A stretch of DNA of 48,015 nt. Origin: an archaeon. Lineage in GTDB: Archaea; Micrarchaeota; Micrarchaeia; CAILAH01. The stretch lies in NCBI GenBank assembly GCA_024274875.1, contig JAJSAH010000001.1, forward strand, positions 1-48,015, in the 5' to 3' direction. A program made the position numbers and the translations under genes. Shown in pieces: positions 1 through 48,015 of this stretch (positions are counted from its first letter, which is position 1; every line of letters begins with the position of its first letter). Below the pieces are notes generated by a model that was not told where the DNA came from, made no database searches, and saw only the letters and a program-made list of their open reading frames with translations.

Positions 1-223
1 CAAAGCGAGAGTGGCAAATCGAAGATTTGCAAGGCAGACGCAAAAACATAATGAATGCGGCTGCCGGGATCGAGGTTTGCGAGGCAAAGCGAGAGTGGCA
101 AATCGAAGATTTGCAAGGCAGACGCAGAAACATAATGAATGCGGCTGCCGGGATCGAGGTTTGCAAGGCAAAGCGAGAGTGGCAAATCGAAGATTTGCAA
201 GGCAGACGCAGAAACATAATGAA

Positions 224-238
<15 letters not shown>
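1..238 (-). repeat. 84-bp tandem repeat carrying tRNA-Gly 3' ends
   Basis: The unit starts at 1, 85 and 169, a period of exactly 84 bp, and continues off the left edge. Units are nearly identical, with changes such as gcaaaaac/gcagaaac and tttgcgagg/tttgcaagg. Each unit contains the last 14 nt of the adjacent tRNA-Gly before its discriminator (plus-strand gcggctgccgggat at 57-70 and 141-154; the genuine copy is 225-238). The rest holds a GCAAATC-GAA-GATTTGC hairpin. The copies begin at the T-loop A59/T60 position of the tRNA. The period is divisible by 3, so long reading frames run through it, but they look like a by-product of the repeat. Confidence 0.93.
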
Positions 239-413
<175 letters not shown>

Positions 414-435
414 TTTCTCTGTTAGGAAAGCAACA

Positions 436-448
436 AATATATTTATAT
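436..448 (+). promoter_or_regulatory. TATA box for the endonuclease-like gene
   Basis: An A/T-only stretch, aatatatttatat, lies about 28 nt before the ATG at 465. This is the distance expected for a near-leaderless archaeal transcript. Confidence 0.6.
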
Positions 449-464
449 CTCAACATATTTTGTC

Positions 465-911
465 ATGGAAATCCTAACATTAATCATTGCTTTTTTGCTG
501 CTCGCATTCGTCGCAGTTGTTGCATATTTTATGGGGAGATACATCGCAACAAAAGGCATGGTTGTGCTAAGCGAATCTGAACTTAATGAATTGATAAAAA
601 ATGAACGGGAAGATGCAGTTAAACGCTCGCGATCGGTGCTTGGCGGTCAATTTTCAGAGCAACTTGCGCCGTATCTTCCGGATTTCAAATATAAGCCAAC
701 TGAGGTTAGGTTTATCGGCAAGCCGATTGATTTCATAGTTTTTAAGGGAATGGATGATAAGAATATTGAAGAGATTGTATTCGTTGAGGTTAAGAGCGGT
801 AAGGCGCAGCTAAGCGCAGTTGAACGCAAACTAAAAAGAACAATCGAAGACAGAAGAATTAAGTGGGAGGAATACAGAATTCCTAAGGGAATAACTAATT
901 CACCTGATTAA
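465..911 (+). CDS. Membrane-anchored endonuclease related to archaeal Holliday junction resolvase
   Basis: A 148-aa protein. Residues 3-22 form one hydrophobic transmembrane segment. A charged linker follows, then a small PD-(D/E)xK-like domain: strand-rich FIGKPIDFIVFKG followed by IVFVEVKSGKA, where the Asp of PIDF and the E-x-K of EVKSG look like the metal-binding and catalytic residues. The end (RRIKWEEYRIP) matches the family's usual C-terminus. The architecture fits COG4741/PF10107. Substrate is unknown; the membrane anchor argues against a simple resolvase role. It stands alone, with a TATA box just upstream, and about 130 bp of AT-rich non-coding DNA separates its end from the convergent ileS. 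Confidence 0.78.
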   Translation: MEILTLIIAFLLLAFVAVVAYFMGRYIATKGMVVLSESELNELIKNEREDAVKRSRSVLGGQFSEQLAPYLPDFKYKPTEVRFIGKPIDFIVFKGMDDKNIEEIVFVEVKSGKAQLSAVERKLKRTIEDRRIKWEEYRIPKGITNSPD

Positions 912-1039
912 TATCGGTAATATCGGTTCACAGGTATTTGTGAGGATTGGAAATGAATATGCACTGCACACTCTTAATAAAATCGAATTTATCAAATTAA
1001 AAATACTACTATTATCCAAAAGCAAACGAAAAAATAAAA

Positions 1040-3883
1040 CTAAACTAATTTTATAATAACATTGTTTTTGTCAATTCTCCACTGCTTTCCGTCGCTCAAG
1101 CTTTTTTCTTTTTTTATTGTGAGCGCGCGAACCTGTTTTGCAATATAAGGCAGATGTTTCTCGATAATTTTAGATATCTCATCATTTGCATCATACAACA
1201 CATCTATCTGATCGCTCTCAACAAGCCCTGCCTCCTTTCTCATTGCCTGAACTCTCCTAATGAACTCATTGCGGATTCCTTCCCCGTACAACTCCTCCGT
1301 AAGATGCGTATCAAGAATTACTGAAACATTTTCATCCAATTCGACTTTCTCAAACTTTCCAAAATCCACTTTCTCTTCAGAATCCACATACTTAACTGCC
1401 TTCACATTTGTCAACTGCTCAATAATGCGCGATAATTTGAGCACGGCCTTTTCGAGCACTGCATCTTTCCCAACAACTGCAACTGAACTCAAAGGCCATC
1501 TCATCTTTATTTTCGCATTGTTGCGCGCAGTGCCCACTGCACTCACTATCTTATCAATATACTCAAATTCCTTGGTTAGCGCAGGGTCAAACTCAAGCGT
1601 TCTTACTTCAGGCCAGTCAAGCATATGCACACTCTCAGAGTTTTCATGTTTCCTGAAGAACTCTTGATGCATAAATTCCGCTGTATGCGGCGCAAAAGGC
1701 GCTATAAGCTTGGATAGCGTAAACATCACATCATACAGAACATGATGAACTGATCCCGCATTATGATTTTCGGATATGCGTTTCTTTGCAATTTTCATAT
1801 AGAATCTACTGAAATCATACACAATAAACGATTTTATTGCCCTCGTTGCTCGATACATCTCAAGTTCATCCATCGCTTTCGTGCATTCATCAACAACCAT
1901 ATTCAGCTTCAATAACAGCCACTCATCTTCCTTCTCCAACTTTGATAAATCATACTCTGAAGCAGGCTTCTCATAAAATCTCTTCATATAATTGACTAAA
2001 TTTAGGACAATCATAAGGAACCTTTTCGTATCATTAAGCTCATCCCAATTAAACTTTATGTCATCCCACGGGACATTCTGCATGCTCCAGTATCTGAATG
2101 CATCAACGCTGGTGCGGTTAAGAATTTCTGCGAGCGGGACAAAATTTCCAACGCTCTTGCTCATTTTTTCTCCTTTTTCATCAGCAAAAAACCCATGCAT
2201 CATCACTGATTTGTAAGGGCATTTGCCTATATTAACCACTCCTGACCCTAATAACGAATAAAACCAACCTCGTATTTGATCCTTGCCCTCAAGTATCATA
2301 TCTGCCTGACCATACTTCTCTCCTTCGCGCAGAGATGCCCATACTACATTTCCAGAATCAAACCATACATCAAGTATGTCGCTCACCCGATGCATCTCAG
2401 ACCCGCAGCTATCGCATTTAAGGGTTATTTTATCTATTCCCGGCCTGTGCAAATCTTCCAACTGCACACTAAGCTCTCCGCGCGAGCCTACAACCTTAAT
2501 GCCTCCGCATTTGCATCTCCATATCGGCAGTGGAATGCCCCAATACCTCTGCCTTGATATGCACCAGTCCGGCGCATCGCTAACAAATGCTTTGAACTGG
2601 TTTTTTGCATACTCAGGTCTCCAATATGTTGCGTTTATCGCAGAAATCATCTCATCTTTAAGCATGCTAACCTTGATGAACCACTGTTTTGTAGCAAGAT
2701 ATATCAACGGAGTTTTGCACCTCCAACAATGCGCAGCCCTGTGAACAATTTCACTTTTATGCACAAGAAGATTCTTATCATCAAGATCACTCATTATCGC
2801 CTTATTTGCATCAAACACATAATATCCGTGGTACTTGCCAGCATCCTCTGTAAACCTGCCTCTCTGATCAACAGGACATATAACATCTAACCCCTTCTCT
2901 CTTCCAATAATGAAATCTTCCGGTCCATGCCCTGGCGCAGTGTGAACTAACCCAGTACCTTCTTCCATCGTCACGAATCTATCGCTTAAAACTACTTTAT
3001 GGTCAATGCTTTTCTGCATAGGCGCTTCGCTTGCAAGCGGATGCCCATATCTCATGCCCTCTAATTTTCTGCCTGAGAATTCTGACAGCACAGTCATATC
3101 ATGATCAACTAATTGCTGCACATGTTCCAACCTATCTTTTGCAAATATCCATATCTCATTTCCAACTTCAACCTCAACATAAGTTTCATCTGGATGCGCC
3201 ATAACTGCGACATTTGCGGGCAGCGTCCAGGGAGTGGTGGTCCATATCAAAAGATACTTGCGTTCTTCGCCTTCAATTCTAAATTTCACTAGTATGCTTG
3301 GATCAGTTTTATCCTTATACTCCAACTCATAATTGGCGGAAGTAGTTTCGCATCGCGGGCAGAATGGCACAACATATAACTGTTCTTCGAGCAGGCCCTT
3401 CTCATGCGCGCGCTTGATCGTGCTCCACGATTTCTCAATGAATGAATCCTTGTAGGTTAAATAAGGATCATCAAAATCCATCCATACTCCAACGCTTCTA
3501 AATTGGCCTGACATAACATCAATATATTTAGTCGCAAACTTTTTGCATTCATTGATGAAATTTTTAACGCCAATTTTTTCCTCGATTTCGTTCTTATTCT
3601 TGATTCCTAACTCTTTCTCTACTTTTACTTCGATTGGAAGACCATGCGTATCAAACCCTGCCTGATCCCTCACATTATATCCTTTCATCCTGTAATATCT
3701 GCAGTACGCATCTTTCATCACTTTATTCCATGCAGTTCCAGGGTGGATCTCGCCTGTTGCATATGGAGGCCCATCGCAGAAATAGAATGGCTTGCCATCC
3801 GCGCGAAGCGACTTCACTTTCGCATATATCTCATTCTCCTCCCAGAATTTATGAATTGCTTTTTCAACATCTTTCACATCCAA
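1040..3883 (-). CDS. ileS: Isoleucyl-tRNA synthetase
   Basis: A 947-aa class I synthetase that charges tRNA-Ile in the cytosol. The HIGH signature appears as IHPG within PPYATGEIHPGTAWNK (residues about 40-55), and KMSKS is intact in GEKMSKSVGN (about residue 572). Between them lies the CP1 editing domain with TTTPWTLPAN and the GTGLVHTAPGHG editing-pocket motif. CxxC pairs before the catalytic region end (CKCGG, CDSCGS) suggest zinc binding. The helical anticodon-binding domain and a C-terminal extension follow. HPGT in place of the usual HxGH is a small oddity. The start at 3883 is followed at once by a typical N-terminal sequence. Confidence 0.97.
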   Translation of the reverse strand: MDVKDVEKAIHKFWEENEIYAKVKSLRADGKPFYFCDGPPYATGEIHPGTAWNKVMKDAYCRYYRMKGYNVRDQAGFDTHGLPIEVKVEKELGIKNKNEIEEKIGVKNFINECKKFATKYIDVMSGQFRSVGVWMDFDDPYLTYKDSFIEKSWSTIKRAHEKGLLEEQLYVVPFCPRCETTSANYELEYKDKTDPSILVKFRIEGEERKYLLIWTTTPWTLPANVAVMAHPDETYVEVEVGNEIWIFAKDRLEHVQQLVDHDMTVLSEFSGRKLEGMRYGHPLASEAPMQKSIDHKVVLSDRFVTMEEGTGLVHTAPGHGPEDFIIGREKGLDVICPVDQRGRFTEDAGKYHGYYVFDANKAIMSDLDDKNLLVHKSEIVHRAAHCWRCKTPLIYLATKQWFIKVSMLKDEMISAINATYWRPEYAKNQFKAFVSDAPDWCISRQRYWGIPLPIWRCKCGGIKVVGSRGELSVQLEDLHRPGIDKITLKCDSCGSEMHRVSDILDVWFDSGNVVWASLREGEKYGQADMILEGKDQIRGWFYSLLGSGVVNIGKCPYKSVMMHGFFADEKGEKMSKSVGNFVPLAEILNRTSVDAFRYWSMQNVPWDDIKFNWDELNDTKRFLMIVLNLVNYMKRFYEKPASEYDLSKLEKEDEWLLLKLNMVVDECTKAMDELEMYRATRAIKSFIVYDFSRFYMKIAKKRISENHNAGSVHHVLYDVMFTLSKLIAPFAPHTAEFMHQEFFRKHENSESVHMLDWPEVRTLEFDPALTKEFEYIDKIVSAVGTARNNAKIKMRWPLSSVAVVGKDAVLEKAVLKLSRIIEQLTNVKAVKYVDSEEKVDFGKFEKVELDENVSVILDTHLTEELYGEGIRNEFIRRVQAMRKEAGLVESDQIDVLYDANDEISKIIEKHLPYIAKQVRALTIKKEKSLSDGKQWRIDKNNVIIKLV

Positions 3884-3927
3884 CTAAACCACCTGTGCTC
3901 TGACGAGGAATTTAAGCAACTAAACAT

Positions 3928-3936
3928 TTATATATA
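3928..3936 (+). promoter_or_regulatory. TATA box for the 3965-6041 gene group
   Basis: ttatatata lies 37 nt before the ATG at 3965 and is followed by a purine-rich stretch (aggagatag). It is divergent from ileS and probably drives the five genes that run to 6041. Confidence 0.5.
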
Positions 3937-3964
3937 TCGCAGGAGATAGTATTATGGTGTTCTA

Positions 3965-4186
3965 ATGGTTCGCGCAACTGCTATCAAAATGAATATTTCT
4001 GCAAGGAAGCAGGCTGAAGATCTCATAAAAGAAAGCAAAATGTTGTTATCTGCTGAAAAATTAGTCAATAAGATTGCTGTATCGGAAGTGAAGCAGAATA
4101 TAGAAGAATCTCGCAAATTGTTCCGCCTGGCAAAGATTGCGGGTAAGATTGATAAGGGAATGAAAAGTATTCCAAAGAGGGTGTAA
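3965..4186 (+). CDS. Small basic helical protein, unknown
   Basis: A 73-aa protein rich in Lys, Glu, Ala and Ile with heptad-like spacing. It is probably all-helical, with no membrane segment and no cysteine. I do not recognise a family. Coding is supported by the promoter upstream and the 2-nt gap to the next gene. It leads a same-strand run of five genes whose last three are pilin-like, so a role beside that system is possible but not shown. Confidence 0.65.
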   Translation: MVRATAIKMNISARKQAEDLIKESKMLLSAEKLVNKIAVSEVKQNIEESRKLFRLAKIAGKIDKGMKSIPKRV

Positions 4187-4188
4187 AA

Positions 4189-4542
4189 ATGATGAAGATG
4201 ATTATACTAAAACGGCTTATGGAGATTAGAGAAAACCTTGAAGAATTGCTGCCTCAGTTAGACCCAAACAGCAAAGTGTACAAAGATGCGAAGGACTCGC
4301 TTAGGAGAATAAACAGGTCATTGAGCAGCATAGATATTTCAGAATTGCCAAGGAACATAAAAATCGACACATCAAAGCTCAAATTCAAAGGTGATAAGTT
4401 GTTTGGAAAAGTTCTCATGACGGATAATCATAATGTGTATTTCATAACAGTGAACAACAACGAAATTAAAGACATGAAAGTGTTCAAAGGCGGCATAAAA
4501 AAGATGGAATATCTTGAAGCCACAGCTTTTAAAAATAACTGA
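4189..4542 (+). CDS. Unknown protein, helical N-terminus and beta-rich C-terminus
   Basis: A 117-aa protein. Residues 1-50 form a likely helical hairpin with many Leu, Glu and Arg. Residues 60-115 alternate hydrophobic and polar positions (LFGKVLMTDNHNVYFITV), suggesting a small beta domain. There is no signal peptide and no recognisable motif. It starts 2 nt after the previous gene's stop and ends 11 nt before the pilin-like trio, so it probably belongs to the same transcript. Family unknown. Confidence 0.65.
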   Translation: MMKMIILKRLMEIRENLEELLPQLDPNSKVYKDAKDSLRRINRSLSSIDISELPRNIKIDTSKLKFKGDKLFGKVLMTDNHNVYFITVNNNEIKDMKVFKGGIKKMEYLEATAFKNN

Positions 4543-4553
4543 AAAAGATATAT

Positions 4554-5027
4554 ATGATGCAAATGCTTATTGATGCACGCCGCGGCCAGATATTTGTGCA
4601 GGATATTGGCGCGTCGCTTGCCATAGCCATCATAACGCTTCTGTCGCTCATTGCGTTTATGAATGCGCATTTTGACGCGTTCAAGGAGAGGGTAAGCAGC
4701 GAACACATGCAGGTTGTCTCTGAGAGGATCGCTTCTAAATTGTTTGTTGAGCGCGCATATTCATTCAATACTGGCAAATATGAAGTTAACAGCGGATTCA
4801 TCGGATTTTTGAGCAAGCTTAATGATGAAGAGTTATATGAGATGTTCAGAAGCGATGCAGCCCTTAACAGAGAGGGCATTTCATACGATGTGCACATTAT
4901 AACCGAATGCGCAAACGGCATCTCCGCAGAAGGCGGCACACGGAAAAATGATATGGTGCGCACCACCGTGCTGGTCAGCATGCAAGATTCAATATGCACT
5001 GTTATAATAGGAGTCGGAAAAAGATGA
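4554..5027 (+). CDS. Pilin-like protein with RGQ-type signal
   Basis: A 157-aa protein. The N-terminus is short and basic (DARRGQIFVQDIGAS), then hydrophobic (LAIAIITLLSLIAFMN). This layout fits a class III or type IV pilin leader, with RGQ as the probable prepilin-peptidase region as in other genes of this window. The remainder is soluble and likely extracytoplasmic, with Cys in EC and SIC. Its stop overlaps the next start (ATGA at 5024-5027), showing translational coupling. It lacks the classical SxEYL, so it may be a minor pseudopilin. ATG at 4563 is an alternative start. Confidence 0.7.
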   Translation: MMQMLIDARRGQIFVQDIGASLAIAIITLLSLIAFMNAHFDAFKERVSSEHMQVVSERIASKLFVERAYSFNTGKYEVNSGFIGFLSKLNDEELYEMFRSDAALNREGISYDVHIITECANGISAEGGTRKNDMVRTTVLVSMQDSICTVIIGVGKR

Positions 5028-5353
5028 GAGGATTTGTGTTCAGCATAGATGCAATGATGGCGCTGTTGTTTGCGTTCTACATTATATCAATTCCTGTGAA
5101 TGCTAACGAAGGATATAAAAACACTATTGCACTTGACAGCATAGCAGCTGTTTACGGAAATGCTGATGTTCAAGTTTCGCTGCTTAAACTGATGGAGATG
5201 GCATCAAAATGCGGCGAATATTCAATATATGATGAGAACATGAATCTGATTGAAGAAGGAAAAGATTGCGAATGCAACGCTGCGCCATACAGATACATTA
5301 TATTGAGAGATAATATTCCATACATAGTATCTATGAAAGTTTGCAGTAGGTGA
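5024..5353 (+). CDS. Pilin-like membrane-anchored protein
   Basis: A 109-aa protein from the ATG at 5024, which overlaps the upstream stop by 4 nt. The longer frame from 4994 would read through the end of the previous gene and is unlikely. The N-terminus MRGFVFSIDAMMALLFAFYI is a basic residue, a short linker and a hydrophobic helix, reminiscent of pseudopilins. Four Cys follow (KCGEY, KDCEC, KVCSR), which could form disulfides outside the cell. It is the middle gene of the pilin-like trio, with 1 nt to the next ORF. Confidence 0.68.
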   Translation: MRGFVFSIDAMMALLFAFYIISIPVNANEGYKNTIALDSIAAVYGNADVQVSLLKLMEMASKCGEYSIYDENMNLIEEGKDCECNAAPYRYIILRDNIPYIVSMKVCSR

Positions 5354-5354
5354 T

Positions 5355-6041
5355 ATGTTGAAGGGGTTTATGTACACTCTCATCGTGCTTATGCTTGCGT
5401 TATCATACATGTATATTGTTATGGCAGAGAATGATTTGCCATTCATTCCTAACAATTATGATATTCTTAATGAGGTGAAGGTAAGCTCTAGGAAATTGTA
5501 CGGGTTGAATGTGATAGATGGTAAAAATCTGCTGGTGCAGGGCAGAGTCGGAAAAAAAATACATATTGAGGAATACAAAAATGTTGTTCGAAATTATGGA
5601 ATTATGAAAAATTCAAATATATCCATCAATCTCGAGCCGGGATTTGCATGCGGAGATATTTCATACGGATATGATAATTTTAATGGAGATGGATTGAAAT
5701 TTGGCATTGAGAAGAATACTGAAATAAATATTACGCTAGTGAGCGGATATTCGCACATAGATAAAAATATAAGTTGGAGCAAAGATGGAGACCAGGTTAT
5801 ATTGCGAGTGCGCAGCAATGGGGGGTTATCAGTTATAGAAGAGAATGGATTAATCGATGATAGTGCAGAAGGCAGCATAATTGTTTATTATGATGATGGA
5901 AGCGCGCTCAAAATAACAATAAAAAACTCAATGATACATATTGAGGGAAATGCGCTTTTCTCCATTATGGCGCGCGATGCGAATTGCATATCAAAGAACA
6001 ATGGTTATGTGATCATTGATGGCAAAAAGAGAAAGATATAG
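5355..6041 (+). CDS. Secreted or membrane-anchored beta-rich protein
   Basis: A 228-aa protein with one N-terminal hydrophobic segment (residues 4-22). A beta-rich, Asn/Gly-rich ectodomain follows, containing repeated strand-like segments and two well-separated Cys. I do not recognise a named domain. It is the last gene of the trio, next to the two pilin-like genes and convergent with a true class III pilin gene 6 nt downstream. That context suggests a minor pilin or assembly or adhesion component. Confidence 0.65.
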   Translation: MLKGFMYTLIVLMLALSYMYIVMAENDLPFIPNNYDILNEVKVSSRKLYGLNVIDGKNLLVQGRVGKKIHIEEYKNVVRNYGIMKNSNISINLEPGFACGDISYGYDNFNGDGLKFGIEKNTEINITLVSGYSHIDKNISWSKDGDQVILRVRSNGGLSVIEENGLIDDSAEGSIIVYYDDGSALKITIKNSMIHIEGNALFSIMARDANCISKNNGYVIIDGKKRKI

Positions 6042-6047
6042 CTTAAT

Positions 6048-6509
6048 CTATTGGCATTTGCCTATAAGCGGAGTTTCCCCTGTGAATGTGAATATTCTTC
6101 CTGAGGAAGGTTCAGAATACTTAATCTGCACGGTGTATGAATAATCAGAACCTTGTATGCATGAAACCCCTCCTACAGCTATGTCAACAGATGCGCCGGG
6201 AGATAATGTAAACGATGAAGGTATTGTTCCTTTGCTCCCCGTGTCATCGATGAATTTTATGTCAGTAATCCTCACTCTGAACGGCCTATTGTTCTTTATG
6301 GTTATGTACGCGCCGCTTGAATTGACTAAGTGGTTTGGAAGTATGCCTATATCAGCGCCTGCCCAATAAGTATCGCTTTGCTGTTTAGAAACAGAGGTAA
6401 CGCTACTTTGGAACCCTACGATTACCCCTATTATTATGAGCACGAGGACAATCACTACACCCAGTATAAGAAGGTATTCTATGGATCCCTGGCCTCTACC
6501 CAATGACAT
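6048..6509 (-). CDS. Class III signal peptide pilin
   Basis: A 153-aa protein from the ATG at 6509, which has a GGTG ribosome site 8-9 nt upstream; an ATG at 6536 lies further up. The leader GRGQGSIEYLLILG is a textbook archaeal class III signal (Q-x-S-x-E-Y-L), cut by an EppA-like prepilin peptidase. The hydrophobic helix continues for about 20 residues. The mature part is a beta-rich pilin head with two Cys (SCIQG, GKCQ) that could form a disulfide. It probably forms a surface filament. It is convergent with the pilin-like trio and should depend on F-type platform proteins such as those at 22836-24742. Confidence 0.85.
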   Translation of the reverse strand: MSLGRGQGSIEYLLILGVVIVLVLIIIGVIVGFQSSVTSVSKQQSDTYWAGADIGILPNHLVNSSGAYITIKNNRPFRVRITDIKFIDDTGSKGTIPSSFTLSPGASVDIAVGGVSCIQGSDYSYTVQIKYSEPSSGRIFTFTGETPLIGKCQ

Positions 6510-6571
6510 CAGTTTGCACCTGCATAAAGATTGCATATAATCTTTATATATTTAATATCCCAAACGGCTTT

Positions 6572-7552
6572 TTAAGCTTGCAAAACCTTCAGGTAAAAAC
6601 CTTTTGCCATTCGTTCGTTATGCTCTTTAAGCCTATCCTCGAAGTCTGGAAACATTTCTCCAACTCTTCTTGCAACGCCATCCGAATTGATATATTTTGG
6701 GTTCACATATCTTACCTTGCTCCGTGAATAAAAATCGTAATCATTTTCATCCTCAACAACCTTAAATTTCATACTGAGAAGTGATAATTTTTCGTTAATT
6801 AATTTGTTTTCACTGCTCGCTAATTTATCATAAATATAGTCATCAGTCGCAAAAAAATCATTCTCTGTAATTATGCCTTCATCAAGAGCAATCTCAAGCG
6901 CTTCAGCCATGATGTAATACGCAGCAACCTCAACCGGATTAGACCATAACTTATAATCAGCTTCTAGATAAAGCTCGCCGAACTTTTTTGCTGATTCAGC
7001 ATCATCAAACACGATTTCATCGTTATGCACAACTAAGCGGTCTGGAATTTCCCTAACATAATCAAGCTTTCCTAAACTAACCCCTGCATCACGCAAAGTA
7101 TAATCTATCCTATCAGCGCATAAATCAGGTATGCTGCGCTCTAACAGCGGAAAATTGGATTCATCAAGTAATCTGTTAATATCATACCCATGCTTTTCAA
7201 TTATTTCAGGTATTTCAGAATTAAGGATTATCTTTTCATGAAACTGCTCATGGAAATCTTGATGCTCAGAGCGTTTAAACAGAAAATCAACTACGTGCGA
7301 AAATGCGGTATGCGGTATATCATGCATTAATCCTGCCAATTGCTCCTCAATGCATGCACCCAACTTACGCAATAAGAGCATAACGCCCACTGAGTGTTCA
7401 TACCTCGTCCCATTCCTGTTGGGCAGGACATATTTAGATGCGCCCGCCTGAGATATGCGTTTTAATCTCTGGACGGGCTTGCTATTCATAACCTCAATCA
7501 AAACGCGATCATCAACATCAAAACTTCCGTATATTATATCTTCAATATGCAT
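6572..7552 (-). CDS. HD superfamily phosphohydrolase
   Basis: A 326-aa protein of the COG1078 type, related to SAMHD1 and dGTPase. The metal-binding series is visible: H53 (RYEHSVGV), H77-D78 (GLMHDIPHTAFSH) with H81 and H86, and the late Asp in ADRIDY. Relatives hydrolyse (d)NTPs or other nucleotides; the substrate here cannot be read from sequence. It is a stand-alone gene, with the divergent lipoprotein-like gene starting 50 bp away, so the two promoters share that gap. Confidence 0.85.
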   Translation of the reverse strand: MHIEDIIYGSFDVDDRVLIEVMNSKPVQRLKRISQAGASKYVLPNRNGTRYEHSVGVMLLLRKLGACIEEQLAGLMHDIPHTAFSHVVDFLFKRSEHQDFHEQFHEKIILNSEIPEIIEKHGYDINRLLDESNFPLLERSIPDLCADRIDYTLRDAGVSLGKLDYVREIPDRLVVHNDEIVFDDAESAKKFGELYLEADYKLWSNPVEVAAYYIMAEALEIALDEGIITENDFFATDDYIYDKLASSENKLINEKLSLLSMKFKVVEDENDYDFYSRSKVRYVNPKYINSDGVARRVGEMFPDFEDRLKEHNERMAKGFYLKVLQA

Positions 7553-7602
7553 AGCAGTTTAAGAAGGAAAAGTTTATTAACCATTATAACTCGTATTAAA
7601 TC

Positions 7603-8079
7603 ATGATTTCTAAAACTAAAAAAAACAAAAAAGCAGGAAAAAAGGCATTAGCCTGGATTGGCGCTTCAATCATGGTGGCTGGATTGATGGTTCCAGGATG
7701 CAATGACAGGGCCTCGATAAATAAAACCACTGCAAAAGTTGCTGTGCACTTGTGCGAGAATGAGAAATCAAAATGCACAAAATTATCCCCTGAATCGAGC
7801 ATTGCGCTAGTTTACCACTGCAAAAATAGCACAAGCTCATGCACTCTAATTGGTGAGAAACGCATTAACACCAAATTGAGTACTATGGGAGCGCGCATAG
7901 AGTTAACCAAAGATTTGGATAAGTTTATAAGAGAGGCATGCAAAAAGCGAACGAACAGGACGCAGGTAATTAGGAAGGAAATTTCCACACTTGAGATAAT
8001 AAACCCTGTCTCAGAGGTTAGGTCGGACCAATCCGTGTGGTACGAAAAGGCAAAAGAGGTTTGCGACAGAATTAAATGA
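7603..8079 (+). CDS. Putative lipoprotein with Cx6CT repeats
   Basis: A 158-aa protein. A lysine-rich start is followed by a hydrophobic stretch (WIGASIMVAGLMVPGC) ending in a Cys that could be a lipid-modified lipobox residue. Two short repeats follow, CENEKSKCTK and CKNSTSSCTL, each C-x6-C-T, which look like small disulfide loops. The rest is charged and helical. Family unknown. The signal supports export; the lipobox is not ideal (Pro at -2), so a plain signal anchor is possible. Confidence 0.6.
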   Translation: MISKTKKNKKAGKKALAWIGASIMVAGLMVPGCNDRASINKTTAKVAVHLCENEKSKCTKLSPESSIALVYHCKNSTSSCTLIGEKRINTKLSTMGARIELTKDLDKFIREACKKRTNRTQVIRKEISTLEIINPVSEVRSDQSVWYEKAKEVCDRIK

Positions 8080-8109
8080 ACTTTTATCACAAGAAACTAA
8101 AAATCGGCA

Positions 8110-8371
8110 CGCCCGGGGCAGGGTTTTCGATTGGGGGCAAAGTCCCCCGCCCCAATGCAGACACCCAACACATGTTTGGGGGGTTGGGTTGAGAAGGGAG
8201 GGGGGCAAAGCCCCCCGCCCTTCTATCGAACCTGCGACCTTCCGGTATAAGGGCGCCTTCCCCGCCATTATCAACCCTTCCGAGCCGAAAAAGGCTGGGC
8301 GCATTCCTCGTCTTATGCAAACATTGCATAAAACATAACAGCCGGACGCTCTACCGCTAAGCTACCCGGGC
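8110..8371 (-). tRNA. tRNA-Asn(GTT) with two introns, one in the T-loop
   Basis: Acceptor GCCCGGG (8371-8365) pairs with CCCGGGC (8117-8111), with discriminator G at 8110. The D arm is GCTT/GAGC. The anticodon stem TCCGG/CCGGA carries anticodon GTT at 8339-8337. Intron 1 is about 89 nt (8335-8247) at position 37/38. The T stem GCAGG (8235-8231) pairs with CCTGC (8122-8118), but the loop is broken after TTCGA by about 101 nt (8225-8125). Removing both gives a regular 72-nt tRNA with T-loop TTCGAAC. The exact T-loop cut may shift by a base or two. Confidence 0.9.
8125..8225 (-). repeat. GC-rich stem-loop element forming the T-loop intron of tRNA-Asn
   Basis: About 101 nt between the two halves of the tRNA-Asn T-loop. 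On the minus strand it begins with an AGAAGGG-C-GGGGGGC / TTT / GCCCCCC-T-CCCTTCT hairpin and ends with a second TTGGGG...CCCCAA hairpin; a CCCAAC/GTTGGG pair lies between. The two hairpins share a core (plus strand gggggcaaag), so the insert looks like two copies of a small palindromic unit. TTCGAT at the 5' junction is complementary to ATCGAA at the 3' junction, which could form the central helix of a bulge-helix-bulge. Its G+C content is far above the surrounding AT-rich genes. Confidence 0.75.
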
Positions 8372-8409
8372 GTGTTATGTATTAAACGCAGTAATATTTT
8401 TAAAAAACA

Positions 8410-9639
8410 CTATGCTTTGCGCGTTCTTGTTATATTGCCTGCCAGCATAATCGGAGTCGGATCTATGTAATACCTTACTCTGCCATCATAATTAGGATGC
8501 GAAGCATAAGTATACATCTCAAAATGCACCTGGTTATCCTCCCATTTTGCATTGCCGGTCTTCCCAGTCATCCCTATCGTATCGCCCCTACCAATTATGT
8601 CGCCTTTACTAAACCCAGCAGGTTCTTTGAGATGCATAAAAGTCATATACACAGTGCGCCCATCTACCTTCGTTTTTAATTTCAAATAATACCCCATAGT
8701 TGGATGTTCCTTGCTGGAAGCATAAACCACTTCACAGTCGGTGGGCGCCTTAATTGAAACGCTTTTATCACCAGTATGCACATCAACTCCAGTATGCCTC
8801 CTAAACAAGCGCTCGTTAGGACGCGACCGATACGCCATGAATCCATCAGTTGTCTCGTCATATGTTCCCACAGACAACACAATGCCTGGGTTTATGGCGC
8901 TCACATAACTGCTGCTCTGCACTTTATCCAAATATGCATAATACACTTTTTTTCCGTTCGCTTTTGTCCCTTCCAGCACTCTTGCAGATATTGCAACTTT
9001 TTTCGGCACAATTTTTGCTCTTGTTATATTCTGTTTTGCAACCTTGGGTTTGCTGCGAGATGCAGATTCCTCCAAACTTTTCAAATACGAGGATAATGTT
9101 CGTTTCCCTAAATATCCATCAATAGTTATCCTTTTATTCGCATAATCAGTAAATCCCTGCCTTCTTAAGCGCTTCTGCAAGTTAACCACTGAACCCATAT
9201 TTAATATTTTAATAAAATGCTCGTTATGTTTTGCAAGTATTCTAACGCTTTTGTGAGTGTTCAACCGAGGGTATATCATTTTCCTTAGCGACGAAAGAGC
9301 GCCTGCGTACTTGCTTCCTCTATTAGAATTCAATGAATCCACCTGCAGCTTCAATATTAATGCTTTCAGCGTCTCCTTCCCGAAAATTCCATCAACTTTC
9401 AGCCCAGCATTGATCGTGTTGTTCAAGAAAACCTGCAATTCCTTGATTGTTTTTATGTTTGCTTGCGAGTATAGAGATTTTGCCAATTCAAAAGCAGTGC
9501 TGCGAACTGCAGAGATTTTAGCAACCCTATTAGTTAAAAGCGATTCAAGCATATGATATTCCATCTCATACGCTTTACTGAGCAGTTCTTCGCGAGATAG
9601 ATTTTTTGCCTGCGCTTGCATGCATATACTTGACACCAA
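8410..9639 (-). CDS. M23/LytM-like protein with two peptidoglycan-binding-like repeats
   Basis: A 409-aa protein. Residues about 60-110 and 150-195 are two PG_binding_1-like repeats (LKVDGIFGKETL; ITIDGYLGKRTL). The C-terminal half is an M23 metallopeptidase fold with zinc ligands H282 and D286 (HTGVDVHTG), a MHL motif and the ligand H372 in QVHFEMY. The usual HxH is QVH, so the proposed general-base His is replaced by Gln370. No clear signal peptide is seen. Archaea lack bacterial murein, so it may act on bacterial walls, on another polymer, or as a non-catalytic binder. Stand-alone gene. Confidence 0.8.
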   Translation of the reverse strand: MVSSICMQAQAKNLSREELLSKAYEMEYHMLESLLTNRVAKISAVRSTAFELAKSLYSQANIKTIKELQVFLNNTINAGLKVDGIFGKETLKALILKLQVDSLNSNRGSKYAGALSSLRKMIYPRLNTHKSVRILAKHNEHFIKILNMGSVVNLQKRLRRQGFTDYANKRITIDGYLGKRTLSSYLKSLEESASRSKPKVAKQNITRAKIVPKKVAISARVLEGTKANGKKVYYAYLDKVQSSSYVSAINPGIVLSVGTYDETTDGFMAYRSRPNERLFRRHTGVDVHTGDKSVSIKAPTDCEVVYASSKEHPTMGYYLKLKTKVDGRTVYMTFMHLKEPAGFSKGDIIGRGDTIGMTGKTGNAKWEDNQVHFEMYTYASHPNYDGRVRYYIDPTPIMLAGNITRTRKA

Positions 9640-9694
9640 CAGAATATAAATGTTTTTAGAGTTATGGCAATCAACGATTAAAGCGTATTTTCAA

Positions 9695-9704
9695 TATTTA
9701 AATA
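9695..9704 (+). promoter_or_regulatory. TATA box for the ZIP transporter operon
   Basis: atatttaaat lies about 27-31 nt before the ATG at 9726, implying a leaderless or nearly leaderless start. Confidence 0.6.
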
Positions 9705-9725
9705 CATTCGCACAGGAAATAAGTT

Positions 9726-10463
9726 ATGGACGCCTTTCTATGGCTGTTAGCTGCGCTCTCAGTTAATACTCTACTGGGCGCAGTTGGGGTAATCACATTA
9801 TACTTTCACGATGAAAAAAGGTTAAAATTTATATCATACTTGCTCATGGCGTTTTCAGCAGGTTCTTTATTGGGCGGTGCATTCATACACCTCCTTCCTG
9901 AAGCTGCAGAGAATATTGAATCTAATGCATTATATGGAATTGCGCTCGCAGGATTTATTTTGTTCGCTCTCATCGAGTCATATTTGCATCATCATAGATG
10001 CAAGGAATGCAATGTGCATCCATTCACATACCTCGTGTTAATTGGAGACGGAATACATAACATAATAGATGGGGTGATCTTAGCAGCGGCGTTCGTTGTG
10101 AGCATCCCTTTAGGCATAGCGACATCCATCGTGATTATCGCGCATGAGATCCCGCAAGAATTGGGAATTTTTGGTGTGGAAGTTCATGGAGGTATGGAGA
10201 AGCTTAAGGCACTTGTTTACAGTGTTGCAGCGCAGGCAACATGTTTTATTGGGGGTTTGGCAGGTTATTTTTATCTTGCATCAGTAGGCCAATATGCGCA
10301 GTATCTATTGCCTTTCGCCGCCGGAGGATTTATATACATAGCATCATCTGATCTAATACCTGAACTGCATAAAGGCGAAGGCATGAAGAGAATTTATGGA
10401 GTAATAACCATGTTTATTGGATTGGTGTTCATGATTTTCGTGAAAGCGATATTTGGGGGTTAA
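9726..10463 (+). CDS. ZIP family divalent metal transporter
   Basis: A 245-aa integral membrane protein with about eight hydrophobic helices. Helix IV holds GDGIHNIIDG (around residues 106-115) and helix V holds AHEIPQELG (around 139-147). These are the paired HN..D and HE..E motifs that form the binuclear metal site in ZIP carriers, which take up Zn2+, Fe2+ or Mn2+. A histidine-rich loop (HHHRCKECNVH) before helix IV is typical of the family. It is separated by 5 nt from the IPP isomerase gene, so the two are probably co-transcribed, though no functional link is evident. Confidence 0.9.
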   Translation: MDAFLWLLAALSVNTLLGAVGVITLYFHDEKRLKFISYLLMAFSAGSLLGGAFIHLLPEAAENIESNALYGIALAGFILFALIESYLHHHRCKECNVHPFTYLVLIGDGIHNIIDGVILAAAFVVSIPLGIATSIVIIAHEIPQELGIFGVEVHGGMEKLKALVYSVAAQATCFIGGLAGYFYLASVGQYAQYLLPFAAGGFIYIASSDLIPELHKGEGMKRIYGVITMFIGLVFMIFVKAIFGG

Positions 10464-10468
10464 AGATT

Positions 10469-11518
10469 ATGAAAACTAAAAAACGAAAAGGCGAGCATGT
10501 TAAAATTTGCGCAAAAAAAGATGTAAGCTATGCTAAAAACTGGTTTGATGAGATACACTTTGTGCATGATGCATTAACAGATTTAAATTATGATGATATC
10601 GATTGTAGTGCAATATTCATAAACCATCATATTAAGCATCCGTTCATGATTACTGGAATGACAGGGGGGTATAAAGAAGCCGAGCGCATCAACAAATCAA
10701 TTGCAGAGATATGCGAAAAATATGAGATTGCTTTCGGATTAGGGTCGCAGCGCGCTATGCTTGAGGACAAAAACCTTAAGAACACATACTATGTAAGAGA
10801 TGTAGCAAAAAATATACCTATTGTTGGAAATATTGGAGCTGCTCAGCTGTTCGAATATGATTCTGAAAAAATCAATGATATGATGAAAGATGTTGAGGCA
10901 GATTATCTTGCAATTCACCTCAACACTTTGCAAGAGCTCGTGCAGCCTGAAGGCGATAGAAACTTCCTCGGCCTAAGGAAAACGATCGAAAGTTTGTGCA
11001 AAGAGATTGAATTCCCAGTGATTATTAAAGAGACAGGCGCAGGCATAAGCATGAATGCAATCAAGCGCATGCGGAAATGGAAATCATATGTAAAAGGATT
11101 TGATGTGTCAGGCAGCGGCGGAACCTCTTGGAGCAAAGTTGAGGAGTTGCGCGGGGGCAACTCAGGACCCTTCAACGAATGGGGCAATCCAACTCCAATA
11201 TGCATTGCGGAAGTTGCGAGCACGGGCGCATTTACTATTGCGAGCGGCGGCATACGCAATGGGTTGGACGCTGCAAAAGCATTCGCGTTAGGGGCTGATA
11301 TCTGCGGAATGGCAAGGCCATTCATTGTAGCATACTATAAAAAACATCTTGAGCAAGAGATGAAAAATTTCATAGAGTATTTAAAGCGTGCGATGATGCT
11401 GACTAACTCGCAGAACATCCATGAATTGCTGCAGGCAGACATAATTATACACGGCGACCTTGCTGACCGCATGTTCGCTAGAGGCATAGATGTGCGGATG
11501 TATGCTAACAAAGGATAA
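10469..11518 (+). CDS. fni: Type 2 isopentenyl-diphosphate isomerase (FMN-dependent)
   Basis: A 349-aa TIM-barrel flavoprotein that interconverts IPP and DMAPP, feeding the isoprenoid chains of archaeal lipids. Family motifs are MITGMTGG near residue 53, FGLGSQRAML, HLNTLQELVQPEGDRNF (substrate and Mg site) and the FMN phosphate-binding run GFDVSGSGGTSW followed by ASGGIRNG and GADICGMARPF. Length is normal for the family. It overlaps nothing in its chosen start and is followed 16 nt later by an inositol monophosphatase family gene. A UbiA lipid prenyltransferase at 32790 uses products of the same pathway. Confidence 0.96.
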   Translation: MKTKKRKGEHVKICAKKDVSYAKNWFDEIHFVHDALTDLNYDDIDCSAIFINHHIKHPFMITGMTGGYKEAERINKSIAEICEKYEIAFGLGSQRAMLEDKNLKNTYYVRDVAKNIPIVGNIGAAQLFEYDSEKINDMMKDVEADYLAIHLNTLQELVQPEGDRNFLGLRKTIESLCKEIEFPVIIKETGAGISMNAIKRMRKWKSYVKGFDVSGSGGTSWSKVEELRGGNSGPFNEWGNPTPICIAEVASTGAFTIASGGIRNGLDAAKAFALGADICGMARPFIVAYYKKHLEQEMKNFIEYLKRAMMLTNSQNIHELLQADIIIHGDLADRMFARGIDVRMYANKG

Positions 11519-11534
11519 AACTAAGGTGAGTAAT

Positions 11535-12299
11535 ATGAAATACGCAAGCGATGCTGTTGAATGCGCAAAAATAGCTGGCAAGTTTCTTAGAGAAGTGTTT
11601 AGATCTGGCAATATCACAATTGAGTATAAGGATCTGAATGAGACAGTTACATCTGCCGACAAAGGTTCCGAGCAACTAATCTTAGAATACTTGACTGAGC
11701 GGTTTCCAGACCATAAAATTATCAGCGAGGAGAGCGGTGCAAGCGGAAATGGATCAAGCGAATTTGTGTGGTACATCGACCCGCTTGATGGCACAACCAA
11801 CTTCGCGCATCACATACCTTTCTTCAATGTATCCATTGCGCTGCAAAAAAGGAGCGAAATTATATGCGGTGCTGTGTACAACCCGCTTCTCGATGAGGCG
11901 TTCTATGCAGAGAAAGGATTCGGAGCATACCTTAATGGAATGAAAATTGAGCCCTCTAAAAATTCAAACTTAAAGCATGCGTTCATCGGATGTTGTCATG
12001 GAAGAAAAGATGATGAGATTAGCAAATTCATAGAACTCATGAGAAAGTTCAAACCAAAAGTTAAGGATATGCGAAAATTAGGAAGCGGCGCGCTTGAGTT
12101 ATGTTATACTGCATGCGGAAGGATAGATGCATTTATAGGATATGGCATAAAACCATGGGATTTTAAAGCAGGGTTGCTTATCGGGTTGGAAAGCGGGTGC
12201 AAAGCAGGAGGCATATTAAAAGATGATATAGAGGAATCAAATCTCTTCATGAGCCAACCTGTCTTACACAACCAGATAAGAGAGATTATAAAAACATAG
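11535..12299 (+). CDS. suhB: Inositol monophosphatase family protein
   Basis: A 254-aa protein from the ATG at 11535, chosen because GGTGAG sits 6 nt upstream; a longer frame from 11490 would overlap the IPP isomerase end. Li+-sensitive phosphatase motifs are intact: EESGASG (metal ligand Glu), WYIDPLDGTTNFAH (D-P-L-D-G-T) and a late KPWDFKAG. Archaeal members dephosphorylate inositol-1-phosphate and often fructose-1,6-bisphosphate, so the role could be inositol lipid synthesis or gluconeogenesis. Confidence 0.92.
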   Translation: MKYASDAVECAKIAGKFLREVFRSGNITIEYKDLNETVTSADKGSEQLILEYLTERFPDHKIISEESGASGNGSSEFVWYIDPLDGTTNFAHHIPFFNVSIALQKRSEIICGAVYNPLLDEAFYAEKGFGAYLNGMKIEPSKNSNLKHAFIGCCHGRKDDEISKFIELMRKFKPKVKDMRKLGSGALELCYTACGRIDAFIGYGIKPWDFKAGLLIGLESGCKAGGILKDDIEESNLFMSQPVLHNQIREIIKT

Positions 12300-12350
12300 C
12301 ACTTTTAATGTTTTATCGCATAATCTGTGCAAAATGGAGAGGTGAAAATA

Positions 12351-12665
12351 ATGAATTTGGTGTATTCATTTGAAAACTCCGTAAAAAGCAAGGTATCAAG
12401 CAAGGTTGAAGGGGATAAGTTTGGCGATGCATGTTTTGCAAAAGCAGGGTTTGTGTTTAAAGACGGTGCAGAGTTTGGGTTGGATGGAAAAACGCTTTTG
12501 ATCGTGCGCAGTGTTGATGAAGCATTTAAGAAACATGCAGAGGAGATTCTTAAAGAAATCGAAAGTGTTGAGTTAATTGGCGATGAGTTGGCAAAAAAGG
12601 TTATCGATAAAATCAATGAGGAAGAACAAGCTGCGCAGAGCGGGTTTGGATCTATATTTGGATAG
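12351..12665 (+). CDS. Unknown small soluble protein
   Basis: A 104-aa protein from the ATG at 12351, preceded by the good ribosome site GAGGTGAAA; an ATG at 12327 is also in frame. It starts with a strand-rich segment (FGDACFAKAGFVF, GLDGKTLLIVR), then a helical acidic tail, ending FGSIFG. There is no membrane segment or known motif. The PCMT gene begins right after its stop, so they probably share a transcript. Function unknown. Confidence 0.65.
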   Translation: MNLVYSFENSVKSKVSSKVEGDKFGDACFAKAGFVFKDGAEFGLDGKTLLIVRSVDEAFKKHAEEILKEIESVELIGDELAKKVIDKINEEEQAAQSGFGSIFG

Positions 12666-12666
12666 C

Positions 12667-13287
12667 ATGAGGACGAATGAGCAACTTGTGAGGTTCCTTG
12701 TTGAATATGGATATGCAAATGATCGGGTAGCTGAAGCAATGCTAAAATACCCGCGCGAGATATTTCTGCCAGAATACCAAAAAAAGAATGCATATTATGA
12801 CATCCCATTGCTGATAGGTGAGGAGCAAACATGCTCAGCGCCCAGCATGGTCGCCATTATGTTATCTCTGCTTAACATCGCTTACGGAATGAAAATTTTG
12901 GAGATTGGAACAGGCAGCGGTTGGCAGACTGCTCTGTTAAGCGAACTCGTCGGACCCAGCGGCAGAGTGGTGAGCGTTGAACTGATTAATCGATTTTCTG
13001 ATAATGTTCTGCGCAATTTAAACAAATTAAAGATAAGCAATGTCAAACTAATCGTTGGCGACGGGAAGCAAGGGTATGCGAAGCTTGCTCCGTATGATAG
13101 AATTATTGTGAGCGCGGCCGCCAAACAAGTTCAACCAGCGTGGAGAAAACAGCTTAAAGAGAATGGGATAATAATACTGCCTATCGGAGAATCTCAATAT
13201 TCGCAGCACCTTTGCAAGGGAATTAAAAAAGATGGAGAAATAAAGCTAAACAAAATAATGCCAGTCGCATTCGTGAACTTAATGTAG
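12667..13287 (+). CDS. pcm: Protein-L-isoaspartate O-methyltransferase
   Basis: A 206-aa SAM-dependent enzyme that repairs isoaspartyl damage in proteins. The start at 12667 directly follows the previous stop; the longer frame from 12577 reads through the upstream gene and lacks family similarity. Family motifs: the N-terminal LVEYGYANDRVAEAM and FLPEYQKKNAYYD, the substrate loop CSAPSMVA, motif I ILEIGTGSGWQTALL and motif II YDRIIVSAAAKQVQPAW. Its end overlaps the convergent GlyRS gene end by 9 nt. Confidence 0.93.
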   Translation: MRTNEQLVRFLVEYGYANDRVAEAMLKYPREIFLPEYQKKNAYYDIPLLIGEEQTCSAPSMVAIMLSLLNIAYGMKILEIGTGSGWQTALLSELVGPSGRVVSVELINRFSDNVLRNLNKLKISNVKLIVGDGKQGYAKLAPYDRIIVSAAAKQVQPAWRKQLKENGIIILPIGESQYSQHLCKGIKKDGEIKLNKIMPVAFVNLM

Positions 13288-14778
13288 CAATTCATAACCG
13301 CTCTTCGAAGCCTCAACTATGCCATTTAGCTTCCAACGGCGGATGTTTTCAGCCAGGTTTCCAATAGGAATGCGAATCTGCTTGCCGTCATTCCTGAACC
13401 TAATCGTAACGGTATTATCTTCGAGCGTTTGGTAATCCACTGTTGCGCAGTATGGCACGCCTATTTCATCAGCTTTTGCATACCGCTTGCCTATGCTCCC
13501 GCTCTGTTCATAAGACACATCCAACAAAGGTTTTAGGTTATCGCAAATTTCCTTCGCCTTCCGCACCAAATCACTATTCTTCATCAACGGAAGCACGCAT
13601 ATGTCATATGGGGCAATTTTTGGAGGCAGGTTCAGCCAATCCCATCCCCTTTCTTTATCCTCAACATACGCATGCTCAAGAACGCACCACAGCAACCTTC
13701 CTAACCCTATTGAAGGCTCAATCACATGAGGCATAACCTTCTTATCGTTCACAGTAACTTGAAGGTTTTTTCCAGAAAATTTTGAATGCCTAACTAAATC
13801 ATAGTTAGTTCTGTATGCGAGGCTCATCACCTCAACCCAACCAAACTTAGTTGCAATCTCCACATCAAAATTGCCTCCTGAATAGTGGGGCGTCTCATCC
13901 TCCATAAGATGCCTTATGCGAAAATCCCTTATGCCAAGCGCGTTCAATAATTCCCTTTCTTTTGCCATGAAGTATGCCATAGTTTTTGCCGGTATGTATC
14001 CTTCTTTATAAGCATCTCCTAAAGTAACTAAAGCAAAGCTCTTGCCTTCTCTCTGCATCTGCCTCGTTTGCATGGGCACTTGCACATTCTTTGCCTTTTC
14101 AAGCATTATCGAATCATCTTCCTCAGGATCAAAAAAATACTCTAACTCCATCTGATGAAATTCGCGGACGCGAATTAAAGACTGGCGCGGAGAGATTTCA
14201 TTCCTATACGCTCTGCCTACCTGCCCTATTCCCATAGGCAATTTAGCTCCAAATGCATTGAATATCTTATTGAAGTTCATGAATATGTTCTGAGCTGTTT
14301 CAGGCCTTAGATATGCAGTGATTCCATCAACTGGGCCAATCTGCGTTTCAAACATTAAATTGAAAGGTTTTACTTGCCCAAGCTTTGCGCCGCATGACGG
14401 ACAAATAACATTTTTCTCTGCAATAACCTTCCCAAGTTCGCTGATAGACATGTGAGATGCATCTATTCCAAGCGCATCCTCAACTAAATGATCTACGCGA
14501 AATCTCTTATGGCATTTTTGGCATTCAGTCATTGGATCGTTGAAATTATCTACATGCCCGCTTGCTTTGAGCGCAATCTCCTGAAGAACTGTTGCGCCAT
14601 CAATCTCAAGGAAACCATCCTTTTCTATGAATATCTGCCTCCAAAGGTCCACAACTTTCCGTTTTATATTCACCGCTATCGGACCATAATCATAAAAGCC
14701 GGCAACTGGATTATATATCTCCGATGTTGGAATAATCATTGCTCTCCTGATCAACAATTTGTGCAACTTCTCGTGCAT
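13279..14778 (-). CDS. glyS: Glycyl-tRNA synthetase, archaeal/eukaryotic dimer type
   Basis: A 499-aa class II synthetase. Motif 1 lies near YNPVAGFYDYGPIAV, motif 2 is GRAYRNEISPRQSLIRVREF and motif 3 is PSIGLGRLLWCVLEHAY. A CxxC...CxxC pair (CQKCHKRF, CPSCGAKL) suggests a zinc-binding insertion. The C-terminal anticodon domain is present (ICVLPLMKN, YCATVDYQTLEDNTVTIR). It is at the short end for the family, where about 570 aa is common, because insertions between motifs are compact. A tRNA-Gly gene lies at the left edge. A divergent promoter region (14779-14838) is shared with Nop5. Confidence 0.96.
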   Translation of the reverse strand: MHEKLHKLLIRRAMIIPTSEIYNPVAGFYDYGPIAVNIKRKVVDLWRQIFIEKDGFLEIDGATVLQEIALKASGHVDNFNDPMTECQKCHKRFRVDHLVEDALGIDASHMSISELGKVIAEKNVICPSCGAKLGQVKPFNLMFETQIGPVDGITAYLRPETAQNIFMNFNKIFNAFGAKLPMGIGQVGRAYRNEISPRQSLIRVREFHQMELEYFFDPEEDDSIMLEKAKNVQVPMQTRQMQREGKSFALVTLGDAYKEGYIPAKTMAYFMAKERELLNALGIRDFRIRHLMEDETPHYSGGNFDVEIATKFGWVEVMSLAYRTNYDLVRHSKFSGKNLQVTVNDKKVMPHVIEPSIGLGRLLWCVLEHAYVEDKERGWDWLNLPPKIAPYDICVLPLMKNSDLVRKAKEICDNLKPLLDVSYEQSGSIGKRYAKADEIGVPYCATVDYQTLEDNTVTIRFRNDGKQIRIPIGNLAENIRRWKLNGIVEASKSGYELLH

Positions 14779-14838
14779 GTATCACACCTTGCATAGATAA
14801 GGAAGAGTTAATTAATTTATCTTTATTAATCTTTACTT

Positions 14839-15600
14839 ATGAAGCGGGAAGATCTATTAAAAAAGGTTAAGTCAGAACTAAAGCAATCCTACGGTCGAGA
14901 AGATTATTTGCAGCATGCGTCAATGGCGCTTGCTGAATTGGATAATGCGCTCAATATAATGCTTGAAAACCTGAGAAATTGGTATGCAATGTATTTCCCA
15001 AGCCTTAAAATAAACGATAGAGAGTTGTTCTTAGAGATTGCGATTAACTATGATCGAGATGATAAGAGCACTCTTGATAGATTGGGCAAAAAAGCGAGAA
15101 GGATTGTTGAAGATGCAGAAGATTTCACAGGGAGCAATGCGAATAAAAGCGATTTGGAGATGTTGAGGAAATTTGCAAAGCAAGCATATAATATGCAACT
15201 GCTCAGGAACGAAATGGAAAAATACAGGGAGAACACGGTTAAGGAAATTGCAAAAAATCTTACATATCTTGTTGGCGCGCCGCTCGCTACTGCGCTTATT
15301 GTTGAAGCTAAAGGACTTAGGCGGTTGGCAAACATGCCTGCAAGCAGCATACAAGTGCTGGGTGCTGAAAAAGCATTATTTATGCATCTAACCAAGCATA
15401 CAAAACCTCCAAAACACGGCATAATATTTCTGCATCCTGCAATGAGGGGAATTAAAAAATCAAAAAGAGGAAAAATAGCGCGGTTGATTGCAGCAAAGAT
15501 TGCCATAGCCGCAAAAGCCGATGTTTATACAAAAAAATTCATAGCCCCTAAACTCAAAGAGGAGCTTGATAAAAAGCTTTTAGAGGTAAGGAATAAATGA
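14839..15600 (+). CDS. nop5: Nop5-type C/D box RNP protein lacking the N-terminal fibrillarin-binding domain
   Basis: A 253-aa protein that matches the coiled-coil and Nop domains of archaeal Nop5. The coiled-coil starts near residue 27 (ALAELDNALNIMLENLRNWY), with the family's WY..YFP motif. The Nop domain carries GLRRLANMPASSIQVLGAEK and KHGIIFLHP, and a basic tail follows. Nop5 bridges L7Ae-bound C/D RNA and fibrillarin in 2'-O-methylation. Normal archaeal Nop5 is about 370-420 aa; roughly 110-150 N-terminal residues are missing, including the fibrillarin partner domain. No fibrillarin gene is adjacent. AT-rich promoter sequence lies just upstream, so a missed 5' exon is unlikely. Confidence 0.88.
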   Translation: MKREDLLKKVKSELKQSYGREDYLQHASMALAELDNALNIMLENLRNWYAMYFPSLKINDRELFLEIAINYDRDDKSTLDRLGKKARRIVEDAEDFTGSNANKSDLEMLRKFAKQAYNMQLLRNEMEKYRENTVKEIAKNLTYLVGAPLATALIVEAKGLRRLANMPASSIQVLGAEKALFMHLTKHTKPPKHGIIFLHPAMRGIKKSKRGKIARLIAAKIAIAAKADVYTKKFIAPKLKEELDKKLLEVRNK

Positions 15601-16259
15601 AAGTTCTGGCGTTATCAGACCTCCATTCTGAACAAAGAGTGATCGATTCTGTGTTGAGCCTTACTACGCGCAATAGGTATGATGCAGTGTTTATCGTTGG
15701 CGATATTAGTGATTACGGCGATACAAAATATGTTGATGCGTTGTTCGAAGTGCTTGACTCAAAAAACACTTATGCGATTCCAGGCAATATGGATGATGAT
15801 GCAGTCCGCAGGAGGCTTGCTGATAAATGCAGGTACATTCATTTAAAAAAAGAAACAATTAAAGTAAAATACGAAATATTTGGGATCGGCGGAGGATTAA
15901 GAGGGCCGTTTGGTACTGCGTATGAATATGATGATGATGAGTTATGGAATAAGATAAAAAACACTGCATTAAGCAGCCCAAGCATAGTGCTTTCGCATTC
16001 GCCCCCATATGGTTATTTCGATGAAATATCTAATGATGTGCACATAGGTTCTCGATCAGTGCTGAGGTTTATGCAAGCAAACAAGCCATTCATTCTCATC
16101 TGCGGCCATATACATGAAAATAAAGGATGCATAAAAAGCGATGAAACAAACATAGTTAAACTCGGACCTGCATCCAAAGGAAATGCTGTCGAATTGGAAT
16201 TTATATACAAAGACGCTAAAAATAATGAACTAAAAACAAAATGGATTGAGATGTTTTAG
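15597..16259 (+). CDS. Calcineurin-like metallophosphoesterase
   Basis: A 220-aa protein of the Icc/YfcE-like branch. Metal-binding motifs appear in order: LSDLHSE (D-x-H), VGDISDYG (GD), IPGNMDD (GN, where the usual GNH/D is GNMDD), LSHSPPYG (H) and CGHIHENKG (GHxH). The substrate is not predictable: relatives act on cyclic or phosphodiester compounds. Its start overlaps the Nop5 stop by 4 nt (ATGA), showing translational coupling, so a link to RNA processing is conceivable but unproven. It ends next to the convergent eS1 gene with no gap. Confidence 0.87.
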   Translation: MKVLALSDLHSEQRVIDSVLSLTTRNRYDAVFIVGDISDYGDTKYVDALFEVLDSKNTYAIPGNMDDDAVRRRLADKCRYIHLKKETIKVKYEIFGIGGGLRGPFGTAYEYDDDELWNKIKNTALSSPSIVLSHSPPYGYFDEISNDVHIGSRSVLRFMQANKPFILICGHIHENKGCIKSDETNIVKLGPASKGNAVELEFIYKDAKNNELKTKWIEMF

Positions 16260-16862
16260 CTAAGAAGCGCTGGGTTTGGTTGATACCAAGCTTCTTTTTG
16301 GCTCAACAACCTCGCTTTTAATAACCTCTACTCTCTTAATAGGCAAGATCTCCTTAACCTTGTTATATATTTGGGAAGACAGTTTTCTGAACAGCATCAA
16401 CTGCATGAAAGATACAAAATCCTCTTTTGCGCCTTTATCAACCACTAATTCCTTCGCAATCCTGCGGATTGCCGCTCTGTTAGCGCCGCTTACCTTGTTT
16501 TGAGTGATTATAGCGTATTTTACAACAACATCTACGCCATCCTTCGTAGAAACCTTGACCACATCATCAATCAGAGACATTCTTCTGCGCGCGAGCGTCC
16601 TCAAATAACTCCTCAGCAATTCGTGGCCAATAAGCTTTGTGTATGCAGTTTTGCCTTTCACTTCATTAATCCTGAGCTTGACTATTGTGTACCCATGCGG
16701 AAGCTGCCCAGTGATTGAACCAAGATTAGTTACGATTTTGCGGTTCAAAACGCTCTCATCATCTATACCAACAATATCTCCTACCTTCTTCTCCTCAAAT
16801 ATCTTAGGAGCAATCACGGAATACCACGATTTAAGTTTCCATTTATCTGCTCGTGCCATCAT
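16260..16862 (-). CDS. rps3ae: Small ribosomal subunit protein eS1 (S3Ae)
   Basis: A 200-aa protein. Characteristic stretches are DKWKLKSWYSVIAPKIFE at the start, the central RRRMSLIDDVVKVSTKDG and RIAKELV, and the C-terminal KVKEILPIKRVEVIKSEV. It belongs to the archaeal/eukaryotic small subunit near the mRNA exit site. The next ATG, at 16859, is an equally good start. It lies 13 nt after the uS15 gene on the same strand, forming the tail of a DnaG-RdgB-uS15-eS1 block. Confidence 0.95.
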   Translation of the reverse strand: MMARADKWKLKSWYSVIAPKIFEEKKVGDIVGIDDESVLNRKIVTNLGSITGQLPHGYTIVKLRINEVKGKTAYTKLIGHELLRSYLRTLARRRMSLIDDVVKVSTKDGVDVVVKYAIITQNKVSGANRAAIRRIAKELVVDKGAKEDFVSFMQLMLFRKLSSQIYNKVKEILPIKRVEVIKSEVVEPKRSLVSTKPSAS

Positions 16863-16875
16863 CTCACGCTCATAT

Positions 16876-17331
16876 TTACTTTACTAGCAGGGCTGCATGT
16901 TCAGGAGTGTATCTCCAGTTGTTAAGCCTACCTGCTTTGTTGTAATATTTAACAAGCCTGCGTATCTTTGACTCAACGCGCCTTAACCTTTCCTTATTGC
17001 TCACATCTGAACCATTTGCGCCCAAGTGCTTGCGCATCCTAACCGCCCTCTTCATCAAGTCCAAAAGATCAGCAGGATATTGCTGCTTAATGTTCTTCTC
17101 CTCCATTATGAGAACCAGTTTCTTTCCTGTGATTGCCTTAACATCAGGAATTGAATACTTATCCCTGAGCACAACACCTATCTTTGCAGGACTGTACCCT
17201 TCGCGCGCAAGCTTCTCAACATTTGCCTCAACTTCAGAGGGATCCATATCAAACCATGATGGAACCTCGCGCGGATAGTGCTTTTTTGATCTTTTCGATT
17301 TGCCTCCTTTCCTTGTATGCAACCTTACCAT
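16876..17331 (-). CDS. rps15: Small ribosomal subunit protein uS15, archaeal form
   Basis: A 151-aa protein with the archaeal/eukaryotic N-terminal extension (GGKSKRSKKHYPREVPSW), the Ile-Gly segment YSPAKIGVVLRDKY and the conserved core LMKRAVRMRKHL, then RRVESKIRRLVKYYNKAGRL and a final WRYTPEHAALLVK. It binds the central domain of 16S rRNA. Its start overlaps the upstream gene end by 7 nt. Confidence 0.96.
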   Translation of the reverse strand: MVRLHTRKGGKSKRSKKHYPREVPSWFDMDPSEVEANVEKLAREGYSPAKIGVVLRDKYSIPDVKAITGKKLVLIMEEKNIKQQYPADLLDLMKRAVRMRKHLGANGSDVSNKERLRRVESKIRRLVKYYNKAGRLNNWRYTPEHAALLVK

Positions 17332-17882
17332 ACATTTTCACCTTTCACATGCAATATGAATTTCCTAAATGCCTCAATCCTATGAGACAATTTCGCCTTT
17401 AACGACATATTTTCAGCAAAGGTAAATTTATAACCCTTTGGAATGAAGAGCGGGTCATACCCAAAACCACCAGCGCCTCTGAGCTCTGATGAAATCTCAC
17501 CTTCTACTGAACCGCTGAATATGCAGGGTTTATTTCCATCCCAATACCCAATAACCGACACAAATTTAGCCGATCTGTCATCATTGCCTCTCATCAATTT
17601 AAGCATTCCGTCTAAACCAATAGCCTTTAATACATATGCGGAATACGTACCTGGAAAACCATTTAGAGAGCGTACAAACAATCCTGAATCCTCTATTATG
17701 AAAGGAGGTTTGATTTCGCCGGATAAGATATTGATCGCAGACAGAACTACTTGCTCGCATGTATCGGCTCTTGCTTCCTCATAATCTAAATCTACCATCG
17801 AGAGTTGTATGCCTGAACGCGAGCATAACTCGCTTGCTTCCGCAAACTTGTGCTTATTGGTAGTTATAAACTTAACTAGCAT
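17325..17882 (-). CDS. rdgB: XTP/dITP diphosphatase (Ham1/RdgB family)
   Basis: A 185-aa house-cleaning enzyme that removes non-canonical purine nucleotides. Motifs: KFITTNKHKFAEA near the start (SxNxxK-like), PFIIEDSGLFVRSLNGFPG, and the substrate loop GGFGYDPLFIP with LSHRIEAF near the end. Length is typical. It lies 27 nt downstream of DnaG and overlaps uS15 by 7 nt, so the genes probably share one mRNA. Confidence 0.94.
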   Translation of the reverse strand: MLVKFITTNKHKFAEASELCSRSGIQLSMVDLDYEEARADTCEQVVLSAINILSGEIKPPFIIEDSGLFVRSLNGFPGTYSAYVLKAIGLDGMLKLMRGNDDRSAKFVSVIGYWDGNKPCIFSGSVEGEISSELRGAGGFGYDPLFIPKGYKFTFAENMSLKAKLSHRIEAFRKFILHVKGENVW

Positions 17883-17909
17883 TATTTCAGCCTTCCCTTC
17901 TCTCTCATA

Positions 17910-19163
17910 TCACTGCATAGTATACAATTTTATTCCTGAGGGTTTTTTTGTTATGTTTCCTTCTTTTATGCCAGCTATGCACTTAACATTCTTGGATGCC
18001 GCCAACTCAAGCAACCTCTGCGTAATAATTCCATCGAGAACAATCGTTGCAGGAGAGGTATTTCCACTGTTAACTTCTGTGATGAGATCTCTCACCGGAA
18101 GCTCCTTTATAACTTTATTGCCTGCATCGAGCAATCTCGCCTTTAATGTCCCGTTCAACTCATCAAGATTTGATTTCAACACTGCAGGCATAACCTCTTT
18201 CTTTGGAGCGGAGCGTTCGGAGGACTGCGGGGTCTTATGCCTCTGTTGAGCCGACCTTGCCTGCAATTCAGATGATTTGGAAGATTCATGCCTCTTCTTA
18301 TAATCTGATTTATACGAACCCTTCCGCTTGCGGTAGTACTGAGATTCCGCCTGCTCCGCAGGGATTTTTGTGCGCAACGCCTTAATTATCTCTTTTCTGG
18401 AAAGCTCTTCAACTTCCCTGCCTGGAGGAGCTCGCGCAACAAAATCAACCTCCGCAAGCTCATTCATCTCTTTCAATATTATGTCTCCGCCACGATCACC
18501 ATCTAAGAACAGTGTGATCTCTTTCTTCTTGCTCAGTTCAATTATCGTTTTTGGAACTGTGGCTCCTCCAAGAGCAATTACATTCTTTATATCATTCTTA
18601 AGCAAATTTATCACATCAGCTCTGCCTTCAACAACAATTATCGAATCATATGAGTCAAGATCAGGGCCAGCTATAAGTTTGTCAGGACCATACTCAACAA
18701 CCCCGGACGCTTTTACCTCATCTCTCACCAGCTCAAGTATCTCCTTGCTTTCCGGCAAAGTTTCATTAATCAAGTTTTTTAACAGAGTTTTGGCGCGGTT
18801 AACAAGATTTCTGCGTTTAACAGTCCTCATATCCTCAATATCAGTAACGGTAATCTTTGCCTCGCATGGCCCAACTCTGTCAACGCTTTCTATCGCTGCG
18901 GCTATTACTGAAGTCTCAACCATATCTAAACTGGAGGGAAGCAGTATCTTACCAGTGCTCTTTCCATCCCTAGTATTCAATTCAACTTCTATGCGACCTA
19001 TTCTGCCGCTTTTCTGCATCTCTCTCAAATCGAGCTCATCGCCCAGCAAACCTTCAGTCTGCCCAAATATCGCGCCAACTACATCAGGCTTCTCAACCAA
19101 TCCTTTAACTTCAAAGTTTGCGTGCACCATGTATTTTATAGTGTCTATGTAGATTTTTCCCAT
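17910..19163 (-). CDS. dnaG: Archaeal DnaG-type primase
   Basis: A 417-aa protein. The N-terminal archaeal DnaG domain begins YIDTIKYMVHANFEVKGLVEKPD with GAIFGQTEGLLG, and ends in an alpha-helical region. The Toprim core follows near residues 170-260: IVVEGRADV (catalytic Glu) and FLDGDRGGD (DxD). A lysine/serine-rich linker of low complexity separates this from a small C-terminal domain. Archaeal DnaG makes RNA primers and is also exosome-associated. It is the first clear gene of a minus-strand block with RdgB, uS15 and eS1. Confidence 0.96.
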   Translation of the reverse strand: MGKIYIDTIKYMVHANFEVKGLVEKPDVVGAIFGQTEGLLGDELDLREMQKSGRIGRIEVELNTRDGKSTGKILLPSSLDMVETSVIAAAIESVDRVGPCEAKITVTDIEDMRTVKRRNLVNRAKTLLKNLINETLPESKEILELVRDEVKASGVVEYGPDKLIAGPDLDSYDSIIVVEGRADVINLLKNDIKNVIALGGATVPKTIIELSKKKEITLFLDGDRGGDIILKEMNELAEVDFVARAPPGREVEELSRKEIIKALRTKIPAEQAESQYYRKRKGSYKSDYKKRHESSKSSELQARSAQQRHKTPQSSERSAPKKEVMPAVLKSNLDELNGTLKARLLDAGNKVIKELPVRDLITEVNSGNTSPATIVLDGIITQRLLELAASKNVKCIAGIKEGNITKKPSGIKLYTMQ

Positions 19164-19199
19164 TTAACCACCACCATATATGCTTAATGTTCTTGCATT

Positions 19200-19559
19200 T
19201 TACTGGTTGTACAGCTCTTCAAAAATAGGGGGAACTTCTTCAATCGTAAGCGCTCCAAACATCCTCCTGAAACGCTCGCGCAACTCATAATCAACCGCAA
19301 TGCCCTTATTTATGAGCATCGCCTCAACCTGCTTTGCTTTTTCATCGCCTGCGCGATCGTAATCTGTTAATATGACTGCCTTGCTATCTGCTCCTTCCAT
19401 TTTGCCCACTTCACTGAAAGCTATAACGTTTGCGCGAACCCCGATACGCTCCAAAGCGCGCACATCTCTCTTCCCCTCAACAACTACTATGCGGTCATTA
19501 AGGTCAGTTATCAGGCGCTCAAGAGATTTCCGCATCCGCAATGCCTTTCTTTGCTTCAA
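19200..19559 (-). CDS. Small stand-alone Toprim protein (UPF0292-like)
   Basis: A 119-aa protein that is essentially one Toprim domain: IVVVEGKRDVRAL (catalytic Glu), VILTDYDRAGDEK (D-x-D) and the ALTIEEVPPIFEE tail. Similar archaeal proteins resemble the RNase M5 or primase Toprim fold; the substrate is unknown. It overlaps the upstream DUF167 gene by 41 nt, or 20 nt if the inner ATG at 19538 is used. It lies 37 nt before DnaG, another Toprim protein, on the same strand. Confidence 0.85.
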   Translation of the reverse strand: MKQRKALRMRKSLERLITDLNDRIVVVEGKRDVRALERIGVRANVIAFSEVGKMEGADSKAVILTDYDRAGDEKAKQVEAMLINKGIAVDYELRERFRRMFGALTIEEVPPIFEELYNQ

Positions 19560-19779
19560 GATATTCAGCCTCGCTTATATCTAAGAGCACTATCTTATTC
19601 CTGCTCTTGAAACCATGCACTATCTTTGCATTGCACTTCAGCTCATCACTGAGCACACCTTCCAACTGCTTGTTCGCTCTGTTGTCCTCCGGCGGCTCCG
19701 TCAAATAAACATCGAGCACATCATTGAACACGAGCTTCACGCGCCTGGAACGCGGATGAACTTTAACGTTTATCCTCAT
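19519..19779 (-). CDS. DUF167/YggU family protein
   Basis: An 86-aa protein from the ATG at 19779; the frame opens earlier at 19851 but lacks similarity there. Family signature: MRINVKVHPRSRRVKLV, VYLTEPPEDNRANKQLEG and the C-terminal HGFKSRNKIVLLDI. It is a small alpha/beta domain of unknown biochemical role found in all domains of life. It overlaps the start of the mini-Toprim gene, so translation is probably coupled. Confidence 0.88.
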   Translation of the reverse strand: MRINVKVHPRSRRVKLVFNDVLDVYLTEPPEDNRANKQLEGVLSDELKCNAKIVHGFKSRNKIVLLDISEAEYLEAKKGIADAEIS

Positions 19780-19978
19780 ATTAAGGCCCCCTATTTCAAG
19801 GCCGTATGAACATCCATTATAGGAAGTTCTATGCTGCGCATTGTTGTCCATAGTTCATTGCGCTACGATGCTCATATGGCCATCCATACGCAGCTGTATG
19901 ATTTGGGCTGAGATAATATAAAAAGTTATCGTTGTCTCAAAACTTAACTTTTTATTCATTCTAATTGTTAATTATCGT

Positions 19979-20497
19979 ATGAAGGAAGTTGATAAAGTTA
20001 CTGAAGAAACAATAAACAACGGCGGCGTGCTGTTCCTAATGTATTTTGATGCGCACGGCCCCAGCGAAGAATCGGTAAAAAACCGATTGACGCAGCTGTT
20101 TGCGAAAATCGCAAAAGAACAAGGCGTAGTGTATGCAGTCGGAACTATAGAAAAACCCATAAATGAAGAACAAGATGGAAAAATTGTGCACTCAACCTCA
20201 GGAGAAATTAAAGTGCTTGTTAAAGATTTGATGGCATTGGCAAGGCTTACTCTTGCATACGGCCCTGTGTATGTAGAGGTGCTAAAACCTGAGAAACGCG
20301 TTGTTGGGTTCGAGGAACTTCAAGATGTAATGAATGAAGTTGCGCAAACTACATACAGCTTATCGCAATACATCGTTCAGAATTCATTAAAAGGCGATGC
20401 GTTAAAATCGTTCACGCGCAATATTAAATATCGCGAGAGGCTTGGTGAGAAACTTAGAAAAGGTGATAAGCATGATATCAAAGAAAAGAATGATTGA
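19979..20497 (+). CDS. Unknown conserved-looking soluble protein
   Basis: A 172-aa protein with an alpha/beta N-terminal half (GGVLFLMYFDAHGPSEE, VVYAVGTIEKP, GEIKVLV) and a helical C-terminus rich in Lys and Asp. No membrane segment. I do not recognise the family with confidence. The KaiC-like ATPase starts 26 nt inside its end, so the two are likely translationally coupled and may work together. The ATG at 19979 follows an AT-rich stretch after a 127-nt intergenic gap. Confidence 0.7.
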   Translation: MKEVDKVTEETINNGGVLFLMYFDAHGPSEESVKNRLTQLFAKIAKEQGVVYAVGTIEKPINEEQDGKIVHSTSGEIKVLVKDLMALARLTLAYGPVYVEVLKPEKRVVGFEELQDVMNEVAQTTYSLSQYIVQNSLKGDALKSFTRNIKYRERLGEKLRKGDKHDIKEKND

Positions 20498-21173
20498 TAA
20501 AATACCATCTGGCATACAGGGGCTTGATGAGATTACCGAAGGCGGGTTTACCAAAAACAGCATCATCGCATTATCAGGAGCCACAGGAACCGGAAAAACT
20601 ATATTCGGCATGCAGTTTGTGTACAACGGCATAAATAATGGTGAAAACGGGCTTTACATATGCTTTGAGGAACCTAAAAAAATCATGTACAAAAATATGT
20701 TAAAATTAGGGTGGAACTTAAGCGCGTATGAGAATGAACAGAAGCTAACATATCTTGCATATCCACCGCATGAGGTAGATCTGTTCTTTGACCAAGAAGA
20801 TACATTGCTTAATTTAATCGATAAGTTTGCAATAAGCAGGGTGGTTATAGACACTGCAACTATACTCGGAATGAATTTTGACACGAAGAATAAGCGAAAG
20901 GAGGGTTTGTTGAGACTGGCAGACAGATTGCGAAGCTGGGGATGCACATCATTGCTCATAAATGAAACGCAGGATTTTCCAGAGATTGCTTATAGCATCG
21001 AATCGCTTGCAGATGCAGTCATATACCTCTATTATGTTATGGATAAAGGCGTGCGAAAGCGTGGAATAGAGGTCTATGAGATGAGAGGTTCAAAGCATTC
21101 TTCGCAGGTGCACCCCTTCATAATCAGTTCAAAGGGCATTGAGATTAAAACTAAATCAGTGCTAAAAATATAG
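20472..21173 (+). CDS. KaiC/RadA-like RecA-fold ATPase
   Basis: A 233-aa protein from the ATG at 20472, which has GGTGAT upstream; the longer frame from 20442 has no ribosome site. Walker A GATGTGKT is at residues 36-43, preceded by the KaiC hallmark IPSGIQGLDEITEGGF. Walker B is RVVIDTATI near residue 120, followed by a Ser/Thr-rich sensor region and RGSKHSSQVHPF. It is a single KaiC domain, like many archaeal signalling or GvpD-like ATPases. It overlaps the unknown upstream gene and precedes TrpRS by 10 nt. Confidence 0.88.
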   Translation: MISKKRMIDKIPSGIQGLDEITEGGFTKNSIIALSGATGTGKTIFGMQFVYNGINNGENGLYICFEEPKKIMYKNMLKLGWNLSAYENEQKLTYLAYPPHEVDLFFDQEDTLLNLIDKFAISRVVIDTATILGMNFDTKNKRKEGLLRLADRLRSWGCTSLLINETQDFPEIAYSIESLADAVIYLYYVMDKGVRKRGIEVYEMRGSKHSSQVHPFIISSKGIEIKTKSVLKI

Positions 21174-21183
21174 AGGTGCGCTA

Positions 21184-22281
21184 ATGACGATAAATCCATG
21201 GGGTTCTGAAGTCGTTAATGCTGAAAAGCTGTTCAGCGAATTCGGGCTGCAAAAGATAAGCGATAATATAAGGGAATTCTTTATGGAGGAACTGCTTTTC
21301 GAGCGCGGGTTGATTATTGCGCACAGGGATTTTGATAAATATTTGCGCGAATTCAAGAATGGAAAGAAGATTGCGGTGATGTCAGGAATCAAACCTACTG
21401 GGATGTATCATATGGGAAGCTTGCAGGCAGCGCAAGAAATCGTTATGCTGCAAAAAAGGCTCAATGCTAAGGTGTTTTACTCTATTGCAGACCTTGAAGC
21501 GTACGCAGATAACGGGTTAACCTACGAAAAAAGCCATGAAAATGCAATCAGCAATATTGCTGATCTGCTTGCGATAGGATTCGATGAGAAGCAAGCATAT
21601 GTATACAAACAAAGCAGGGAAATGAGGGTGATACAACTTGCAAACATATTTGCAACCCACACTACAAAAGCAACTGTTGAAGCCATATACGGCGAAAGAC
21701 ATATGGGTTTGTACTTTGCAGCATTCGTGCAAATGGGCGATATATACCTGCCGCAGCATGAATCGTTTGGGTATGAACATGTTGTTGTGCCGGTAGGGCT
21801 TGACCAAGACCCTCATATACGGCTTGCACGGGATCTTGCGCATAAGGATCATGGATTGAAACTCAATCCGCCATCATCTATTTACCATAAAACCATGCTA
21901 AGCCTGGACGGCGCAAAAAAGATGTCAAAGCGTAATCCAGATTCAATGATTACTTTATATGAAGATGAGAAATCGCTGAAAAGAAAGCTTGCAAATGCAT
22001 TTACTGGAGGAAGAGATAGCGCAGAGGAACAGCGACGGTTAGGCGGCAGAGCAGAGATTTGCCCTATATATCATCTTGGTTATGATTTATTCGATGCTGA
22101 TGATTTGAGAAACAAAAGCAGATGGGACAGGTGTTATGGAGGCAAACTTCTGTGCGGCGAATGCAAGAAAGAGATGCTGAACATTATTCTTGAATGGCTG
22201 AAACAGCATAAAGAAAAAAGGGATGAGAAAGAACATATTGCGAAGGAGATCGTGTCGGGGAAATATTATGATACGGGCTGA
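21184..22281 (+). CDS. trpS: Tryptophanyl-tRNA synthetase, archaeal/eukaryotic type
   Basis: A 365-aa class I synthetase. The N-terminal NPWGSEVVNAEKLFSEFG matches the archaeal TrpRS opening. The HIGH-type motif is PTGMYHMGSLQ, the tryptophan pocket lies around VVVPVGLDQDPHIRLARDLA, and the KMSKS loop is KKMSKRNPDS. A late Cys-rich element (CYGGKLLCGECKKEM) is also present. Length is normal. The acylphosphatase gene overlaps its end by 14 nt. Confidence 0.95.
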   Translation: MTINPWGSEVVNAEKLFSEFGLQKISDNIREFFMEELLFERGLIIAHRDFDKYLREFKNGKKIAVMSGIKPTGMYHMGSLQAAQEIVMLQKRLNAKVFYSIADLEAYADNGLTYEKSHENAISNIADLLAIGFDEKQAYVYKQSREMRVIQLANIFATHTTKATVEAIYGERHMGLYFAAFVQMGDIYLPQHESFGYEHVVVPVGLDQDPHIRLARDLAHKDHGLKLNPPSSIYHKTMLSLDGAKKMSKRNPDSMITLYEDEKSLKRKLANAFTGGRDSAEEQRRLGGRAEICPIYHLGYDLFDADDLRNKSRWDRCYGGKLLCGECKKEMLNIILEWLKQHKEKRDEKEHIAKEIVSGKYYDTG

Positions 22282-22549
22282 GCTGAAGATTAGGGGTACT
22301 GTGCAAGGCGTGTTTTTCAGGGCTCGGACAAAATCTATTGCAGAATCTATGGGCATTAAGGGATATGTCGAAAACCTTTATGATGGCAGTGTTAGGGTTG
22401 TGTGCGAATGCGCTGATAAGAGTATGCTTGAGCAATTCATAAGCAAACTTAACATAAAAGAAGATTTTGGGATATATGTCAAAGACATAATAGTTGTGCA
22501 CAAAAAACAGGTACAACCGCAATTCAACGAATTCAAAATCAAATATTAG
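22268..22549 (+). CDS. acyP: Acylphosphatase
   Basis: A 93-aa protein from the ATG at 22268, which overlaps the TrpRS end; the frame from 22223 is longer but unneeded. It has the family motifs GTVQGVFFRARTKSIAESMG (catalytic Arg in FFRA) and KGYVENLYDGSVRVVCEC (catalytic Asn in the VEN position). It hydrolyses acyl phosphates, usually in the cytosol. It is probably translated with TrpRS. Confidence 0.93.
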   Translation: MIRAELKIRGTVQGVFFRARTKSIAESMGIKGYVENLYDGSVRVVCECADKSMLEQFISKLNIKEDFGIYVKDIIVVHKKQVQPQFNEFKIKY

Positions 22550-22561
22550 CAATAATAAAAT

Positions 22562-22637
22562 AGCCCGGTGGGATCCGTAGGTGCGCAGCACCGAGGAGAC
22601 GGCAAAACCGGAAGGTTTTGCAAACCGGGATGGCGAA
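22562..22637 (-). repeat. Stem-loop element with degenerate tRNA-Thr 3' copy
   Basis: Immediately 3' of tRNA-Thr. On the plus strand 22562-22574 reads agcccggtgggat, matching the tRNA-Thr 3' end (22638-22652, agcccccggtgggat) except for two missing C. The match stops exactly where it would reach T-loop position 59. The 63 nt between hold two hairpins: ggtgcgcagcacc (22580-22592) and GCAAAACC-GGAA-GGTTTTGC. The arrangement mirrors the 84-bp repeats next to tRNA-Gly. Confidence 0.75.
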
Positions 22638-22747
22638 AGCCCCCGGTGGGATTTGAACCCACGACCCCTCGCTGTCCCAGCAATTCTCCTTTTTGGCACG
22701 CAAAAAGGCGCTACGAGGCGAGTGCTCTACCGCTGAGCTACGGAGGC
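22638..22747 (-). tRNA. tRNA-Thr(CGT) with anticodon-loop intron
   Basis: Acceptor GCCTCCG (22747-22741) pairs with CGGGGGC (22645-22639), allowing one G-T; discriminator T at 22638 as usual for archaeal tRNA-Thr. The D arm is GCTC/GAGC. The anticodon stem CTCGC/GCGAG carries CGT at 22715-22713. A 38-nt intron (22711-22674) sits at 37/38. The T arm GTGGG-TTCAAAT-CCCAC is unbroken. The mature RNA is 72 nt. Confidence 0.92.
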
Positions 22748-22835
22748 ATTTTCTCTTTCCGGCGCAGTTATTTAGGCATCGCACTTGCAAAGCTAAATAG
22801 CTCCTTCAATTTCGGAAAAATTAGATGTGTAATAT

Positions 22836-23879
22836 TTAAATAAATAAACCAGATAGCAAGTTTTCAACCGCAGCCATAAATATCACAAGCATGCCCAACC
22901 CTGCCAACAGGAAGAAAGGCAAAAGCTTGATGCCTTCGCGCGTTGACCCGCTTCTTATCACTGCAAGTATGAAAGATGCAAATATAGATGTAACAGTGAC
23001 TGCAAGAACCGAGAACAACTTAAAATCCGATGCCGAGATCTGCGGGGGCGATAATGAAATCAACCCAAATGATGATAAATCCTGTGTTTGCGGGATGTTC
23101 ATCCAAATTGCCGCGAGAGTTGAAATCAGCTTATAAGAAATCGCAAATAATAGCGGAGCGCCTACAAGCGCAGCGAACACGATAAGGATAACATACATCA
23201 ACATAGATGCGCTTGCCTCCTTGTACATAATCTGCATTTTTCTGAGGTCGCTGGCAGTTCGTTCAAGAATTTCTCCAATCTCGCCTCCTGATTCTATGCC
23301 GAATTTAAGCACGCTGGCGGTCCTTGTTAAATATCTTGAATTAAACCTGCCCGCAAGATATGTCAATGAATCTTGGATTGATTCGCCGCTGAATGTTCTT
23401 TTCATCGCGTTTTGGACCTCGGTTGATAATATGCCAAACTCAGGAGTTGCTGCCCGCCATAACGCCTGTTCTATTGGCAATCCTGCGCGAACATTGGCGG
23501 CTGCAAGCTGCAAAAAGTCCGGCAATACAACCTCCAACTCACGCTTGCGCGCATCTATCTTAACAAGAAGATATGCATAAAAAACCACAGATACGAATAT
23601 GAGCACTGCGAGCACGGTTAGAATGAATAAGAGAATCCCGCCTAAAATATGCGAGGCCAAATCTCCAAGTTGCATAAATATCTTTGACATAGATGCAAGC
23701 ATATCTGTGGATAAAGATATTATTATGAACAACAGCACGCTGAATGCAACAGAATAAAAAATCATGCTTCCCAACGCGCGCTCTGCATCGATGCTTATGC
23801 CTCCCATGCTAAGGAATGAGGAGACCGCGCGCACGATTTTTCTTGGGAATATCCTTCCGATAACTTCCATCGATATCAT
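22836..23879 (-). CDS. Type II/IV secretion F-type platform protein (TadC/FlaJ-like), second copy
   Basis: A 347-aa polytopic membrane protein. Its cytoplasmic T2SF domain lies near residues 135-215: FLQLAAANVRAGLPIEQALW and the SGGEIGEILERTASDLRKM motif, followed by hydrophobic helices. Such proteins form the inner-membrane platform for archaeal pili, archaella or Tad-like filaments. Its start overlaps the upstream F-type gene by 4 nt. The partner ATPase is not in this window. Class III pilin-like genes at 4554-6509, 26030 and 27959 are plausible clients. Confidence 0.87.
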   Translation of the reverse strand: MISMEVIGRIFPRKIVRAVSSFLSMGGISIDAERALGSMIFYSVAFSVLLFIIISLSTDMLASMSKIFMQLGDLASHILGGILLFILTVLAVLIFVSVVFYAYLLVKIDARKRELEVVLPDFLQLAAANVRAGLPIEQALWRAATPEFGILSTEVQNAMKRTFSGESIQDSLTYLAGRFNSRYLTRTASVLKFGIESGGEIGEILERTASDLRKMQIMYKEASASMLMYVILIVFAALVGAPLLFAISYKLISTLAAIWMNIPQTQDLSSFGLISLSPPQISASDFKLFSVLAVTVTSIFASFILAVIRSGSTREGIKLLPFFLLAGLGMLVIFMAAVENLLSGLFI

Positions 23880-24742
23880 ACTTCAAACCTCGGTCTGGAT
23901 GTTTCAATCATAGTGAGGAATATATACTGCACTATGATTATGAGTGCAAGCATGCCCCATAACACAACAGGGCCAAGCGATACACCTGTGAAAGTCAATA
24001 GAGTAACCAACAAAGTTATGCCAAGCGACGGCATTATTATGCCAAACAGCATATAAAACATGCCAAGCGGATTGAGCTTCTGGCTGTACGCTTTTATCTC
24101 AATTATCTGCTCCTGCGAAAGCTGGTTGAGTATTGTCTCCAACGCCACCGCAATATCTGAACCTGATCGTATTGAGTTAATTATTTGGAGCACGAGCCTC
24201 CTGAATGGCTTTGATGGAGTTTCCTCAGCAACATCTTCCATAGCAACATCAAGCGGCACGCCCAAATTAGTTTTGTCGATTATCTCACCGAACACCTTGC
24301 TTACCTCGCCGTACTCGCGCGTTAGATGACCTATTGCATCATATAGAGGTATACCACCTCGTATCTCAATCAGCAACTGCCTGCCTGCAAACAACAGTTC
24401 TTTATCTATGTCTCTCTCCCTCTTGGCTATGACTGCATCAACCCTGCGCATCATGAACATGAACAACGCAAACAGTGTAATTGGATATAACACAATAAGC
24501 CATAACAGGCTTATGCGCGCAGTGAAGAAAATCAATACATATAATAAAAGCAATATCACTGACACAAGAAGAGAGTATGCAATAGAATCTTTGACATACT
24601 TGTGCTCAGTTATTTTTATCTTAGCAACTCGCAGTTTTTTCCTCAATCCTGGAAAAAATGATGCGATATAATCTACGTAAGAATATTTTCTTGAGCGGAG
24701 GCTCTTTCTCTCGCTACCTTCTGCGGACATGCGATCACGCAA
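23876..24742 (-). CDS. Type II/IV secretion F-type platform protein (TadB/FlaJ-like), first copy
   Basis: A 288-aa membrane protein with hydrophobic helices near residues 55-95 and at the C-terminus. The central T2SF domain contains LLFAGRQLLIEIRGGIPLYD, GEIIDKTNLGVPLDVAMEDV and IINSIRSGSDIAVALETILN. It is paired with the next gene by a 4-nt overlap, the TadB/TadC arrangement, so the two probably form a hetero-oligomeric platform. Confidence 0.86.
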   Translation of the reverse strand: MRDRMSAEGSERKSLRSRKYSYVDYIASFFPGLRKKLRVAKIKITEHKYVKDSIAYSLLVSVILLLLYVLIFFTARISLLWLIVLYPITLFALFMFMMRRVDAVIAKRERDIDKELLFAGRQLLIEIRGGIPLYDAIGHLTREYGEVSKVFGEIIDKTNLGVPLDVAMEDVAEETPSKPFRRLVLQIINSIRSGSDIAVALETILNQLSQEQIIEIKAYSQKLNPLGMFYMLFGIIMPSLGITLLVTLLTFTGVSLGPVVLWGMLALIIIVQYIFLTMIETSRPRFEV

Positions 24743-24761
24743 TACATTCGTTAAGAAATAT

Positions 24762-24770
24762 TTTAAATAT
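24762..24770 (+). promoter_or_regulatory. TATA box for hisS
   Basis: tttaaatat lies 29 nt before the ATG at 24791. The fit is leaderless or nearly so. Confidence 0.6.
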
Positions 24771-24790
24771 GTTGCTATTAATTAGCATTT

Positions 24791-26026
24791 ATGGTTCAGA
24801 GAGCAAGAGGCATGCAGGACATCCTGCCTGAAGATGAGATTCTTTACAAGAAGATTCTCAGCACGATTGAGCAGGGCTATGCTAAGTATGGGTTTGACCC
24901 AGTATCACATCCAGCCATTGAACGGCTTGATACTTTGGAAGCAAAGAGCGGCGAAGGGATTAAAACCGAGATATTTAGGATGGATGATGGCGAGCTTGGC
25001 CTGCGGTTTGATCTTACAGTATCATTGGCACGCATGATGGCAGAACACCTCGAACTGCCGCTCCCTTTCAAGAGATACTGCATTGAAAAAGTGTGGAGAA
25101 GAGAGGAACCGCAATACGGAAGAAAAAGAGAATTTATGCAAGCAGACGCTGACATTATTGGAAGCAAAAATATTGAGTGCGAAGCTGAGCTGATTGCGTG
25201 CGCAGTTGATATACTTGACCAACTTGGAGTTAAAAATTACACGATATACATAAACAACCGAAAACTGCTTACTGGAGCGCTTAAACACTGCGGGGTCAGC
25301 GAAGATAGAATTGAGGATGCAATAAGAATAATAGATAAGTTAGATAAGAAGAGCAGGGAGGAGGTTGCAAAAGAACTAGAAAATGAGGGATTCAACGAAG
25401 GAATCAAACTCATAGAAACTTTTGAGCAGGACCTTGAGTATTATGAAAAAATTGAGTTATGCGCTGATGCAGTGTCAGAGATTAAGCGCCTGTTTGCATT
25501 GTTAGAAGATTACAAAGTAAAAAACCACAAATTTAATCCTTCTCTGGCGCGCGGGCTGGGATATTATACTGGGATTATATACGAGATTAAGAGCAATGAT
25601 GAACGGCTTGGAACAATTGTTGCAGGCGGCAGGTATGATGAGTTAATTGAAGTGTATGCTGGAAGAAAAATCCCTGCCGTAGGCATATCTTTCGGAATTG
25701 ACAGGTTGCTTATACTGTTAAAACGTAAGGTGCCTGAAAAAAAGACATGCACTAAAATAGTATTAGTTAACGTTAAGGACAGAAATATGAGCGCATGCAT
25801 CGAATACGTGCAAGAACTGAGAAAAAACGGCGTGCATGCAAGGATTGACCTAATGAACAGGAACATGCGAAAACAGCTTGAATATGCCGCTGCGATTGGC
25901 GCTGAATTTGTTGGCATAATAGGGGATAAGGAGCAAAGCGAGAGAAGAATCACATTAAAGAACATGAAGAACGGCGAGCAAAAATGCATCGCTATTGATG
26001 AAGCAATCAGCGCGCTTAAAGCATAA
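24791..26026 (+). CDS. hisS: Histidyl-tRNA synthetase
   Basis: A 411-aa class II synthetase. It opens with VQRARGMQDILPEDE, a family start. Motif 2 is the RYCIEKVWRREEPQYGRKREF region, followed by QADADIIG. The histidine loop is LARGLGYYTGIIYEI and motif 3 is AGGRYDELIEVY with AVGISFGIDRLLIL. A C-terminal anticodon-binding domain follows (KIVLVNVKDRNM, GAEFVGIIGDKE). Length is normal. It is convergent with the pilin gene that ends 4 nt downstream. Confidence 0.97.
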   Translation: MVQRARGMQDILPEDEILYKKILSTIEQGYAKYGFDPVSHPAIERLDTLEAKSGEGIKTEIFRMDDGELGLRFDLTVSLARMMAEHLELPLPFKRYCIEKVWRREEPQYGRKREFMQADADIIGSKNIECEAELIACAVDILDQLGVKNYTIYINNRKLLTGALKHCGVSEDRIEDAIRIIDKLDKKSREEVAKELENEGFNEGIKLIETFEQDLEYYEKIELCADAVSEIKRLFALLEDYKVKNHKFNPSLARGLGYYTGIIYEIKSNDERLGTIVAGGRYDELIEVYAGRKIPAVGISFGIDRLLILLKRKVPEKKTCTKIVLVNVKDRNMSACIEYVQELRKNGVHARIDLMNRNMRKQLEYAAAIGAEFVGIIGDKEQSERRITLKNMKNGEQKCIAIDEAISALKA

Positions 26027-26029
26027 TAA

Positions 26030-26488
26030 TTATGGGTTAACCCTTACTCCAACAACCCCTGAAGTCACATACTCTTTGCCATTAATCGAATATGTTATAG
26101 TAACCTTTATTTTCTCAAGGGAGCCTACTCTGAACCTGCCTACATCTTTGAACTTCGCTGAGATTATTATTTCATCGTTAGGTCCAACAAGCGTCTGCCC
26201 AGGAAGGCTTTTTTCTTCATTTGTGCTCAGCACAACCAACTTGTACTTTGTGCTCTCTATCCCATAGCCAAGCCCATTATTAAGAACGAGATTAAAACTG
26301 CCATCAGTTTTTAAAGACATGCTCTTGCATTGCAAGCTCGGTTGGAACAAGCACTCCTCGCTCATATATTGCTGCGGATTGAATATGCCGAAAGAGTATA
26401 ATATGGATAATACCGCAACAAGTATCAACAGGGCCCAACCATATGTCATAAGGTACTCCATGGCCGCCTGCCCTTTAGAACCTTTCAT
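26030..26488 (-). CDS. Class III signal peptide pilin-like protein
   Basis: A 152-aa protein. The leader KGSKGQAAMEYLMTYGWA has a basic n-region, the KGQ cleavage region, a Glu at +5 and an EYL core; a 20-residue hydrophobic helix follows. The mature head carries a Cys pair (ECLFQPSLQC) and a C-terminal beta-rich domain (KVTITYSINGKEYV). It is likely a surface pilin. It is a single gene between hisS and an unknown gene. Confidence 0.86.
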   Translation of the reverse strand: MKGSKGQAAMEYLMTYGWALLILVAVLSILYSFGIFNPQQYMSEECLFQPSLQCKSMSLKTDGSFNLVLNNGLGYGIESTKYKLVVLSTNEEKSLPGQTLVGPNDEIIISAKFKDVGRFRVGSLEKIKVTITYSINGKEYVTSGVVGVRVNP

Positions 26489-26550
26489 CGCTAAAATATG
26501 TGTTCATAAAGTTAATAAACCTATATTACCCATGTATAATCGGTGCAAGC

Positions 26551-26841
26551 ATGAGTTCTATATTGGGCAGAGAACTGCGCAAGTTCCCGCTCTACAAAAC
26601 CGACCTGTTTGACAGAAAGGGAGATGTATATATTATGGAAGGCGGTATCATTTTTGAGAGTAACAACCATAAAACAGACATACCGAAAGAGATGATTGAG
26701 GATATAAAGATTATACGGGAGCTGCCCTTTGCAAAATATCTGGTGAATATGCAGTACACCAATTACATGGGAATGAGAGAAAACGTTAGCATGATAGTTG
26801 CAAAAGAAGATTATAATTATTTGGTTTCAAAGTTGAAGTGA
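26551..26841 (+). CDS. Small unknown soluble protein
   Basis: A 96-aa protein from the ATG at 26551; the earlier in-frame ATG at 26500 lies next to the divergent pilin start and adds a Cys-containing hydrophobic stretch that looks non-coding. The sequence is charged with short strands (DVYIMEGGIIFESN, LVNMQYTNYMGM) and ends in a helix. I do not recognise the family. It is followed 18 nt later by a CBS-domain gene. Confidence 0.65.
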   Translation: MSSILGRELRKFPLYKTDLFDRKGDVYIMEGGIIFESNNHKTDIPKEMIEDIKIIRELPFAKYLVNMQYTNYMGMRENVSMIVAKEDYNYLVSKLK

Positions 26842-26859
26842 TAAAAAAGAGGTGATTGA

Positions 26860-27954
26860 GTGGAGTATAAGGATGTGTCCGTGCTTGACTTTGGCGAGCC
26901 AGTATCAGTTGCTATCGCAAAAATATTGCGAGGAGATAAATGCGTAGTCATTACGAAAGATGGCGAGTACTATGGAATTTTTGGAGAGTTGGATGTGAAT
27001 GAAGTTATAGACACTTCAAAAGAAAAAGTAGGTTCTGTCTGCAGGAAGGCCCCATTGCTCAAAGAGATGGAGGATGTAAGAGATGTTCTTCGCGATTTTC
27101 TGAACGGAAGGTTCAAAGCGTTGCCTATTAAAACTAAAGATGGGTTTAAAATAATAGATAGGAATAGCTTCCTGAAACACCTGCTTGAGCAAAACCTTCT
27201 GCCAAACGCAAAAGTTGCCGAAGTGATGTCAACTCCTGTGTTGGGGTTGGAGCAGGATGGATCTATTGCCAAAGCGCTCGAAATAATGCGCAAAAATAAC
27301 ATACGCAGAGTGATCGTGACAGATAAGGGAAGGCTGATAGGCATTCTCGCAATGAAAGATATCTTGCCCGTGTTCGAAACTCCTAAGAATAGGTTGCCAT
27401 TCGTGAAAGAAAAATCAGGTCTTGGAGAGATACCCATAAGGAATTATATGAATACATCTGTGCTGACTCTGCCTCCTGAATCAAGTATCTCTCTTGCAGT
27501 GAGCGAGCTTCAGAAAAAAGATGTTCCATCTGTGATTATATGCGAAGGCGATAGGCCTCTTGGATTGCTAAGCGTAAGGGATCTGCTTGAATTCTCGGTC
27601 CTTAAAGAAGAGAGAGATAACATATACTTAAGCGGCATGGATAGAGCTGATGAGGAGTACTTAGATGAAGTTAAGAGCACGATAAAAAACACAGTGGATA
27701 AAATAAAAAACATGATTCGCGTGGATTATGTAGCAGTACATTATAAAAAGCAGAGATATAAAGGATTGAGGAGCAGATACGAAATCAAGGTGCGCGTGAA
27801 AAGCGATAACATAATCACTGTTGATAATGCAGATTGGGATATAAGGTCTGCCACGCAAGGGGCTATGAAGGAGTTATTCACAACAGTAAAAAAAATCGTA
27901 GACAAGGAAAAAACTATTGCAGAATCAAGGCAGAGGAACAGAAGGAGAAATTAG
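26860..27954 (+). CDS. CBS-domain protein with C-terminal hibernation-factor-like domain
   Basis: A 364-aa protein that starts with GTG (26860), with GAGGTGATT just upstream. Residues 5-115 form a first divergent CBS pair. Residues about 120-250 form a clear second pair (AEVMSTPVLGLEQDGS...RVIVTDKGRLIGIL; NYMNTSVLTLPPESS...LGLLSVRDLLEF). CBS pairs bind adenine nucleotides. Residues 275-350 (IRVDYVAVHYKK, YEIKVRVKSDN, DWDIRSATQGAMKELF) alternate strands and helices like a ribosome hibernation-promoting-factor fold. If right, it could sense nucleotide level and act on ribosomes; this last part is inference. Confidence 0.82.
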   Translation: MEYKDVSVLDFGEPVSVAIAKILRGDKCVVITKDGEYYGIFGELDVNEVIDTSKEKVGSVCRKAPLLKEMEDVRDVLRDFLNGRFKALPIKTKDGFKIIDRNSFLKHLLEQNLLPNAKVAEVMSTPVLGLEQDGSIAKALEIMRKNNIRRVIVTDKGRLIGILAMKDILPVFETPKNRLPFVKEKSGLGEIPIRNYMNTSVLTLPPESSISLAVSELQKKDVPSVIICEGDRPLGLLSVRDLLEFSVLKEERDNIYLSGMDRADEEYLDEVKSTIKNTVDKIKNMIRVDYVAVHYKKQRYKGLRSRYEIKVRVKSDNIITVDNADWDIRSATQGAMKELFTTVKKIVDKEKTIAESRQRNRRRN

Positions 27955-27958
27955 ATCT

Positions 27959-28378
27959 TCAACTTATCTGCAAATGCACTGAATCCATATCCTTTCTTAT
28001 TCTTATCTTTTTTATGCCCGATGCCTTAAAATCAATCGGGCTGAACGGATTCAATTCAACAGATAAAGGTTTTACAATCTGTTTTCCATCAGGCAGGTCG
28101 AATACTAAATTGGGGTCATCATAATGCAGGGTTCCTGCAGGCAGATACACATTCAAACTAACCTCAGTGCCAGGACCGTAAGATGATGCTGAATCAATCA
28201 CAGACACAATCTTATCAAGCGACTGTTCAGTTTGAGCTGCTGCAGAAAATTGCGTGAAATCCAACATCGCAGGCATTACAACATACATCAAGACGAATAT
28301 CAATACCATTGCAAAACCGACGACAAACAGCGTTTCCGTGCTTGCCTGCCCTCTCTTAAAATCCATACGCATAAGCAT
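27959..28378 (-). CDS. Class III signal peptide pilin-like protein
   Basis: A 139-aa protein; an inner ATG at 28366 (MDFKRGQAS) is the more compact start. The leader KRGQASTETLFVVG has the RGQ cleavage region with a Glu at +5, as in type IV pilins, then a 20-residue hydrophobic helix. The mature part is a small beta-rich head (VSLNVYLPAGTL, IKKIRIRKDMDSV). It is convergent with the CBS gene that ends 5 nt away and divergent from valS. Confidence 0.82.
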   Translation of the reverse strand: MLMRMDFKRGQASTETLFVVGFAMVLIFVLMYVVMPAMLDFTQFSAAAQTEQSLDKIVSVIDSASSYGPGTEVSLNVYLPAGTLHYDDPNLVFDLPDGKQIVKPLSVELNPFSPIDFKASGIKKIRIRKDMDSVHLQIS

Positions 28379-28433
28379 ATTTTAGCTGATTAAATTAAAA
28401 ATGTTTCCATATACCAAATTACTGGGTGCAATC

Positions 28434-30788
28434 ATGGATAAGTATTCAAAAGATATTGAAATTAAATGGATGAAGCATTGGTCTTCAAATAATACTTATG
28501 CGTTCAAAGATGACGGAAAAAAACCAATCTACTCTATAGATACTCCTCCTCCATTCACATCAGGAAAACTGCATATGGGGCATGTGTTAAGCTATTCATT
28601 GTTTGATTTTGCAGCACGGTTCAAGCGAATGAGAGGATGCAATGTGCTGTACCCGCAAGGATGGGATTGCCAAGGATTCCCAACTGAAGTTAAGGTTGAA
28701 AAAAAATACGGCAAAAACCTCAACAGAGATGAGTTTGTCAACAGATGCATTGAATGGACTAAAGAATTCATAGAGACAATGAGAAGTCAAATGATGCGCA
28801 TGGGATTCTCAGCTGATTGGAGCAGGGAGTACAAAACTATGGACCCAGAGTATCATAAAAAAGTTCAATACTCACTCATTAAAATGCATGAACAGGGACT
28901 GGTGTATATAGGGGAACACCCTGTGTTCTGGTGCGCAAACTGCAGGAGCGCAATCGCAAAAGCCGAGACTGAAGAGGTTGAACGGAAAACTGTGCTCAAC
29001 TACATTAAGTTCAGGGTTGCCGAAACTGAGGAAGACTTAATCATCGCAACTACAAGGCCTGAATACCTGCATGCGTGCGTTGCGGTGTTTGTGCATCCAG
29101 ATGACGAAAGGTACAGGCATCTAATAGGCAAAGATGCTATTACGCCGCTTGGCAAACAAGTTAAAATAATTGGAGATGTTGATGTTGAGAAGGATTTTGG
29201 AACGGGAATTGTTATGGTGTGCACTTTTGGAGACAAGCAAGATGCAGTATGGGTATACAGGCATAATCTCCCAATAATAGATGCGATTGATGAAGCTGGC
29301 AGGATAAAAAATTCCGACAAATTTGATGGTTTGAAATTAACTGATGCGCGAGAAGCAATGCTCAAAAGAATTAAAGAAGATGGAAAATTGGTTAAAACTG
29401 AGGCGCTGCACCAAGTTGTAAAGATTCATGACAGATGCAAAAAACCTATCGAACTAAAAATGTCAAAGCAGTGGTTCTGCAAAGTTGATGGATTTCAAAG
29501 AGATATTATTAAGGCAGCCAAAGAAATGGAATGGATACCATCATACACATTGCAATACCTAGTTGATTGGACAAATTTTGTTGAATGGGATTGGGTAATA
29601 TCAAGGCAGAGGCATTTCGGAACGCCGTTGCCTTTCTATGTATGCAGCAAATGCAATCATACTGCGCCTGTCGATGAAAGCGAACTTCCATTCAAACCAG
29701 ATAAGGCAAAAAATAGGAAATGCGATAAGTGCGGGCATGAGATGAAACCAGAGAGGAGCGTGGCTGATGTATGGGTTGATTCAAGCATAACTCCGCTCAT
29801 AATCTCTGGATGGCCTGACAACGAAAACTGGAAAAAATATTATCCTGTTTCATTAAGGCCGCAGGGCATAGAAATTATAAGAACATGGGCGTTTTACACT
29901 ATATACAGAACGCTTGTGCTTACAGGCAAACCTCCATTCAAGCAGCTGCTATTGAACGGAAATGTCCTTGGACCTGATGGAAAAAAGATGAGCAAAAGCC
30001 TTGGGAACATCGTTGACCCTTTGGAATTGGTTGAGAAGTACTCTGCTGATGCCGTGAGAATATGGGTTACAATGAGCGGTGCAACTGCAAAAGACAGGCC
30101 GTTCAACTACCAAGAAATGAAATATGCACAATCATTCATCAATAAATTGTGGAATGCATCAAGGTTTGTTGAGAATGCGTGCAAAGATTACGATGCAAAT
30201 AATGAGATGCAATTTATTACAGCTGACAGGTGGATTATGGATAAGTTGGAAAGAGTGAAGCATAAGGTTACAGAAGCATACGAAAAATATGATTATTTCA
30301 CTGCAACAACCGAACTGCAAAATTTCTTTTGGCATGATTTCTGCGATAATTATTTAGAGTTCGTGAAATACAGGATTTACAGTGATGAAGCTAAACTTAA
30401 AGCAAGCGCGCAGCATACTCTCAGAACAGTGCTGCTGCAATCAATAAAGATGCTCGCGCCTGTCGCGCCCTTCACAACGGAAGAGGTATATAATGAGTTG
30501 TTTAATAATGAAGAAAGCATACATCTCAGCAGTTGGCCTGAACAGCTAAAAGAGAACATCAACGATGATTATAAGAATGCTGGAGAATTGCTTGCAAGCA
30601 TTATCAGTGAAATCAGAAAATACAAAAACAGTAAGAAAATGTCTCTTAAAGAGGAATTGCCATACCTGAAAATATTTGTTCCTAAAGAGCTTGAGAGATA
30701 CAACGAACAAATAAGGGATGAAGTAAAAAATATCGGAAAAGTTAAAGATATTGAGTTTGCGATTGGAGAACAAATATGCGTAGAGTAA
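28434..30788 (+). CDS. valS: Valyl-tRNA synthetase
   Basis: A 784-aa class I synthetase from the ATG at 28434; the ORF opens at 28401, but the family start is MDKYSKDIEIKWMKHW. HIGH is SGKLHMGHVLSYS (about residue 45) and KMSKS is KKMSKSLGN (about residue 518). The editing domain has ATTRPEYL and the GTGIVMVCTFGDKQD pocket. A CxxC...CxxC zinc ribbon (CSKCNHTAPVD, CDKCGHEM) sits inside the catalytic half. The C-terminal anticodon domain is present, but the protein lacks the long tail of bacterial ValRS. Confidence 0.96.
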   Translation: MDKYSKDIEIKWMKHWSSNNTYAFKDDGKKPIYSIDTPPPFTSGKLHMGHVLSYSLFDFAARFKRMRGCNVLYPQGWDCQGFPTEVKVEKKYGKNLNRDEFVNRCIEWTKEFIETMRSQMMRMGFSADWSREYKTMDPEYHKKVQYSLIKMHEQGLVYIGEHPVFWCANCRSAIAKAETEEVERKTVLNYIKFRVAETEEDLIIATTRPEYLHACVAVFVHPDDERYRHLIGKDAITPLGKQVKIIGDVDVEKDFGTGIVMVCTFGDKQDAVWVYRHNLPIIDAIDEAGRIKNSDKFDGLKLTDAREAMLKRIKEDGKLVKTEALHQVVKIHDRCKKPIELKMSKQWFCKVDGFQRDIIKAAKEMEWIPSYTLQYLVDWTNFVEWDWVISRQRHFGTPLPFYVCSKCNHTAPVDESELPFKPDKAKNRKCDKCGHEMKPERSVADVWVDSSITPLIISGWPDNENWKKYYPVSLRPQGIEIIRTWAFYTIYRTLVLTGKPPFKQLLLNGNVLGPDGKKMSKSLGNIVDPLELVEKYSADAVRIWVTMSGATAKDRPFNYQEMKYAQSFINKLWNASRFVENACKDYDANNEMQFITADRWIMDKLERVKHKVTEAYEKYDYFTATTELQNFFWHDFCDNYLEFVKYRIYSDEAKLKASAQHTLRTVLLQSIKMLAPVAPFTTEEVYNELFNNEESIHLSSWPEQLKENINDDYKNAGELLASIISEIRKYKNSKKMSLKEELPYLKIFVPKELERYNEQIRDEVKNIGKVKDIEFAIGEQICVE

Positions 30789-30792
30789 TAAA

Positions 30793-31884
30793 ATGATTCC
30801 AGGAATACACATAAACACTGTTGCGGAATTGATGCTTAATTACGGAGTCAGCGGGTTTTATGGAGTAGCAGTGCTTTACATACTCTATGGAATTTCAGTG
30901 GCATTGGAAGGGATTTATGCGATCTCACTGAACATACCTGATGGAGCCACTGGAATTGTGCCTGCTGCCGCGCAGAGATTATCAGGAAAAGGAATGGTTG
31001 GAAGGAGCATACGCTCTTACATACTTGGAGGGATTTATGGGGTGGCATTCGCAACAGCTCTGATGCCTCTTGCATTCGTAATTTTACCAAGCATGCAACA
31101 GTTCGCGCAAGAGAATATGTTTTTGATTTTGCTGTTCGCATCCTCATACATACTATTAAGCGATGCAAAAATCCAAAATATTGTTGCATTCGTTCTCGCA
31201 GGATTGTTCGGTTTGTACATATTCGAAAGCGGGGATTACATATTTCCAATGTTGGCAGGGTTTTTCACATTGCCAATGCTCATGATAAAAACGAAAGCGG
31301 TTGATATAGAGAAGGAGAAAGAATGCAAAAACGGAATTGAATGGAAAATACCTGCAATCGCAACTGCTGCTACAGCAGTTATGTATCTTATTCCAGGAGT
31401 GGCAACCCCAACCCAAATCATAATACTCGCAAGCATTTTCGCGAACATAAAAACTGAGGATTTCATAACTGCGCTCGGCGCAATCAATGCATCAAACATA
31501 ATATACTCAATAATGATGGTTGATATAATACATAAAAACAGGACTGGTGTGGCAATAATCGCTCAAAACATGTTTGAGACAGGAATGCATGATCATGCAA
31601 TAATCGCGCTTATCGGAAGCGCAGCATTCGCGCTAACCGCATACGCAATACTACCAAGAATAAAAGATATTGTAATTTTTCTGAAACCATTTAACGAACA
31701 AATAATGAAGTTTATTCTAGGCGCATATCTTACTCTGCTTGTGTACCTTACGAGCGGAGGGATGGGAGTATTCATAATGGGGATTGCATGCGCCATAGGA
31801 ATAATTACATTAATAACAAAAGCGAGGAGAACTAATCTTATGGGAAGTATTATATTAAATTCACTTAAATATTATTATAGGTAA
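30793..31884 (+). CDS. TctA/DUF112-like membrane protein
   Basis: A 363-aa polytopic membrane protein with about ten hydrophobic helices. It opens with PGIHINTVAEL, the conserved N-terminus of the archaeal TctA-like (COG1784) family. It has two pseudo-repeated halves, the second around PGVATPTQIIILA. Bacterial TctA carries tricarboxylates with a binding protein; no TctB or TctC partner is visible, so the archaeal substrate is open. It starts 4 nt after valS and lies 1 nt before the next membrane protein gene. Confidence 0.82.
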   Translation: MIPGIHINTVAELMLNYGVSGFYGVAVLYILYGISVALEGIYAISLNIPDGATGIVPAAAQRLSGKGMVGRSIRSYILGGIYGVAFATALMPLAFVILPSMQQFAQENMFLILLFASSYILLSDAKIQNIVAFVLAGLFGLYIFESGDYIFPMLAGFFTLPMLMIKTKAVDIEKEKECKNGIEWKIPAIATAATAVMYLIPGVATPTQIIILASIFANIKTEDFITALGAINASNIIYSIMMVDIIHKNRTGVAIIAQNMFETGMHDHAIIALIGSAAFALTAYAILPRIKDIVIFLKPFNEQIMKFILGAYLTLLVYLTSGGMGVFIMGIACAIGIITLITKARRTNLMGSIILNSLKYYYR

Positions 31885-31885
31885 A

Positions 31886-32434
31886 ATGGATGGTAAAGAG
31901 AAAATTAAAGGAACATTAATTGTGTTGATAACTATTGCTATTATTGGGGCAATACTGCTGAATATCAATTATATACAATTGTACAACTGGAAAGGATTAG
32001 GATATTTTGGGGTATTCATAGTAATGCTGATAACAAGCGCAACAGTAGTATTTCCTATCCCTGGGCTTGCAGTAGCAACGCTTGCAGGACCATTTGCAAA
32101 CCCTATTTTATTAGGGATTTTTGGTGGCGTCGGAAGCGCGCTGGGAGAACTTACTGGGTACATGATAGGATACGGCGGAAGAGAGATTATTGATGGAAAA
32201 CGAATAAAAGAGTATAATGAAATTAAAAACAAGCTCAAAAAAAAGAATGAAGACGCAATAATCTTATTCGCGCTTGCATTGACGCCTAATCCGCTTTTTG
32301 ATGTTGCAGGAATTGCTGCAGGAGCGCTTAAGTATCCGCTTTGGAAATTCCTGCTCATAACAACACCTGGAAAAATCATAAAGGTAATCCTATTTGCGTA
32401 TTTAGGATATTATGCAGCAGGAGCGCTCATATAA
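31886..32434 (+). CDS. VTT/DedA-like membrane protein (SNARE-associated)
   Basis: A 182-aa membrane protein. The VTT core is visible: FPIPGLAVATLAGPFANPIL, GSALGELTGYMIGYGGRE, then ALTPNPLFDVAGIAAGALK and the LITTPGKIIKVILFAYLG end. The family has re-entrant loops and is linked to lipid scrambling and membrane homeostasis. It follows the TctA-like gene by 1 nt, suggesting an operon of two membrane proteins. It ends next to tRNA-Leu on the opposite strand. Confidence 0.87.
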   Translation: MDGKEKIKGTLIVLITIAIIGAILLNINYIQLYNWKGLGYFGVFIVMLITSATVVFPIPGLAVATLAGPFANPILLGIFGGVGSALGELTGYMIGYGGREIIDGKRIKEYNEIKNKLKKKNEDAIILFALALTPNPLFDVAGIAAGALKYPLWKFLLITTPGKIIKVILFAYLGYYAAGALI

Positions 32435-32435
32435 A

Positions 32436-32551
32436 TGCAGGGGGCAGGATTCGAACCTGCGAAGGCGCTAGGCCACCAGATTTCTTACCGCGCAATCGCA
32501 GCAAGAACACGGCCTTGAGTCTGGCGCGTTTGACCGCTCCGCCACCCCTGC
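32436..32551 (-). tRNA. tRNA-Leu(CAA) with anticodon-loop intron and long variable arm
   Basis: Acceptor GCAGGGG (5' end 32551) pairs with CCCCTGC, with discriminator A at 32436. The anticodon stem CCAGA/TCTGG carries CAA. An intron of about 32 nt sits after G37. The long variable arm TGGCCTAGCGCCTTC is the class II mark of tRNA-Leu. The T arm GCAGG-TTCGAAT-CCTGC is unbroken. Confidence 0.92.
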
Positions 32552-32576
32552 AAATAAAAATATTATATGACAATAA

Positions 32577-32726
32577 TTACTTGGCAGTCTTGCCCTTCTT
32601 CTTTGCCCTAAGCACTTTATAACCGCACTTCCTGCATTTATCTGCGCTTTTGGGATTCCTGGTTTTGCATTTCATGCATATTTTAACGCCCATAATAACT
32701 GATTCAGCTTCAGGAAACTTCGCCAT
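32577..32726 (-). CDS. rpl40e: Large ribosomal subunit protein eL40
   Basis: A 49-aa protein that was too short for standard ORF cut-offs. It reads MAKFPEAESVIMGVKICMKC at the start, then a second CxxC (CRKCGY), forming the C4 zinc ribbon of eL40, and ends with a lysine-rich tail. The start at 32726 and stop at 32577-32579 are in frame with no break. eL40 is at the base of the large-subunit P stalk. It is alone on the minus strand, divergent from the UbiA gene. Confidence 0.93.
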   Translation of the reverse strand: MAKFPEAESVIMGVKICMKCKTRNPKSADKCRKCGYKVLRAKKKGKTAK

Positions 32727-32763
32727 TCAATTACACCTCTGAACGCATATTTTCAGGAAACAA

Positions 32764-32772
32764 TATTTAATA
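32764..32772 (+). promoter_or_regulatory. TATA box for the UbiA gene
   Basis: tatttaata lies 26 nt before the ATG at 32790, implying a leaderless mRNA. Confidence 0.6.
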
Positions 32773-32789
32773 AATTTGTTATTGTAGGT

Positions 32790-33638
32790 ATGTCGATGAA
32801 TGCTAAAAGCATAGCGAGATTAATCAGAATTGAACACTCACTAATGCTGTGCCTTGGAGTTATTACAGTAATTCTTCTGCAAAATCTCGCATTCACGGAT
32901 ATGCAAATCGCTGCGCTGTTGCTTACTCCTTTCTTAATCTCAGCAGGAGCGTTTGCGCTTAATGATTATTTCGATATTGAAAGCGATAAAATCAATAAGA
33001 AAGATAATCCAATAGTGAAAGGCGAGATTAGGGAAACAGATGCGCTGCTCATTGGAGCCGAAATGATTGCTGTGGGAGTTATAATCTCATGGCATCTGGG
33101 AATGGGGGCGTTCATTATCGCGGTGCTGTTCGCAATACTCTCAATTGCGTATGATTACAAACTCAAAGATATCGCAGTTATTGGAAATGCAGTTATTGCG
33201 TCCTCTATGGCAATAGTGTTCATATTCACTGAAATAAGCCTGGCAGGAGAAATCAGCGAATTAGTGTTGCTTATCTCAGCCGTGTCATTTATGTCAGGGA
33301 TTGGCAGGGAAATACAGAAAACTGCGCAGGATATGGAAGGAGATTTAAAAGGAAGAAAATCAAAAACACTACCGATGATTATTGGGAAAGAAAATGCACT
33401 GCATTTGGCTGCTGCATTAATTGTTTGCGCATCACTGCTTGCACTGCACCTGTACTTTGCAGTTCCGCCGTTGCAGAATAATATTGCATATTTAGCTATT
33501 GCATTATGTTCGATCGCTCTGTTCGCATACTCAACAATCAAATTCTACGGAGATGAAAAAGAAATGGAAATCGGAAGAAAATATTCATTGTATGCGCTAA
33601 TGCTAGGGATAATTGCGTTCTTGGTTGGTGGGTTATAG
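32790..33638 (+). CDS. UbiA-family prenyltransferase, probable digeranylgeranylglyceryl phosphate synthase
   Basis: A 282-aa membrane enzyme with about eight hydrophobic helices. The first Asp-rich motif is NDYFDIESDKINKKDNPI (N-D-x-x-D-x-x-x-D) and the second is around TAQDMEGDLKGRKSKTLP (D-x-x-x-D). Archaeal members attach the second geranylgeranyl chain to glycerol phosphate in ether-lipid synthesis. The archaeal branch and the genome's IPP isomerase support that role, but substrate cannot be proved from motifs. ATG at 32799 is an alternative start; the TATA box supports 32790. Confidence 0.88.
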   Translation: MSMNAKSIARLIRIEHSLMLCLGVITVILLQNLAFTDMQIAALLLTPFLISAGAFALNDYFDIESDKINKKDNPIVKGEIRETDALLIGAEMIAVGVIISWHLGMGAFIIAVLFAILSIAYDYKLKDIAVIGNAVIASSMAIVFIFTEISLAGEISELVLLISAVSFMSGIGREIQKTAQDMEGDLKGRKSKTLPMIIGKENALHLAAALIVCASLLALHLYFAVPPLQNNIAYLAIALCSIALFAYSTIKFYGDEKEMEIGRKYSLYALMLGIIAFLVGGL

Positions 33639-33672
33639 ACAGAAGAAAGAGTGTCGAATCAGCACAAATGCT

Positions 33673-33680
33673 TTTATATT
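33673..33680 (+). promoter_or_regulatory. TATA box for the caspase-like-fold gene
   Basis: tttatatt lies 28 nt before the ATG at 33701, and after the in-frame ATG at 33668. It therefore favours a leaderless start at 33701. Confidence 0.6.
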
Positions 33681-33700
33681 ACAAAATAGTAATAATACGC

Positions 33701-35098
33701 ATGCGCCTGTTGGCAAAAAACAAAAGAAAAAAACCAAAAAAGCGTAGTAAACTCGTCCATGCTCCCCTATTGGCATTTCAATTGCTGACGTTATCAAGCG
33801 CACCAATTAATTACTATGGAATAGAATTCACACAGACAATGCAAAGCAAGCCTAATGCTGTTTCAGAGAAATCAAGCAAGCAATATGCAAAATTATTGCG
33901 CAAGCTAATGAATCATATAACTCTAAACTGCGGACTGAAAAACACAAAAAAATGCATAAAGCCAATTATTGAAATATCAAAACATGCTGTTGGAAGGCTA
34001 TCAGAAAATGGATATGATTTCTTTTCTGAATGCGTAGGTTCCTGGCCACTCAAAAACATATATGATTTGCCAAATAATGCAAATAAGCTTTTTGCCCTCA
34101 TTCGTTATTCAGAATTGTATAAAGATACTGCTGGATGGAAAAGAACAGCACTTACTCATGCTTCAAGCATATTTGTATCAAACAAAAACGCCAAAGGTAA
34201 AAGTATTGATGCGATACTGATAGGTAAAATTATCTCAAATATGGCTAACAAAATAGGTAATCATTTTAATCTGAAAGATATTTACAGAGAATTAAAAATC
34301 ATTAGACGCTTAGAAACGGCAATATCTGCTACAGGAGGAAACCTTAACGATATTGAATCTGCGTATTCTTTTAGAGTGCGGCATCCAGCAGAATTTAAAA
34401 TCCTATGGTCATGGTGCAATATACGATATTGGAACAGATACAGTGAGATAGCTCTCCTTGAAACTGCAAAAAACATGATGAACCCAAAAAGAAAAATTAA
34501 TTCACAATTTACTGTTGCAATTTCAGCTCGATCAGATTTTAACAGTGCATTTTATCATCCATATTATTCATCAATGTATGATGATGTTATAGATCACGGT
34601 CATCACTTGGTAATATTTGAAGTAGATAGCGACAGAACGTTAGAAGAGCACATTAATTATGCTGTACTTGTGCGCGATAAAAAAATAGATAATCTAATAA
34701 TAACTGGACACGGGAGAGAAAATGGGATAATGTTAATGTCTGAAGCAGCATTTAGGAATATCACAGAATTAAAAACAGAAACTATGGCATATGCTCGCGC
34801 TGCACAGGAGAAGATAAACATAGAGGACATGATATTTTTAAGTGATAACGATTTTGGCATATTGGATCAGATTGTTCATAATTTATCGGACAATGCCAAT
34901 ATTGTTCTAATCTCATGTTTGACAGGCAAAGGCAAGTATCCATTTGCAAAAATGCTCTCTGAAATAAGCTATTGCGAGGGAAAGAGGATAACTATTTTTG
35001 CGCCAGAAGATATTGCTGTCTTTAGAGGATTAGCATGGAACGGAAACAAGATCATCGGCGCAAAATATTCCGCCACAACAAAGATATTCCGAAAATAA
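33701..35098 (+). CDS. Unknown protein with clan CD (caspase/CHAT/C80-like) His-Cys signature
   Basis: A 465-aa protein. A lysine-rich start is followed by a short hydrophobic stretch (LVHAPLLAFQLLTLSSAP), perhaps a signal or anchor. Residues about 40-290 are helical and unrecognised. The C-terminal 165 residues look like a caspase fold: strand HHLVIFEV, strand plus His in NLIITGHGREN (His337), then NIVLISCLTGKG with Cys406, followed by ITIFAPED. His after a hydrophobic strand in a GHG and Cys after the next strand in an SC are the dyad of C14, C80, C25 and CHAT peptidases. Two unknown genes follow on the same strand. Confidence 0.6.
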   Translation: MRLLAKNKRKKPKKRSKLVHAPLLAFQLLTLSSAPINYYGIEFTQTMQSKPNAVSEKSSKQYAKLLRKLMNHITLNCGLKNTKKCIKPIIEISKHAVGRLSENGYDFFSECVGSWPLKNIYDLPNNANKLFALIRYSELYKDTAGWKRTALTHASSIFVSNKNAKGKSIDAILIGKIISNMANKIGNHFNLKDIYRELKIIRRLETAISATGGNLNDIESAYSFRVRHPAEFKILWSWCNIRYWNRYSEIALLETAKNMMNPKRKINSQFTVAISARSDFNSAFYHPYYSSMYDDVIDHGHHLVIFEVDSDRTLEEHINYAVLVRDKKIDNLIITGHGRENGIMLMSEAAFRNITELKTETMAYARAAQEKINIEDMIFLSDNDFGILDQIVHNLSDNANIVLISCLTGKGKYPFAKMLSEISYCEGKRITIFAPEDIAVFRGLAWNGNKIIGAKYSATTKIFRK

Positions 35099-35205
35099 AT
35101 AGATAATGCAAACTTTCTATTCTTCGCAGTGGTTGCAGATATTACTTACGATTGAATATATGTAGTATTAATAATCTAATGAAGCTAATTCTGTAAGATC
35201 TGAGT

Positions 35206-35222
35206 AAACTAATGATTAGTTT
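35206..35222. promoter_or_regulatory. 17-bp palindrome in the 35099-35304 spacer
   Basis: AAACTAAT-G-ATTAGTTT is a perfect inverted repeat with a one-base centre. It sits in the only sizeable spacer of the 33701-36865 cluster, about 80-100 nt before the gene at 35305, so it could be an operator. I see nothing else convincing in this spacer. Confidence 0.4.
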
Positions 35223-35304
35223 GAAAATTACAGGCTATTCTCAATAATCACAACATTTATGAACTTAACCCTTTCTAAGAATACCTGCGGTGAACAGAAA
35301 CATG

Positions 35305-36240
35305 AAAACATGCAGAATCATATTTGCAAGGCATACGGGAAACAATATTGCGAGGGTTGAGCCGAGCAGTTTTGTTGCAGAAAAGCTTGAGCCTCTAGCA
35401 GAAACCGCCCTTAAAGAAGGTCGAAAGCTAAATGTCATACATAATTACATTTATACAATAAAGGCAGATTTGAGGGAGGTTAATGAATTTATCAACACTC
35501 CCTCTATGGCAAGGAAATGGAAAAGCGCAGATAAGGAATGGAAACTCGCAATGAAAAGAATGTTTAACAGCGCAAACAGAGGGGAAGAAACTGAATATTT
35601 CAATTTTTCAACATGCCCTGAGTTTGAACTTATACTAAAAATAAACCAAATAAGGCGCGGAACAATAATCAACCACCTTAATTTTTATCCTATCGATGCA
35701 AGCTATGAATATACTCTCGGCAAGAGCGAGTATATGAGCATCGCCAACTATGCAAGAGAACATGATGTTGATGGAGTAGTTAATGCGATAATGAATTCAG
35801 ACAATGCTTTTGCAGCATCGAATCTTTTGAGGGATTATGAACTTATAAAACAAATTCGTTTGATTAATGAAGACGTAGTGGTGTTCAGGAATCTTACGCA
35901 TACCTATTTGCTGAACCTTGAAAACTCTGATACCGCAATCGTGCATGTCGGCAGAGTTATGGGATTTGATGAAATCCTGCGCGCAACCAATGTGAGCTTA
36001 GAGGGTTATGTTGAACCCGCAGAGATCACTTTTCATGAACAAGCGATTAATGAACTCTGCCTCGGAAACCTTGATAAGGAAAGGCACAGCACGCTTGCAT
36101 ATAATGAGTTTTTGCTGAGCGCAAAGTTGTTGCAGGTTCTTAATGAAGGGGATTATGAAAGGGTGAATGAGGAGGCAATCAAAATTGCATACTCAAAAAT
36201 GAAGGATGAATGCGTGCGCACTATGGATGGGCGCGCATGA
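35305..36240 (+). CDS. Unknown soluble protein
   Basis: A 311-aa protein from the ATG at 35305, with GGTGA about 9 nt upstream; GTG at 35290 is an alternative. The sequence is mixed alpha/beta with no membrane segment. A strand-rich centre contains VFRNLTHTYLLNLEN and TAIVHVGRVMGFDEI. This faintly recalls TraB/TIKI-type folds that place a His-containing turn after a hydrophobic strand, but it is not enough to assign. It lies between the caspase-like-fold gene and another unknown and overlaps the latter. Confidence 0.65.
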   Translation, partial: KTCRIIFARHTGNNIARVEPSSFVAEKLEPLAETALKEGRKLNVIHNYIYTIKADLREVNEFINTPSMARKWKSADKEWKLAMKRMFNSANRGEETEYFNFSTCPEFELILKINQIRRGTIINHLNFYPIDASYEYTLGKSEYMSIANYAREHDVDGVVNAIMNSDNAFAASNLLRDYELIKQIRLINEDVVVFRNLTHTYLLNLENSDTAIVHVGRVMGFDEILRATNVSLEGYVEPAEITFHEQAINELCLGNLDKERHSTLAYNEFLLSAKLLQVLNEGDYERVNEEAIKIAYSKMKDECVRTMDGRA

Positions 36241-36865
36241 AACTGCTTTTAATTTCGAAAAGTTTTTATTTAAAGATTATGAAAAATACTGCATGAGCGA
36301 TAAAATAGTTAGAAAAACGATGGATAAAGTAGTGAGGTATGCCGAGCTGCTCAGCGATGGAAATAAGCAAGCATTTAGAAGGCATATTCAAAGAGTTGCA
36401 GAATCACTCAAAACAAAATTTGAGAAAAATGAGATACTGCTTCGCCCAAATTACAGGACAGATTTTGAAAAAGATAAGATTTCTGAATGCATAAGAGATT
36501 TTGAGATGCAGAGCAATGAATATGCAGTTAAAAAATATGGAGAGTTAGATAAGCACAGCGAGGTTAGTAAAATCAGTGAACTGGAACTCGGAGATTTCAA
36601 GATCGCATTGCTTATGTGCAACGTGCACTTATGGAAAAAGAATAGCAAATCAAGAATGACACATTATCAGTATTCAACTGAGATGGTTGTTGCATACAAC
36701 AAATCAACTGGCAGGATTTTATACAAAAGCGATATCGCGAGAGACGGCAGTGATGCTAAATTTGATGATATTAATGCAGAACTTGACCTAAATAAAGGAT
36801 GCATTTTATTGAACATGAGAAGGTTTGGGAAAAATGATAAAACTGCGCGCATCGATCTTACATAA
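36206..36865 (+). CDS. Unknown helical protein
   Basis: A 219-aa frame; the start is uncertain (36206, 36227 or 36293, none with a clear ribosome site). It is charged and helical in the first two thirds (MDKVVRYAELLSDGNKQAF) and strand-rich later (EMVVAYNKSTGRILYKSD, GCILLNMRRFG). No motif is recognised. It overlaps the upstream gene end by up to 35 nt and the convergent DP2 gene end by 8 nt. It probably belongs to the same cluster as the caspase-like-fold gene. Confidence 0.65.
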   Translation: MNACALWMGAHETAFNFEKFLFKDYEKYCMSDKIVRKTMDKVVRYAELLSDGNKQAFRRHIQRVAESLKTKFEKNEILLRPNYRTDFEKDKISECIRDFEMQSNEYAVKKYGELDKHSEVSKISELELGDFKIALLMCNVHLWKKNSKSRMTHYQYSTEMVVAYNKSTGRILYKSDIARDGSDAKFDDINAELDLNKGCILLNMRRFGKNDKTARIDLT

Positions 36866-39800
36866 ATTGCGCAAGTGAGGACTGTTTTTTTGTTTCGTCC
36901 TCAAAAATAGATTCAATTTCATCCTCAACCAATTTTATGCGCTGCAAATTGTAGTCAGGAAGCTCATATTTTTGTATTAGATATTTTGCAAGTTTAATGT
37001 ATTTTTCAATGCCGCCTTTATGTATCGTGAGCAATAACTTTCCTCCGCACTTATCGCATTTTCCGGATAATGGAGGCCTGCGGTATATCATATTGCAGTT
37101 CGCGCACCTAAACCTCTGCCTTGTGAACGATCTTAAATTCCCGTAAATATCTGGAATAAAATGCGATGAAAGCAACCTTGCCGCGCTATCCTTTATATCA
37201 AGCGCGCGGATTTTTTCATACAATTCAAACTGCCTTTCAATCTTTTCCTTCATAGTTTTTAGCTGAACATACTCTGACTTAACTGGCGAGCCAATTATGC
37301 TTGAAACTTTGTGCGTGAACTGTATATCATAGAATTCATTATCCTTGCCAAGCCTATCAGCAACCGTTTCAACTTTGACCTTATTAGGCGAAAGGTAGTT
37401 GTCGGCGGCTTCATAAAAATCCAGATCGTATGAATTGCAAACCTCCATCACATGCACTTCATCATCAACTTCTGCAGGATCGATGATTGTGGTTAATACT
37501 ATGCTCGCATCCATCGTGCCGCCTCGCGTGCTTGGCAAATATAATTTTGAGAAATTTAGGAATGCATCCAACAACAGCATTGCTGAATCCTCATCGCCAT
37601 CGCAGTTTCTCCTTCTTGCGCATATTACATATGGATGAGATATGCCTATCCTCCCTTTCACAAAACCTATGAGCCTGCCCAACACGCCCGCTGATGTGTG
37701 GGGTGATAATGTTATGAACAAATGCCCTATCAAATCCTCTTTTTTGTTAGCATTATAGAAAGGCTTCATTCCATAAACATGTATAAGCAAGTCGTCTATG
37801 AACCGCGCAACTCTCAAAAACAAATCTGCAGCATTCTCGGAAAGTATGATATCTTGCGGATATAATTCAACAACCTGCTCCTCTGATTCTAACGGCTCAT
37901 TCTTATAATCGTGCGTATACCCTAACTCGCGCAATTTATCTACTGATACACCGATTTCGCTCGGTTTGAAATGCGTTGCTGGAAAATCTGTTGAGTCAAA
38001 CCTGCATGTCCCATCCTTGAATACATGCAGATCATATTTTGCCCTTAACAGGCATTTCTCAAACGGTTCAGGTATTTTTGTATCATTCGTCAATCCTCTG
38101 ATCAATTTTAACTCGTCTGGAGCATAATTGCATTTTTGCACAGCATTCTCGTAAATCTCTTTAAAATTAATGGGTCTTATGCTGTGCTTAACATTATTTA
38201 TATCGTAGAGGATGTGCGCTCCGCAATATTGGCATACTGGAGAATGCGTAACCTTGCCGCAAGCATTGCACTTCAACTCGATTATATCAACATTCAACGA
38301 TGATGAGTATTGGCTTTTTAGCGCAGTGATTGCGCTGCGCAATTTTCCTCCCAAGCTTCCTATGGGAAACAGGCCGTTCACTGAGCCTGCCATGGATCTC
38401 TCTGCGGCTTTTTCAGGCCTGCCCATGCGTCCTCCTATATAGTATGTTGATTTTTTGCGTATGTCTATGCCGCTTGCCTTGCTCAAAAGCTCGCAGACAT
38501 TCGACTCTGCATCCTGCTGCATAAGAGCAGGCAATTTCGACAAGTCAAGCTTGTTGTTATCATCAATTGCTCCAAGCGTATGCATAAGAGCGTATGCGTT
38601 CTCTCCATCAATGCGTATCCTGCCATCGCGCAGTTTATGCTCCAATCCCAGCTTTTCAAAAACTTGTTTTACAGGACCGTTCTCAACTGAAATGCCTTTA
38701 ATGTCAAACCATTCAAACTCAATGTTGAACTTCGGCAGCGCATCCAAAATCACTTTTAAGTCGGACCTATCCAAATCGCTCCAAAAGAACAAATACTTGG
38801 GATGCAGAGGTATGCCATGCTTTCTGCTCAGCTCGAATGCATGCTTGGCTGATTGCGGCTCTTTCTCAATCCCATGCTTATTGGCAATCAAATCCCATAT
38901 CTCCTCAACAAATGGAGACGGCATAAGTATATGGCCGGATTTTGCGAAATCTCCGTAAGTGATGAGCATATCCCCTAAGAATAAAATCTTGCTAACTTCA
39001 TTCTTTATCTGGACTGCCTGTTCAACATTATTCACTGAGACAACATCGCCATTTTTGAGCAAAACGATTGGCCCCATTATAGAATCGCATGGTGTTGCAA
39101 TTGTGCCTTTGCCTGGCCGTTCTATCTTAAGCTGCGTGCCAAGGGCTGGAAATCCATCTAACAGGACCATGGTTGCTGGATGAATTGCCTTTGCTGCTAT
39201 GCCAGTGTACTGCGTTCTTCCATACCTTAATCTGAAACCGCCTTTCGCAGAAGGATAGGAAAATATTGGTCTTCCTGCAACCAAACCATCAAGAAATGAA
39301 TCAACCGGCTTGATCTCAACCCTATCGCTCGCTTTCTTTTCTTTTATCAATCTCTGCAGCCAATCCCAATCAAGCTCGTACTTCTTTGCATATTTCAGTA
39401 CTTTGCGGGCTTTCAATGCAATCCCTTCACAACTTACCAGTGCAACGCCGCCGCGCACCCTGTTAGTGCCCATGCGCTCAAGATTTCTGTGAACACTAAC
39501 CTCATATTCATCTGTTGGTTCCCCGTTTATGCAAACTTTGCAGTTCTTGAAAATCCATTTTATATCATCATCGCTTGGTTTGTATTGCAATCGCGAGCAT
39601 CTTGAATCATACAGGTTTATTTCCTCAACATACCTCATAAGCTCTGTTTCAGTAGGTATGAAATCATTTATATCTACAAACTTGCGCACATAATCTGCCA
39701 AAAGCACGCTTAATGCAGCAGCAGTTCCACCAGCAGACCTTATAGGGCCAGAATAATAAACTGCAAGATAGGTTGAGCCGTCAGGATTTTTGTCTATTTT

Positions 39801-40181
39801 TACTGAGGATATGCCTTCTGTTGGAGCTACAAGAACGCCTTCCGTAAGCACTGCAACGCCCGTACGAACCGCCTGTTCAACGCGTTTTTCTAAATCAAGA
39901 CCCGCATCGAATTCACCTGTCGCAATCATTCTTGCAATCTCAAACGCAATCTCATCATGCGATTTGTTCTCTGATACAAGTTTGCGTATCTCTTTGCTTA
40001 TGCCTTTTGGCCCTACTATGCCTTCTACTCTTCCTGCAACGTCCGGCGCAAGCGCAATCTCAACGCTCCCTGCATAATCATAACCTTTCTTGCGCGCCTC
40101 GTTTGCCACGCCCAATGTAGCATTGCATTGCTTGCGCAAAAGATTAAGATATCTGTCAATGCGCTCTTTTGGACTGCTCAT
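36858..40181 (-). CDS. polC: DNA polymerase D large subunit DP2
   Basis: A 1107-aa catalytic subunit of the archaeal family-D replicative polymerase. The double-psi beta-barrel core holds the catalytic pair Asp861 and Asp863 in RRRNCDGDED; nearby GGTMDAS is also conserved. The N-terminus has GIVGPKGISKEIR, and two zinc modules appear (CNACGKVTHSPVCQYCG; CANCNMIY...CDKCGG). No intein is present; the length is near the lower end of the family. The C-terminal QSSLAQFM is a PIP box for binding PCNA. It overlaps the DP1 gene by 4 nt and is co-transcribed with it. Confidence 0.98.
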   Translation of the reverse strand: MSSPKERIDRYLNLLRKQCNATLGVANEARKKGYDYAGSVEIALAPDVAGRVEGIVGPKGISKEIRKLVSENKSHDEIAFEIARMIATGEFDAGLDLEKRVEQAVRTGVAVLTEGVLVAPTEGISSVKIDKNPDGSTYLAVYYSGPIRSAGGTAAALSVLLADYVRKFVDINDFIPTETELMRYVEEINLYDSRCSRLQYKPSDDDIKWIFKNCKVCINGEPTDEYEVSVHRNLERMGTNRVRGGVALVSCEGIALKARKVLKYAKKYELDWDWLQRLIKEKKASDRVEIKPVDSFLDGLVAGRPIFSYPSAKGGFRLRYGRTQYTGIAAKAIHPATMVLLDGFPALGTQLKIERPGKGTIATPCDSIMGPIVLLKNGDVVSVNNVEQAVQIKNEVSKILFLGDMLITYGDFAKSGHILMPSPFVEEIWDLIANKHGIEKEPQSAKHAFELSRKHGIPLHPKYLFFWSDLDRSDLKVILDALPKFNIEFEWFDIKGISVENGPVKQVFEKLGLEHKLRDGRIRIDGENAYALMHTLGAIDDNNKLDLSKLPALMQQDAESNVCELLSKASGIDIRKKSTYYIGGRMGRPEKAAERSMAGSVNGLFPIGSLGGKLRSAITALKSQYSSSLNVDIIELKCNACGKVTHSPVCQYCGAHILYDINNVKHSIRPINFKEIYENAVQKCNYAPDELKLIRGLTNDTKIPEPFEKCLLRAKYDLHVFKDGTCRFDSTDFPATHFKPSEIGVSVDKLRELGYTHDYKNEPLESEEQVVELYPQDIILSENAADLFLRVARFIDDLLIHVYGMKPFYNANKKEDLIGHLFITLSPHTSAGVLGRLIGFVKGRIGISHPYVICARRRNCDGDEDSAMLLLDAFLNFSKLYLPSTRGGTMDASIVLTTIIDPAEVDDEVHVMEVCNSYDLDFYEAADNYLSPNKVKVETVADRLGKDNEFYDIQFTHKVSSIIGSPVKSEYVQLKTMKEKIERQFELYEKIRALDIKDSAARLLSSHFIPDIYGNLRSFTRQRFRCANCNMIYRRPPLSGKCDKCGGKLLLTIHKGGIEKYIKLAKYLIQKYELPDYNLQRIKLVEDEIESIFEDETKKQSSLAQFM

Positions 40182-41701
40182 TGCATAGCTCCCCCCTTAT
40201 TGTTATTAAAATCAATCACGCTCAGCGAACCGCGTTTCATATTGTACACTGGCAGCAAACCAGGAGAGGGCACATGACCCTGCATCTTCTGGTAGTTGGT
40301 AATATCCTGCCAAGTCCCAGAATTTACTATGCATACATTCCTGTATTCTGCATAACCATTCTTATGCACATGGCCCATATGCACTATGTCAGGAACATCA
40401 TCTATCACTAAGTAGTCATTATCCTCAGGAATCATGTGGTGAGACCCATACAGCGGACCTAGATGCCTTCTTTTCAGAAGCTCTTCCATAACCTTTTCAG
40501 GAGAATTATAAGACATTCCAGATATGCTGGCAATCATCGAATCCAGTGAATTTACATGGTACATTAATACATTCAAACCTTCTATTTTGTACCATGAAGG
40601 ACTTGATCCAAAGTGAAAATTAGAATGCGCATCCTTAACTAAATGTTCTGGGAGATGGGGCTGAGGATCCCCTCTGCGAACCGCATCATGGTTCCCAGGT
40701 ATGAACACAATATGTATATGCTCAGGAACTTCACTCATAAGCTCGAATAATTTGTTGTATTGTTCATATATATCTAAAATAGATAACTCTTTCTCTTGAT
40801 TTGGATATATGCCTATGCCATCGACCATATCACCTGACACTAACAAATATTTTATCGTAGATACTATGCCTTTCTCCCGTTCAGTGCGCGTATTGCCCTT
40901 CAACCAACTAAGAAAATCTCCAAACTGCTTCTCTAAAAACAGGTTGCTTCCAACATGCAAATCTGAAAGAAACGCTATCGACAGGTCTTCCTTAATCAAC
41001 TTTTTCTCCTTGTTCAATGGAACATCCGGCCAAGAGATGGAATCAACATAAAAAAACGGGTCTTTGTATGAACCATCAAATGCAAGAACCTCATCCAAAA
41101 CAATGTCTGCGCATATCTTCTGAAGTTCAAGATTGTTCTTGGATATGAATATCTTAAGGACTCCATCTTCATCCTCAGCTTCAATGATCACATGGCCATT
41201 TTTAGTAGTGCTCTTAGAACGAACCATTCCGATGAATCTGCATTTATCGCCGCTTTTCGAGCCTCTATAATTAACAGTAGGGTGCTGAGACGGCTGTATG
41301 CGAAGGATTGAGCTTATTTTTGAATACCTGCTCCTAAACAAAGACACAAAATCCTGAACTGTGCCATTGCAAGTGGATTTTCCGCTTACATCATGATCGG
41401 CAACTGGCTGTATGTTTGCATCAACCTCAGAAGCCAATGCTCTAAAAACAGGTTTTTGAATGCTCACTTTAACAGGATTATCGTCAACAGCCTTCTCATG
41501 TGATTCGCGTTCAATCCTCTGTTCGTGATCCTTGCCTGCCTCCTTAGAGATGTACTCAGCAAGCAGAGATTTTGATATGATGAATTCATTCCTGCCTATT
41601 GCATAATCAATCAAATCATCCGCATCTATTGAATTTTCTTTGATTAGGACATCCACCCCCGACTCAACAAGCAAACCTTTCTCTGCAAATTTGGTGAGCA
41701 T
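40178..41701 (-). CDS. polB: DNA polymerase D small subunit DP1 (proofreading 3'-5' exonuclease)
   Basis: A 507-aa protein. An N-terminal helical segment and linker come first, then an OB-fold region (SGDKCRFIGMVRSKSTTKNG). The Mre11-like phosphoesterase follows: DLHVGSN, LLVSGDMVDG, FIPGNHDAVRR, MYHVNSLD and MGHVHKNGY, with all metal-ligand motifs retained. It should proofread for DP2. DP1 and DP2 overlap by 4 nt, and UPF0147 ends directly before its ATG, so the three genes make one operon. Neighbouring DP1/DP2 is common in DPANN and many Euryarchaeota. Confidence 0.97.
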   Translation of the reverse strand: MLTKFAEKGLLVESGVDVLIKENSIDADDLIDYAIGRNEFIISKSLLAEYISKEAGKDHEQRIERESHEKAVDDNPVKVSIQKPVFRALASEVDANIQPVADHDVSGKSTCNGTVQDFVSLFRSRYSKISSILRIQPSQHPTVNYRGSKSGDKCRFIGMVRSKSTTKNGHVIIEAEDEDGVLKIFISKNNLELQKICADIVLDEVLAFDGSYKDPFFYVDSISWPDVPLNKEKKLIKEDLSIAFLSDLHVGSNLFLEKQFGDFLSWLKGNTRTEREKGIVSTIKYLLVSGDMVDGIGIYPNQEKELSILDIYEQYNKLFELMSEVPEHIHIVFIPGNHDAVRRGDPQPHLPEHLVKDAHSNFHFGSSPSWYKIEGLNVLMYHVNSLDSMIASISGMSYNSPEKVMEELLKRRHLGPLYGSHHMIPEDNDYLVIDDVPDIVHMGHVHKNGYAEYRNVCIVNSGTWQDITNYQKMQGHVPSPGLLPVYNMKRGSLSVIDFNNNKGGAMQ

Positions 41702-41986
41702 TTAATCCCCTTTGATCATTTCAAGGGAGCTCACAATATTCCATATCTGCGTTCTTGCATGCATCGGGAGATTTATATCTTCGCTTATGCCTTCGAGCAT
41801 GTATATGGCGGAACTTGCACGAAGTACAGGATCGCCAGTTTCTGAAAGCTTTTCCTTAGCATCGTTTATGGCTTTTTTGATATTCTTGGGGATAGTTGTA
41901 TCCTCCACAAGCAAGTTCATAAATTCAATAACTTCATTTATTTTTTGCTCAGCATCATTTTTTTTTCCGCGTTTTCCAGATGCCAT
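41702..41986 (-). CDS. UPF0147 family protein
   Basis: A 94-aa helical protein from the ATG at 41986, which has GGGGTG about 9-12 nt upstream; the frame to 42088 would run into the tRNA-Arg region. The family signature is VIEFMNLLVEDTTIPKNIKK and LRASSAIYMLEGISEDINLP. Function unknown. It lies directly upstream of DP1 with no gap, so co-expression with polymerase D is likely. Confidence 0.87.
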   Translation of the reverse strand: MASGKRGKKNDAEQKINEVIEFMNLLVEDTTIPKNIKKAINDAKEKLSETGDPVLRASSAIYMLEGISEDINLPMHARTQIWNIVSSLEMIKGD

Positions 41987-42067
41987 AAAACACACCCCTC
42001 TTACTCTTCCCCGTTTATTAAACATGGCATAGTTTTTATATTTGATGCCAATGCACACAGCAGAGAA

Positions 42068-42234
42068 CGGGCCCGGTGGGATTCCCAAACTTTATGGAAC
42101 TTCAAGCGCACCATCAGTGTTTGAACCCACGACCCTCAGCTTTCCTAAAAGAAACTTTTTTTCGCCAGCGCTTTTAAACATCCTAAAAAGGCTGTTAGAA
42201 GGCTGCCGCTCTATCCAAACTGAGCTACGGGCCC
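42068..42234 (-). tRNA. tRNA-Arg(TCT) with two introns, one in the T-loop
   Basis: Acceptor GGGCCCG (42234-42228) pairs with CGGGCCC (42075-42069); discriminator G at 42068. The D arm is GCTC/GAGC. The anticodon stem GCAGC pairs with GCTGA with one mismatch at 27/43, and the anticodon TCT is at 42199-42197. Intron 1 is 54 nt (42195-42142) at 37/38. The T stem GTGGG/CCCAC is complete, but the loop is cut after TTCAA by about 38 nt (42120-42083). Removing both gives a 75-nt tRNA with loop TTCAAAT. An alternative cut gives TTCGAAT; both make a proper T-loop. Confidence 0.88.
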
Positions 42235-42277
42235 ATAAGTGCATATAATTAATTTGAAAACATTTATTACATTTAAG

Positions 42278-42287
42278 TTTAAATTTA
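42278..42287 (+). promoter_or_regulatory. TATA box for the lipoprotein-rhomboid genes
   Basis: tttaaattta lies 30 nt before the ATG at 42308. The in-frame ATG at 42293 would fall before the expected transcript start, which supports 42308. Confidence 0.55.
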
Positions 42288-42307
42288 TTCGTATGCATTT
42301 CTTACGC

Positions 42308-42772
42308 ATGAAACATGCATTGATGTTTGGGATTTTGATTGTTGCGTCGCTTATTGCGATGGGATGCGTAAGCCAAAAAAAGATGCCTGTGATAATGTCC
42401 TACGAATCAAGGATGCAGCTATTCAATTCTGAAATCTCGGAAATGATGGAGAGAGGAGGCAATGCATATGTAGTCTTCAAATCATACGACAGGTTCGTGC
42501 AATTTATTTATTCCGATGGAAAAATTGTGCTGGATGTGCCCTCCACGCAACTTGATGAACAATCTGAACAAGCACTTATGCAGGTGCTAGGAGATGGCGC
42601 GCAGAAAGTAAGCTATGGCGATATGTATTCAATTCAATATGTGTGCTCCAGTCCCAGCGAGGCAGCAGAGAAAACTGAGCGCATATTTAAGGAAGTGTAT
42701 GGAAATCTAGATGCATACAAAATAACTGCAGTATGCACTGAATCAAAAAGCATGCCGCGCGGGGCATGCTAA
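42308..42772 (+). CDS. Putative lipoprotein, unknown
   Basis: A 154-aa protein from the ATG at 42308. The signal MKHALMFGILIVASLIAMGC ends in a lipobox-like Ala-Met-Gly-Cys, so Cys20 may be lipid-modified. The exported part is mixed alpha/beta (NAYVVFKSYDRFVQFIYSDG, YSIQYVCSSPSEAAEK) with no recognised motif. The stop overlaps the rhomboid gene start by 7 nt, so the two are translationally coupled. The exported protein could be a rhomboid partner or substrate; that is inference. Confidence 0.65.
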   Translation: MKHALMFGILIVASLIAMGCVSQKKMPVIMSYESRMQLFNSEISEMMERGGNAYVVFKSYDRFVQFIYSDGKIVLDVPSTQLDEQSEQALMQVLGDGAQKVSYGDMYSIQYVCSSPSEAAEKTERIFKEVYGNLDAYKITAVCTESKSMPRGAC

Positions 42773-43389
42773 CAAGCGCGCTGTTAATAATATTAAATTA
42801 TTCAGTGAAAAGCATATGTATGCTTTCATTTTATCTTATTGGATTAATGGTAATCGTATTTTTCCTGCAAGCTGCTGCAGGCATAACTGAGTTGTTTTAT
42901 TTTGACCCAGCAGTTGCAATTGCGCAGCCGTACAGATTTATTACGAGCGTGTTTCTACACGGAAGCATCACGCACCTGTTCTACAATATGTTTGCGCTTG
43001 CTATGTTCGGTCCTTTGCTTGAAACAAAACTGGGAGCATCAAAGTTTATGCAATTGTTCATTGCAGGAGGCATAATCGGATCAGTTCTGTATTATTTGTT
43101 TGTGATAATTGGCATCAGTCCGCCGATACCTGCGCTGGGAGCAAGCGGTGCGATATACGCAATATTGGGCGCGCTGTCCATGATAACGCCAAACCTTGTG
43201 ATATATTTCTGGTTCTTTCCAATGAGAATAAGAAATGCAGCAATTCTGTGGATAGCGTTAGAGTTCTTAGGCGCATTCAATCCAAACTCAGGCATTGCCA
43301 GCGCAGCGCATTTAGGAGGGCTGATTTTTGGGATTGCGTACGGTTGGTTTATCAACAAGCAACATTCAGATTTGGAATACTATTATTAG
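42766..43389 (+). CDS. Rhomboid intramembrane serine protease
   Basis: A 207-aa protein with about six membrane helices; ATG at 42820 is an alternative start. The family motifs are complete: FLHGSITHLFYNMFAL (H-x-x-x-x-H-x-x-x-N), catalytic Ser in GASGAIYAILG and catalytic His in AAHLGGLIFG. It should cut transmembrane segments. It overlaps the upstream lipoprotein-like gene by 7 nt. Confidence 0.93.
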   Translation: MLTSALLIILNYSVKSICMLSFYLIGLMVIVFFLQAAAGITELFYFDPAVAIAQPYRFITSVFLHGSITHLFYNMFALAMFGPLLETKLGASKFMQLFIAGGIIGSVLYYLFVIIGISPPIPALGASGAIYAILGALSMITPNLVIYFWFFPMRIRNAAILWIALEFLGAFNPNSGIASAAHLGGLIFGIAYGWFINKQHSDLEYYY

Positions 43390-43422
43390 TTTTTCCAAAC
43401 AAAACATAGGTGAGGTTATTAT

Positions 43423-43674
43423 ATGGCAGAAGTCGCAGTTTTGGTGAGGATATATCCAAAGGATACGGAGAAAGTTGATGAGCTTATCAATACACTTAAA
43501 GAGCAGCTCAAGCCTGCAAAGATAGATGCTGAAGAGCTTGCGTTCGGCATTAAAGCAGTTAAAGCGCTGTTCTATGAGAATGAAGAGGAGGGAAGCTCTG
43601 GGCTTGAGAAAAAGCTCAGCGAAATAGAAAATGTAAGCAATATAGAAGTGCTTAACGTTGACATGCTTGGATAG
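43423..43674 (+). CDS. ef1b: Translation elongation factor aEF1-beta
   Basis: An 83-aa guanine-nucleotide exchange factor for aEF1A. It starts MAEVAVLVRIYPKDTEK, followed by the conserved AFGIKAVKALFY and, near the end, NVSNIEVLNVDMLG, as in archaeal EF-1B. The GGTGAGG ribosome site lies about 8-13 nt upstream of the ATG. It is convergent with the ERCC4 nuclease gene, 13 nt away. Confidence 0.94.
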   Translation: MAEVAVLVRIYPKDTEKVDELINTLKEQLKPAKIDAEELAFGIKAVKALFYENEEEGSSGLEKKLSEIENVSNIEVLNVDMLG

Positions 43675-43687
43675 TTTTTTGATGAAA

Positions 43688-44380
43688 TTATTCTATATAT
43701 TCCGTCCGCAGGAATTTTGATATTTCGCGGGCCCTTTTTTTGCCTATCCCGCTAACGGATGCAAGATCCTGCTCAGTAGCGTTGAATAAGTTTTTAAGCG
43801 TCTTGAAGTGCATCAGAAGCTTCTCAGCAGTAAGATCGCCTATGCCTGGAAGCGCGGAAACAACATACACAAGCTGAAGATTGGTATTTGATGTTTTTGC
43901 AGGGCGTTTTATGAGGATTGTGCGTTTCGACTGCATTTGCTCCTTCTTGGCTAAAGCAGATATCAATTCTGCAGTTGCCTTGTGATTTCTCGTGAAGAAC
44001 ACCGAAATCCCATTATTCAGAATCAGCGATGAGATTGCAGCCATAAGAGCGTTCCTGTTTATGCGCCCAGTGAACGATGCTCCCTCGATTATGTAAATTA
44101 CTCTCTCATATGCGCTATGCAACCTTCCGGCTTGGTCAAAAAGCCTCCCATCAATCAGCGAATTTTCAAAATCTACGCGCGTCTTGCGCTCAATGACCGC
44201 GCGGTCAGAAACAACATAATCGCCAATATCTAAAACCTTCTTTCTGACTATGCAACCGTTCTCTTCAATAAAATGCATTACAGCAGGATCCTCGCGCGAA
44301 TCAGCATACACGAAGATTCTTGAATTTTTATCTGCATATCTGCTAAAGTTTTCCTGCATATACCTCACGCATAATTTCAT
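43688..44380 (-). CDS. ERCC4/XPF-family nuclease with HhH domain
   Basis: A 230-aa protein. The nuclease core has GDYVVSDRAVIERKTRVDF, the G-D-x-n-E-R-K-x3-D signature, followed by the helical QAGRLHSAYERVIYIIEG. Two helix-hairpin-helix units close the protein (SALPGIGDLTAEKLL, SVSGIGKKRAREISKFL). It resembles the nuclease half of archaeal Hef/XPF without the helicase half. Such enzymes cut branched or flap DNA, usually as dimers with PCNA. It overlaps the PIN gene by 38 nt; an inner ATG at 44359 would reduce this to 17 nt. Confidence 0.93.
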   Translation of the reverse strand: MKLCVRYMQENFSRYADKNSRIFVYADSREDPAVMHFIEENGCIVRKKVLDIGDYVVSDRAVIERKTRVDFENSLIDGRLFDQAGRLHSAYERVIYIIEGASFTGRINRNALMAAISSLILNNGISVFFTRNHKATAELISALAKKEQMQSKRTILIKRPAKTSNTNLQLVYVVSALPGIGDLTAEKLLMHFKTLKNLFNATEQDLASVSGIGKKRAREISKFLRTEYIE

Positions 44381-45053
44381 CTATCTCTTCAAAGCTTATG
44401 CTGCAACCTGAAAATTTGAGAGTATACAGCGCGCTCTGCAACGCATCCTGCTTATGCTCCCCATACCTGTCGAAATACCCCTTCTCATAAGCAAGGATGA
44501 CTAGCTCAGAACTTCTGATTATTTTCAGATTCTCTGATAGATCTAACAACCTGTCCAACAACCTATCCTCAACATAAATATCCTTCTTAAATTCTCTTTC
44601 AAGGTGTTTTTTCAATTTGAACGGCGCCTCAATCAAAGTTCGCATCGTGCGCTCATCTATGAGAATGTTGCTTATGCCTAATTCTATCGCAAGAGCAACC
44701 TGTGCTGCTTCTCCGGGATCGACAAGTTTTATCGGCTTGCCCTTAACCTTGAATATGCTGTTAGAAATGTTCATTATGTCTTTCATCTGACGCGTGACGT
44801 CTAAATCAACAACCTTAAGAACTCCTCCATGCTCATAGTCCATCAATCTCAACGCGCGCAAAGAATGTTCCTTCATATTCAATGGATGCTCTATTGATTC
44901 ATACCTAACAGTTCTAGGATATATGAAATCTCCATACATGTATTGGTGAAGCAACGAAAGAACATCGAGCATGCAGCCCTCAGCCAAAGATATCAAAGAG
45001 CTTGCATCGCAGACGATCGAGTTTCTGTTAAGTTCTGAATATGGTTCTGACAT
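44343..45053 (-). CDS. PIN-domain protein
   Basis: A 236-aa protein. The PIN core is visible: VCDASSLISLAEG (first Asp, D16), then VDPGEAAQVALAIELG (acidic centre) and NILIDERT (C-terminal Asp), which together hold metal in RNA-cutting PIN nucleases. A C-terminal helical extension follows. It overlaps genes on both sides (38 nt and 26 nt), so it is fixed in an operon between a helical partner and an ERCC4 nuclease. This may be a toxin-like pair, but a housekeeping nuclease is also possible. Confidence 0.78.
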   Translation of the reverse strand: MSEPYSELNRNSIVCDASSLISLAEGCMLDVLSLLHQYMYGDFIYPRTVRYESIEHPLNMKEHSLRALRLMDYEHGGVLKVVDLDVTRQMKDIMNISNSIFKVKGKPIKLVDPGEAAQVALAIELGISNILIDERTMRTLIEAPFKLKKHLEREFKKDIYVEDRLLDRLLDLSENLKIIRSSELVILAYEKGYFDRYGEHKQDALQSALYTLKFSGCSISFEEIDEIMREVYAGKL

Positions 45054-45594
45054 TTTTTATCCTCTCCAAAACAGAGTATGTTTTGCCAAATCTATCTGAA
45101 ATAAGCGTTTTTCCTGAATATTTGAGTATATCATCTTTGGTTGCACCTGAAAGATGCGAAGCTTTCCCTAAAGAAATTCCCTGCGCGTAAAGAGTTGCCC
45201 CTACTTTAATCCGCGCGTGCGTCATCATTGAATTTACATACCTGCGGTCCCTTCTGTTAACTTTGCGCAGCATGCCAAACACGCGCAAAAGCAATGCCCT
45301 CACTGATTTGATATCGTTCTCTTTGCATAACTCTATGCACCTTTTTAGCATATCTTCTATTGCAAACACATTATTCTTCCACTCTTCAAACTTCCAAAAG
45401 CGGGGCTTCTCAACCATCTTCGCAAGCAACAAAGAAACGAGCGCAAGGTCTAAATACACTTTGTTCTGATATACCATCAAATCCTTAGTGAAAACATTGC
45501 TCATCTCCCTCATTCCGCGTATGTTCCTCTGCTTAAAATACTTATAGAGCAGCCGCAGTTCGGAAACGACGCTCGCATTGTGTTCCATGCGCAC
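45028..45594 (-). CDS. Helical protein upstream of PIN gene, HTH-like C-terminus
   Basis: A 188-aa all-helical protein, basic and rich in Leu. The C-terminus has ISLGKASHLSGATKDDILKY, which reads like a helix-turn-helix or ribbon-type DNA-binding segment often found in antitoxins. It overlaps the PIN gene start by 26 nt and is divergent from the winged-helix regulator at 45682. Its size (188 aa) is large for a VapB, so the antitoxin reading is tentative. Confidence 0.65.
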   Translation of the reverse strand: MRMEHNASVVSELRLLYKYFKQRNIRGMREMSNVFTKDLMVYQNKVYLDLALVSLLLAKMVEKPRFWKFEEWKNNVFAIEDMLKRCIELCKENDIKSVRALLLRVFGMLRKVNRRDRRYVNSMMTHARIKVGATLYAQGISLGKASHLSGATKDDILKYSGKTLISDRFGKTYSVLERIKNVRTIFRT

Positions 45595-45602
45595 ACCTAA
45601 GA

Positions 45603-45654
45603 TATATTTATAAACATTGATGCTGTAATAATAGTGTCATGACATGGTCATGAC
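45603..45654 (+). promoter_or_regulatory. Promoter with two phased GTCATGAC palindromes
   Basis: TATA-like tatatttata is at 45603-45612, predicting a transcript start near 45632-45638. Two identical 8-bp palindromes GTCATGAC lie at 45636-45643 and 45647-45654, centres 11 bp apart, about one helical turn. The first extends to TGTCATGACA. They overlap the likely start site, where a bound repressor would block transcription. The next gene, at 45682, encodes a winged-helix protein that may be the autoregulator. Confidence 0.65.
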
Positions 45655-45681
45655 ATATGCAAGACCATATCAGGTGCTATT

Positions 45682-46125
45682 ATGAAAGAGCTTAATCATG
45701 AGTTGGAAGAGAAAATATATAAATGTGAAGTTAAGAATGCTGAAGAGCTCATGGTTAGCTCAAAAGATGTTAAAGACCCAGTATTCATTGCAAACCTCAT
45801 GTACTCTCTTAAAGAAGAGAGGGAGAGGAGCAACAGTATGCTAGCAACGGTTATAAGAAAGATTGAAGCTCTTGAGATGAAAGTGGAGGCGCTCGAACAC
45901 AAATTGAGGGAGAAAGATGGAGTAAAAGAGGAGTTGCTGGGAGAAGTTGATTCGGATCTGTTAAAATATGTGAAAAAGCGGAAAAAGGTATGCGCAATTG
46001 AAGTGCAAAAGAAGTTTAAATATAAGGGAAGGAATGCTGCAAGTTCCAGGTTGCACAAACTGTATTCAATGGGATACTTGGATAAGAAGCAGGTTGGGAG
46101 AAAGGTATACTACTTTGCTAAGTAG
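45682..46125 (+). CDS. Coiled-coil plus winged-helix regulator
   Basis: A 147-aa protein. Residues 35-80 form a long coiled coil (RERSNSMLATVIRKIEAL, EMKVEALEHKLREKDG). Residues about 93-147 form a winged helix: YVKKRKKVCAIEVQKKF, then the recognition-helix region GRNAASSRLHKLYSMGYL and the wing VGRKVYYFAK. A coiled-coil dimer would suit the two phased palindromes upstream. GGTG lies about 10 nt before the ATG. A hairpin terminator follows. Confidence 0.8.
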   Translation: MKELNHELEEKIYKCEVKNAEELMVSSKDVKDPVFIANLMYSLKEERERSNSMLATVIRKIEALEMKVEALEHKLREKDGVKEELLGEVDSDLLKYVKKRKKVCAIEVQKKFKYKGRNAASSRLHKLYSMGYLDKKQVGRKVYYFAK

Positions 46126-46163
46126 CGCTTCTGTAGGTGGCGTATGGTACAGATGGCATAACT

Positions 46164-46226
46164 ATAGGGAGCTACACGCGCCCGCTCACACCCCCACACA
46201 AAAACGGGCGCGTCCCTCTATTTTTT
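46164..46226 (+). terminator. Hairpin terminator with T tract
   Basis: The perfect 9-bp stem ACGCGCCCG (46176-46184) / CGGGCGCGT (46205-46213) is flanked by AGGGA/TCCCT, which can extend the stem across a bulge. It is followed by T-rich cctctatttttt. It sits between the regulator and the next gene and would end transcription from the regulator. Confidence 0.6.
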
Positions 46227-46253
46227 AACTTTTGCTGGCATAATGTATCCGCT

Positions 46254-46973
46254 ATGTGCGAAGTATGCAAAAAAATCGTTAACACAACTTATTCTGCAAA
46301 AGTGAGCAATTACATGCTTGAAGATGCGCAAAGAATGGTAGATAGCGATGAAGGGCTGTTCTTTTCGCAGGATGCTTTTCCATACACCAACCCTATCATA
46401 TATCTCGAACCGCGCGTTGCAGTTCCAAAGCCAACAAGGTATTACCAATCCATATTCATCGATAATAATATGCTCAACAATAATTGGACATCAGGATCAA
46501 TGCGCGGCATAGGGTTTGATGGCGAAAACATTGTATTGCTTACTAAATTCGTAAAAAAGCAGATCGGAAGCCCAGAGAAGCTTAATTATTATTTTCTTGC
46601 AACGCTCAATAAAAGCGAGCTGAATATAGCTGAAAAAAACAATGAAATACGCATTTCATTTGATGGAAGTGTCAACGGAACAAACATAAAGAATAGGCAG
46701 GTCGAGGACCATCACTTAAAGTTTGAGTTCATACATCAGCATAATGACAATGCAATCATACCAAAAAGCAGGCTTGCATCGAGCGCAGTATATTCTAAGA
46801 GCATTGCAAGGAGAGGCAAAAATATACTGTCAAGGTTTGAGGAATATACTGTGACCGTTATGCACTTCGCTCCTCATCCAATACTAATGCAGGTTCATAA
46901 TGAATTGGGCATAAACAGCACATTGGAATTCCAGAGAATGGTTTACAGCATATTAAAATCGCACTTGTTTTAA
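46254..46973 (+). CDS. Unknown protein with N-terminal CxxC
   Basis: A 239-aa protein from the ATG at 46254; the frame opens at 46137, but that part overlaps the hairpin terminator and is probably non-coding. It opens with MCEVCKKIVN, a CxxC that may bind a metal. The rest is mixed alpha/beta with many Asn, including a strand-rich centre (EIRISFDGSVNG) and a helical end. No family recognised. It is probably transcribed on its own. Confidence 0.65.
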   Translation: MCEVCKKIVNTTYSAKVSNYMLEDAQRMVDSDEGLFFSQDAFPYTNPIIYLEPRVAVPKPTRYYQSIFIDNNMLNNNWTSGSMRGIGFDGENIVLLTKFVKKQIGSPEKLNYYFLATLNKSELNIAEKNNEIRISFDGSVNGTNIKNRQVEDHHLKFEFIHQHNDNAIIPKSRLASSAVYSKSIARRGKNILSRFEEYTVTVMHFAPHPILMQVHNELGINSTLEFQRMVYSILKSHLF

Positions 46974-46996
46974 CTAGATTCATCTTTAATTTTTTT

Positions 46997-47016
46997 GCAT
47001 GCATATATATGCATGC
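46997..47016. promoter_or_regulatory. 20-bp perfect palindrome over a start codon
   Basis: GCATGCATATATATGCATGC reads the same on both strands. It has an A/T-only centre, is preceded by seven T and includes the ATG at 47013 of the next gene. It could be an operator, a translation-blocking hairpin or the end of the preceding transcript. Confidence 0.5.
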
Positions 47017-47276
47017 CAAGCAAAACGGAGATTGATGAGGTTAAGGCATGGTGCAAAAAAAAGAAAGATGAGATGAAAAGCGTGCCGATCATAGAGCTAA
47101 ATCCATTTCGAAATAGATTTGCATGGATGATGGCAAAAATAAAGATTGCCATAGATCTTCCATTGGATTATGCGGACAATAATATGGCAGTATATGATTC
47201 CCCGACAGACGCACTTTATGTTAATGTTAATGGCAATTGGATTAAAGTCGAGCCTGATGATATATTTGAGGTATAA
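47013..47276 (+). CDS. Small unknown protein
   Basis: An 87-aa protein from the ATG at 47013; TTG at 46995 is also in frame. It is basic at the start (WCKKKKDEMK), then has a hydrophobic patch (WMMAKIKIAIDLPLDYAD) and a beta-rich end (ALYVNVNGNWIKVEPDD). No family recognised. It lies 36 nt before the ferredoxin gene, which has its own TATA box overlapping this gene's end. Confidence 0.6.
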   Translation: MPSKTEIDEVKAWCKKKKDEMKSVPIIELNPFRNRFAWMMAKIKIAIDLPLDYADNNMAVYDSPTDALYVNVNGNWIKVEPDDIFEV

Positions 47277-47281
47277 ATATA
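47272..47281 (+). promoter_or_regulatory. TATA box for the ferredoxin gene
   Basis: tataaatata lies 41 nt before the ATG at 47313, predicting a short leader with a GTGAT-like ribosome site. Confidence 0.5.
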
Positions 47282-47312
47282 AAGCTTAACTGCGTATTAG
47301 AAATGTGATAGT

Positions 47313-47510
47313 ATGAAATACTTAATAAAACACGATAGGGAAGCGTGCATCGGCTGCGGTGCGTGCGTTGCTGTGTGTCCGGATAACTGGAAAATGAATG
47401 GGGATAAGCCAGATCCTGTGAAAACTGAAGTTGATGAAATTGGATGCACCAAACAGGCCGCTGAGCAGTGCCCCGTAGATGCGATAAAGATTGAGGAAAA
47501 AAACGAATAA
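47313..47510 (+). CDS. Single-cluster [4Fe-4S] ferredoxin
   Basis: A 65-aa protein. Cluster ligands are C12, C15 and C18 (CIGCGACVAVCP) with C53 (QCPVDA). C22 and C45 are placed to form the disulfide seen in single-cluster ferredoxins of hyperthermophiles such as Pyrococcus or Thermotoga. It is an electron carrier; its partner enzyme is not in this window. Confidence 0.93.
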   Translation: MKYLIKHDREACIGCGACVAVCPDNWKMNGDKPDPVKTEVDEIGCTKQAAEQCPVDAIKIEEKNE

Positions 47511-47529
47511 CCTCGGTATCCGTATAACA

Positions 47530-47538
47530 TTTATATAA
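47530..47538 (+). promoter_or_regulatory. TATA box for smc
   Basis: tttatataa lies 30 nt before the ATG at 47560. Confidence 0.55.
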
Positions 47539-47559
47539 TTCTTCGCATAAATTTTTGCT

Positions 47560-48015
47560 ATGAGTGGGGCTTACATAAGCAGGTTGAGATGCAGGAATTT
47601 TAAGTCGTTTAAATCGGTATCCTTGAACTTAATAAAAGGATTTCAGGCTTTCATGGGGCCAAACGGGAGCGGCAAAAGCAACCTGACAGATGCTATAAGA
47701 TTTGTGCTTGGTGAAACGCGCCTGTCGCTTTTAAGGGCAAAAACAATAAAGGATTTGATTAATCACGATGCGGATTATGCAGAAGTATCTGTTGCAATCG
47801 ATTGCCCTGAGGAGGAGATTAATGTAAGTAGAAGAATTGACCGCGCTGGAAAGAGCGATTACAGAATGAACGGTAAAAAATGCTCAAGAACATCCATCGT
47901 TGAAGTGCTTAGGAAATACAATATTGAAAACGGGGCGCACAATGTTATTGGGCAGGGGGAAGTTCAGAGGATTGTTGAGATGAACCCAATTGAGAGGCGG
48001 AAAATCATCGATGAA
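47560..48015 (+). CDS. smc: SMC chromosome-segregation ATPase, N-terminal part
   Basis: An open frame of 152 codons that runs off the right edge. It has the SMC head start: ISRLRCRNFKSFKSVSLNL, Walker A GPNGSGKSN, then LTDAIRFVLGETR and the GQGEVQRIVEMNPIERRKII segment leading into the coiled coil. Only the N-terminal ATPase lobe is present here. SMC dimers compact and segregate chromosomes. The ScpA/kleisin partner would be sought just downstream of the complete gene. Confidence 0.95.
   Translation, partial: MSGAYISRLRCRNFKSFKSVSLNLIKGFQAFMGPNGSGKSNLTDAIRFVLGETRLSLLRAKTIKDLINHDADYAEVSVAIDCPEEEINVSRRIDRAGKSDYRMNGKKCSRTSIVEVLRKYNIENGAHNVIGQGEVQRIVEMNPIERRKIIDE

Follow-up and report, generated by a model that had tools for sequence, protein, structure and literature searches.

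Whether a tRNA gene that is interrupted twice can be the cell's working copy, and how its inserts may have been gained, are the questions raised by a tRNA-Asn gene on the minus strand of the DNA analysed here. The window, by which we mean the whole stretch of 48,015 nucleotides, makes up a single contig of a Micrarchaeota MAG (833 kb in 24 contigs) that is 89.7% complete and has four relatives in its family. Judging from the sequence, we put the probability at about 0.88 that this gene (8371..8110) is the cell's working tRNA-Asn and that the insert in its T-loop is an archaeal tRNA intron at site 59/60 that is spliced by proteins.

Exons and splice register of the tRNA-Asn gene

On the minus strand, the locus reads as tRNA-Asn(GUU) in three exons separated by two introns, one of 89 nt in the anticodon loop and one of 101 nt in the T-loop. 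Exon 1 (8336..8371) holds the acceptor 5' strand, the D-arm and the anticodon 5' half to A37, and its 36 nt are unchanged in the related genome G003. The 89-nt intron (8247..8335, site 37/38) separates it from exon 2 (8225..8246), which carries A38, the anticodon 3' stem, the variable loop, the T-stem 5' strand and T54-T59 (TTCGAT). After the GC-rich 101-nt intron (8124..8224, site 59/60), exon 3 (8110..8123) supplies C60 and the 3' strands of the T-stem and acceptor, with G73 at 8110. The original prediction held that all stems form once about 89 and about 101 nt are removed, and this is what we observe: without the inserts, every position pairs in the acceptor stem (7/7), in the anticodon stem (5/5) and in the T-stem (5/5), and the sequence that is left is a 72-nt tRNA-Asn(GUU). 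The gene was called by neither ARAGORN nor Rfam. Elsewhere in the window, Rfam but not ARAGORN finds intron-bearing Thr-CGU (22638-22747), Leu-CAA (32436-32551) and Gly-CCC (224-409), all on the minus strand.

The T-loop junction that fits bulge-helix-bulge (BHB) geometry is 59/60 (TTCGAT/AGAAGG...TCGAAAA/C, with slashes at the cuts), one base later than the 58/59 junction first proposed. The register is fixed by the T-stem and leaves no free choice: the three nucleotides before C61 form the 3' bulge (AAC), and the four that precede it, CGAA (8126..8129, minus strand), pair 4/4 with T-loop positions 54-57 (TTCG) as the intron half of the central helix, followed by the bulge AA/C. In canonical 37/38 introns, the cut falls after the second bulge nucleotide and position 38 is the sole exon base of the bulge; because the same rule is followed here, the Asn T-loop intron is placed at 59/60. 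The tRNA-Thr introns of loci L010 and L013 also fit a cut after the second bulge nucleotide. The predicted mature T-loop, TTCGATC, occurs uninterrupted and with the same T-stem in the tRNA-Asn of relatives (L111 and L113; the loop also in L114). That introns outside 37/38 are known in archaea, as had been pointed out, holds for this site, since 59/60 is already a documented archaeal tRNA intron position (PMC4090602).

Folding of the 136-nt T-loop region gave a z score of -3.2, with 0/200 shuffles equally stable. The pairing of TTCGAT with ATCGAA across the junctions, noted from the letters, is borne out by pair probabilities of 0.88-1.00 in the central helix of the folded T-arm, and the 3' bulge is also predicted. 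The predicted fold pairs A58-U59 with A-U, and because the 5' bulge is thus closed by two A-U pairs, we describe the motif as a relaxed rather than a strict BHB. The two GC-rich hairpins described earlier are likewise present. Hairpin 1 (GAAGGGcGGGGGGC ttt GCCCCCCtCCCTTC) lies at 8193..8223, and hairpin 2 (TTGGGGCGGGGGACTTTGCCCCCAA), which has the same core, at 8130..8154 with approximate ends, both on the minus strand. At the 37/38 junction, inspection by eye found no strict 4-bp/3-nt BHB; the orthologous 37/38 introns measure 276 nt in G003 (with an N gap inside) and 84 nt in G004, and their 3' ends are conserved. A group I intron or other known RNA family was also considered for the T-loop insert and rejected, as Rfam gave no match within 8000-8500 up to E = 1. 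At 101 nt, the insert is too short for a group I or other catalytic intron.

Use of the T-loop site in the genome and its relatives

At least nine tRNAs of this genome, tRNA-Asn included, are interrupted at exactly 59/60. The other eight, assigned to isotypes by eye from the anticodon loop, are Arg-UCU, Met-CAU, Ala-UGC, Phe, Val-UAC, Arg-UCG, Pro-UGG and Tyr; the further introns were located through weak covariance-model hits combined with D-arm matches, and nine is therefore a lower bound. Some 38 tRNA genes were seen in the genome, so that roughly a quarter carry a T-loop intron, with lengths of 14-162 nt. The original prediction had regarded a hairpin-built T-loop intron of the Asn size as unusual, which does not hold given this range in nine tRNAs and introns of up to 125 nt in the tRNA-Asn of relatives. 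The window itself contains a second doubly interrupted gene, tRNA-Arg(UCU) (42069..42234, minus strand), in which one intron sits in the anticodon loop and another, of 38 nt (~42119-42082), in the T-loop at 59/60; it was missed by ARAGORN, and by Rfam even at E<=5. The T-loop intron of tRNA-Val(UAC) comes close to a textbook BHB, and the interrupted tRNA-Ala(UGC) lies upstream of what reads as 23S rRNA. The Rfam cut-off was not reached by eight of the nine 59/60-intron tRNAs; a standard tRNA model thus overlooks these eight, and the number of tRNAs in such archaea has probably been underestimated.

The ends of these introns share a register. When positions 54-57 were compared with intron nucleotides -6..-3 in 16 Micrarchaeota T-loop introns (nine from this genome), all four pairs formed in 13 and three of four in the remaining three, namely the tRNA-Ala of G000 and G003 (an A opposite A57 in both) and the tRNA-Asn of G004. 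Random registers drawn from the same 16 introns gave a mean of 0.35 perfect 4-bp helices and a maximum of 5 in 200,000 draws, against the 13 observed. In an earlier set of nine T-loop introns, a register shifted by one base or more left no perfect helix. Scanning with a loose pattern for additional T-loop introns gave no usable signal, with 661 matches versus 829 in the reversed control.

These ends bear on the idea that a mobile element recently inserted into the T-loop and turned tRNA-Asn into a pseudogene while another tRNA-Asn serves the cell. The insert does have hairpin DNA in common with an array beside the initiator tRNA-Met, and TCGA stands at both of its ends, as a 4-bp target duplication would give. 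However, the same position is occupied by inserts with helix-forming ends in nine of the genome's tRNAs, the insert ends of tRNA-Met and tRNA-Pro are complementary (TTCA and TGAA) rather than direct repeats, and the stems and mature T-loop of tRNA-Asn are intact. A second, uninterrupted tRNA-Asn, which had been named as the mark of a pseudogene, was searched for, and no second tRNA-Asn gene was detected in this 89.7%-complete genome, where one could sit in the missing part. We therefore regard a pseudogene as very unlikely.

Comparison across the class places the window's gene among several of its kind. A 59/60 intron is present in 5/54 parsed tRNA-Asn genes, with lengths of 36-125 nt (the window's included), and relatives of several of the five have none. 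Because related Micrarchaeota tRNA-Asn genes carry introns at the identical site, the insertion in the window is not a chance event. Within the family, the tRNA-Asn of G003 has no 59/60 intron and that of G004 has a 36-nt hairpin intron whose sequence is unrelated to the window's; this presence and absence, together with the unrelated sequence, leads us to conclude that the site has been reused, with repeated gain or loss. A candidate T-loop insert in the tRNA-Asn of G059 was rejected, as that tRNA is intact and the insert belongs to a downstream fragment. In this locus (L055, G059:C2), the 3' part of tRNA-Asn has been copied downstream of the intact gene, with a 56-nt insert in the T-loop of the copy.

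The enzymes for such splicing are encoded in the host genome. Its splicing endonuclease, a 386-aa protein, matches the ARMAN-2 enzyme 4fz2 along its whole length (E 2e-124) and contains a Pfam N domain and two catalytic-domain stretches, the composition of a three-unit alphaN-alpha-betaC chain (~390 aa). The residues aligned with the Y236/H251/K282 triad and with the ASL pair Y160/K161 are conserved, and both the triad and the ASL Tyr-Lys are required for activity in the ARMAN-2 enzyme (PMC12397907, PMC6379350). By its sequence, the enzyme is of the three-unit epsilon type (epsilon2, ARMAN-2 type), one of the three types (alpha2, alpha-beta or epsilon) for which a genome search had been suggested. 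RtcB is encoded as well. Two spliced introns served by a broad-specificity endonuclease, as originally put forward, is thus the best-supported reading, with splicing as its predicted element. An endonuclease hit was found in 60/60 Micrarchaeia genomes tested, nearly always as a ~340-490 aa chain. A separate 149-aa protein with the tRNA_int_endo domain alone is encoded at L044:1315-1764 (G000:C14), and small extra paralogues like it occur in 5/5 family genomes and in some other Micrarchaeia. A tie between T-loop introns and a second small paralogue proved not to be strict: G055 has such an intron, and its two hits are two parts of the epsilon chain.

With the endonuclease present, it is extremely unlikely that the hairpins are retained and that tRNA-Asn works with an expanded T-arm. 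The insert does fold as an extension of the T-arm, but the conserved YGAA register would be unexplained without splicing, and the T-loop must pack on the D-loop.

Hairpin sequences shared between tRNA introns

Over 155 nt, the T-loop intron of tRNA-Arg(UCG), 162 nt long, is 96.8% identical to the anticodon-loop intron of the initiator tRNA-Met. Both consist of a 67-nt hairpin repeat, which the T-loop intron of tRNA-Tyr also carries at ~80% identity. In this genome the repeat occurs only inside these three tRNA introns. The T-loop introns of the G001 tRNA-Asp and the G002 tRNA-Gln open with related sequence, and in G003 such sequence lies within the initiator-Met intron and just 5' of tRNA-Ala. 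Members of this family have their common hairpin beginning at the 5' splice site, whether the intron is at 37/38 or at 59/60, while T-loop introns have a 3' end (often TGAAAA/T) specific to that site. Misassembly may affect repeats located at the ends of contigs; the genes for tRNA-Asn, Arg-UCG and Tyr, however, are internal to their contigs and have assembled sequence on both sides. Many contigs of the MAG start or stop inside or close to a tRNA gene, which looks as though assembly had been broken by tRNA introns, and the end of contig C11 (L149) repeats the tRNA-Gly(CCC) sequence found at the window start (1-409). Taken together, the alignments show, for this one family, transfer of hairpin sequences in this lineage from one tRNA gene and site to another.

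The Asn intron is linked to the initiator tRNA-Met by a different match. Its first half (51 nt including hairpin 1) is 94% identical to G000:C8:42149-42199, and the match begins within ~3 bases of the 5' splice site. This sequence belongs to an array beside the initiator tRNA-Met and not to another intron: locus L031 (G000:C8:41859-42318) contains that tRNA, whose anticodon-loop intron comprises 2.3 tandem 67-bp hairpin units; after the gene comes a tandem array of 137-bp units in which the tRNA 3' end is repeated together with the hairpin found also in the Asn T-loop intron. From the 51-nt match, the Asn hairpin cargo probably arrived by the same route as the 67-nt family. The Asn hairpin is not a dispersed repeat of the genome, its core being found only at the tRNA-Asn locus and the C8 end, and a viral origin was set aside when the 25-nt core had no exact match in IMG/VR.

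The arrays could also be taken to mean that the inserts are not mobile introns but mobile elements of DNA, placed by integrase-type insertion with the symmetric T-arm as attachment site and splicing as a by-product. The 137-bp tandem units that repeat the tRNA 3' end plus hairpin would fit such events, as would the partial tRNA-Asn 3' end with its 56-nt T-loop insert downstream of the intact gene in G059 (L055), and the same explanation has been given for the Caldiarchaeum tRNA-Thr (PMC3293823). Against it, introns of 14-162 nt are too small for a recombinase gene, the 67-nt repeat is confined to tRNA introns in this genome, and its hairpin starts at the 5' splice site in 37/38 and 59/60 introns alike. 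We consider this explanation unlikely.

The T-loop as a proposed docking site

Our best reading remains normal BHB-type splicing at an already documented non-canonical site, with the T-loop of this lineage acting as a docking site for hairpin-bearing introns. In the precursor, UUCG (54-57) would form a helix with CGAA from the intron 3' end, flanked by two 3-nt bulges; the epsilon-type endonuclease would cut each bulge after its second nucleotide, and RtcB would ligate the exons into a functional tRNA-Asn. The short 3' end of the intron (YGAA + 2 nt) would give the missing BHB half to the nearly invariant T-loop UUCR, with the hairpin cargo positioned at the 5' splice site. Because the UUCR exon half is near-identical in all tRNAs, a 59/60 intron should be tolerable in any of them and the T-loop could be a general docking site. 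This geometry offers a simple reason for a hotspot, as the exon half of the splice motif is already in every tRNA. More tentatively, and with somewhat less than even confidence, we hypothesize that mobile introns of this Micrarchaeota family use the T-loop as a universal docking site: the portable YGAA + 2 nt would complete a BHB with any tRNA's invariant UUCR, and the hairpin repeat at the 5' splice site would move, amplify and spread between tRNAs and between 37/38 and 59/60, possibly via excised intron RNA.

The archaeal 59/60 introns described in Crenarchaeota and others share the site, the BHB or relaxed BHB and often an accompanying 37/38 intron (PMC4090602); here, in contrast, a single Micrarchaeota genome uses the site in at least nine tRNAs, and several introns are large GC-rich hairpins or tandem repeats. 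The transposed introns of the Thermoproteales type are near-identical in different tRNAs and positions (PMC4033280, PMC4090602), as are those of Arg-UCG, Tyr and initiator Met; for the Asn intron the likeness is limited to the 51 nt matched in the array. The present case concerns another phylum, and what the introns have in common is a hairpin repeat placed at the 5' splice site, combined with a 3' end specific to the site and in some instances amplified in tandem. The ARMAN-2 epsilon2 endonuclease and multi-intron tRNAs (PMC12397907, PMC6379350, PMC4033280) represent the same enzyme type, catalytic and ASL residues and wider lineage. No description of T-loop 59/60 introns as a hotspot within this lineage was found in the open-licence literature searched, and one may exist elsewhere. 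The disruption model for the Caldiarchaeum tRNA-Thr (PMC3293823) likewise links intron gain to repeats near tRNA genes and to tRNA fragments, whereas no recombinase-bearing element was seen tied to the insert here and the arrays are of ~137-bp units.

How tRNA introns are gained is still an open question. Here a single small genome has near-identical hairpin introns at two sites and in several tRNAs, with kin in sister genera, which makes donor, acceptor and boundaries directly comparable, and their sharing suggests a clue to how introns spread among tRNA genes. As a separate observation, the introns of two distinct tRNAs (L019 and L020, G000:C24 and C13) share an exact 17 nt containing GGTGCGCAGG, which hints at intron exchange.
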